The notes under the pieces: model-generated
What the model was told of the DNA's origin: nothing
The model's input: the letters and a program-made list of their open reading frames with translations, nothing else
Database searches by the model: none
DNA from: Acidobacteriota bacterium
Lineage (GTDB): Bacteria; Acidobacteriota; Terriglobia; Terriglobales; Acidobacteriaceae
DNA: 39,342 nucleotides
Direction: 5' to 3'
Assembly (NCBI GenBank): GCA_019241535.1
Contig: JAFAWX010000141.1
Span: forward strand, 1 to 39,342
In this document: piece by piece, positions 1-39,342 of the stretch
Layout of the letters: every line of letters begins with the position of its first letter
Position numbering within the stretch: position 1 is the first letter of the stretch
Position numbers and translations under genes: made by a program

Positions 1-126
1 GCCACCATCGAACACGGGCATGCGAACGATCGGGGCGACAACTATTACTCGGTGGCATACTGGTACCAGATCGAGCCGCATGCCGCCTTTCCGCAGTTGC
101 CGGGTGTCGACTCCCGGCTCCCTTGA
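1..126 (+). CDS. C-terminal end of a GH172 (DUF2961) glycoside hydrolase, partial
   Basis: The first reading frame is open from base 1 to a TGA at 124-126 and gives 41 residues. It contains NYYSVAYWYQIEPHAAFPQL, which matches the closing segment of DUF2961 proteins (consensus roughly S-V-A-Y-W-Y-Q-x-E-P-H-x-x-F-P). That family is now GH172, whose members cleave difructose or arabinofuranosyl linkages. The start and nearly all of the catalytic domain lie upstream of the window, so substrate and export signal cannot be judged. The next gene, the Cys-rich protein at 172-450, converges on it. A sugar-degrading enzyme fits the glycan theme of the next 6 kb, but no operon link is visible. Family assignment is fairly sure from this motif; function is inferred from the family. 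Confidence 0.72.
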   Translation, partial: ATIEHGHANDRGDNYYSVAYWYQIEPHAAFPQLPGVDSRLP

Positions 127-171
127 AGACAGAATTGTTCTTAAATACGAAGCGAAAGGCTCAGGACCCGA

Positions 172-450
172 TCAGCGCAGCGCACGCCTGATTTGGCTCT
201 CTCTCAGATTGCCCATAAACTGCGACTGCAGGCGCTGCGCGCACATCTCGCCGCATACGTGGAGGGTGCCCTCACGATTGGCAATTTCCTGATCCCAGGC
301 GGATAAGTAAAGCACGGGCTGATTGAAGTTAACCGCCGAGGTCCACATCAGCCACCAACGGTCGGAAGGTTTCTTCAGAATTCCACAATTGGGGCCGGCA
401 CAACGATAGAAGCTATCGCAGTCAGATTTCCTGAGATTTCCGAGTTCCAT
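172..450 (-). CDS. Small Cys-rich protein of unknown function, possible metal binding
   Basis: This frame gives 92 residues. Cysteines sit at 11, 17, 22, 66 and 70, with His64 two residues before Cys66. Cys17/Cys22 and Cys66/Cys70 form two spaced pairs, the usual geometry of a small zinc-binding fold. A tryptophan-rich stretch (RWWLMW, about 31-36) lies between the pairs. No signal peptide or membrane segment is seen, so it is probably cytoplasmic. The ATG at 448-450 has a GGAG about 11 bases upstream, rather far. It lies downstream of and parallel to the AmiE-NamZ fusion gene with a 59-base gap, so it may be co-transcribed with it. I do not recognise a named family; the Cys pattern is seen and metal binding is inferred. 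Confidence 0.6.
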   Translation of the reverse strand: MELGNLRKSDCDSFYRCAGPNCGILKKPSDRWWLMWTSAVNFNQPVLYLSAWDQEIANREGTLHVCGEMCAQRLQSQFMGNLRESQIRRALR

Positions 451-509
451 CGACCGAACTGCTCCTGGCGGGCTGACTCATTCTAACGGATTGGCTCGGG
501 GAGGCCGCT

Positions 510-2873
510 TCACTTGTAGATCAGGTACCGCTCACGAATCTGGCGGAATTTCGCCAGGTCATCCTGCCAGTCGAGCGCGATGCGATGAGGGTCGCGGCCA
601 TGCACAATAGCGTCATACACGGCCTGGTTTGCCAGGATCTCCATCATCTTTTCTATGTGAAACTGTTCCGGATAGAGCTTGAAGAGCGCGGCAGCGAGCT
701 CAACCCCCAGTTCTGGAGTGTCGAGAAATTCCCTTCCGGTCAGAGCCAGGTTGACCCCGTGGCAGAGCTGCCCGGAATAGGTGCTTGAGGACGGGGTAAA
801 GGTCGCGGGTATGAAGCGAACGCCCGGTATCTGACGGGCATTGAGAAACTCGGCCAGTTGGCGTCCGTTTACCCAGGGAGCACCCAGCAATTCAAAGGGC
901 GTGTCGGTCCCGCGCCCAACCGAAACGTTGGTGCCTTCGACCAGAGCAACGCCGGGGTAGAGAGTTGCCTGTGTCAGGCTGCGAAGATTGGGCGATGGAT
1001 TCATCCACTCAAGACCGGTCGAGTCGAACCAGTCTCCTCGCATCCAGCCATGCATGGGAATAACCGTGAGCTTGGCACCCACTTTGTGCTCGGCATTAAA
1101 CATTTGCGCTAGCTCGCCTAGAGTCATGCCATGGCGAACCGGAACCGGGCCGTAGTTTACAAAACTCTCGCGGCCGGGCTCTGACATCGGACCCTGGATA
1201 AATACCCCATTGATCGGATTCGGCCTGTCCAGCACCACTAAATCGATGCCTGCTTTGTGCGCGGCCTCGAGAAAATAGCCAACCGTGGTTTCGTAGGTGT
1301 AGAAGCGCACGCCGGCATCCTGCAGGTCAATGACAACCGTGTCTAGCTGCTTCAGAAGGTCGACCGAGGGCCGACGCGATTCGTCGCTTGAACCGTAAAC
1401 GCTATAGACAGAAACGCCGGTGGCGGCATCGCGCGAGTTCCCGATCGTGGTGGTGTCGAGTGTGCCCGTGACCCCATGCTCGGGGCTGAAAATCGCGTTC
1501 AGGTGAACTCCACTGGCATGCGCGAGAAGATCAATCGTGCGATGGCCATTTGAGTCGAAGCCGGTCTGGTTGGTCAGTAGGCCTACCCGTTTTCCCCGTA
1601 AGGGGGCGTAATCTTGAGATTCCAGGACATCGATGCCATTCGTGACCGCCCCGTTGCGGTAGGTTATGTGGTGCTCGGCAACCAGGGCTTCGTTATATCC
1701 GGTAATACTTTTCCAGCGTAGCAACTCCTGTTCTTGCGGCTTCAGTTCGGCGGCCCCTACGACGGCCGTGGCAACCTTCCCGCGCAGGGAAATGGCTGTA
1801 CCTTGCCCGCGGGGGTGAACAGCATTGGTCAGCAGGATCACGTAGGCGGCCGTGGTTGGGTCGATCCATATCGAGGTTCCGGTAAAACCCGTGTGCCCAA
1901 AGGAGCCCACGGGCAGCAGTTCCCCGCGATTTGAAGAGAAAGGGGAGTCAATGTCCCAACCCAGGCCGCGCAGGGTAGGAGCAGTCGGAGGTTGCTGGGG
2001 GGTGCTCATTTTTTCTATGGCTTCGCGCGAAAGCGGTCCTCTTCCATCAAGCAGCGCGCTGGCAAACTTGGCGAGGTCGTCGGCAGTTGAAAACAGCCCC
2101 GCGTGGCCCGCGACTCCACCCATCCTCCGCGCGGTTGGATCATGTACCAACCCCCGCAACATCTGCTGCTTTTCGTCATATTCGGTCGGAGCAATCTGGG
2201 GCAGCCATTCATGTGGCGGCAGGAAGCGGGTGTGGGACATCCCCAGGGGGACAAAGATCTTGTCACGGCAGTAGGAATCGAGGGCAACTCCGCTCACCCG
2301 CTCGACCACTGCGCCGAGCACGATGAAGTTAATGTCGCTGTAGACGAATTTTGTTTCCGGAGGCGCAATGGGGTTGCTGGCGAAAGCCATGCTGTACCCC
2401 AGGTCGCGACCCGACCAGGGGTGAGACAAATCCAGGTCGGGCGGCAAGCCCGAGTAGTGCGTCAAAAGATCGCGCAGGGTGATGTCTGCTTTGCCATTCT
2501 GCGCAAATTCAGGAATGTATTTTGCGACCGCATCGTTCAGGCGCACTTTTCCCTGCTCGAGGAGCTGCATGACGGCCGTTGTCGTCGCTATGACCTTGGT
2601 CAGAGACGCAAGATCGAAGATTGTGTCCGCGCTCATCACCGAACCAGCGGGTTCAAGCGAGCGCTGGCCAAACGCCTTGCGATAGACCACTCGGCCTTCG
2701 TGCCCCACCAGGAGCACCGCTCCCGGGATCTCGTGCTTCTCGATGGCGCTCGCGACAATGTCATCGAGCACCGAAAATCTTTCAGTTTCGCTTTGTGCTC
2801 CTGCCGTGCCGGCGCAAAGCAGGCTAACTGTGCACAGCATCCATAGCAGAGTCCGGCTCGGCGAGTTTCGCAT
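510..2873 (-). CDS. Secreted fusion: AmiE-like serine hydrolase plus NamZ-like exo-N-acetylmuramidase (DUF1343)
   Basis: A protein of 787 residues with a signal peptide (about 1-26, hydrophobic LLWMLCTVSLLCAG, cut near AGA-Q). Residues 30-375 are a beta-lactamase-like serine hydrolase: S90-L-T-K93 nucleophile motif, Y178-S-D, and H327-T-G. Residues 420-787 are DUF1343, with SPEHG at 463-467 and DLQDAGVRFYTY near 516-527. DUF1343 is the NamZ family (GH171), which removes MurNAc from the non-reducing end of peptidoglycan chains. In Bacillus subtilis, amiE (amidase, beta-lactamase fold) and namZ are separate genes in the MurNAc salvage operon; here the two activities appear fused. The frame stays open upstream to 3119, but that extension overlaps the divergent gene and would bury the signal peptide, so I chose the ATG at 2873. 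Domain calls are strong; the amidase activity is inferred, since an esterase or D-amino peptidase role is possible for this fold. Confidence 0.88.
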   Translation of the reverse strand: MRNSPSRTLLWMLCTVSLLCAGTAGAQSETERFSVLDDIVASAIEKHEIPGAVLLVGHEGRVVYRKAFGQRSLEPAGSVMSADTIFDLASLTKVIATTTAVMQLLEQGKVRLNDAVAKYIPEFAQNGKADITLRDLLTHYSGLPPDLDLSHPWSGRDLGYSMAFASNPIAPPETKFVYSDINFIVLGAVVERVSGVALDSYCRDKIFVPLGMSHTRFLPPHEWLPQIAPTEYDEKQQMLRGLVHDPTARRMGGVAGHAGLFSTADDLAKFASALLDGRGPLSREAIEKMSTPQQPPTAPTLRGLGWDIDSPFSSNRGELLPVGSFGHTGFTGTSIWIDPTTAAYVILLTNAVHPRGQGTAISLRGKVATAVVGAAELKPQEQELLRWKSITGYNEALVAEHHITYRNGAVTNGIDVLESQDYAPLRGKRVGLLTNQTGFDSNGHRTIDLLAHASGVHLNAIFSPEHGVTGTLDTTTIGNSRDAATGVSVYSVYGSSDESRRPSVDLLKQLDTVVIDLQDAGVRFYTYETTVGYFLEAAHKAGIDLVVLDRPNPINGVFIQGPMSEPGRESFVNYGPVPVRHGMTLGELAQMFNAEHKVGAKLTVIPMHGWMRGDWFDSTGLEWMNPSPNLRSLTQATLYPGVALVEGTNVSVGRGTDTPFELLGAPWVNGRQLAEFLNARQIPGVRFIPATFTPSSSTYSGQLCHGVNLALTGREFLDTPELGVELAAALFKLYPEQFHIEKMMEILANQAVYDAIVHGRDPHRIALDWQDDLAKFRQIRERYLIYK

Positions 2874-3033
2874 GATTTCCCCGAAGCTCGAATGTACAAC
2901 AATGACCGCGAACCCGATCAAGTTACGGCCGAACGAGGTGCCGCGAGTGCCACTAACCATTCTTTCTACCTGGCAGTAAACTCTTTGCCTTGAAGATGCG
3001 CCGTGGCGCCCGGATAATGTAAGCAAGCCATGG

Positions 3034-4194
3034 TTGTCGCATTTGTTCTCCCGGCACCTCGGAAGCCTGGATTTGAATAGAGCCGGCACATTGGCGTCTG
3101 TCATCTCCGCCGCTGACACTCGCGCTCAGGACGAGGTCTTCGCACGCCCTTTTCAGCTTCTTGAAGAGGGAATTCGGCACAGGGCCTTTCCCGCCGCTTC
3201 GGTGGCAATCTCCTATGCAGGCAGAATTATCGCTTTGAAGGCGTTCGGACGCTTCACCTATGACGAGAACGCCCCCGACGTTACGTTGCAAAGCATTTTC
3301 GATCTGGCATCGCTCACCAAGGTAATCGCCACGACCAGCATGGCGATGATTCTCTGGCAGCGTGGCCGGCTTGACTTGGAGGAACCGCTTGTTAAGGTCC
3401 TGCCGGAATTCGTTTCGGACGACCCTCGCAGGAGGAAAGTTACGATCCGTATGCTGCTCGGGCACAGTTCGGGACTGCCGGCGTATGAAAAGTTGTTTTT
3501 GCGCGCGCCGACGAAAGATGCCCTTCTCGGTGAAGCTTTTAGCGTCGCACTAATCCGTACCCCGGGCACTCACTCCGAATACAGCGATATTGGTTTTATC
3601 CTGCTGGGCTTGGCACTGGAAAGAACGGCCGGCGAACCCCTTGACCGTTTTTGTGACCGGGAGATATTTACTCCTGTCGAAATGAAGGAGACGTCATTTA
3701 ATCCTTCTATGCGATGGCACGGCCGCATTCCCCCGACCTGCGAAGATCGGAGTTTTCGTAAAAGGGTCGTGCAGGCGGAGGTGCAGGATGAAAACGCCAG
3801 TGTCATGGGAGGCATAGCCGGCCATGCCGGCCTGTTCTCAAGCGCGATGAACGTCGCTGTCTTCGCCCAATTGATGCTCGCAGGCGGTGCCCCGATTTTC
3901 ACTCGTGAGGTCATAACCCGATTCTCGCGCCGGGAAAGCTCGCCCGCGGGCACATCGCGAGCTTTGGGATGGGACACGCCATCCGCCCCATCCCAGTCGG
4001 GAAATTGGTTTTCCCCATCCTCGTTTGGACATCTCGGCTACACCGGAACCTCGTTGTGGATTGATCCCGAGCGCGGGCTTTCAATTACTCTGCTGACTAA
4101 CCGCACGTGGCCGGACTGCTCTAACCAGGCGATCAAAGAAGTGCGACCGAGGTTTCATGACGCCGTTTTAGAAGCTTTAAACGGAAAGCGCTGA
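3034..4194 (+). CDS. AmiE-like serine hydrolase (beta-lactamase family), apparently without a signal peptide
   Basis: A protein of about 386 residues in the beta-lactamase/AmpC-like serine hydrolase family. It carries the nucleophile motif in DLASLTKVIATT, a later YSD, and GHLGYTGTS in place of the usual H-T-G. The block around the nucleophile is nearly identical to that of the divergent fusion protein, so the two are paralogues. No ATG occurs before residue 100 in this frame; TTG codons at 3034 and 3043 are the only likely starts, without a clear ribosome site, so the N-terminus is uncertain. No hydrophobic leader is seen, which suggests a cytoplasmic protein. It is followed after 29 bases by murQ, so it probably belongs to that transcript and may remove peptides from imported MurNAc-peptides. 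That role is inferred. Confidence 0.82.
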   Translation: MSHLFSRHLGSLDLNRAGTLASVISAADTRAQDEVFARPFQLLEEGIRHRAFPAASVAISYAGRIIALKAFGRFTYDENAPDVTLQSIFDLASLTKVIATTSMAMILWQRGRLDLEEPLVKVLPEFVSDDPRRRKVTIRMLLGHSSGLPAYEKLFLRAPTKDALLGEAFSVALIRTPGTHSEYSDIGFILLGLALERTAGEPLDRFCDREIFTPVEMKETSFNPSMRWHGRIPPTCEDRSFRKRVVQAEVQDENASVMGGIAGHAGLFSSAMNVAVFAQLMLAGGAPIFTREVITRFSRRESSPAGTSRALGWDTPSAPSQSGNWFSPSSFGHLGYTGTSLWIDPERGLSITLLTNRTWPDCSNQAIKEVRPRFHDAVLEALNGKR

Positions 4195-4223
4195 CGAAAC
4201 ACGTAAATTCAATCGAAATCTCA

Positions 4224-5159
4224 ATGAGGCGCAAAGAACCTCGAAATATCGGCGATCTCGAGTCGCTCGCCACCGAGCAGGCAAATTCGCGGTCGCGAGG
4301 GCTGGACAAGAAATCCTCGCTTGAGATCGCGCGCATAATCAACTCCGAAGATAAGCAGGTGGCGCAGGCCATCGCACCCGCCCTACCCCAGGTTGCGCGC
4401 GCCATCGACTGGATCGCTGAAGCGCTGGCGCACGGCGGCCGGCTCATCTACGTCGGCGCTGGCACCAGCGCTCGCATTGCCGCCCTGGATGCGGCGGAAT
4501 GTCCCCCGACCTTTAACACTCCCCCGGGTCTGGTCCAGTTCGTCGTTGCCGGAGGGTCGAAGGCTCTGGCGGCGAGTCAAGAAGGCAACGAGGATTCACG
4601 GCGGCTCGGTATCAGTGCTATTCGCAAGAAGCGGCCTGGGAAAAAAGATGTGGTCGTGGGCATAGCAGCCAGCGGACGCACTCCCTTCACCGTTGCTGCG
4701 CTCCTCTGGGCGCGCCGCGCGGGAGCACGGACTATCGCCATGACTTCGAATCCCGCTTCTCCGCTGGAAGAAGCAGCCGAAATGAGTATTGTGGTCGAGA
4801 CCGGCCCGGAAGTTGTATGCGGTTCAACCCGCATGAAAGCAGGCACGGCGCAGAAGATGGTTCTGAATATGCTTTCCACCGGCGCCATGGTGCGAATGGG
4901 GTACGTTTATGGCAACCTGATGGTTAACCTTCATCGCAGCAACACGAAACTCGTCGCTCGCTCCATCAGGATTGTCGGGGAGGCTTTAGGGTTGGGAAAC
5001 GCCCGCGCACGGCAGGCTTTGGTCGCCGCAGGCCAGGACGTACCAGTTGCCATCGTCATGGCGAAGACGGGTGTCAGCCGAGCAAAAGCCGAACGAGCTT
5101 TAATGCATGCCAAAGGTCATGTTCGAAACGCGATTGAACTTGCCACCCGAATGCCCTGA
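4224..5159 (+). CDS. murQ: N-acetylmuramic acid 6-phosphate etherase
   Basis: A protein of 311 residues, the usual length for MurQ. It splits the lactyl ether of MurNAc-6-phosphate to give GlcNAc-6-phosphate and D-lactate in the cytoplasm. The SIS-type sugar phosphate motif GAGTSAR is at 78-84, followed by DAAECPPTF with Glu92. The second conserved acid is in EGNEDS (Glu123); these correspond to the two catalytic glutamates described for the E. coli enzyme. The family signature CGSTRMKAGTAQK spans 199-211. The C-terminal helical region (about 250-311) is UBA-like, as is normal. ATG at 4224 lacks a strong ribosome site and lies 29 bases after the serine hydrolase stop, suggesting coupled expression. 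No murR regulator, murP or MurNAc kinase is beside it. Confidence 0.95.
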   Translation: MRRKEPRNIGDLESLATEQANSRSRGLDKKSSLEIARIINSEDKQVAQAIAPALPQVARAIDWIAEALAHGGRLIYVGAGTSARIAALDAAECPPTFNTPPGLVQFVVAGGSKALAASQEGNEDSRRLGISAIRKKRPGKKDVVVGIAASGRTPFTVAALLWARRAGARTIAMTSNPASPLEEAAEMSIVVETGPEVVCGSTRMKAGTAQKMVLNMLSTGAMVRMGYVYGNLMVNLHRSNTKLVARSIRIVGEALGLGNARARQALVAAGQDVPVAIVMAKTGVSRAKAERALMHAKGHVRNAIELATRMP

Positions 5160-5302
5160 CAGAGTCGTTCTTGTCTTGGGGTCGCGACCTACTGAGGCGA
5201 GGTCCCTGAGGCTTAGCGGAAGCTGTTTGCTGCTTCTAGTTAGAATCGAAACGCGTTCCGGGGCGCGAGGGACTGCGCTGGACTGTTCCGGCAACTTTGA
5301 AT

Positions 5303-6586
5303 ATGGATAAATTTGTAATTCGCGGCGGCAATCCTCTGCTCGGAACGGTTCGCATCAGCGGCGCCAAAAATGCTGCGCTGCCCGCCATGGCCGCCGCCCT
5401 GCTTACGGAAGAGCCGGTCATTCTCGAGAACATTCCCCAGGTGCGGGATATCGAGACCACGCGCCGCCTGCTTTCTGCAATGGGAGCAGAGGTAGAACTC
5501 GGTTATGGGCGCGCTCAACACCGCACCACCATCTCGTGTCGCCGGGTGAGCTCTCCCGAGGCTTCCTACGAACTGGTAAAGACGATGCGCGCATCCACTC
5601 TCGTGCTCGGCCCCTTGCTGGCGCGCTGTGGGCGCGCCCGGGTTTCGCTTCCCGGCGGTTGCGCGATCGGGGCGCGGCCCATCGACCTTCACATCAAAGG
5701 CCTGGAACTGTTGGGTGCGAAGATCAAGCAGGAACACGGCTACGTTGAAGCCAGCTGCCGGCGTCTACGCGGTGCGGAAATCCTCTTCGATAAGATCACC
5801 GTTACCGGCACTGAAGACTTGCTCATGGCAGCCACCCTGGCCGAGGGCGAAAGCGTCTTGCAGAATTGCGCCCGCGAACCGGAAGTCGCCGACCTGGCAA
5901 GTCTCCTGAATAAGATGGGGGCGCACATCGAAGGCGCCGGAACCGCCACAGTCCGCGTTAAGGGAGTCGGCGAGCTTCATGGAGCCAAGCACCGCATCAT
6001 TCCTGATCGCATTGAAGCTGCAACCTTCCTTATCGCCGGAGCCCTGACCGATGGCGACCTAAACATTGCCGCGTGCGACCCCGATCACCTCGGAGCGCTG
6101 CTCGACAAACTGCATGAGGTGGGCATCTCGACTCAGCGCACGTCCGATTCGGTCCGGGTGGAGGGGAGCCGGAATTTGAAGGCCGCCGACGTGGTCACCG
6201 AGGAATACCCCGGTTTTCCCACCGACCTGCAGGCGCAGTACATGGCGCTCGCTACCCAGGCGGATGGAACTTCGGTTATCACCGAGAACATTTTTGAAAA
6301 CCGCTTCATGCATGCCCTCGAACTGGTACGCATGGGCGCAAACATCAAGATCGAAGGCCGGCGGGCAGTGGTGGGGGGAAGGTCTCCTCTAAGCGGCGCA
6401 GCCGTGCTCGCCTCCGATCTGCGAGCTTCAGCTTCCCTGTTGGTGGCCGCCCTGGTCGCCGACGGCGAAACCATCATCGATCGTGTTTATCACATCGACC
6501 GCGGGTACGAGAATATCGAGGAAAAAATGCGCGCCGTGGGAGCGCAGATCCGCCGATTGGGGGAGATCCTGCCGAAAAAGCGCTGA
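5303..6586 (+). CDS. murA: UDP-N-acetylglucosamine 1-carboxyvinyltransferase
   Basis: A protein of 427 residues, normal for MurA. It transfers enolpyruvate from phosphoenolpyruvate to UDP-GlcNAc, the first committed step of peptidoglycan precursor synthesis in the cytoplasm. Lys22-Asn23 lie in RISGAKNAALPAM, and the catalytic Cys120 lies in LPGGCAIGARPIDLH, so it should be fosfomycin-sensitive type rather than the Asp variant. The C-terminal YENIEEKMRAVGA segment is also typical. ATG at 5303 is preferred over an in-frame TTG two codons earlier. A 143-base gap separates it from murQ and could hold its own promoter, although the gene runs in the same direction as the salvage genes. It may link recycled GlcNAc-6-phosphate back to the wall. 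Confidence 0.96.
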   Translation: MDKFVIRGGNPLLGTVRISGAKNAALPAMAAALLTEEPVILENIPQVRDIETTRRLLSAMGAEVELGYGRAQHRTTISCRRVSSPEASYELVKTMRASTLVLGPLLARCGRARVSLPGGCAIGARPIDLHIKGLELLGAKIKQEHGYVEASCRRLRGAEILFDKITVTGTEDLLMAATLAEGESVLQNCAREPEVADLASLLNKMGAHIEGAGTATVRVKGVGELHGAKHRIIPDRIEAATFLIAGALTDGDLNIAACDPDHLGALLDKLHEVGISTQRTSDSVRVEGSRNLKAADVVTEEYPGFPTDLQAQYMALATQADGTSVITENIFENRFMHALELVRMGANIKIEGRRAVVGGRSPLSGAAVLASDLRASASLLVAALVADGETIIDRVYHIDRGYENIEEKMRAVGAQIRRLGEILPKKR

Positions 6587-6614
6587 GCCAGCCGACAAAT
6601 CAAGAAAAACTGGT

Positions 6615-6646
6615 GCGGACCGCCCAATCAGTCTTGGCCGGTCCGC
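6615..6646 (-). terminator. Hairpin terminator between the convergent murA and peroxiredoxin genes
   Basis: GCGGACCG at 6615-6622 pairs perfectly with CGGTCCGC at 6639-6646 around a 16-base loop. Read on the minus strand, the stem is followed four bases later by GTTTTTC, so it suits the peroxiredoxin transcript best. It may also slow read-through from murA, where the T-run is weaker. Confidence 0.6.
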
Positions 6647-6653
6647 CGGGGAA

Positions 6654-7349
6654 CTATTTTGGCTGTGGAACGATGCGCAGATAAGGCTTCGGCGATTTCC
6701 AACCGGCCGGATATTGCTTCTTCGCTTCTTCGTTCGAGACGGCCCCGCTGATGATGACGTCTTCGCCCGGCTTCCAGTTGACCGGGGTTGAGACCTTGTG
6801 CTGCGCTGTGAGCTGCAGTGAATCAAGGACGCGTAGGATTTCGTCAAAGTTGCGCCCAGTACTCATCGGATAGCTGAGCTGCAGCTTAATCTTCTTGTCT
6901 GGACCGATGATGAAAACCGTACGCACGGTGGCGTTGTCGTTGGGCGTGCGGCCCTGCGAGCTGTTGCCGGCGCTCGCGGGCAGCATGCCATAGAGCTTGG
7001 CGATCTTTAGCTCCGGATCACCGATCATAGGGTAATTGACCTTTGCGCCCTGCGTCTCTTCGATGTCAGCGGCCCATTTCTTGTGATCGCTTACCGGGTC
7101 CACGCTCAAACCTAAGATCTTCGTCCTTCGCTTAGCAAATTCAGGCTGTAATTTCGCCATATAGCCGAGCTCGGTCGTGCATACGGGAGTGAAATCCTTG
7201 GGATGTGAAAACAGGATGGCCCACCCGTCGCCGATCCAGTGGTGAAAACGGATTTCGCCTTCGGTGCTGTCGGCGGTGAAATCGGGGGCAGTGTCATTGA
7301 TCCTAGGAATGCTGGGTGTGTCGGCTGGCGTTACCGTTGCTGTACTCAT
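6654..7349 (-). CDS. 1-Cys peroxiredoxin (Prx6 type)
   Basis: A protein of 231 residues that reduces hydrogen peroxide and organic peroxides in the cytoplasm. The peroxidatic Cys57 lies in HPKDFTPVCTTEL, the P-x-x-x-T-x-x-C signature. No other cysteine occurs in the chain, so it is a 1-Cys enzyme needing an outside reductant. The long C-terminal arm (about 165-231, ending in YLRIVPQPK) is the extra domain of the Prx6 subfamily. The frame extends further upstream, but ATG at 7349 has a very good ribosome site (GAGGAGAGACAT just before it) and a sensible N-terminus. It is monocistronic, facing murA, with a hairpin just past its stop. An 878-base gene-poor stretch lies upstream. Confidence 0.93.
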   Translation of the reverse strand: MSTATVTPADTPSIPRINDTAPDFTADSTEGEIRFHHWIGDGWAILFSHPKDFTPVCTTELGYMAKLQPEFAKRRTKILGLSVDPVSDHKKWAADIEETQGAKVNYPMIGDPELKIAKLYGMLPASAGNSSQGRTPNDNATVRTVFIIGPDKKIKLQLSYPMSTGRNFDEILRVLDSLQLTAQHKVSTPVNWKPGEDVIISGAVSNEEAKKQYPAGWKSPKPYLRIVPQPK

Positions 7350-8227
7350 TATGTCTCTCCTCAAATAGAGTCGCTTTGTTCCCGCTGCTGTCTCGAACCG
7401 TGTGCTCGGCCTAAGCCAATTGGGAGAAAGAAAGAACCCCAACCAGGTTGCCGCCGAGTGGGGTCCAGGTCCTTTGGGCTACCCACACGCCGGCAGGCGA
7501 GTACAACAGCACAGCGTTGGGTTATTTTGCATAGAAATTAGGATACGCAGGGCCAGAGCCAACCGTCAATCCGTGGAAGTTTGCTGAGTCCACTTCGCCG
7601 GCCAGCTCGCGGTCCGCGCGCCCAGCCGCGGCAAGCCTGCGGACTGCTTCAGCGTCGGTAGCCCCGAGGGCCGCACACACCTCGATCAGGCAGCGCGATT
7701 CGCTCGATTGGCGACGTCATTCGATGACCGACATGGACGGCTTTTCACCAACGGCCACAAAGTTGAGCGGGCCTTCCGCACATGACAACGATCCCAGGAT
7801 GACGGCGCGGTGGGAGGCAAGAAATTTGCACTCCAACACGGAGAAAAAACTCAATGCAGTGGAAGAACTGCCGACCTGAATCTGAGCCGAGCAGGCGAAC
7901 ACGGTATGCGACTAGTGCTAGCAATAAACACCCGGAGCTGTGTGAGCTGTGGCTTTGCGGAATGAACTCCTAGAGCCCCGACGAGCTCGCGACCTAAAAG
8001 AAGCAACATTGGGTAGCAGCAGCTATCTTCGCGAACAAAGACGACACGCTCACCAGGGTTTCGGAAGCAAGCGGTATTTCGTCGTCCGAAGCTTGGGCTA
8101 TGCGTCGACGTCCCGATTGCCAGCCCGTGGCAGGACATAGCCCCTTGCAGGCAAATCCGAGCACGCAGTAGGCACTCGTTCACGAAAAATCTTGGTGCTT
8201 CGATTTGCTTGCTCGAATCCAATTCTT
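7350..8227. other. Gene-poor stretch between peroxiredoxin and PhzF genes
   Basis: I find no gene that I can support here. The start must hold the peroxiredoxin promoter on the minus strand. On the minus strand one frame from 7902 to 7533 is open except for a single TGA at 7717-7719, and its last part reads LGATDAEAVRRLAAAGRADR. This could be a decayed gene, but I recognise no family in it. The frame at 7851-8222 looks like chance coding. Confidence 0.4.
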
Positions 8228-9127
8228 ATGCCGCAGTCTTCGGTTTCTTCCGGACGTCGTCTACCTTTTGTGCAGCTGGATGTCTTCACTACGCGTGCGC
8301 TCGAAGGCAATGCCCTCGCGGTTTTCCCGGACGCAACCCGTCTCGACGACCATGAAATGCAGGCAATTGCTCGGGAGATGAACCTGTCTGAAACGACCTT
8401 CGTTTTTCCCCACGAGGGCGATGGCGAACGCGGCGTGCGGGTTCGCATTTTTACCGTTCAGGAGGAGTTACCATTTGCCGGCCATCCAACCTTGGGAACG
8501 GCCTTTGCCCTCCGCGGGCAGAGCGGCAGGCCAGAGATCAGACTGCAGCTGAACGTCGGCACCATACCGGTCAGGTTTGAAGAGTCTTCTGGCCAGCCAC
8601 CATTTGGCGAGATGACGCAAGCCGACCCGACATTTGGCCAAGTCCATGACCCCGCGCGAGTAGCCGAGGCGACCGGCATTCCCATCGCTGATATCGATCC
8701 GAAGCTTCCCATCCAGACGGTGTCGACCGGCATTCCCTTCACTGTCCTGCCTTTGCGTAGTCTTGAGGCCGCGGCCCGCCTGCATATTGATCAACAGCGC
8801 GCCTCGGAGTATCTCCGCTCTGCGGATGGAAAATTCTTTTTCTGCGTTACCCGGGAAACGATCGATCCCACAGCACGCCTTCACGCTCGCATGCTCTTTT
8901 ACAATGGAGAAGATCCGGCAACCGGCTCGGCTTCGGGTTGCGCGGCGGCCTGGATGGTCGAGCACGGGATCGCCCGGTCCGATGAGCATGTTCTCATCGA
9001 GCAGGGTGTCGAAATGAAACGACCCAGCCGCATTTTTGTTCGTGCCTCGCGTCGCAATGACAGAGTGGTTAATGTCAGGGTCGGTGGAAATGTTGTTGAA
9101 GTTTTGCGTGGGGAACTTTTCTTCTAG
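8228..9127 (+). CDS. PhzF-family isomerase/epimerase-like protein
   Basis: A protein of 299 residues, typical for the PhzF family, which shares the diaminopimelate epimerase fold with two similar halves. The family includes the phenazine enzyme that isomerises trans-2,3-dihydro-3-hydroxyanthranilate, but most members have unknown substrates. The catalytic Glu55 lies in MNLSETTFVF. The FTVQEELPFAGHPTLG block (75-90) and EDPATGSASG (228-237) line the active site in this family. ATG at 8228 starts 17 residues before the conserved VFTTRALEGNALAVF; a TTG twelve codons earlier is possible. Neither has a clear ribosome site. No phenazine genes are nearby, so I would not assign that pathway. Confidence 0.9.
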   Translation: MPQSSVSSGRRLPFVQLDVFTTRALEGNALAVFPDATRLDDHEMQAIAREMNLSETTFVFPHEGDGERGVRVRIFTVQEELPFAGHPTLGTAFALRGQSGRPEIRLQLNVGTIPVRFEESSGQPPFGEMTQADPTFGQVHDPARVAEATGIPIADIDPKLPIQTVSTGIPFTVLPLRSLEAAARLHIDQQRASEYLRSADGKFFFCVTRETIDPTARLHARMLFYNGEDPATGSASGCAAAWMVEHGIARSDEHVLIEQGVEMKRPSRIFVRASRRNDRVVNVRVGGNVVEVLRGELFF

Positions 9128-9314
9128 ATTCACAGCCCGGGATGTCCGCGAAAAATGCGGCCCGGCATACCTCCGGAGCTTTTGCAAGGTGGAAAACTCG
9201 CGTTGGCTTTGACGTTACTTTACACGCGACCGCCCGGCCGCTACGATCGCTTCGCTTCTACGTAAAAATCATTCTGGGGGAGCCGGGCGGAGCTGCGCCT
9301 ACGGCTGAGAGGCG

Positions 9315-9743
9315 ATGAAACCAAAAAGGACAATTCTCTGCGTCGATGACAATGAACAATCCCTGTCGATTCGTAAGGTGCTCCTGGAAACTCGGGGATA
9401 CCGGGTGCTCGCCTACTCCGACGCGCAGCAGGCAATTGCCCGCTTCGCCCAGGGAGGCGTGGACCTGGTGCTTACCGATTTGATCATGCCGGGCGTGAAT
9501 GGCTCGAAGCTGATCCAGAAAGTAAAGGATATTTCGCCCGGAACTCCGGCCATCTTACTCTCCGGAACGGTGAAGATTTACGAACACGAGTCGAGCGCTG
9601 ACGTATTCCTCGCCAAGGGAATGTATCTTCCGGCTGACCTCCTCGAACGCATTCGGCTGCTTTTGGTGCGCAAGCGGGGCCCTAAGCGTGCCCACACTCG
9701 GGCGCAAGCTCCTCCGGGCGCCTCCAGTTCCGCCTCTGCCTAG
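9315..9743 (+). CDS. Stand-alone response-regulator receiver protein
   Basis: A protein of 142 residues with a single CheY-like receiver domain (about 5-118). The acidic pocket is Asp11/Asp12, the phosphoacceptor is Asp55 in LVLTDLIMPG, the switch residue is Ser83 in ILLSGT, and the conserved lysine is Lys101 in FLAKGMYLP. The tail from 119 on is basic, then rich in Ala and Ser, with no DNA-binding or enzymatic output domain. It probably works by protein contact or as a phosphorelay step. No histidine kinase lies in the window. ATG at 9315 has GAGAGG only two bases upstream. The ABC ATPase gene follows after 109 bases in the same direction; a link is not shown. Confidence 0.88.
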   Translation: MKPKRTILCVDDNEQSLSIRKVLLETRGYRVLAYSDAQQAIARFAQGGVDLVLTDLIMPGVNGSKLIQKVKDISPGTPAILLSGTVKIYEHESSADVFLAKGMYLPADLLERIRLLLVRKRGPKRAHTRAQAPPGASSSASA

Positions 9744-9852
9744 TTGTCCTCCGGGTTGTTTCCGCATCGTGCGCTCAGCTCCCACTACCTGGATCCGGAT
9801 CCGGCGTGGTAAGCCTTTGTAGCGCCGTGGTTGATGTAAGATCAATCTTCCA

Positions 9853-10578
9853 ATGGCAACGATCATCGAGGCCGTCGAGCTGCGCAAGACCTACCATATC
9901 GGCAAGATCGATGTCGCTGCTCTGCGCGGGATATCCTTCGCGGCGCAGACAGGCGAGTTCGTCAGTATTGTTGGCCCTTCGGGCAGCGGCAAGTCAACGC
10001 TGTTTTATCTCCTAGGCGGACTCACGCGAGCTGATTCGGGCGAGGTCATCATCGACGGCATTGATTTCACCCGACTGTCGGATGCAGCCCGCACCCGGAT
10101 GCGAAAATCAAAGATTGGCTTCGTCTTCCAGAAATTCAATCTTCTGCCCACGCTTGACGCTCGCAGCAATATCGATGTGGCGATCGACATCGCGGGTAAG
10201 AACGGAGTGCGCGATTCGGCGTATTTTGACAAAATCGTGGAACTCCTCGGACTCACGAAGCGCCTGAACCACCGGCCGGCTGAACTGTCCGGCGGCGAGC
10301 AGCAGCGGGTGGCCCTCGCCCGCGCGCTGATCAATCGTCCGGCTATTGTGCTGGCCGATGAGCCTACGGGCAACTTGGATTCCATGAACTCAGAGATTGT
10401 GCTCGAGATGCTCCGTCATTCTAACCAGCATCTCGGCCAGACGGTTTTGATGATTACGCATAATCCCGAAGCGGCCAGCTATGGCGACCGCATTATTCAC
10501 ATGCGTGACGGTGAGATTGTCAGCCCGGAAAAAGATCCGCAGTGGCATCCGGCTTCTAAAGGGCACGAATCTTCCTAG
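9853..10578 (+). CDS. ABC transporter ATP-binding protein, LolD/MacB type
   Basis: A protein of 241 residues, a single nucleotide-binding domain of the LolD/FtsE/MacB group, whose members power lipoprotein release, export or mechanotransmission rather than uptake. Walker A is GPSGSGKST (41-49), the Q-loop is in VFQKFN (91-96), the signature is LSGGEQQR (145-152), Walker B is IVLADEP (165-171) followed by TGNLD, and the switch His is His203. All catalytic residues are present, so it should be active. The partner FtsX/MacB-type permease is not next to it: a tRNA follows downstream and a receiver gene lies upstream. The partner must be elsewhere or absent. ATG at 9853 lacks a strong ribosome site. 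Confidence 0.92.
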
Positions 10579-10872
10579 CTTGGCGCCGCTGATCTTGTGC
10601 ACCTGTGTACCGGAAGACGACATGCGTGCTCCGATAGAGCGTGCTCGCCATCCACGAACATTTGGCGTACACACGGAAACATGGATTATTTCCTAATCGC
10701 AGAATGCGCCAGGTGTGCTGAGCCTCTGGAGTAGCAGCCGTACTGGGTCAAATCGGAGATGTGTGTGGTGGGAGAATAGTGTCCACAATCATCCCCCCCC
10801 GGCCAATTACTCACGATCTTCATTCGTTCGAAGATTGAGGTGCGTGCCGCTCGAAAGACAATCTCCGATAAA
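10579..10872. other. Gap between the ABC ATPase gene and tRNA-Gly
   Basis: I see no gene here. A run of eight C residues lies near 10793-10800. No hairpin with a T-run was found after the ATPase stop. The tRNA promoter begins at the right edge. Confidence 0.4.
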
Positions 10873-10902
10873 TTGGCAGCCTCCGCGCAAGTACTGTAGA
10901 AT
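10873..10902 (+). promoter_or_regulatory. Sigma-70-type promoter of tRNA-Gly
   Basis: TTGGCA at 10873-10878 matches the -35 consensus at five of six bases. TAGAAT at 10897-10902 matches the -10 consensus at five of six. The spacer is 18 bases, and the mature tRNA begins 10 bases after the -10 box. Confidence 0.7.
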
Positions 10903-10912
10903 GAGACAACGA

Positions 10913-10987
<75 letters not shown>

Positions 10988-11114
10988 GACTTCACTGCTC
11001 AGGTTTAGCGAGTTGGCAGGTTCCGAGCACAGCTTGCTACTCGACGTCTCAGCCCGAACGGATCATCCTCTTTATTAAGTGCTATAGATTCACAGCTCCG
11101 CCTCGCCCGTAAAT

Positions 11115-11747
11115 ATGAATCACCCAGTTCTTCGCGAACCCCGCTGGCCCGCCTTCGTGGCAATGTTGGCTGCGGCCGGCGTATATTGGGCGCTCCCTGA
11201 ACCGCTTTCCGTGGGTCCGGGGTGGCTGTTACTGGTCATTATTGTTTTCTTGATGATTCCGATTGTCATCTCTGCCCGGCAAGGACATCACCATGTCACG
11301 ATAATTCTGACCTTTATCGCTAACTCGGTGATTGGCCTGGCAATGATTGCTTCCCTGGTGCTTTTAGTCCAGGGCCTCCCCCGACATCTCGAGACTCCCA
11401 GGGCCTTGTTGCGCTCTGCCTTGTCACTCTGGGTCACCAACATTCTGATTTTTGCTCTGTGGTACTGGAAACTCGACGGCGGAGGCCCGCTGCTGCGCGA
11501 AAATCCTAGTGGTATGTCAAAGAGCTCGTTTCTTTTCCCCCAACTGGTCAACCGTGGAGATTCTGACGAGTCTTGGGTCCCCAATTTTGTTGACTACTTA
11601 TTTCTCGCGTTCAATACAAGCACGGCCTTCTCGCCGACCGATACGGCCGTCTTATCACGATGGGCAAAGCTAGCTACTATGCTTCAGTCATTGATCTCCC
11701 TCACAATTATTGCCTTGCTTGCGGCACGCGCGGTAAATATCCTTTGA
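11115..11747 (+). CDS. Small multi-spanning membrane protein of unknown function
   Basis: A protein of 210 residues with about five to six hydrophobic segments: near 13-28, 37-51, 61-85, 104-119 and 150-210. Between the fourth and the last is a polar region with RENPSGMSKSSFLFPQL. The end, YLFLAFNTSTAFSPTDT then SLISLTIIALLAARAVNIL, resembles the pore helix and last helix of two-helix ion-channel domains, but the selectivity sequence T-V-G-Y-G is absent. I know such sequences only as uncharacterised (DUF1345-like) bacterial membrane proteins. ATG at 11115 follows an AT-rich stretch without a clear ribosome site. It stands alone between tRNA-Gly and the convergent transporter gene. Membrane location is well supported; function is not. 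Confidence 0.8.
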   Translation: MNHPVLREPRWPAFVAMLAAAGVYWALPEPLSVGPGWLLLVIIVFLMIPIVISARQGHHHVTIILTFIANSVIGLAMIASLVLLVQGLPRHLETPRALLRSALSLWVTNILIFALWYWKLDGGGPLLRENPSGMSKSSFLFPQLVNRGDSDESWVPNFVDYLFLAFNTSTAFSPTDTAVLSRWAKLATMLQSLISLTIIALLAARAVNIL

Positions 11748-11875
11748 GAAGCTGGGAAACGGGCAGGCATCCGTAAAAATTCAGCCCATCGGCGCCTCGA
11801 TGATCGCTTCTACCGTGTGCCAAGTTGTGATCGGCGAAAAGCTGTGGTGAATTTCTTTTGCACAGCAATCCGGCT

Positions 11876-13317
11876 TCAGCTCGCGGCTACCGTCCTCAAA
11901 TCAGATTTTCGGGCGTACTGACGGACGGCCTCGTCGCCGGAATCGACTACTCGCTGCATGAGCACGGCCGCGATCAGCATGAATAACCCTCCGGCCACAA
12001 CTGCGGCAATCCGGTTGTTGTTGAGCAGGTGGTTCATGATCCAGCCGAAAAACAGGGAAGCGATAATTTCCGGTATGACAATGAAGAAATTGAAAATCCC
12101 CATGTACACGCCCGTCCTCCGGGCCGGCAGGGATCCGGCCAGCACGGCATAAGGAACCGACAGGATGCTGCTCCAGGCAATGCCCACCCCAACCATGGTC
12201 GCGAGCAGCAGAATCTTACTGTGAATAACGCTGACCGATACCAGCCCCGCGCCTCCGCACAAAAGACAGAGACTGTGGGCGTTGCGCCGGCCAACCGCGC
12301 GCGCCAGGCCGGGCAGCACAAACGAGAACAAGAAGCATACCGCTGAATACATGGCAAAACAGATTCCTGCCCACTCAATCCCGCGGGTATAGACGGAAGA
12401 GCTTTGATTGGCGGCTCGGAAGACGTTGTGGGCTACGGCAACGGGAAAGTAAAGCCACATACAATATAGTCCCAGCCAGGTCAAAAGCTGCACTGGCGCC
12501 AGCTGGCGCATGGTCGCCGGCATGTCGGCAATGGCTGACAGGATCTCTCTGGCATTGGCGTTCAGGCCTTTTGTCTTCAGCTTCGCTCGCCTGAACGCCT
12601 CCATATCTTCCGGCGGGTACTCGGCGGTGCTCACAATCGTCCACAGCACGGCAGCGAAAAAGGCAGCCGCACCGATGTAAAACGACAATCGTACTGTGGC
12701 AGGAATGGCTTGCGTATCCCTGCGCCTGCCGACAAATGAAAAAGGTTGGTCAGCATCCACGGTAACGCCGAAGCCACGACCGCGCCCAATCCGATAAAAA
12801 GGCTCTGCATGGCAAAGCCGCGGGTGCGCTGGTTTTCCGGCAGAAGGTCGGCCACAAATGCACGGAACGGTTCCATGCTGATATTGATCGAGGCATCAAG
12901 AACCCACAGCAGGCCTGCGGCCATCCATAGCGCCGAACAGTTGGGCATCAGGAGAAGAGCGAGAGAGCTGAGAATCGCGCCGCTCAGGAAATAAGGACGA
13001 CGGCGCCCGAGCCGCCCCCAAGTGTTATCGCTCGCGTGCCCGATGATAGGCTGCACCAGCAGCCCGGTAAGCGGCGCGGCCAGCCAGAGAATAGGTATCT
13101 GATCCGCACGGGCACCCAGGTACTCGTAAATGGCACTCATATTCGCCATCTGCAGACCCCAGCCAAACTGGATTCCGAGGAAACCGAAGCTCATATTCCA
13201 GATCTGCCAAAAGTTTTGCTGGGGCTTCGTCATAGGGGCGGATTCAGCAGCCTGCGATGATACATCGAATTCGTCAGCGGCAGACAAGTCAGATTCTCCA
13301 GACCTTTCCAGGGTCAT
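11876..13317 (-). pseudogene. MFS sugar transporter (SLC45/GPH-like) broken by one frameshift
   Basis: Two overlapping frames together encode one MFS protein of about 480 residues. The first (from ATG at 13317) gives helices 1 to 5 and the signature [17 protein letters not shown] (93-109) between helices 2 and 3, typical of sucrose/maltose-type cation symporters. Homology ends at LSAGAG (residue 200). It continues in the next frame with DTQAIPATVRLSFYIGAA through helices 6 to 12 to the stop at 11876. The break falls on CCC at 12718-12720 (GGG on the coding strand); one extra G would restore the frame. A single base loss in a homopolymer could be a real recent mutation or a sequencing error, and the rest is well preserved. 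The two frames are not two separate genes. The kinase gene upstream is divergent. Confidence 0.85.
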
Positions 13318-13438
13318 GAGGGCAACTGAATAGGGGCCGATCTTACCCCCTCGGCCAGAAACACACCCGGCACGCGTTGACTGACTAAATCAGGCGGGCA
13401 TACTATGTTGCTGCTTCCGATGGGGCGGGTTCCTCCCC

Positions 13439-15832
13439 ATGAATGAGACAAACCTTGCCCACTATCGAATTATCCGCAAGCTGGGCGGCGGAGGCATGGG
13501 AGTTGTATATGAGGCCGAGGACATTCGGCTCTCGCGCCGCGTCGCTCTGAAATTGCTTCCTGACACTCTGCTGGGCGATGCCAAGGCGGCGCAGCGCTTC
13601 CTGCGGGAGGCGCGCGCCGCATCTTCTCTCAACCACCCCAATATCTGCACCATTTACGAGGTTGAGGAACATGAGGGCCGCCCCTTCATCGTCATGGAAC
13701 TGCTTGAGGGGCAAGATCTGAAAGGCCGGATTTCCAGCGGACTCCTTCCCCAGACGGATGTACTCGACATTGGCTCCCAAATTGCGGATGGGCTGGATGC
13801 TGCACATTCGAGCGGCATTGTTCATCGCGACGTCAAGCCGGCGAATGTTTTCATTACGGCCCGAGGGCAGGTGAAAATCCTGGATTTCGGCCTGGCCAAG
13901 TACATTGAACATGCACGCGAGCGGGATGCCACGCTTGAACTGACCGGGGCGGGGGTTATTCCCGGCACTACCGTATACATGTCCCCGGAGCAGGTCCGCT
14001 GTGAAGAATTGGACGGGCGCAGTGATTTGTTCTCCCTGGGAGTGGTCTTATACGAAATGGCAACTGGGAAAAAACCCTTCGCGGCAAATAACTCGGTACT
14101 GACGATGAAGGCCATTCTCGAGGACAAACCGGTTTCCCCACTGCAACTCAACCCGTCGCTTCCGTCGGAGTTCGAGCAAATCGTAGGCAGAGCGCTTGAG
14201 AAGAAACGAGAGACCCGCTATCAGAGCGCGGCAGACATGCGCGAGGATCTGCGCCAGCTCAAGTGGGAGAGCGATGCAGCAATGCGCAGCAGCGGGACCC
14301 GGAAATCGACTACTCTGCTGCGGCGGCTGCCGAGCGGTTCCTTTAAAGCAAGCGGGCGGCGCATGACTTTTATTCTGCTTGGAATTGCCGGTTTGCTGCT
14401 GGTCGCGCTGCTGGCAACCATGGCCGCAATGCTCAGAATGAGGCGCGTTCATGCCGGTACGGCCAGGCCCACGGTCGCCGTGCTCCCCTTCCGCAATGTC
14501 ACCGGCGACAAAGATATTGATTTTCTTCGCTACGGCCTGGCCGACGAGACCGCTACTCTGCTGACTTACATCCCCTCGCTAGAAGTTCGTCCGCTCGAAA
14601 CGTCGCAGAAATTCACCTCTGCTGACCTGCAGCAGGCAGCCGCGCAACTGCACGTTAACACGGTCCTCACGGGGCACTATATGAACGCCGGCAGCCAGCT
14701 GCAGGTCACGGTTCAGGCGATCGACACAAAAAGTAACCAAGTCATTTGGCAAAGCATGGTGACGACAGCGAGTCACGATTTGACCTCTTTAGAGGACAAG
14801 CTGCGCTCGCAAATACGCCAGGGCCTGGTGCCACGATTAGGAGGTTCCGGTAATGCGCCCGCCGCCGGGACACGCCCGAAGAATCCCCAGGCCTATGACT
14901 TATACCTGCGCAGCACCGCCATAGCCCATGATCCGGTTCCCAATAAAGAGGGCATCGCACTGCTTGAAGCTGCGCTGAAACTGGACGACAGCTATGCGCC
15001 GGCGTGGGATGCTCTTGGCAATCGCTACTACTACGATGCCCAATATTCTAACGGCGGCGATCCCGCTTATGAGCGCTCTAACCAGGCGTTCGAGCGCGCC
15101 ATGAAACTCGATCCCAATCTGGTCACCGCCGCAGCAGCCCTAACCACGAACCGTATCCAGATGGGAGAACTGGACAAGGCAGCCGATGCCGAGGCCCTGG
15201 TGAAACGGCGTCCCGACAGCGCCGATGCTCACTTCACGGTAGCCTACGTTTACCGATATGCCGGCCTGCTCGAGGCCGCCGCGCAGGAGTGCGACGCTGC
15301 TCTTGCTCGTGATAGCGGCGACTACGGCCTTCGCTCCTGTGCCTTCGTCTTTCTTGAATTGGGAAAAACAGACAAAGCTCGGCAGTATTTGCAGCTCGAC
15401 CCGGATTCCGATTTTGCTCACAACGTAATCCCGGCCGTTCTTCTACGCGAGAATCGCCTGGGGGACGCAAAGGCCGCAGCACAGCAGATGTCCAGAGATG
15501 CGCCATGGTACGGCGGCCTGCTACAAACCTGCCTTAACCGTCCCGCTGACATGGCAGCGGCGACCACGGAGAATGAGAAAGGCTTGACCTCAGAACGCGA
15601 TCCCGAAATGAAGTATTATCAGGCCTCGATTCTGGCGTTCTGTGGCCAGAAGAAGACGGCAATCACTCTACTGCGCAGCGCGATCGAAAAAAATTACTGC
15701 GCCTCGTCGGCCCTTCAGGCCGATCCTCTTTGGGCGAAAGTGCGGGACAGCCTTGAATTCGCGGAATTGCAGTCGAAGGCAAATGAGTGTCAGAAGCAGT
15801 TTTTGGCTGCGCTCACGACGTCAGCACAATAG
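13439..15832 (+). CDS. Membrane-bound serine/threonine protein kinase with TPR sensor region
   Basis: A protein of 797 residues. Residues 9-275 form a eukaryotic-type kinase: GGGGMG (16-21), catalytic Lys38 in VALKLLP, HRD (129-131) in HRDVKPANV, DFG (149-151) and SPE (182-184), so it should be active. One transmembrane helix lies at about 309-331, putting the C-terminal half outside the cytoplasm. Residues 344-460 start with TVAVLPFRNVTGDKDIDFL, a TolB/FlgO-like domain often joined to such kinases. Residues 480-797 are TPR-like helical repeats. It phosphorylates unknown targets in response to extracytoplasmic ligands. ATG at 13439 is 11 residues before the P-loop and fits the family. A sugar-binding lipoprotein gene follows at 48 bases and could supply its signal. 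Confidence 0.93.
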   Translation: MNETNLAHYRIIRKLGGGGMGVVYEAEDIRLSRRVALKLLPDTLLGDAKAAQRFLREARAASSLNHPNICTIYEVEEHEGRPFIVMELLEGQDLKGRISSGLLPQTDVLDIGSQIADGLDAAHSSGIVHRDVKPANVFITARGQVKILDFGLAKYIEHARERDATLELTGAGVIPGTTVYMSPEQVRCEELDGRSDLFSLGVVLYEMATGKKPFAANNSVLTMKAILEDKPVSPLQLNPSLPSEFEQIVGRALEKKRETRYQSAADMREDLRQLKWESDAAMRSSGTRKSTTLLRRLPSGSFKASGRRMTFILLGIAGLLLVALLATMAAMLRMRRVHAGTARPTVAVLPFRNVTGDKDIDFLRYGLADETATLLTYIPSLEVRPLETSQKFTSADLQQAAAQLHVNTVLTGHYMNAGSQLQVTVQAIDTKSNQVIWQSMVTTASHDLTSLEDKLRSQIRQGLVPRLGGSGNAPAAGTRPKNPQAYDLYLRSTAIAHDPVPNKEGIALLEAALKLDDSYAPAWDALGNRYYYDAQYSNGGDPAYERSNQAFERAMKLDPNLVTAAAALTTNRIQMGELDKAADAEALVKRRPDSADAHFTVAYVYRYAGLLEAAAQECDAALARDSGDYGLRSCAFVFLELGKTDKARQYLQLDPDSDFAHNVIPAVLLRENRLGDAKAAAQQMSRDAPWYGGLLQTCLNRPADMAAATTENEKGLTSERDPEMKYYQASILAFCGQKKTAITLLRSAIEKNYCASSALQADPLWAKVRDSLEFAELQSKANECQKQFLAALTTSAQ

Positions 15833-15880
15833 AAGCTCACCTGACGGCGTTATCCGGTTCGGTTCCACGATGGAGGAGGC

Positions 15881-16963
15881 GTGGCAAAGCCAAGGCGTTC
15901 AATGAACGGACAAGGACAGATTTTTAGCCTCGCAAACTGCCAATGGGCCGCCAATCTGAGATCCCGTCTGCGGCGGAAGCGATCGATTCTCAGCGCCATA
16001 ATTTGTTCACTGCTGCTGTGTGCGGGCTGCGGCGGAGGAGGCGACGCCAATGACAGGTACTACCTGATCTCCGCCAACATTCAACTGCCTTACTGGCAGG
16101 CCGCCGCGGCCGGGTTTCTCGAAGCCGCGAAAAGGCGGAAGTTGCAGGCAGAATTTGTGGGACCGGAAACCTATGATCCTAAAGCTCAACAGCTGGAATT
16201 TGAAAGGATCGTGAAGACCAAGCCCAACGGCATTCTAATCTCCCCAGCAAACCCCGACCTTATGAAGGCCGATATCGACGCTGCCGTCGCCGCGGGTGTT
16301 CCAGTGCTGACTATGGACGCAGACTCACCGAACAGCAAGCGGTTGCTATTTATTGGTACCAACAATTACCAAGCGGGAGTGATGGGAGCTAAGGTAGCCG
16401 CCAAGGAATTGCACGGAAAAGGCAACGTGGTCGTCCTTACTATCCCGGCGATGGCCAATCTCGGTGATCGGCTGCGCGGCTATCGCGACACCTTCGCCGC
16501 CTATCCAGGGATTAAAATCACCCGTATTATCGACATCGCCGGAAATCCGCGAGTCGCAGCCGAGGCTACCGAGCAGATCCTCAGCAAGGAAAAGGACAAG
16601 GTCGACGCTTTCCTGTGCCTGGAAGCAGTGGCAGGCAACGCAGTAGCCGAGGTACTCGATCATAATAACGTGAAGGGAAAAATCATTGTCGCGATGGACA
16701 GCGACAATGACACGTTATCCTGGATCAAGAAGGGGGTTATCGCCGCAACCATCGCCCAAAAACCCTTCACCATGTCCTATGTTGGTCTGTCTCTACTTGA
16801 AAATTTGCACCATTCCCCGCCCGCATCCTGGCAAGAGAATTTTCGGGCGAATCCTCTGGCCCCACTCCCATCTTTTATCGATACCGGCGCGATTCTCGTA
16901 GACCGGAACAGCGTGGATGCATTTCTCTCGAGCCAAAAACCCAGGACGGCAAGCGGCACGTAG
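15881..16963 (+). CDS. Sugar-binding lipoprotein (periplasmic binding protein, ribose/xylose-binding type)
   Basis: A protein of 360 residues. A basic leader is followed by a hydrophobic stretch and lipobox LCAGC with Cys50, so it should be a membrane-anchored lipoprotein. Residues 58-345 are a type I substrate-binding fold (Peripla_BP_4): SANIQLPYWQAAAAGFLEA at the front, ILISPANPDLM, VPVLTMDADSPNS, FIGTNNYQAGVMGAK and AMDSDNDTLSWI near the hinge. These binders recognise pentoses, hexoses or autoinducer-2. No permease or ATPase is adjacent, so it may serve a distant transporter or act as a sensor for the kinase encoded just upstream. GTG at 15881 follows a very good GGAGGAGG at short spacing; ATG at 15902 is an alternative. 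Confidence 0.9.
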   Translation: MAKPRRSMNGQGQIFSLANCQWAANLRSRLRRKRSILSAIICSLLLCAGCGGGGDANDRYYLISANIQLPYWQAAAAGFLEAAKRRKLQAEFVGPETYDPKAQQLEFERIVKTKPNGILISPANPDLMKADIDAAVAAGVPVLTMDADSPNSKRLLFIGTNNYQAGVMGAKVAAKELHGKGNVVVLTIPAMANLGDRLRGYRDTFAAYPGIKITRIIDIAGNPRVAAEATEQILSKEKDKVDAFLCLEAVAGNAVAEVLDHNNVKGKIIVAMDSDNDTLSWIKKGVIAATIAQKPFTMSYVGLSLLENLHHSPPASWQENFRANPLAPLPSFIDTGAILVDRNSVDAFLSSQKPRTASGT

Positions 16964-16966
16964 TCT

Positions 16967-16992
16967 GGCGGCACGGGACTTCATCTGCCGCC
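16967..16992 (+). terminator. Possible hairpin after the sugar-binding lipoprotein gene
   Basis: GGCGGCA at 16967-16973 pairs with TGCCGCC at 16986-16992 around a 12-base loop, starting four bases after the stop codon. No T-run follows directly, so this is a candidate only. Confidence 0.35.
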
Positions 16993-17227
16993 TGTCCAAC
17001 TATCGCCAGGCTGAGGATCCATATCCAAGCAATTTGCGGACCGGGACCTGCTAACTTTTTTTACTTCTTTTTGTTTCCATAATGAGCAATCGACAGGTTT
17101 GCTCCGATTCAAGCAAGCTCGGGAAACGAAGCGTTTCCCGCATCGGTGGGCTCAAGAAAATCCATCGCCTGATCACAGGCGCTCACGCGATTCAGGGAGG
17201 CGCTTCGGAAGCGTGGGATTGATGTCC

Positions 17228-20200
17228 TTATCGCCTAGCTGCCGCCTGCCGTGCGAGATGGTAGGAGAGCAGTCGATCGGGCAAAAAGAACACTTTGCGG
17301 AAGCTGGCTTCAGCTTCGCTTGACTGCCCTAGACATAGGCTCAGCAGGCCCTCGTTATAAACCCACCACCCGGCGAAGGCACCGCTCTGTGCCATGCTTC
17401 TCGATTCACCGAGTGCCTGTTTCAGACGGGGAATCCAGGCACTCTCATCGAAGCCGGGAAGTTCTTTCGCTCCCAGCCATGCCCAGGCCGTTCCCGCAGA
17501 ACCGGTCGCGGCCGCGGCATGCACGAAGTGTTCTTCTGCGGCTTTCGATGCCCCGCATTGAACCTCCATCTTACCAAGCCAATAGTTCACCCTAGGGGTA
17601 TGCACAAAGGCTTCTAAGCCGTCACTGGTAAAACTCAAGCCCTCGACGGGCTCGCCGAGCCGGCTGACAACACTCGCGGCGGCGCCACAACGTCCATGTT
17701 TTGCTAAAAAAAGAGCACGCTCGAGCTGAATCTCCACCCAGACTTGCCTGACGTTGGTGCCACCTTCTTCGCGTGGAAAGAACCGATCGCGGAACAAGGC
17801 GGTTGCGCGATCGAATTGTTCCATTTCGGCCAGGGCCATGGCGCGCTCAAAAACTAGGTCGGGAGGCATCCTTCCCGGCTCGGGATACGAGTCAAAGACC
17901 TGGGCTCTCTCGCCAGCGCTCCGCCCCAGAATGCTGAGGGACTGATCCGCTCCCTGATACACAGCCGGGTTTTCGGGGTCATTTCGAATACCCTCGAGAA
18001 AAACACTGAGCGCCCCTGCGGCGTCGTCTTTGGCATACAACAGCGCCCTTCCCATGCTGGCATCGAGCACGGGAAATGCGGAAACCGATTTTTTCGCCTC
18101 GCGCCACTCGGCCAGGGCTTCTTCGGTCTTTCCGATAGAGAACAACAGCGTACCGAGCAAATAGTGCGCATTCGCATCGCCCGAATGTGCGCCCACTGCC
18201 GAGCGCAATACGATGAGTTCTTCCTCTCCACTCGGAAAAACGTAGGTCGGCGGCAAATGTGAAGCCTTCAAAGAATCTTCCTCGAACACTTTCCCCATCA
18301 TCTTTTTGCAATAAGCGCGAAAGTACCCGACTAAAGGATCCCTTTCCGGCTCGGGTTCGCCAGGTTCCGTTTCATCGCTGGCGGATTCGGGGTACGGTCG
18401 CGAAAGCACATCGAGTGCCGGCCCGTAAAGACCCAGGCGCATGTATTCGCCTGCAAGCCGTAAGAGACGATGGTCATCGCTGGCCAGCGCTCCCGCTTGT
18501 TGCATAGAAGCTCCGTGCCGCAGGAGAGTGCTGAGCGGAAAGCGTACGAGCAAGGCCTTTGCCTTCGCGCTCGCCTCATGATTTTTCCCCAACGCACTCT
18601 CGACGGCGATGAATTCCTCTGCGGCTCGCGCATCATCAGGTACCGATTTACTTGCCTGCTCTAGGTAGTGCTCGGCTTCGGCGAGGTCATTCTCTCGCGC
18701 AGAGAGCTCGGCTAAGCGCAATGCCGCTGCCGCCCGCCACGTTGGTGATCGATATGCCGCTTCTAGCGTCTGCCTTGCAGCTCGTGATTTTCCTTCCCCG
18801 TCATATGCCAGTCCGAGATAGTAAGCAGCTTCGGCGTCGGTAGTTTGCCGCTCGTGCACGCGTTCGAGACAATAAATGCCATCTTTATAGTCGAGCAGCG
18901 ACACGGCCAAGCGGCCCTCGGCTTTCAACACCGAGTAGCTGTCGGGGAACAATCGGAGCGCCTGTTGGTAGGTCTCGCGCGCGAGCAACAGTTGCCCGTT
19001 GAGCTCCTGCTCTATTCCAAAACGGATCCAGTCATCTTCGCTACGCTTGGACGCATCCGGAAAACGGTACTTCTGTCGAGCCCCAATCGAAATCTCACTC
19101 GCCGGCGTCCAGTCGTACTCATCTCTGACCTGGCGCATCAGGAGCCGCCCCGTGCGATCCCGTACCTCCACGATATATTTCGTGGAACGATCAGCCAACT
19201 TCACTGAACGCAGGAATGTACGCTCTGGAGCGAGATCCTTGCGCACGTTCACGACGGTCGTGCCGTTCTCGAGCACCAGTATGGACGCGTCGGGAAAGGC
19301 TTGATTGGCATTGAACCCGACGAGCAGATCGCGGTCTTGCGTTTTGAGGCTCAACACGCCGGAAAGATTTGCGCGCGTGATCCCTCCGATTTCGCGTACT
19401 GGCATCCAATATTCGGAAAAAGCAATCCTCTGCCGCGGCTCAAGGAAAGAATAGGTTTCTTGGTTCCGGAACAAACCGGCTTGGACCTCGACATATGCGC
19501 TGTTGTTATCCGAAAGGGTCTTTCTCCAGTCCAGACCGTCGGAGTCAGCCCCCCAAGACCAGATCTTTTTCCCAGGCAGTTCGGCGTAATACGAGAAATG
19601 GACCGTGCCCGACTTTGTACGTGGGTTCCAGATCCCCATAAACGGCTCTCGGCTTCCATGCACAAATAAGGAGACCGGGCCATGGATTTGGTTTCGAATG
19701 GTGCTCAGATCGTGGCCATGCTGATCGACGGGCCACGGTTCTACTTCGGTAAATCCGTGACTGGCGGCAAAGGACATGGGATATTCGATGTGAGAGTCAT
19801 CCCAAACCTGCACCGCCGCATTGTTCCACCAATAGAAACGATGTCGCACATCACTGCGATTGCTGAGCACTACCCTCTCTTCCAGCAGGGACGATCCGGG
19901 ACGCAAGCGTAACTCTACGGTCCACTCCATGCCGTACACACGGTCAACATTCCCGACGGTGACGGATGCGGCGCCGTCAGGATCCTGTCCGAAAACGAAC
20001 TCTACAGGTGACAACGAGACCCAATTGTGGGAGACGGGAAAATTGAACTCAATCCCAAACGCAGCCCAAGCGCCGCGGTAGCCAACGTTCGCCTTCTTAA
20101 TGGAAGGATTGGCATAGAACATGGATTGCCCATTGATCTTGTCAATGCAGGTATAGAGATGACCACCCAGATCTGGAAGCACCGAACACTTCAGGTACTC

Positions 20201-20446
20201 ATTTTCAAGGAAAACTGCCCGCCACACGTGATCGGTTCGTCGGTTCGTCAGGTGCGTGCGTAGCGTGTAAGGATAGTTGAACCGCGTGCTCGCCAGTTGA
20301 TCAAAGGGAGGATTTGGATCGGGAAGATCTTCCTCATAAGTCGGGAGCGCGATCGTGCCCTGCCACACGCGCACCTGGGCTCCGGCACCAGCACTCACTA
20401 CAAACAGAAGCACGGCACCCGTGAAGACAGTTGGCAGGAACCTCAT
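17228..20446 (-). CDS. Secreted DUF5107 protein with TPR repeats
   Basis: A protein of 1072 residues with signal peptide MRFLPTVFTGAVLLFVVSAG and a cut near AGA-Q (24). Residues 30-340 are DUF5107, a beta-sandwich resembling the galactose mutarotase fold: ENEYLKCSVLPDLGGHLYTC, YRGAWAAFGIEFNFP and FYWWNNAAVQVWDDSHIEYP are visible. Residues 460-1050 are TPR-like helical repeats. Such proteins are exported and probably bind or modify carbohydrates, but no reaction is established. The frame is open 50 residues further upstream, but that part is Arg-rich and read over a pseudogene, so ATG at 20446 is chosen. The start codon overlaps the TGA of the amidohydrolase remnant as ATGA, the mark of former translational coupling. 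Loss of that partner may have left this gene without its own start signals. Confidence 0.87.
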   Translation of the reverse strand: MRFLPTVFTGAVLLFVVSAGAGAQVRVWQGTIALPTYEEDLPDPNPPFDQLASTRFNYPYTLRTHLTNRRTDHVWRAVFLENEYLKCSVLPDLGGHLYTCIDKINGQSMFYANPSIKKANVGYRGAWAAFGIEFNFPVSHNWVSLSPVEFVFGQDPDGAASVTVGNVDRVYGMEWTVELRLRPGSSLLEERVVLSNRSDVRHRFYWWNNAAVQVWDDSHIEYPMSFAASHGFTEVEPWPVDQHGHDLSTIRNQIHGPVSLFVHGSREPFMGIWNPRTKSGTVHFSYYAELPGKKIWSWGADSDGLDWRKTLSDNNSAYVEVQAGLFRNQETYSFLEPRQRIAFSEYWMPVREIGGITRANLSGVLSLKTQDRDLLVGFNANQAFPDASILVLENGTTVVNVRKDLAPERTFLRSVKLADRSTKYIVEVRDRTGRLLMRQVRDEYDWTPASEISIGARQKYRFPDASKRSEDDWIRFGIEQELNGQLLLARETYQQALRLFPDSYSVLKAEGRLAVSLLDYKDGIYCLERVHERQTTDAEAAYYLGLAYDGEGKSRAARQTLEAAYRSPTWRAAAALRLAELSARENDLAEAEHYLEQASKSVPDDARAAEEFIAVESALGKNHEASAKAKALLVRFPLSTLLRHGASMQQAGALASDDHRLLRLAGEYMRLGLYGPALDVLSRPYPESASDETEPGEPEPERDPLVGYFRAYCKKMMGKVFEEDSLKASHLPPTYVFPSGEEELIVLRSAVGAHSGDANAHYLLGTLLFSIGKTEEALAEWREAKKSVSAFPVLDASMGRALLYAKDDAAGALSVFLEGIRNDPENPAVYQGADQSLSILGRSAGERAQVFDSYPEPGRMPPDLVFERAMALAEMEQFDRATALFRDRFFPREEGGTNVRQVWVEIQLERALFLAKHGRCGAAASVVSRLGEPVEGLSFTSDGLEAFVHTPRVNYWLGKMEVQCGASKAAEEHFVHAAAATGSAGTAWAWLGAKELPGFDESAWIPRLKQALGESRSMAQSGAFAGWWVYNEGLLSLCLGQSSEAEASFRKVFFLPDRLLSYHLARQAAARR

Positions 20447-20778
20447 GAGGCGATGGGCAGGTGCAGCAATCGGGCTGCGTTCCCGTGATAAACGATGGTC
20501 AGCACGCGGTCTGGCAGTTCGAGCCGTAGATCTTCGAGCGGCCCTGCGGGGAAATCCGGGCGGACGCATAATCGAAATACTCATCGTCGGTCTCAAGAAA
20601 ACGGGAATAGACTATAACCGATCACTGAACACTTGCTGCGGGACATCGTCGCCGTGAGGTGTGGCGTCTGTTTCCAAACAAAATTCACTCCTGTAACTAT
20701 CGAAAAACCTGCGTGCGGTGCGCGACTCCCTTCCGAGTCCCCAATTCTACCGGGCGACATTTACTCAGTCTCGCGGCA
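20443..20778 (-). pseudogene. Remnant of an amidohydrolase (amidohydrolase 2 family), 3' end in three frames
   Basis: Pieces of one protein end are found in three frames in the correct order. First is RTARRFFDSY and DATPHGDDVPQQVFSDRL. Second is YSRFLETDDEYFDYASARIS then PQGRSKIYGS. Third is LELPDRVLTIVYHGNAARLL, ending at the TGA at 20443-20445. This order and wording match the C-terminus of TIM-barrel metal-dependent hydrolases of the amidohydrolase 2 family. Stop codons and at least two frameshifts break it, and the metal-binding N-terminal part is missing. The remnant runs up to the stop of the methyltransferase gene, so a deletion probably joined the two. Its TGA overlaps the start of the DUF5107 gene, suggesting an old operon of the two. 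Confidence 0.75.
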
Positions 20779-21543
20779 TTACCTCCCGCAGGCCAAAAAC
20801 CGAAGTCGCATGTAATCCGCTGTCCAGCGGCCTTGTTGGTCACACAAAGCCGGCTGAAGTCTTGCAGTCACTTCGTCGAGAAATGACGAGCGCCTTTCCT
20901 CGGCCACACAGTTTATAAATGAAACCGCAAAAGTCTCCAGCCACTTGCGCATTCCGCTGCGGAGCGGCGTGGGACGTGGAATCAGGGCTATATATTGGAT
21001 TTGAAAGCCATTGCGTTCGAGCCGAGCGCGATATTCCTCTTGTGTGGGAAAGTACCAGGGAATGAGCCGGGCCGGGTTGCTGATTTCATATCGTTCGAGC
21101 GCGGCACAAAGCGCCACAACCACTGCGGCTACGCAGCCGTGGCCTCCCATTTCGCCGGCGAAGCGCCCGCCAGGTTTCAGCGCACGGCGTAGGCCGGCGA
21201 TGATGGCATCCGGATCGCGCTTCATCCAGTGCAGGGCAGCATTGGAGAAGACGGCATCGAACTCGGCTTGGAATTCGAGATTGTATGCGTCCATCAGGCG
21301 CGCATCGATTCCGCGCTGCTTTGCGGCGAAAACCATGTCAGCCGAAGCGTCGACGCCGATTACTTCAGCGCCGGCTGCAAGTAGCTTTTCTGTGAGAGCC
21401 CCATCCCCGCAACCGAGATCGAGAATCCGCTCGCCTGGTTGCGGGTTGAGCAGGTCGACCACGGGCTGACCGAGGTCAGAGACGAAGCGAGCGTTCTCGG
21501 CGTAACCTGAGGCATTCCATTCCTGTCCGGGAGCGCTCTGCAT
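20779..21543 (-). CDS. Class I SAM-dependent methyltransferase (trans-aconitate methyltransferase-like)
   Basis: A protein of 254 residues with a Rossmann-type methyltransferase domain. Motif I is ILDLGCGDG (40-48), with the following acidic residue in VIGVDAS. DAVFSNAALHWM holds the motif IV region, and RALKPGGRFAGEMGGHG is the post-motif. The start WNASGYAENARFVSDLGQPV and the AALHW motif resemble the trans-aconitate methyltransferase (Tam) group, so a small organic acid is a possible substrate. That is inferred, and many relatives are uncharacterised. ATG at 21543 is the natural start. No partner gene is evident: upstream is a gene-poor stretch, and downstream is the amidohydrolase remnant. 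Confidence 0.88.
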   Translation of the reverse strand: MQSAPGQEWNASGYAENARFVSDLGQPVVDLLNPQPGERILDLGCGDGALTEKLLAAGAEVIGVDASADMVFAAKQRGIDARLMDAYNLEFQAEFDAVFSNAALHWMKRDPDAIIAGLRRALKPGGRFAGEMGGHGCVAAVVVALCAALERYEISNPARLIPWYFPTQEEYRARLERNGFQIQYIALIPRPTPLRSGMRKWLETFAVSFINCVAEERRSSFLDEVTARLQPALCDQQGRWTADYMRLRFLACGR

Positions 21544-22317
21544 TTCTCTATCCTAATGATTCAAGTAGCCATTTCGATCCCCATACCGTGCATATCGGGC
21601 CCTGCCCAGGATAGTCTGGCTTTCCCTTGCGGCGCCCGATGAAGGCTGGGGTTTTCCTGGCTCGCTCGATCCGGACAGCCTTACGGGAATCGCGAGTGCC
21701 TTTCCTGCTCCCCTCGGGCTATGTTGCAACCTTCAACCTTTCGGCGGAAATTGAGCTTCGCCCGGGAGTATTCAAACCGGTCGCCTGGCGCTGCGAACAA
21801 ACTCTTAATCCGGATGGCTCAATCCTCGTGGAGCTGCGTGGACCCAATGATGCGGGATCGCGCAAAGGAGTCCAGCGCTGCACAGAAAACTCGCCGGAGT
21901 GCAGCGGAGATACATTCTCTTTGATGGCTTCTAAACCGCCCACAATCTCCTCCCTACGCTGGTCGTCTGCGCGCTTCCTTTTCCGTCGAGCGTCATTAAC
22001 TACATCGACGCATTCGCTACCGTCTAAGATCACCGCTGTTAATGTACTCCCCTCCGACCTGTGCGGAAGAATGAGTCGTCAGCGTCAACGGCCTCAGCGG
22101 ATCGAAAGCAGGTATCGGAATTTAATTATCATGGCATTGTTCTTTGTTCTGACTTGCACCACGGGATGCACGAGTGTGATCCCATCGTGCTTGTTGCCGG
22201 GATCAATTCCCTTCCTCGGCATGCGCATGTTGGTAGGAAAAACCAAAGCCGCCCGGCAGGGACTTGTGCGGGCGCCACGACCCACAACTTGATTCCGAAT
22301 ATGGTACGTGCCAATAG
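21544..22317. other. Gene-poor stretch with one weak open frame
   Basis: A plus-strand frame from 21627 to 22292 is open, but its start is not supported, its composition changes midway, and I recognise no family. The part reading RCEQTLNPDGSILVELRGPN (about 21810-21870) looks more protein-like than the rest and could be a fragment of a lost gene. No RNA gene or repeat is seen. Confidence 0.3.
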
Positions 22318-23076
22318 CTAGGCTTTAAGCGCGTCGACAAGCTCGGGCTTGAGCAGAGACGCCGAGTCTTTATCTAGATAAAGGAATGCGTTCGGATGGG
22401 TCCGGAGGATGGATGCAGGAGCCATGGAACTCACCTTGCCCTGGAAGCACTTTGCGACCGCGTGCGCTTTGCGCGCGTCCGGGACCACGACGATGATCTT
22501 CCGAGCCTCAAGCACTTGGTGCACGGTCATGGACAAGGCACGCCGAGGCACCTCATCGAGACTTTGGAACCAGCCTTCACTGAACTGTTGGCGGCGGCAA
22601 GCTTCGTCCAGGTCAACGACCATGTAAGCCGCATGGGTTTCGAAATCAGCCGGCGGATCATTGAAGGCGAGATGGCCGTTCTCGCCGATACCTACAAAGG
22701 CCACGTCGATCGGCGCTCTGCGAATTTCAGCGGTGATTTCGGGAATTAGTTCGGCCGGATCGCGCTGCCCGTCGAGGAGATGAGCTTTGGTGATCCCCAC
22801 CTTATCGATGAGCCGCTCCCGGAGATATTTTCTAAAACTCGCCGGGTGCGTCTCGGGCATATCGAGGTATTCATCGAGGTGGAACATCTCGACTTTCTTC
22901 CAATCGATGCCCGATATTTTAGTGAGCTCTTCGAGGAACTCGAACTGGGATGCCCCAGTCGCGCCAACGATACGAGCCCATCCTCTCTGCGCGATGGCGT
23001 TGCGGATTTCTCTGCCCGCCTCTCCGGCAGCAGCTTTAGCGAGAGAGCGCTTATCGGAAAACACTTGGACGTTCAC
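22318..23076 (-). CDS. nagB: Glucosamine-6-phosphate deaminase-like protein
   Basis: A protein of 252 residues in the NagB/6-phosphogluconolactonase fold. NagB turns glucosamine-6-phosphate into fructose-6-phosphate and ammonia in the cytoplasm, the exit step of amino sugar salvage. GATGASQ (38-44) is the phosphate loop, and FHLDEY with Asp68 matches the catalytic base region. [14 protein letters not shown] (129-142) keeps the active-site His135, but Asn133 and Asp140 stand where E. coli NagB has Asp141 and Glu148. Such changes are common in the wider family, so activity is likely but not certain. GTG at 23076 is the best start; the frame stays open upstream without ATG. It is divergent from the epimerase pseudogene and would complete the route begun by MurQ, provided a NagA is encoded elsewhere. 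Confidence 0.85.
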
Positions 23077-23212
23077 AGGGCCCCGATTTTGCTTGACTAC
23101 AACCGTCAGAGCATAAACGACAATATTAGTAAGTAACCGAATCAGCCTGGGTTAGACTAGCACGATCACCAATCTAGGAGAACCGCTCGTTCGGCAAAAA
23201 CAGCCGCCTGAC

Positions 23213-23812
23213 ATGCGTGAATTGATAACGCTAACGACAGTAGAAGAACTCGAAGATCGGCTCTCGACGCGGACACAAGCCGATTTGTACCTGTCTCGAG
23301 CTCTCGGGAGACGTTTTGATTCGGCGTCGGCGGGAAAATGGGACCACCTTAGACAAACTACGGCCGCAACGGTCGAGTCCGGGCACGCAGAAGCGCGTTA
23401 TTGGGGTTGCGCGATTTTCTAATCCAGCGTTGCGCCATGAACTCGAAAAAGCAGGAGTTGAGACAATCGCCTGCGACCTGCTTGAACGGCGCTCCCTGGC
23501 GGACTTGCCCGATGTAGAAAACGTGATTTTCATGGCGGGCAAAGTTGGCACCCAAAGCTGCGAGCATCTGAGCGGCGCTATGAACACTTATGTACCCGGA
23601 TTGGCGGCGGACCGGTTTGAAAATCGCGCATTGTCGTGTTCTCAACCGGCAACGTTCATGGCCTGCAACCGGTGAACCGGGGCGGTCCGATCGAGACAAC
23701 CCTGTCGCTCCTGCCCGCCGAGTACGTGCAATCGGCTCTCGCCCGCGAACGAATGTTTGAATACCGTTCCTATTCCTGGGCGATACGGGTGCGGGAATGT
23801 AGCTATCAATGA
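23213..23812 (+). pseudogene. NAD-dependent epimerase/dehydratase pseudogene
   Basis: An extended SDR-type sugar epimerase is recognisable in pieces from three frames in the right order. ATG at 23213 begins MRELITLTTVEELEDRLS. The dinucleotide loop survives as GVGGKMGPP in a second frame. RVIGVARFSNPALRHELEKA then VENVIFMAGKVGT and AMNTYVPGLAADRF follow in a third. RIVVFSTGNVHGLQPVNRGG and ARERMFEYRSYSW return to the first frame and end at TGA 23810-23812. The catalytic S-T and Y-x-x-x-K region and the C-terminal half are lost. At least three frameshifts show long decay rather than sequencing error. It lies between nagB (divergent) and tRNA-Cys. Confidence 0.82.
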
Positions 23813-23859
23813 TTTGGCCATTACTCACCAGCGCTCGAAAGATGTCAATGGAAAGGGTT

Positions 23860-23865
23860 TATAAT
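23860..23865 (+). promoter_or_regulatory. -10 box of tRNA-Cys
   Basis: TATAAT is a perfect -10 consensus, ending 9 bases before the tRNA. The -35 side is weak: TCGAAA at 23835-23840 matches four of six bases with a long 19-base spacer. Confidence 0.5.
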
Positions 23866-23874
23866 GTGACACAT

Positions 23875-23949
23875 GGCGCGGTACCCAAGTGGTAAGGGAG
23901 AGGTCTGCAAAACCTTTATACGTGAGTTCGATTCTCACCCGCGCCTCCA
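23875..23949 (+). tRNA. tRNA-Cys, anticodon GCA
   Basis: The acceptor stem pairs GGCGCGG (23875-23881) with CCGCGCC (23939-23945). The D arm CCC pairs with GGG around AAGTGGTAA. The anticodon arm has loop CTGCAAA on a short AGGT/ACCT stem, and the T arm GTGAG pairs with CTCAC around TTCGATT. Anticodon GCA reads cysteine codons. T at 23946 is the discriminator, and CCA is encoded at 23947-23949. It sits between two decayed genes, but I found no second copy of its 3' end to mark an integrated element. Confidence 0.96.
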
Positions 23950-24125
23950 ATTTATTTAGTCACCACATTTTAAATCGGAGTCCTGCGGTACTGCTGCGAA
24001 GGTGGCTGGACGAACTGCGTACACTGTCTATAAGCAGGCGAAAGCCGGGTACGCGAAGCAGCAACGCGATATAAGAAGCTAGTTAAAGGCTTCGGTTGAG
24101 ATAAACCTCACTGGCTTGGTGGGCC

Positions 24126-24465
24126 TTATTCCTCACGGCTAAGCAGCGCTTCGGCATCTGAAACACGGGCAGCTTGGTTTCGAGAACGCCCCAAACGATA
24201 CGGTGATCGATTTCCGCGTACCCGTGGATCAGGATGTTGCGAAACCCAATGATCCGGCGAAATTCCTTGATCTCGGAAGCGCTTGCGGGATCGATGCGCG
24301 CCAATTGCGCCAAGGCTTCGCCAACAATCTCCAATTGCCGCTCAACCGCCGAACGCAGCATGATGTTGGAACGATAGCCTGCAAAGCTCTTCCTGCAACG
24401 AAGTTCATTGCCGCTGTTGCAGCGGAGACAATGTCCTACAGGTACTTCTTGGACTCAACTTGCAT
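24126..24465 (-). pseudogene. HepT-like (HEPN, DUF86) toxin pseudogene
   Basis: The protein would begin MQVESKKYL at ATG 24465, hit a TAG at 24436-24438, continue DIVSAATAAMNFVAG, shift frame, and go on as SFAGYRSNIMLRSAVERQLE through IGFRNILIHGYAEIDHRIVW to LETKLPVF. A second shift leads to DAEALLSREE and the stop at 24126-24128. The HEPN ribonuclease motif R-x4-H-x-Y is intact as RNILIHGY. HepT toxins pair with MntA antitoxins that AMPylate the conserved tyrosine; that partner, also broken, lies directly upstream and overlaps by 11 bases. A nonsense codon plus two shifts make an active product very unlikely. Confidence 0.82.
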
Positions 24466-24762
24466 AGACGAGCACCCGCGTCGCGTTAATCGTCTGGCGA
24501 AAATATGGGTTCTGGAAAGCGGCATCGACGACCAGGTCTACCGGGCGCTGAAACAACGCTGCAGGTCTTCCAGCAGGCCAAAGTAGGCATCGGGATACTC
24601 GCCCGCGCCAAGTTCCTGGAAGCTGACGAGAAAGTCCAGATCGCTGTGCTCGAGATCGAAGGCGGGGCCGGCCGCGGAACCAACCAGTTCCATCCGTCGC
24701 ACATTTCGGCGTCTGCATATGTGCTCCAGTTCCTCGCGCTTTTCCTCGATCAGGCGGTTCAT
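24455..24762 (-). pseudogene. MntA-like nucleotidyltransferase antitoxin, frameshifted
   Basis: From ATG at 24762 the frame reads MNRLIEEKREELEHICRRRN and then VGSAAGPAFDLEHSDLDFLV, which holds the minimal nucleotidyltransferase pattern G-S ... S-D-L-D. It goes on to LLEDLQRC, where it should shift frame near 24545 into RPVDLVVDAAFQNPYFRQTI and ATRVLVYAS with TGA at 24455. The combined length of about 102 residues is normal for MntA. GGAGGAG lies about 11 bases before the ATG. Its end overlaps the HepT start by 11 bases, so the two were translationally coupled. One frameshift alone could be an error, but the toxin gene is broken three times, so the pair is dead. Confidence 0.8.
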
Positions 24763-24940
24763 GCGGATCCAATCTCCTCCCAGTCATTGTAGCCGAGCGT
24801 TATTGAATCGATATTTGGCGTGAGGGCACACGGCCGCGCGTACGCCTGGTATAGCCGAAGGTTCTTACTCGGATAATCCAATCGAAACACTCAACCACAT
24901 GCCTTCGGCGGACATGGCGCGAGTGTAGCAGAGGTGACCC

Positions 24941-25594
24941 GTGCGGATTCGTTTATCATTCTGTTCCAGTTATGCTGATCGCAGTAAGGTTGTCGTGAAA
25001 CGTGAACTTACGCTGAGATTGGTTCTGAGACTACTGATGAAACTCCTGATGGGCGTACGGGTGTTGTCAGTCATCGTCTTCTTCGCAGCGGTCCCAGGAG
25101 CCCGGGATCTCCCAAGGAGCTTGTACAACTCTGCCCGCTGGTGGGACATCACGATTAGCTGGAATGGAGTCAAGTTCAAGCTACCGCCGCCATGGTTCCC
25201 GTTGGGTAAGGAGGAGCAGGCCGCGGGGACGCTAACTTTCTTTCGGGACCAATTTCCATGGGCAGAGCGCAACTTCTCTGCGATTACTTTCAAGGAACCG
25301 TTCGCTGGTGATTTTTCCCAAAATCCCAAAGACGGTCTTCGAAGGTGGGAACAATTGAAAGATAGCATATGGTCCAAGCCAATTTCGTATCCCAAGGTGA
25401 TTGGCCACTATTACTCTACGGCGCACGGTTCAAAGAACGAATTTCGTTGTGCGAACACGGAGCAGCAGTTTGAGAGTGGCGAGATGCACATGGAAATTGA
25501 GTGCATTGAGACTCGTAACGGCTGGGGCTTCGGGTACGAAGGCAGGCAAGAGGACGTGGCCGAAGCCCTTTTTATCCTGGAGAACGGCGCTTGA
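24941..25594 (+). CDS. Hypothetical protein with one N-terminal hydrophobic segment
   Basis: The frame gives 217 residues from a GTG at 24941. A hydrophobic stretch LMGVRVLSVIVFFAAVPGA lies at about 36-54, so it is exported or anchored. If translation starts at the in-frame ATG at 25037 (MKLLMG), this becomes a classic signal peptide, which may be the better start. The mature part has WWDITISWNGVKFKLPPPWF and a C-terminal region with two cysteines in FRCANTEQQ and IECIETRNGWGFGYEGRQ. I recognise no family. It stands alone between the ruined toxin-antitoxin pair and a methyltransferase. Codon use and length suggest a real gene, but nothing points to a function. Confidence 0.6.
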   Translation: MRIRLSFCSSYADRSKVVVKRELTLRLVLRLLMKLLMGVRVLSVIVFFAAVPGARDLPRSLYNSARWWDITISWNGVKFKLPPPWFPLGKEEQAAGTLTFFRDQFPWAERNFSAITFKEPFAGDFSQNPKDGLRRWEQLKDSIWSKPISYPKVIGHYYSTAHGSKNEFRCANTEQQFESGEMHMEIECIETRNGWGFGYEGRQEDVAEALFILENGA

Positions 25595-25864
25595 AAAAAC
25601 AGTCAGCCTCAATATATTCAACTTGCCGTAATTGTTGCAAATCGCGATGTCGCTCATTGGCATGGAAAAAGGCGAATGGAAGGCCCAAGCTTGCGCAATC
25701 GCCTGAGAGCGTCAGTTGACGTTAACTTCCGGTTAAGCCCTAATCAGCTCCGTGATGCTACCATCCTTTATTAGTCCTCGAGTTTCAGGAGCTGCAGCTC
25801 AATCAGTGGGTATCGCCTGATCTCGACACTGCAACCGGAAGCGCATACACAGTATGGAGCAAAC
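25595..25864. other. Intergenic gap
   Basis: I see no gene here. The right end carries GGAG about six bases before the GTG of the methyltransferase gene, its ribosome site. Confidence 0.4.
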
Positions 25865-26440
25865 GTGCACGAGTATGACCTAATCGCGGAGTGGTATGCG
25901 TCGAAACGCGTCGATGAGACAGGGGTACCCGAAGCGACTGTGTTAGCGTCATCGATCCCACGCGGATCGTTTGTTCTCGATATTGGTTGTGGCAACGGTA
26001 TACCAATTACACGCGCCTTATTGAGCGCAGGCCACCGAATCATCGGTTTAGATAGCTCGAGTGCAATGCTTGCACAGTATAGGCAGAACTGCCCCGAAGC
26101 TTTTGCCGTTAGAGGAACAGTTGAGTGCTGCCCGTTCGCCGATGGGGCCTTCGATGCTGCCGTTGCATGGGGCGTCATGTTCCATCTGAATCCAGAGGAC
26201 GCACTTCGGGCAATCGCAAATGTCTCGCGTGCCCTTAAGCGTGCTGCGCCGTTCCTCTTCACATCCGGAGACGTCGACGGCTTCGATGGCAAAGAGGGCA
26301 CTATGAACGGTGTGACGTTTCAGTATTTCTCCTACAGTGTCCACAACTACCGACGTATCCTCGGCGATCACCGCTTCACCTTGGTCGACGTCCATGCTGA
26401 TAGCGGGAACAACACGTATTATCTAGCGAAGAAAAACTGA
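25865..26440 (+). CDS. Class I SAM-dependent methyltransferase
   Basis: A protein of 191 residues with a methyltransferase-11/25-like domain. Motif I is VLDIGCGNGIP (about 37-47), followed by the acidic ribose-binding residue in IIGLDSSSAML. DAAVAWGVMFHLNP holds the motif IV region, and NVSRALKRAAPFLFTSGD is the post-motif strand. The front, HEYDLIAEWYASKR, is typical of small stand-alone enzymes of this class. The substrate cannot be read from the sequence. GTG at 25865 has a GGAGC ribosome site six bases upstream. AT content here looks a little higher than in the neighbouring genes. It has no partner gene and follows the hypothetical protein by 270 bases. Confidence 0.87.
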   Translation: MHEYDLIAEWYASKRVDETGVPEATVLASSIPRGSFVLDIGCGNGIPITRALLSAGHRIIGLDSSSAMLAQYRQNCPEAFAVRGTVECCPFADGAFDAAVAWGVMFHLNPEDALRAIANVSRALKRAAPFLFTSGDVDGFDGKEGTMNGVTFQYFSYSVHNYRRILGDHRFTLVDVHADSGNNTYYLAKKN

Positions 26441-26840
26441 GCCGCCGAAATGATTGTGGCCGGCAAATGAGAAGTTGACTTCTGATTTGCTCCATGATCG
26501 CCTTCAACCGCGACGATATAGGCGTATTGCCGAGCACCCAGCATTTGCCCCATTCGCCGATCAGGCAGGCCTGACGCTCGTACTAGGGAAAACGGTCTTT
26601 TTGCGAGCAGTGCCAGGAGAACCGTTTATCAGGCCGTCTACAAGAAAGTGAGACTTTCGGGCCCGGCTCCTCGTATAGATTTGCAGGGAAAAGCACGCGT
26701 TTGATCACAGCACTCCTGTTGTCGAGGGTTTGGGGACCAGAAATTGGTAACGTTTCTGGCGAGAGCGAATAAAGGCGGCTTAGCGTGCTACAAATCTCAT
26801 GTAGAAATTATCGTAGAGAGAGGACAAACCGGAGGATGGT
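26441..26840. other. Gene-poor stretch
   Basis: An open plus-strand frame at 26454-26651 has no ribosome site and resembles no family. I see no other gene. GGAGG at 26831-26835 at the right end is the ribosome site of the next gene. Confidence 0.4.
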
Positions 26841-27254
26841 ATGAGGCGCGAGCGCACATTGCAGGTGGTTTTGGTGTTGGTGGGCCTGTTTTATTCCTTT
26901 TGGGGCTACTTTCTGTTCGACGCTCTATGGCACTCCAGGTGGCTTAACACGCATAACGATGTCCTGCCGATGTTCCTCAGCCTTAACACAGTGCTTGGGG
27001 TCTTTCTGTTGCTGGCCGTTAAGCAACCGGTGAAGCATCGCTCGCTGGTCACCTATGGGGCTTGGTCAAGCCTAGCCCACGGGTTCACGATGTTAATCCA
27101 ATCGGCGGAGGCCGCGGCGCACGGGATTCACAGGAATGATAGTCCCTGGGACATGGTGAGCTTTGGCGTGATCGGAGTCGCGCTACTTGCACTGCTTCCG
27201 GCAAAACAACCATCAGCGGCGCCTGTCCGTGAGCCGCGCTTTGCCGAACCCTGA
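26841..27254 (+). CDS. Small four-helix membrane protein
   Basis: A protein of 137 residues with four hydrophobic segments at about 7-28, 44-60, 70-86 and 105-120. Conserved-looking pieces are LFYSFWGYFLFDALWHSRWL, FLSLNTVLGVFLLLAVKQPV and LVTYGAWSSLAHGFTMLIQS. I recognise this as a recurring uncharacterised inner-membrane family (perhaps DUF6632), without known function. His96 in SLAHG and other His residues in loops could bind metal, but that is speculation. The ATG at 26841 has an excellent GGAGG five bases upstream; an ATG four bases earlier is out of frame. It is monocistronic, and the DUF4242 gene follows 227 bases later. Confidence 0.85.
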   Translation: MRRERTLQVVLVLVGLFYSFWGYFLFDALWHSRWLNTHNDVLPMFLSLNTVLGVFLLLAVKQPVKHRSLVTYGAWSSLAHGFTMLIQSAEAAAHGIHRNDSPWDMVSFGVIGVALLALLPAKQPSAAPVREPRFAEP

Positions 27255-27481
27255 GAAACTGGTCCGCGACAGACTACGGGCTTCGACCTCTGACCAGGTC
27301 CACGGCTGCCAGAGTGTTCAGGTGTGACGCAGAATGAGCAGCAAGTCCTTTCTCGTGCCTTGGCCGAGACTCAGCAATAGCCAAAACTGACCTGGCTGTA
27401 GGAACCGATTCTCTTGTACTTTACTCTCATTGGAACGGCTGGGACGAATATTTGCTACCATGTCGAGGCCGTGAGGTGGCT

Positions 27482-27754
27482 ATGCCTGAATATGTAATCG
27501 AGCGGGAGATTCCCGGTGCGGGGAATTTATCGGACGCGGAACTCCGGGAGGTCGCCAGGAAATCGGTTGGCGTTCTCAGTGACATGGGTCCGAAGATCAA
27601 GTGGCTGCATAGTTATGTAACCGGCGACAAAGTATATTGCGTGTACTTGGCTCCGGACGAGGAAACCATTCGCGAGCATGGGCGGCGCGGCGGTTTTCCA
27701 GTAAATCGCGTGTCGGCAGTACGCCGAATGATAGACCCCAGCACGGCCGGTTAA
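27482..27754 (+). CDS. DUF4242 domain protein (SCO4226-like, possible metal binding)
   Basis: A protein of 90 residues starting MPEYVIEREIPGAGNLSDAE. The body has SVGVLSDMGPKIKWLHSYVT, DKVYCVYLAPDEETIREHGR and a closing GGFPVNRVSAVRRMIDP, which cover the ferredoxin-like DUF4242 fold. A Streptomyces member (SCO4226) is reported as nickel binding; here His47, Cys56 and His71 are possible ligands. The role in the cell is unknown. ATG at 27482 has GAGGTGG just upstream and the family's usual start; the frame is open ten codons earlier from a TTG. It converges on the large kinase gene, with only 17 bases between the stops. Confidence 0.88.
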   Translation: MPEYVIEREIPGAGNLSDAELREVARKSVGVLSDMGPKIKWLHSYVTGDKVYCVYLAPDEETIREHGRRGGFPVNRVSAVRRMIDPSTAG

Positions 27755-27771
27755 CCCTGAGGGGCATTTAG

Positions 27772-30700
27772 TCAGGATTTGCCTTTGCCAAGCACTTCGT
27801 TGACCGCTTCCTCGAGGGGCATCTCCCACCCCGACGACCATGCCTCCAAACCTGCGGCATCGGTGAGCTTGTTGCGCGCGGATTCCAGCTTTTTTTCCAG
27901 TCTGGATTGCTCTGCCGGAATCAGGGGAGCGCCGAGGTGCTGACGCAATGCAGCGGCAGCTCCTGCCAGGCGCAACGATTGTTCGGCCCGCGATTGGGCA
28001 GCGGCGTTTGCCGCGAAACATTCCAGCACTCTGGCGATACCACGTTTATGTCCCAGATCCTGAAACATTCTGATACTTTCGCCATACAGGCGTTCGGCAT
28101 CCCCGTGTTTATTTTGTGCTGCATTCAGCGTGGCCAAATCGCATAGGGCACTGGCTATCCCCCAGCCGTCGCCCAGCTGCTGAAACGCCGAGAGACTCTG
28201 CTCGTAGTAGGAGCGAGCGGCGATGCAATCGACCGATTCCTGTACGAGGTCGCCCAGGTAGTTGAGAGTCCACGCAACTCCGGTGCTGTCGCCGCAGGCG
28301 TGGAACGTGGCCAGACTCTCGTCGTAAAGTGTGTGGGCACGAGCATAGTCGCCCTGCAACCTTACTACATTCGCAAGGTTGCTGAGTGCGCGAGCCGTGT
28401 CAATAGGACTGCCTAAGTCCCTCCACTTGGCGAGGCACTGTTCGAAGAGCAAGCCTGCAGTTTCGAGATTTCCACGTTCGCGGGCGGTTACCCCCATTGC
28501 ATTGAGGGACACCGCAACCCCGCGATCATCTTGGAGTTCACGGCAACTTGCGAGACTCTCCTCGCACATTTTTTGGGCGGAATCAAAATTCCCTTGGGAG
28601 CTCGCCAGAACGGCCGCACAGAATAGCACTCGAGCGCGCATTTTACCTTGGACTGCGCCCGGCAATTTGAGCAGGCTACCCAACAATGCCCGACCCTCGG
28701 CAAAGTGCTCCCGCATTTCCCAGAAGTGAAACAGGGCGGATCCGAGCCGCATGCCCCAGTCTGCATCGCCAGTTCTGATCAGAAATTTCAGCGCTTCGCG
28801 AAAATTTTCATGCTCGAGATCAAATCGCTCGGCCCACTCGGGATCAGTACCCAAATCTTCGCCGCACTCCTCTGCAAGCACAACGTAATACGCGGCATGA
28901 GAGCGGCGGGTTGCAGATTCCTCGCCGCTCTCGGTCAGACGTTCGAGGGCATACTCCCGGATTGTCGAGAGCATCACGAAACGCGTTTCTGCTCCCGGAT
29001 GCTCAATTTGCTGGATCAGGCTCTTGTCAACCATTGATGCCATTGCATCCAGCACATCCAGTCCAAGATCGCTTTTCGTGTCGCATACCGCTTCCACGGC
29101 CTCCAACGTACAACCGCCAATGAACACAGAAAGTCGTCGAAACAGGCTTTGCTCCACTGTGTTAAGAAGGTTGAAACTCCAGTTCACGGTGCCGCGAAGC
29201 GTTTGTTGCCGCAACGGCAGATCACGAGCACCTCCGGTTAGCAGGTTCAACGAAGATTCCAAACGCACTTGCAAGATCGCCGGCGAAAGCAGCTTGATCC
29301 GCGATGCAGCAAGCTCAATAGCAAGCGGTAGACCGTCCAGACGCGTGCAGATTGCTGAAATCGCAGCCGCATTTTCTTTCGTGATTGTGAAGTCATGCTT
29401 TACAGCTTTTGCCCTCTCCAAAAACAGCGCGACCGCCGGGAAACGGGATAGAGCCTCGGCTGAGTTCGACGTAGATCTCACGTCGGGCACGCCTAAGGGC
29501 GGGACAGGAAACTCGTGCTCGCCATAGACGTGAAGCGGCGCCTGGCTGGTGGTAATGACCGTGAGATTCGCGTTTAAAGTAAGCAGGTCCGCAATCTCGC
29601 CGCTCGCCGAAATTATGTGCTCAAAATTGTCGAGCACGAGCAGCAGCGACTCGGTCAGTCCGCGCACATATTCCCGCAAGGTCTCGCGCGGAGATTCACA
29701 CGGCACTTCGCGCAGTCCAATCGCTTGGGTAATGGCTGAAGTCAGCCCCTCGTTTCCAGCAACGGCGGAGAGCGGAACAAAACATACACCGCCTACGAAG
29801 CTATCCTGCAGTTCAGAGACTATCTGCAAGGCGAGCCGGGTCTTGCCAATTCCACCAGGCCCCGTCAAGGTGACGAGCCTCACATCCTCGCAATTCAGAA
29901 GCTCGCGAAGACTCTCCAATTCTCGTTCACGCCCGATGAAGGCGGTGCGCTGTACGGGCATATTGCTTTGTCGAGCAGCGATGCGGCGCGGCGATGCATC
30001 AATGCGCAACTCTCGAACTGTGGCCAGATCCCGCGCCAACTCTCGGGTGGAGGCATAGCGCTGATTCGGGTCTTTAGCCAGGCAGCGCTCCAAGATCCAG
30101 AAGAAAGGTGCCGGCGCCTGCAGTTTTGCTGAAAGCGAACGCTGCGGATGATCGCGCAGAATGGCAGCCATGATCTCGGCCCTGCCGTTTCCTGGAAACG
30201 CGGCGTGCCCGTGGACTATTTCGTAGAGTACTGCGCCAAAGGAAAATTGATCGGACCGAAAATCCACATCTCCGCCGTTCGCCTGCTCTGGCGACATGTA
30301 GCCGAGGGTCCCCATCACGGTTCCAGGGTCAGTGATCGAGCCCTCGACCGTCAGGCTGTTTGAATCGACGGGTTCGCGGAGTTTCGCCAGACCAAAATCG
30401 AGAATCTTGGCCGTGCCATCCTCGGCAATCATGAGGTTTTCAGGTTTCAAGTCACGATGTACGAGGTCGGTCTCATGTGCTTTCGCGAGCGCGTCAGCAA
30501 TCTGGGTTGCCACTGCGATTGCCTTCCGAAATGGAAGGGGACCAGACGAAATCGAAGCTCGCAGCGTCTCACCGCGAATCATCTCCATTGCGATATAGTG
30601 CATACCGTTCAAGTGCCCGAGTTCGTAAATGGTCACAATGTTCGGGTGATTAAGCGCTGAGGCAGCCCTGGCTTCACGCTGGAAGCGCGCGAGAGCCTGG

Positions 30701-31080
30701 GAATCATGCGCTATATCGTCGGACAAGAACTTTAGGGCGACGAACCGGCCCAAGTCGGTGTCTTCCGCCTTGTAGACGACTCCCATCCCCCCGCCACCGA
30801 GCTTCTCAATTACCCGGTAATGTGAGAACGTGCTTCCGATGAGTTTCTTCCAGCTCTCGCTGGGTGCCTGTTTTGCCAGGATTTTGCCTGCCAACTCCAG
30901 CGCAGGCGATTCCATGAATTGCTCAGCCTTCTTCCCGTGTGCCAGCAAACCCTCCACTTCGAGGCGCAACTCGTCGTCATTTCCGCAAGCGGAGTGGAGG
31001 AATTCAGCGCGCTGGCTTTCGTTAAGATCCAAAGCCTTTTGACAAAGTTCTTCTACCCGACGCCAAAGCTCAGGCTTCAT
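27772..31080 (-). CDS. Serine/threonine kinase fused to an NB-ARC-type STAND ATPase and TPR repeats
   Basis: A cytoplasmic protein of 1102 residues with no transmembrane helix. Residues 1-80 are the helical leader seen in acidobacterial kinases next to ECF-type sigma factors. The kinase spans about 87-350: GGGGMG (95-100), Lys117, HRD (208-210), DFG (228-230), SPE (263-265), all intact. Residues 378-700 are an NB-ARC/STAND ATPase: Walker A GPGGIGKT (407-414) and Walker B LLLVLDNFEH (479-488), then DGLPLAIELAASRIKLL. Where relatives have TSR, this protein has TSQ (511-513), losing a sensor arginine. Residues 740-1060 are TPR-like repeats, a likely ligand-sensing surface. The ATG lies inside the end of the sigma factor gene (11-base overlap), so the two are translated together. 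It probably acts as a regulated kinase linked to that sigma factor; the target is unknown. Confidence 0.93.
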   Translation of the reverse strand: MKPELWRRVEELCQKALDLNESQRAEFLHSACGNDDELRLEVEGLLAHGKKAEQFMESPALELAGKILAKQAPSESWKKLIGSTFSHYRVIEKLGGGGMGVVYKAEDTDLGRFVALKFLSDDIAHDSQALARFQREARAASALNHPNIVTIYELGHLNGMHYIAMEMIRGETLRASISSGPLPFRKAIAVATQIADALAKAHETDLVHRDLKPENLMIAEDGTAKILDFGLAKLREPVDSNSLTVEGSITDPGTVMGTLGYMSPEQANGGDVDFRSDQFSFGAVLYEIVHGHAAFPGNGRAEIMAAILRDHPQRSLSAKLQAPAPFFWILERCLAKDPNQRYASTRELARDLATVRELRIDASPRRIAARQSNMPVQRTAFIGRERELESLRELLNCEDVRLVTLTGPGGIGKTRLALQIVSELQDSFVGGVCFVPLSAVAGNEGLTSAITQAIGLREVPCESPRETLREYVRGLTESLLLVLDNFEHIISASGEIADLLTLNANLTVITTSQAPLHVYGEHEFPVPPLGVPDVRSTSNSAEALSRFPAVALFLERAKAVKHDFTITKENAAAISAICTRLDGLPLAIELAASRIKLLSPAILQVRLESSLNLLTGGARDLPLRQQTLRGTVNWSFNLLNTVEQSLFRRLSVFIGGCTLEAVEAVCDTKSDLGLDVLDAMASMVDKSLIQQIEHPGAETRFVMLSTIREYALERLTESGEESATRRSHAAYYVVLAEECGEDLGTDPEWAERFDLEHENFREALKFLIRTGDADWGMRLGSALFHFWEMREHFAEGRALLGSLLKLPGAVQGKMRARVLFCAAVLASSQGNFDSAQKMCEESLASCRELQDDRGVAVSLNAMGVTARERGNLETAGLLFEQCLAKWRDLGSPIDTARALSNLANVVRLQGDYARAHTLYDESLATFHACGDSTGVAWTLNYLGDLVQESVDCIAARSYYEQSLSAFQQLGDGWGIASALCDLATLNAAQNKHGDAERLYGESIRMFQDLGHKRGIARVLECFAANAAAQSRAEQSLRLAGAAAALRQHLGAPLIPAEQSRLEKKLESARNKLTDAAGLEAWSSGWEMPLEEAVNEVLGKGKS

Positions 31081-31657
31081 GACTTGCCCTTCCGCGGCTC
31101 AACTCGCGCAAGAGCCAGAGTTTGGCCAGTCGCCAGTCCCGAATCACTGTATCGCTAGAAACACGTAAGACTTCGGCCGTTTCTTCGACGCTCAATCCGG
31201 CGAAAAATTTCAGCTCTACGACTTTGCTTTTCCTTTCATCAATCGCAGCCAATGCATTTAATGCATCGTCGAGCGCTATCAGATTGACGTCAGCATCCTC
31301 GCACACCAACGGAGCCTCCTCCAGAGGAATGTGAGGAACATCGCCGCCGCGTTTCAAATAAGCTCGCGAGCGGGCAAAATCGATCAAAATGCGCCGCATC
31401 AAATTGGCCGAGATAGCAAAGAAATGCGCCCGGTCCTGCCAGTTCACTTGTCCACAGTCCACCAGCCGTAGATAGGCTTCGTTGACCAAAGCCGTGGTTT
31501 GGAGCGTGTGGCCGGACCGCTCTCCGCCCATATAGCGTTGCGCGATCTGGTGCAGTTGCCGATACACCAGTGGCGTCAGCTTCTCCAAGGCGTGTTCGTC
31601 TCCTTCACTCCAAGCTTTGAGCAGGCGCGTGACCTCATGATTAGAAGGCAACTCCAT
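31070..31657 (-). CDS. ECF-type sigma-70 family RNA polymerase sigma factor
   Basis: A protein of 195 residues. Region 2 spans about 8-95 (LLKAWSEGDEHALEKLTPLV, HTLQTTALVNEAYLRLVD, AHFFAISANLMRRILIDFAR). Region 4 spans about 130-185 (LNALAAIDERKSKVVELKFF, SVEETAEVLRVSSDTVIRDW). It fits the acidobacterial/planctomycete ECF group often placed beside serine/threonine kinases and lacking an anti-sigma gene. Its 3' end overlaps the kinase/STAND gene by 11 bases, giving a two-gene operon in which kinase signalling could control sigma activity. ATG at 31657 is the natural start. The usual -35/-10 sites for its own group are not recognisable upstream. Confidence 0.93.
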   Translation of the reverse strand: MELPSNHEVTRLLKAWSEGDEHALEKLTPLVYRQLHQIAQRYMGGERSGHTLQTTALVNEAYLRLVDCGQVNWQDRAHFFAISANLMRRILIDFARSRAYLKRGGDVPHIPLEEAPLVCEDADVNLIALDDALNALAAIDERKSKVVELKFFAGLSVEETAEVLRVSSDTVIRDWRLAKLWLLRELSRGRASHEA

Positions 31658-31810
31658 CTATCCTCCAAGATCTCAATACATTACAACGAAAACGCGCTGA
31701 AACCCATACTCGGGCATGCAATGTCGATTGTTGGCGCCCTGGTTCTCGTTAATTCTCCATTGCGGTTTTTTGCAATCCGTTCCCGCCTTACTAGATAGAG
31801 GCAAGCAGCT

Positions 31811-32286
31811 TTGCTTCAGCAAGAACTCCAAAGCCGCCTACACAACACTCTTTGCAATAGGAGAAAAAACAAACTGACGATCACGAAGCACGCCGCACTG
31901 CTCCTGATGACGTTGGTCGCCTTGACGGGTTTGCTAAACACCCAGACGCTCATCAGGGTCAAGGCATATTCCGCTTCGCGTTCGTCGCGAATGGCAAGAC
32001 GATGGCACCGGGCGAATCTACCATCGCAGGTCTCGTGAATGGGCGGACCCTGCTGTCCATCAGCGCCGGGGGCAGCACCCCCTATGCCCTTCCCATTGCA
32101 GACGAGACGCCAAACGCCAGCAAAAAGGCGGTTCTCGTGTCTCACCAATGTGGCGACCGGTACTTGCTGCCCGGTATCGAGCGGGAGAACGGGAGTGGCT
32201 ACCAATCCGGCCAACAAGCTGGAACGTGAACTGCAGGCCCGGAACGTCCCTTGGCAGGTATTCATGCTTCTCGCATCCGCCAAGTA
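31811..32286 (+). pseudogene. Pseudogene of a small exported protein
   Basis: A hydrophobic leader, KHAALLLMTLVALTGLLNTQ then TLIRVKA, is read in one frame. The body continues in another as FRFAFVANGKTMAPGESTIA and GRTLLSISAGGSTPYALPIA, then KKAVLVSHQCGDRYLLPGIE. A third piece ends in NVPWQVFMLLASAK at the TAG 32284-32286. Together they match a small exported acidobacterial family with a signal peptide, a P-x-G-x-Y/S-T-I turn and a beta-rich body. Two frameshifts and no supported start codon show decay. It lies just before the intact secreted protein gene but is not its duplicate. Confidence 0.6.
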
Positions 32287-32382
32287 GACGAGCCGTTTGC
32301 TGGTAATGGTGCGGGAATTATGCGTTGCAACAGAGTGTTTTCTTGTCAGCTTTCTCACAACAGATATAAGGAGAGTAAACCT

Positions 32383-32931
32383 ATGAAAAATACGTTTCTC
32401 ACTTCGTCTTTGCCCTTGCTGTTAATCGTTGCTTTTCTGGCACTTTCCTCTTCTGGCTTGGCTCAGCAGAACGTGCCGCCCGGCCGCGAAGATCAAAGCA
32501 GCACGCTCGTTCAGACGGTTCGCGAAGCTACGAAACAATATCTCGACATCAACAACGCGGTTGCAGACAATTACGGGCAATTTCTCGGTTGTGTCAGTGG
32601 CTCCGACCATGGCGCAATGGGCATCCACTACGTGAATTTCGCCTTGCTTAACGGGACCATTGACGCCAAACACCCTCAGGCGCTTATTTACGAACCCGTG
32701 AATGGTCAAATGAAACTGGTGGGAGTTGAGTTCATCGTTGACCAGGCTACTTGGCTTAAAAACAACAACACACCGCCGGTGCTCGAGGGCCAAACGTTCC
32801 TGTTGATCGACGCTCCCAATCGCTATGGTGTCCCAGCTCCGTTCTTCGAGCTTCACGTGTGGGCTTGGAGGGACAACCCGCAGGGCGACTTCGTGGACTG
32901 GAACAACCATGTGAGTTGCTCACATGAATAG
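32383..32931 (+). CDS. Secreted protein of unknown function
   Basis: A protein of 182 residues with a clear signal peptide (KNTFLTSSLPLLLIVAFLAL then SSSGLAQ, cut after AQ near 28). The mature part has TVREATKQYLDINNAVADNY, GCVSGSDHGAMGIHYVNFAL, PQALIYEPVNGQMKLVGVEF and FFELHVWAWRDNPQGDFVDW. Cys72 and Cys179 could form one disulfide. Homologues are common as unnamed proteins in soil bacteria, as far as I recall; no activity is known. ATG at 32383 has AAGGAGAG about seven bases upstream. A strong terminator follows the stop by 7 bases, so it is a single-gene unit. The frame extends upstream over non-coding sequence and should not be used. Confidence 0.88.
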   Translation: MKNTFLTSSLPLLLIVAFLALSSSGLAQQNVPPGREDQSSTLVQTVREATKQYLDINNAVADNYGQFLGCVSGSDHGAMGIHYVNFALLNGTIDAKHPQALIYEPVNGQMKLVGVEFIVDQATWLKNNNTPPVLEGQTFLLIDAPNRYGVPAPFFELHVWAWRDNPQGDFVDWNNHVSCSHE

Positions 32932-32938
32932 AGGAACT

Positions 32939-32973
32939 GGAGACGCCGGCTCACGCCGCGCGTCTCCCTTTTT
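32939..32973 (+). terminator. Rho-independent terminator of the secreted protein gene
   Basis: GGAGACGC at 32939-32946 pairs exactly with GCGTCTCC at 32960-32967, followed by C and five T residues at 32969-32973. It begins 7 bases after the stop codon. Confidence 0.8.
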
Positions 32974-33129
32974 GTCATACGAAACGCTGACCAGCCCCTA
33001 GCCGGCCGTTTTTCCCCTTGTAATGGGCCGTACAGCGCCAGCATTCAATCTCGCCACAGGAGGTGATCGATGTGAGAATGTTTCGTCAGGCGGGGTGCAT
33101 TTTTCCTCCAGGGCTTTATCCCGTGCCTG

Positions 33130-34962
33130 CTACCGCATGCTTGCTCGCGCAACGTTCGAATAGGCAGACTCGCCGTTCACATTCACGGCATGAACCCGGT
33201 AACCGTAACTATGGCCATTTGTCGCGCCCGAATCAGTATATTCAGTAGTAGAGACAGATACTTTGGCGATTCGATGCCAGCGCCCGCGAGTCTCTAGACC
33301 GTCACCGTCCTGGCGTTCCACGACGATGCCGGTCGGATCCCCACCGTGTACTTGCCAGCGTAACTTGATACTTTTCCCCAACCGTAATATCTCCAGAGAG
33401 CTCGGTGTCTCTGGAAGTAAAGGCCAATCGAAATAACTTTCGTCCGCAATGGCCATGATACTGTCGCTGACGGGCAGCATCTCTAACGTACCGGAGACAC
33501 CTTCTTTCCATTTCATCGGCTTTATCTCCCCGGAGACAACATCGACCAATACGGGTTTGACGATGCCAGCGTTTTTTATAGAGAGTGCCACGTAGAGCGG
33601 CGGAAACGCGTTTCCCGGTAGACTGCGTGCCGCGAGCCAATAGGCAACAATGGCTTTTCCATTGCGGTTGCGGAATCCATATGCCATGAAGGGGAAACCA
33701 GTGTGGCGGCGGAGCGCCGCGAGGTCGGGGCCGCCCACTTCAATGGAAGCATCGAACTTTGTATCCGAAAACAGTGCATTGGTATTTTGGAGCGCGTAAA
33801 ACGCAGGGCGTGGACTCCAGTCGTATTCGTGATTGGTAAGCCCGTGTATGAGGCCGAAGTCGTCGTATTCATTTCCGTCCGTCCCTGCGGCGAGCAGCCA
33901 GACGAAAGTCTTCACTCCGGCTGCCAGGTTATATACGAGTCCTCGCGGTAGGTACTTCGCCTGAACTGATTCGTCCGAGCCCGTCCACGATGGAATCGAG
34001 TTGAACTCATCGTCAAAGAACGTAATGTCTGACTTGATTCCTGGATAGTGGGTAACCAGTTCTCGTAGCAGGCGCGGCGACTCGTTCAAGTATGCTCCGT
34101 AATCCATGGTTTCTGGATTCATGTTCTGTCCGTACCCGGGATAGGTGTGATATGCATAAATATCGATTCCAGATTCACACTTGCAGGTCTCAAGCGCGCG
34201 TCGTGTGAAATCACGGGACGGATCCGCCTGGCCTCCATAAATCACCTTGGCTCCCGGATCCGTGCGGTGCACCGTTTCGACAAACCGAGCCAGAAGGCTG
34301 CCGTATTGCTCGGGATTTCCCCACGGATTCCAGTAACCGATATCCTGCTCGTTCCACAACGCCCAAAAGTGAATGCGGTCACGGAAGTGACCTACCATCC
34401 ATTCCACATAGCGGTTGAACGCCGTAATTTGTTCGGAACTAGTAGGAGCGTAAAAGATCGAATACAGACTGCGATCGTCATTATGGAAGGATCCTGGTGC
34501 GGGAGAACTCGTATCCGGCCGCTTCCCGCTCGGCGAAGTGTACATAGCGTTTCCATAGAGCAACTGCACTTGGGCGTACATGCCGTTATCCGCGATGGAG
34601 TCCAATGCGTCTTCGAGATCCGCCGAGGAGGCGTAAACACCGCGCTTTTGTTCGATCCAGTCCCAACTGGTGCGATCCGAGCTGTTTTCATATTGGCCGA
34701 TGCGAATCCATTTAAAGCCGGCGTCGAACATGCGGGTCCACCACCAACGGTTCCACGGCAGGTAAGGATCGCGCGGCAGGTCGGAGTTGATCCCGAATCC
34801 ATCCTGGATCTGGGACGAGCGCTTCGGGGGAACACGCTGCGGCAGGTGGCTGTCGGACTGCCCCAGGCAGGGAACGACAGTCTCGAAGAGGATTGCGCTT
34901 AGGAGGCAAGTCAGCAGGAACCGAGCGCAGCGGCAGCAATCACTCGAGCAATTTCCGGTCAT
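33130..34962 (-). CDS. Secreted glycoside hydrolase (clan A-like TIM barrel) with C-terminal Fn3-like domain
   Basis: A protein of 610 residues with an N-terminal hydrophobic segment RFLLTCLLSAILFETVVPCL (about 14-33), a signal peptide or possible lipoprotein leader. Residues 55-480 look like a (beta/alpha)8 retaining glycosidase of clan A, nearest in style to GH39/GH5. The acid/base candidate is Glu205 in FWALWNEQDIGYW, after strand 4, and the nucleophile candidate is Glu319 in DITFFDDEFNSIPS. Residues about 505-610 form a fibronectin type III-like domain ending in YGYRVHAVNVNGESAYSNVA. It should hydrolyse a polysaccharide outside the cytoplasm; the substrate cannot be read. It lies 138 bases downstream of the DegT-type aminotransferase gene in the same direction, which could mean a joint role in a surface polysaccharide. 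Confidence 0.85.
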   Translation of the reverse strand: MTGNCSSDCCRCARFLLTCLLSAILFETVVPCLGQSDSHLPQRVPPKRSSQIQDGFGINSDLPRDPYLPWNRWWWTRMFDAGFKWIRIGQYENSSDRTSWDWIEQKRGVYASSADLEDALDSIADNGMYAQVQLLYGNAMYTSPSGKRPDTSSPAPGSFHNDDRSLYSIFYAPTSSEQITAFNRYVEWMVGHFRDRIHFWALWNEQDIGYWNPWGNPEQYGSLLARFVETVHRTDPGAKVIYGGQADPSRDFTRRALETCKCESGIDIYAYHTYPGYGQNMNPETMDYGAYLNESPRLLRELVTHYPGIKSDITFFDDEFNSIPSWTGSDESVQAKYLPRGLVYNLAAGVKTFVWLLAAGTDGNEYDDFGLIHGLTNHEYDWSPRPAFYALQNTNALFSDTKFDASIEVGGPDLAALRRHTGFPFMAYGFRNRNGKAIVAYWLAARSLPGNAFPPLYVALSIKNAGIVKPVLVDVVSGEIKPMKWKEGVSGTLEMLPVSDSIMAIADESYFDWPLLPETPSSLEILRLGKSIKLRWQVHGGDPTGIVVERQDGDGLETRGRWHRIAKVSVSTTEYTDSGATNGHSYGYRVHAVNVNGESAYSNVARASMR

Positions 34963-35100
34963 TTGTCGTCCTCATTCGATCTCTCGGCGGCCCCATGTCG
35001 TATGTAGCGTTTATGTTTCACGCCAGGGTAATCGCCAACCGCGAAAAAAGCGTTTCGCCAGCGGTAGGGCCATGAATGTGGGCCCGCTTTCGCCGGGAAA

Positions 35101-36366
35101 TCACCGGGTCGCGCGGGTGGACGCGATGTGCGTTTCGGGAGAGAGCAACTGCTTGGCGTTCTCCTGAATTTTGCGGATAGCCGCTCCGATTTCCTGCATA
35201 TCCTGCTCGTCCCCGAGCAACGCCGGCTGCGGAATCCATACCGTTTCCCAGGCGGCGCGCCGGGTGTTTGGAAACGACTGCTTCAGAAAGCCATGTTCGT
35301 CATTTGCGTGCTGGGCATCGAGGCACTTTCGGTATTCGTTATTACGGAAGATATCAAGCTCATGCAGCGGCGGATAACTTGCCTGGTTTGGAATCCCCTC
35401 GGCGGTCAACGCCTGGATGAAGGTTCCAACGGGAAGGGCGGCGAGGTGTTTCTTGTCCACATGAAAGATATATGCATACTGGCCATTGCGCGTGCAACGC
35501 TCATCGAACTGTTGGGGAGTAATTCCCGGGATCCTGCTCAGCTCACGATCAAGTAAGCGCGCGTTCTGGTGACGACGGCGAGTTTGCTCGTCCAGGCGAC
35601 CGAGTTGCACGCTCAGCACCGCGCCCTGCCATTCACTGAGACGGTAATTGGACCCGTATATAAAGTGTCTGTAGAACCACTCACCGGGCATGCGGCCGCA
35701 GTCGTGAATCGACCGTGCCTTAAGCTCAAACCCGTCGTCATTCGAAATGATTATGCCGCCTTCGCCCGCCGTCATCAGCTTGCTTGCTTGAAAGCTGAAG
35801 GTCGCCGCGTTGCCGAACGTGCCAATGCGCTTTCCCCGCCATTCACTGGCGTGTGCGTGCGAGGAATCTTCGATCAACATCAAGCCCTTCCGGCGGGCGA
35901 GGTCACAGATCGCATCCAGATCCGCAGGATGACCACCCATGTGAACCGCAACAATGGCCTTGGTGCGGGGAGTGATGGCGGCCTCGGCCAGCCGGGGATC
36001 GAGGCAGTAGGTACCCGGGAGTACGTCGACCAGAACCGGCAACGCCCCGGTAAACAATACCGCACTGGCGGTTGCGACGAACGTAAAATCCGGGACCAAA
36101 ACTTCGTCCCCGGGGCCAATGCCTAGTGCCGCCATGGCGACTTCCAGAGCTGCGGTGCCATTCGTCACCGCAAGGCCATGGCGAGCGCCGTGAAATTCGG
36201 CAAAGGCCCTCTCGAATTCGAGAGTCTTGGTTCCGGGTGTCCGCCACCAGTGTCGAGCCTCCAAGACGTCGCTGAGCGCCCGGCGCTCGCCATCGTCGAA
36301 CTGAGGCCATATAGGGAAAGGCTTGGTCTTTGCTTTCCTGCCGCCGAGTAGCGCTAGTTGCGACAT
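35101..36366 (-). CDS. DegT/DnrJ/EryC1/StrS family sugar aminotransferase
   Basis: A protein of 421 residues, a PLP-dependent type I fold enzyme. Members of this family add an amino group to nucleotide-linked keto sugars. TNGTAALEVAMAAL (68-81) binds the phosphate, Asp167 in LIEDSSHAHAS contacts the cofactor nitrogen, and the Schiff-base Lys196 lies in FSFQASKLMTAGEGG. The sequence EDSSH differs from the more common EDAAQ but keeps the acid. It resembles the AHBA synthase/StrS branch as well as sugar enzymes, so the substrate is open. ATG at 36366 starts the typical LALLGGRKAK. It is followed by the glycoside hydrolase gene. No glycosyltransferases or nucleotide sugar enzymes are in the window. 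Confidence 0.92.
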   Translation of the reverse strand: MSQLALLGGRKAKTKPFPIWPQFDDGERRALSDVLEARHWWRTPGTKTLEFERAFAEFHGARHGLAVTNGTAALEVAMAALGIGPGDEVLVPDFTFVATASAVLFTGALPVLVDVLPGTYCLDPRLAEAAITPRTKAIVAVHMGGHPADLDAICDLARRKGLMLIEDSSHAHASEWRGKRIGTFGNAATFSFQASKLMTAGEGGIIISNDDGFELKARSIHDCGRMPGEWFYRHFIYGSNYRLSEWQGAVLSVQLGRLDEQTRRRHQNARLLDRELSRIPGITPQQFDERCTRNGQYAYIFHVDKKHLAALPVGTFIQALTAEGIPNQASYPPLHELDIFRNNEYRKCLDAQHANDEHGFLKQSFPNTRRAAWETVWIPQPALLGDEQDMQEIGAAIRKIQENAKQLLSPETHIASTRATR

Positions 36367-36803
36367 GGCCTGTCCGTAATTACCTCAGAACTAACTGAAA
36401 CTGAGCGGAGTTTCCAAGTGTTGACTTCCGGGCGGGAAAACTTCGCAACATGGTATCAAGTTCAAAAATTCTGAAATGGCTAGGATTCGGCACCTCAACT
36501 GCCTTCTGCACGAGATGTACGTCGGATCAGGCCAAGTCTAGCATTACGCCAAAAAAAAGACCGTGAATGCACAGCCGATAACAAAAAAGAGCGCCAAAGA
36601 ACAACGTGAAGGGCCGACGTGGATAAGATTTGCAAAGCATCACGTCGTATTCCTGGTGTATCTAGCTCGCCAGTGTGGCGGGTCCTTGCGCTCAGAAATC
36701 GGGTATACCCGTGCGAAGCTGGCCATGAGGCCAGTCGAATCGCCTTCAGATTACATACGTGTAGGAAACGCGCCGACCCGTTGTGGGTATCAAGCGTGAG
36801 TGA
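36367..36803. other. Gap upstream of the aminotransferase gene
   Basis: I see no gene. A plus-strand open frame at 36563-36799 has no ribosome site and no recognisable family. The left end should hold the promoter of the aminotransferase and hydrolase genes, but no clear boxes stand out. The stretch is slightly AT-rich, with an eight-base A-run near 36551. Confidence 0.4.
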
Positions 36804-37265
36804 CTATTTCTTATTCTCAATCAGATTGGTATGGCTAGCCACGCACTGCCACTTGTAAGCGGTATAGATCCAGGTGTCGGTGAACCGTCCCCAGTGCTCG
36901 AAATGGTGCCCCTTATAGGTGCCCTTGGTGTGATAGGTGCCAATCACGATCGCCAGACCGGGATAGGGAATGACCCTAACTTGTTCGTTTGTAACCAAAA
37001 CGGCCCGGTAATCCTGGTTCCTAAGGTCAGCCATGAAGGCGGCCTTATTCATCACGGTGCCATCGTAGTCGGTGTATACGAATTCGTCGGAAACGAGTTC
37101 TTGCAGGGCATTGGCATCGTGTTGCAACTGGGCCTGATTCCAGGCATTTTCTAAGGCGATCAGTTTGCTTTCATCGGCTCGCGGCAACTCGCCCGCAGCA
37201 ACCATCAGCGGTGCAATAACGCCCAGCAGCAGCCCCATGCCGACGGTAGCCCTGATACTAAGCAA
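36804..37265 (-). CDS. Exported DUF4440 (SnoaL/NTF2-like) protein
   Basis: A protein of 153 residues with an N-terminal signal peptide (ATVGMGLLLGVIAPLMVAAG, cut near residue 25). The rest is an NTF2-like cone fold of the DUF4440 type: LIALENAWNQAQLQHDANAL, LVSDEFVYTDYDGTVMNKAAF and FTDTWIYTAYKWQCVASHTN. The fold often serves as a small-molecule pocket or a domain without catalysis; no reaction is known for this branch. The start is a TTG at 37265 supported by a very strong GGAGGAGG six bases upstream; the ATG nine codons later lacks one. It faces away from the next plus-strand genes and appears monocistronic. Confidence 0.86.
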   Translation of the reverse strand: MLSIRATVGMGLLLGVIAPLMVAAGELPRADESKLIALENAWNQAQLQHDANALQELVSDEFVYTDYDGTVMNKAAFMADLRNQDYRAVLVTNEQVRVIPYPGLAIVIGTYHTKGTYKGHHFEHWGRFTDTWIYTAYKWQCVASHTNLIENKK

Positions 37266-37838
37266 ATGTCCTCCTCCAGTTGCAATCTTCGCTCAAGAGG
37301 CTAGCTTCTTCCACATACCGAAGTAACCTCCACGAGCCCACAAAACGATTACCGCGTGGCCGATTGAACGGTGGGCAGTGTCGCATATACTGGGCGATTG
37401 GTCGTGGGAAGCTGGGCCTAAGCGAATGCGGGGGGGCGCCCCGGGATCGCTGCTAGAGGTCCATGCTTTTTGTATGCAATTGACGGGAACCTAAGCTCGT
37501 TCTTTTTGGCGGTACTGCGGCATTCACATTTCTATAAGTTCATTTCGCTCAAAGAACCTGGCCACTTGATTCGCAAGACAGCCGGCCACCGATACTTCAG
37601 CAAAGGATGCGGGTAGCCTATATCCGGCGAGACTGCTGAAAACGTGCTTCATCCCGCAATAGCTGCCGAGGATGCGCGCCAGTTCCGCAAGCGGCTACGA
37701 CGGCGATCGATTGCATGCGGTATGCCGCAAACGTCCTCCCGACAGGCTTCGATCGCGGAGATTGAGACCGTCGGGTGCGCAAACTCTGCCTGTTATCTTT
37801 GACCTTTGGGAAAATATAAGGCAAGACTCGGCAGCAGC
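37266..37838. other. Gene-poor stretch
   Basis: Its left edge carries the ribosome site of the DUF4440 gene. GGGGCGCCCC, a perfect 10-base palindrome, lies near 37433-37442 and could be a chance feature. No gene, RNA or repeat is supported. Confidence 0.4.
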
Positions 37839-38030
37839 ATGCAGACGGGCGCTGGTAAACCCGAACCCGATCGGATTGGCCTGTGCGCCCACTGCAAGCA
37901 CGTCCGCCGCATCACTTCCGATCGAGGGTCCAGATTCTACATGTGCCAACGTTCGCTCAGTGATGCCCGTTTCCCTAAGTATCCCCGCCTTCCAGTAATC
38001 GAGTGCGCAGGGTTCGAGGACAGCCGTTGA
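37839..38030 (+). CDS. Tiny four-cysteine zinc-ribbon-like protein
   Basis: A protein of 63 residues with Cys16 and Cys19 as a C-x2-C pair in LCAHCKHVRRI, Cys36 in FYMCQRS, and Cys56 in IECAGFE. The piece RFPKYPRLPVIECAGFE is one I recall from short, unnamed proteins that recur in Acidobacteriota genomes. Four Cys in this arrangement suggest one bound zinc ion. ATG at 37839 is chosen because it begins 15 residues before the conserved part; a TTG eleven codons upstream is possible. No ribosome site is clear. The gene stands alone. Reality is supported by the conserved Cys pattern; function is unknown. Confidence 0.72.
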   Translation: MQTGAGKPEPDRIGLCAHCKHVRRITSDRGSRFYMCQRSLSDARFPKYPRLPVIECAGFEDSR

Positions 38031-38399
38031 TTGGCTGTCCGGGGGAATGGATGCTTAACGCAACATCGAGCTTGCCTCGTCCAATTTACGGCTGTCATTT
38101 TGTATTTGACCGCCCAAATTCACGCTGCTGGTAACGTTTGTTGTGCAATTGAAAGAATCAGCCTGACGGGAAAACGAAAGAAGGCCCCAGGAGGTTCTTT
38201 CAGGTACTTGGGAAAGCAATTTAGCGGCGTTTGAGCTTCCGTGATCGTCGAGTGAGACCGCGAGCTTAAGTTTTGGTTTCATGCACGCTGATCATTCATC
38301 CTCAGCATGCCTTACACGCTCATCTTGTCTTGGAAACGACTCGACTTTGCAAAGCTGAATATCTGGGACTAAACTTCTGCAACGAGAGGAGGATTCACC
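38031..38399. other. Gene-poor stretch upstream of the cupin gene
   Basis: I see no gene in it. GAGAGGAGG at its right end is the ribosome site of the cupin gene. Short open frames on both strands lack starts and family resemblance. Confidence 0.4.
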
Positions 38400-38720
38400 A
38401 TGGGCACTGCCCAGAGGGCACATCCAAAAGTTGATCCCGTAAAGGCCGATTCCCGCCACTATACGGTCGAGTTCGAGAATGACAAAGTCCGTGTCGTGCG
38501 CATCAAATACGGGGCCAAAGAGAAGTCAGTGATGCACAGTCATCCCGAGTCGGTTTCTGTCTTCTTGCACGACTGCAAAGCCAGGTTCACATACCCGGAC
38601 GGAAAGAGCGAAAATATTGAGGCCAAGGCAGGTCAGGTAATGCACATGGATGCGTTCGAACACGACCCGGAGAACCTCGGCGGCCCGTTCGAACTGATTC
38701 AGATTGAATTAAAGAAGTAG
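38400..38720 (+). CDS. Small cupin-domain protein
   Basis: A protein of 106 residues forming a single cupin barrel. The metal-binding motif 1 is seen as VMHSHPESVSVFL, with His46, His48 and Glu50 as ligand candidates, and motif 2 as GQVMHMDAFEHDPENLG, with His82 or His88. Such small cupins may bind iron, manganese or zinc, with diverse or unknown roles; this one resembles cytoplasmic cupins that lack a signal peptide. ATG at 38400 has GGAGG about eight bases upstream. A perfect 10-base hairpin lies 11 bases after the stop, so it is a single-gene unit. Confidence 0.88.
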   Translation: MGTAQRAHPKVDPVKADSRHYTVEFENDKVRVVRIKYGAKEKSVMHSHPESVSVFLHDCKARFTYPDGKSENIEAKAGQVMHMDAFEHDPENLGGPFELIQIELKK

Positions 38721-38731
38721 TTACTTCATTC

Positions 38732-38755
38732 ACGGGAGACACTTCTGTCTCCCGT
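38732..38755 (+). terminator. Hairpin after the cupin gene
   Basis: ACGGGAGACA at 38732-38741 pairs perfectly with TGTCTCCCGT at 38746-38755 around the tetraloop CTTC. No T-run follows (CCCAAACCC), so it may act as a stabilising or weak terminator structure. Confidence 0.6.
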
Positions 38756-38908
38756 CCCAAACCCTATTCTGTCAAATAAACCCAGAGTAGCTCATTGAAT
38801 GCTTGCCTAACCGAGCCCCAAGCAGAATTCAAAAAGCTAACGCATTCGGCAACGCGCAATCACCGGGTCTGAATTGTTTCCCCGAGCGTTTACAATTTAT
38901 GGACACCT

Positions 38909-39342
38909 GTGATTAAAACTATCTGGATTGTTTCTGTTGTTTTCGCATTGACCGCGGGCATAACCGATCTGCGCTGGCGTCGCATTCCTAATTGGCTCAC
39001 TTACCCGACCATCCCTCTTGCGGTCCTGCTGCACACACTCGCTGCCGGCAGGGCGGGACTAAGACTTTCACTGCTTGGCGCTGCACTCGGGCTTGGTCTC
39101 CTGTTGCCATTCGTCCTGCTTCGAAGTCTGGGTGGAGGTGACTGGAAACTGGTCGGGGGACTGGGATCGCTTTTCGGACCGCAACGTCTTATCCAGGTCC
39201 TTGTTCTGAGTCTCTTGATCAACGGGCTGATGGCGCTCGTATTCGTAATCTGGAAACGGCGGGTGGGACAGACGCTGCGCAACCTGGGCCGGATGACCGC
39301 CGCCTTTCTCCGACTCCGCCTCCCCGGCAGTGATCTGACGAT
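38909..39342 (+). CDS. A24 prepilin peptidase (TadV/CpaA-like), N-terminal part
   Basis: The frame is open from GTG at 38909 to the end of the window, 144 codons, and has no stop. It starts with a hydrophobic helix and then ITDLRWRRIPNWLTYP, in which Asp20 is the first catalytic aspartate. The second is in RSLGGGDWKLVGGLG, the G-x-G-D motif of A24 aspartic peptidases. These cut the leader of type IV or Tad/Flp pilins and sit in the inner membrane. The lack of the long N-terminal cysteine domain makes it the short TadV/CpaA type, often found at the head of a Flp/Tad pilus locus, which may lie just past the window. An overlapping ATG ten bases earlier is out of frame. Confidence 0.88.
   Translation, partial: MIKTIWIVSVVFALTAGITDLRWRRIPNWLTYPTIPLAVLLHTLAAGRAGLRLSLLGAALGLGLLLPFVLLRSLGGGDWKLVGGLGSLFGPQRLIQVLVLSLLINGLMALVFVIWKRRVGQTLRNLGRMTAAFLRLRLPGSDLT

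Follow-up and report, generated by a model that had tools for sequence, protein, structure and literature searches.

We report that the gene at positions 510 to 2873 on the minus strand of the window, the whole stretch of 39,342 nucleotides that was analysed, encodes one exported chain in which an S12 serine hydrolase domain is fused to a NamZ (DUF1343) domain; the reality of this fusion is confirmed. We consider it quite probable that this chain is a periplasmic two-enzyme protein for the salvage of peptidoglycan amino sugars, and that the corresponding chain of some relatives includes a presumed importer. NamZ activity was reportedly the subject of a 2021 study in J Biol Chem, and the original description is said to have presented NamZ as mainly a Bacteroidetes enzyme. 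In our survey, NamZ was present in most of the sampled genomes of Acidobacteriota (314 of 396), often joined to the enzyme that is expected to act just before it.

The S12-NamZ fusion and its neighbours

The reading frame starts with an ATG at 2873 and ends with a TGA stop at 510-512, both on the minus strand. An alternative, longer frame with a GTG start extends to 3119, and the ATG start is favoured because the signal peptide, recognised by eye, comes directly after it. This peptide (residues 1-26; 2796-2873) shows an AGA/Q-type cleavage site and has a pLDDT below 50 in the predicted model. It is followed by the S12 beta-lactamase-like serine hydrolase domain (residues 36-355; 1809-2768; PF00144, E 1.3e-71), a low-confidence inter-domain linker (residues 384-407; 1653-1724; pLDDT <50), the NamZ_N domain (residues 430-633; 975-1586; PF07075, E 1.2e-76) and the NamZ_C domain (residues 638-786; 516-962; PF20732, E 2.7e-46), all on the minus strand. 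The three Pfam matches are near full length and far over their cut-offs, with 257.1 bits against 26.9 for PF07075 and 158.5 bits against 25 for PF20732.

The probable catalytic residues were assessed in an alignment of 31 rows, comprising the window protein and 30 loci of our choice. S90 and K93 of the S90-L-T-K93 catalytic motif (2595-2606) are invariant, as are Y178-S-D180 (2334-2342), which has an Asp at the YxN-type position, and H327-T-G329 (1887-1895); the latter two would correspond in position to the YxN-type and KTG-type motifs of the S12 family. In the P464-E465-H466-G467 motif (1473-1484), also on the minus strand, P464, E465 and G467 are invariant and H466 is nearly so, E465 presumably being the catalytic Glu of NamZ. 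The AlphaFold2 model of the protein has a mean pLDDT of 80. Among solved structures, the DUF1343 proteins 4k05 and 4jja come closest (TM 0.89 by target length and 34% identity for 4k05), and the other half of the model fits S12 esterases and AmpC. The original prediction of a signal peptide, an S-L-T-K serine hydrolase and a full DUF1343 domain in one chain of 787 residues is thus borne out by Pfam and the translation, with the signal peptide judged by eye. An assembly error is very unlikely, because the S12-NamZ fusion recurs in other genomes.

The gene for MurQ, the MurNAc-6-phosphate etherase, lies on the plus strand at 4224-5159, its start being 1.35 kb from the fusion gene; the protein scores 360 bits with TIGR00274 (cut-off 302) and is 47% identical to E. 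coli MurQ. A role in MurNAc salvage had already been proposed from the sequence, and this reading is well supported since murQ adjoins the fusion in the window and a sodium:solute symporter (SSF), murQ, GH20 or nagA genes adjoin it in relatives. The three genes for SSF, MurQ and S12-NamZ occur together in L043 (where the fusion is frameshifted), L098 and L193. Divergent from the fusion, a second S12 protein is encoded on the plus strand at 3034-4194; it is 38% identical to the S12 domain of the fusion and shows no signal peptide by eye. A match to this paralog at 3109-4230 has stops inside and extends past position 4194, where the frame ends; no stop interrupts the frame 2980-4194. The minus-strand position, the murQ neighbour, the S12 paralog devoid of a signal peptide and the fusion to a transporter seen in relatives go beyond what had been predicted.

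The fusion is the sole PF07075 match in its own genome (1 match). This genome also encodes AnmK, NagZ and an SSF protein 60% identical to the fused SSF of relatives, and none of its six SSF matches lies inside the window, a point against our reading. No MurNAc kinase was found in the genome: the PF01869 matches are confined to a single 1219-aa frame, which was not counted as a MurK-type kinase. AnmK is specific for anhydroMurNAc.

In the pathway that we propose, an exo-glucosaminidase would first expose a MurNAc end, the S12 domain would strip the stem peptide off this terminal residue, and hydrolysis of the MurNAc-beta-1,4-GlcNAc bond would fall to the NamZ domain. The free MurNAc would be imported by a MurT-like sodium:solute symporter and phosphorylated by a kinase, and MurQ would open the phosphorylated MurNAc to yield GlcNAc-6-phosphate. 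We infer from the gene context that MurNAc is the substrate of the symporter, and the fusion of the enzymes may bring some gain.

Such a system might recycle the turnover fragments of the cell itself and not foreign cell walls, a reading to which we give somewhat less than an even chance. It agrees with the presence of murQ, AnmK and NagZ in the own genome, as in recycling pathways, and is at odds with the GH20 genes and the importer that accompany the module in relatives. It is also opposed by the Haloarchaea, in which genes for AnmK, S12, NamZ and NagZ form one plasmid cluster, S12 and NamZ being separate genes. To our knowledge, Haloarchaea have no murein; the module can therefore serve scavenging alone.

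Spread of the fusion and identity of its serine domain

The original prediction had proposed a search for how widespread this domain order is. The fusion proved to be common in the family of the window, where it was found in 20 of the 20 best loci, and elsewhere in the phylum it is mixed with unfused NamZ: across Acidobacteriota, 6 of the 30 best loci carry it and the other 24 encode NamZ without S12. One genome (G060, locus L042) has unfused NamZ only, and four others have an unfused copy alongside the fused one (L037, L038, L040, L046); L044, which at first seemed to encode unfused NamZ, is truncated at a contig end and was left uncounted. The fusion is not essential, as unfused NamZ occurs in relatives. 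Counts from the two genome sets must not be summed, because some contigs occur in both: L029 and L099 represent a single contig, and so do L031 and L110. In three long frames (L080, L082 and L086), the N-terminal parts, which lack a Pfam match and have a high content of Arg and Pro, are read as open non-coding sequence and not as fused domains. The two-part S12-NamZ fusion is not rare, and it has been on record as an architecture since a 2008 survey (PMC2605481).

The S12 domain may be an AmiE-type amidase or a PBP4B-like carboxypeptidase, and we infer the former mainly from motifs and linkage. AmiE-type features are present, namely the SxxK motif S90-L-T-K93 and the KTG-like H327-T-G329, and so is AmiE-type linkage, with S12 fused to NamZ and murQ at 4224-5159. 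The domain is 32% identical to E. coli YfeW (PBP4B), and its best named NCBIfam matches are the models of PBP4B (NF002968, the nearest, 162.8 bits) and AmpH (76 bits). It might accordingly be asked whether it is a PBP4B- or AmpH-like DD-carboxypeptidase or endopeptidase that trims stem peptides, so that NamZ would need a separate amidase. This is rather unlikely in our judgement: these matches, together with the retention of yfeW in the E. coli murQP cluster, speak for it, but both scores are far under their cut-offs (385 for PBP4B). NamZ acts on peptide-free MurNAc ends, with which an amidase partner fits better. Moreover, amiE shares a cluster with ybbC/namZ in B. subtilis (PMC5061867).

The several esterases among the solved S12 relatives of the window protein suggest another possibility, namely that the domain is an esterase of the family VIII type that acts on some unrelated substrate and was fused to NamZ by chance. 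We regard this as very improbable, because the S12-NamZ order was found in ten further families within the phylum, with a triple chain of the kind described below in an eleventh, and in Burkholderiaceae (plasmids being the material searched outside Acidobacteriota), and because murQ keeps company with the fusion gene.

The transporter-S12-NamZ chain of relatives

In a clade of relatives comprising Granulicella, Edaphobacter, Terriglobus and Bryocella, a sodium:solute symporter, S12 and NamZ follow one another in one frame, in 56 of 79 loci. The 56 triples include two with a frameshift inside the NamZ part (L131 and L162) and some that are truncated at contig ends, such as L110, L136, L139 and L158. 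Counted from stop to stop, their frames run from 970 to 2088 codons, the upper lengths thus including open sequence ahead of the start. When an SSF part, at least the first half of S12 and an unbroken frame of at least 1258 aa were required, the triple was found in at least 45 of 300 family genomes, the own genome of the window being among the 300. The SSF part of L029 scores 157.3 bits with PF00474 (cut-off 22.8), and TIGR00813 (cut-off 184) gives 242.7 bits for L029 and 224.4 bits for Terriglobus roseus. Frames of 1258-1441 aa had been considered as NagZ-AmiE-NamZ (GH3) fusions, which was rejected as Pfam places SSF at the N-terminus; L032, taken as a triple from its frame length, was likewise rejected, its SSF sitting in another frame.

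Among the 45 triple loci with at least 5 kb of upstream sequence, a co-directional GH20 gene lies upstream in 36 and a nagA-like gene in 22, and the nagA-like copy of T. roseus passes the TIGR00221 nagA model (295 bits against 225.65). The flanks of all 56 triple loci (up to 6 kb) lack murQ. We checked 10 triple genomes, picked from the 56 for their names: murQ is present in all 10, and the triple chain is the sole NamZ in 9.

After the last SSF helix, all 56 triples show a hydrophobic, signal-peptide-like segment, ahead of which there are on average 3.4 K/R and 0.2 D/E residues (segment and charges having no shuffle control). Of the 56 triples, 53 have a broad signal-peptidase-like motif at the junction (rate in shuffles 0.447) and 23 have a narrow one (rate in shuffles 0.086), the two tests using slightly different stretches. 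These shuffle rates serve as a yardstick and not as a probability, because the tests were designed after the sequences had been seen and the rows are related. The predicted model of the T. roseus chain has, by our reading of its helix list, 13 SSF helices and one further helix of low confidence (residues 501-520, pLDDT 51-57), and its best fold match is 5nva, a sodium-coupled sialic acid symporter.

We propose that in the triples the old signal peptide of S12-NamZ persists between the symporter and the enzymes and would carry the latter to the periplasm, where it might either stay as a 14th membrane helix, forming a tether, or be cut by signal peptidase, making the chain a polyprotein. In L195-L197, the symporter and enzyme genes share a reading frame and are separated by a single stop. 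A triple at one locus in another family represents a second independent case. We lean slightly towards the view that in a clade of Acidobacteriota the outer half of MurNAc salvage was joined into a single polypeptide, with a signal peptide inside it, through stop-codon loss between operon neighbours, twice independently (the second time at that one locus), the product being a tethered transporter or a processed polyprotein. The tree (102 rows, quick search, SH-aLRT only) left out L001, L002, L029-L032, L110, L152, L156 and rows with short S12 or NamZ, and is thus without the L031/L110 triple and without L030.

The chances are evenly balanced that the triple is a mere polyprotein, which signal peptidase would cut into a normal symporter and a soluble S12-NamZ protein, a matter of expression and not of coupling. 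The excess of junction motifs over the shuffle rates, the single stop between the two in-frame genes of L195-L197 and the precedent of the FbcH polyprotein of Bradyrhizobium japonicum favour cleavage. However, the broad motif is missing in 3 of 56 triples, the motif is weak and the sequences are related, plain inheritance of a recent signal peptide would give the same pattern, and a permanently attached chain is equally compatible. We read the triple as a MurNAc harvester made as one chain, which is either cleaved or stays tethered.

With this chain, one can test directly whether an enzyme fused to its importer hands the scavenged sugar on to it. The chain may also add a new example to the bacterial membrane polyproteins that contain an internal signal peptide. 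Such tests are feasible, since cultured strains carry the chain (T. roseus DSM 18391, Granulicella rosea DSM 18704 and Bryocella elongata DSM 22489). No published report of an SSF-S12-NamZ chain was found among the literature matches listed, from which subscription papers are mostly missing, so that this is no proof of absence.

Comparison with known systems

A close parallel, already drawn in the original prediction, is the salvage cluster murQRP-amiE-nagZ-ybbC of B. subtilis, where AmiE, NagZ and NamZ (ybbE, ybbD, ybbC) are encoded with MurQ, MurR and MurP (PMC5061867); S12, DUF1343/NamZ and murQ thus form one set, as in the window. In B. subtilis, however, the two enzymes have separate genes and the importer MurP is a PTS protein, whereas in our case a single chain holds S12 and NamZ, and an SSF symporter, which some relatives have as part of that chain, is the candidate importer. 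The likeness to AmiE is based on S12 motifs and gene linkage.

The protein YP_439122.1 (DDPept-DUF1343), which appears in the 2008 survey of serine proteases as one of 254 S12 proteins under the table label cell wall biosynthesis, agrees with the window fusion in both Pfam domains and in their order (PMC2605481). The Glyco_hydro_3-DDPept proteins of Bacteroides and Salinibacter, named in the same survey, also join S12 to a glycosidase, but the partner is GH3 (PMC2605481); in L096, a GH3-S12 chain adjoins the S12-NamZ gene. The main text of PMC2605481 contains neither 'SSF' nor 'symporter' (0 occurrences) and no transporter fusion.

In Tannerella forsythia, an importer is found in an operon with murQ (murTKQ), but MurT is separate and not fused (PMC5790795 and PMC10465942). 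PMC5790795 assigns this MurNAc importer to the sodium symporter superfamily in one place and terms it a major facilitator in another. The proposed likeness of the SSF protein to MurT is based on that published description and on gene context. The E. coli murQ-murP-yfeW cluster has an S12 protein beside murQ, as in the window, but differs in its PTS importer, and E. coli, one of 14 control genomes, gave no match to PF07075.

For the layout of the triple chain, FbcH of Bradyrhizobium provides a counterpart. In this cytochrome b-c1 polyprotein, which is cleaved, an internal signal peptide links a membrane protein to the periplasmic domain that follows. FbcH and the triple chain share this layout although the proteins are unrelated, and the cleavage known in FbcH may also take place in the triple.

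A fused S12-NamZ protein and its spread

The frame at 510-2873 on the minus strand runs unbroken from ATG to TGA and encodes 787 residues, in which Pfam placed an S12 beta-lactamase-family domain (residues 36-355), NamZ_N (430-633) and NamZ_C (638-786); all three domains are almost complete and score well clear of their cut-offs. Both phmmer and Foldseek identified the C-terminal half as a DUF1343 protein resembling 4k05 and 4jja and gave the N-terminal half an S12 esterase/AmpC-like fold. The original prediction that a serine hydrolase domain and a full DUF1343 domain share one 787-residue chain was correct, with the strand omitted. The AlphaFold2 model of the fusion had a mean pLDDT of 80, with a low-confidence linker at 384-407. 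An alignment of 31 rows (the window protein and 30 selected loci) revealed that S90, K93, Y178, D180 and H327 of the S12 domain and P464, E465 and G467 of NamZ were invariant. The S12 domain is 32% identical to E. coli YfeW, and a genome-wide Pfam-domain search of the window genome found NamZ_N matches in the fusion only.

Of 100 genomes in the window's family, 84 contained NamZ_N, as did 314 of 396 in the phylum. S12 and NamZ shared one frame in all 20 best-scoring family loci fetched and in 6 of the best 30 loci of the phylum search, the other 24 holding NamZ without S12; ten other families of the phylum also hold S12-NamZ frames. Within the family, the sole NamZ of one genome (G060) was unfused, and four further genomes possessed an unfused copy in addition to the fused one (loci L037, L038, L040 and L046). 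A plasmid search returned 1070 matching records, 12 with at least 80% query coverage: four from Burkholderiaceae match as one uninterrupted piece (both regions inspected hold it as a single CDS), and eight from haloarchaea, by name, match in two pieces (separate adjacent genes in the two inspected). This domain order, whose spread was raised as a query with the original prediction, is common in the family, mixed with unfused NamZ elsewhere in the phylum and also present on Burkholderiaceae plasmids.

The plasmids of Burkholderia savannae (L188) and Cupriavidus metallidurans (L189) carry the one-chain protein next to a polysaccharide deacetylase and a putative glycoside hydrolase, which in the former is a DUF4015 protein. 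Plasmids of Halorussus and Haladaptatus (L190, L191, L192) carry gene clusters with NamZ and GH3/NagZ, two of the three also holding AnmK and an S12 hydrolase. Haloarchaea are not known to have murein, and hosts of such clusters may feed on bacterial walls. At another locus (L096), a GH3-S12 fusion (6167-9109, plus strand) and an S12-NamZ fusion are divergently oriented.

In the window's family the two-part fusion is nothing unusual, and its architecture is already published: of the 254 S12 proteins in a 2008 survey, one is listed as S12-DUF1343 (PMC2605481). No argument for the function of this architecture was found in the literature searched.

A triple chain that includes a symporter

An interesting extension of the observation is a chain joining an SSF symporter, S12 and NamZ. 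Eight long family frames (L029-L036) each had approximately 500 additional residues, which in seven formed an SSF symporter in frame with S12-NamZ; L032 was rejected because its SSF lies in a different frame. Pfam identified SSF (PF00474), S12 and NamZ in all four frames searched (L029, L030, L033, L036). A genome scan with triple chains as queries gave 79 loci, among which 56 had the three parts in one frame, including L131 and L162 (NamZ frameshifted) and several ending at contig ends. The remainder comprised SSF-S12 alone (5, at a contig end or frameshift), SSF and S12-NamZ in separate frames (4), the two-part fusion alone (4) and SSF alone (10). At least 45 of 300 family genomes hold a single open frame of at least 1258 aa that spans SSF and the first half or more of S12. 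A further triple chain, with a clearly different SSF (98 bits), occurs in another family of the same class (L079, genome G460).

In a quick-search tree of S12-NamZ (102 rows), the 55 family triples included formed one clade (SH-aLRT 99), L079 was placed elsewhere, apart from them, and the triple-chain state required two changes over the whole tree. The rows nearest to this clade are two-part fusions, some of which have SSF directly upstream: in L048 and L149 it overlaps in another frame, and in L197 (from the genome of L026) it is in frame, with one intervening stop. In two genomes outside the tree (L195, L196), a single in-frame stop codon likewise divides SSF from S12-NamZ. The one-stop state in these three could be read-through or a pre-fusion state, and an SSF directly upstream together with such states would be as expected from fusion by stop loss. 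Four records (L118, L129, L158, L172) are labelled Verrucomicrobia or Rhodanobacteraceae; these labels are probably wrong, because L118, L129 and L158, the ones included in the tree, cluster among Granulicella rows.

In all 56 triples, the last SSF helix leads into a short stretch rich in K/R (averaging 3.4 K/R and 0.2 D/E) and then a hydrophobic segment, both features being raw counts with no shuffled baseline. Behind these, 53 of the 56 carry a broad signal-peptidase-like motif (0.447 shuffled) and 23 carry the narrow motif [AVSTL]x[AG]Q (0.086 shuffled). The L079 junction, SSMKKKSHVIVAVLSIVLISVPGVRAQ, has the identical layout. Most simply read, the triples retain the S12-NamZ signal peptide, which would still carry the enzymes to the periplasm. 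The T. roseus triple-chain model (residues 40-927, mean pLDDT 76) has 13 SSF helices, from a helix list read by hand, and a 14th at the hydrophobic segment, of low confidence (pLDDT 51-57, model residues 501-520); its best fold match was 5nva, a sodium-coupled sialic acid symporter. With the N-terminus taken as out, the orientation of this SSF superfamily, its loops have 13 positive charges inside vs 7 outside, a modestly supportive result.

Gene context and a proposed MurNAc salvage pathway

Among 45 triple loci with at least 5 kb of upstream sequence, a co-directional GH20 gene lay upstream in 36, a nagA-like gene in 22 and both in 20; in T. roseus, the upstream genes encode a GH20-family protein and a NagA above the curated cut-off. 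Ten genomes selected from the 56 each gave two murQ matches, and in nine the triple chain was the only NamZ. No murQ was found in the flanks (up to 6 kb) of any of the 56 triple loci. SSF, murQ and S12-NamZ are adjacent in three loci of other lineages (L043, L098, L193).

In the window, a second S12 protein (3034-4194, plus strand; 38% identity to the fusion S12) is divergent from the fusion and is followed by murQ (4224-5159, plus strand; TIGR00274 360 bits vs a cut-off of 302) and murA. This protein sits near murQ there and in five relatives (L039, L041, L042, L045, L161); by eye, no signal peptide was found in these six, so it is probably cytoplasmic. Elsewhere, the window genome encodes an SSF symporter that adjoins uvrC and shares 60% identity with a triple-chain SSF, and AnmK with an overlapping NagZ frame (L187:3085-5426, minus strand). 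Two overlapping frames at 11876-13317 (minus strand) of the window resemble, by eye, a single MFS-type transporter in two halves, which a frameshift may have split.

In the pathway that we propose, an exo-glucosaminidase (GH20 or NagZ) would expose MurNAc, the S12 domain would strip the peptide from it, NamZ would release it and the SSF symporter would import it, after which a presumed kinase and MurQ would convert it to GlcNAc-6-phosphate for deacetylation by NagA. The parts other than the kinase, and their linkage, are evident from sequence and context and, with murQ close by, they support well the MurNAc-salvage role originally assigned to the fusion. The S12 domain is somewhat likely to be an amidase; that it is a carboxypeptidase is a rather doubtful alternative. 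MurNAc is the putative substrate of the symporter; the fusion may bring some gain, and the triple chain may be cleaved or stay intact. For the T. forsythia MurNAc importer MurT, one passage of a published account gives the sodium symporter superfamily and another the major facilitator superfamily (PMC5790795). The gene row around the window murQ is similar to that of E. coli, murQ-murP-yfeW.
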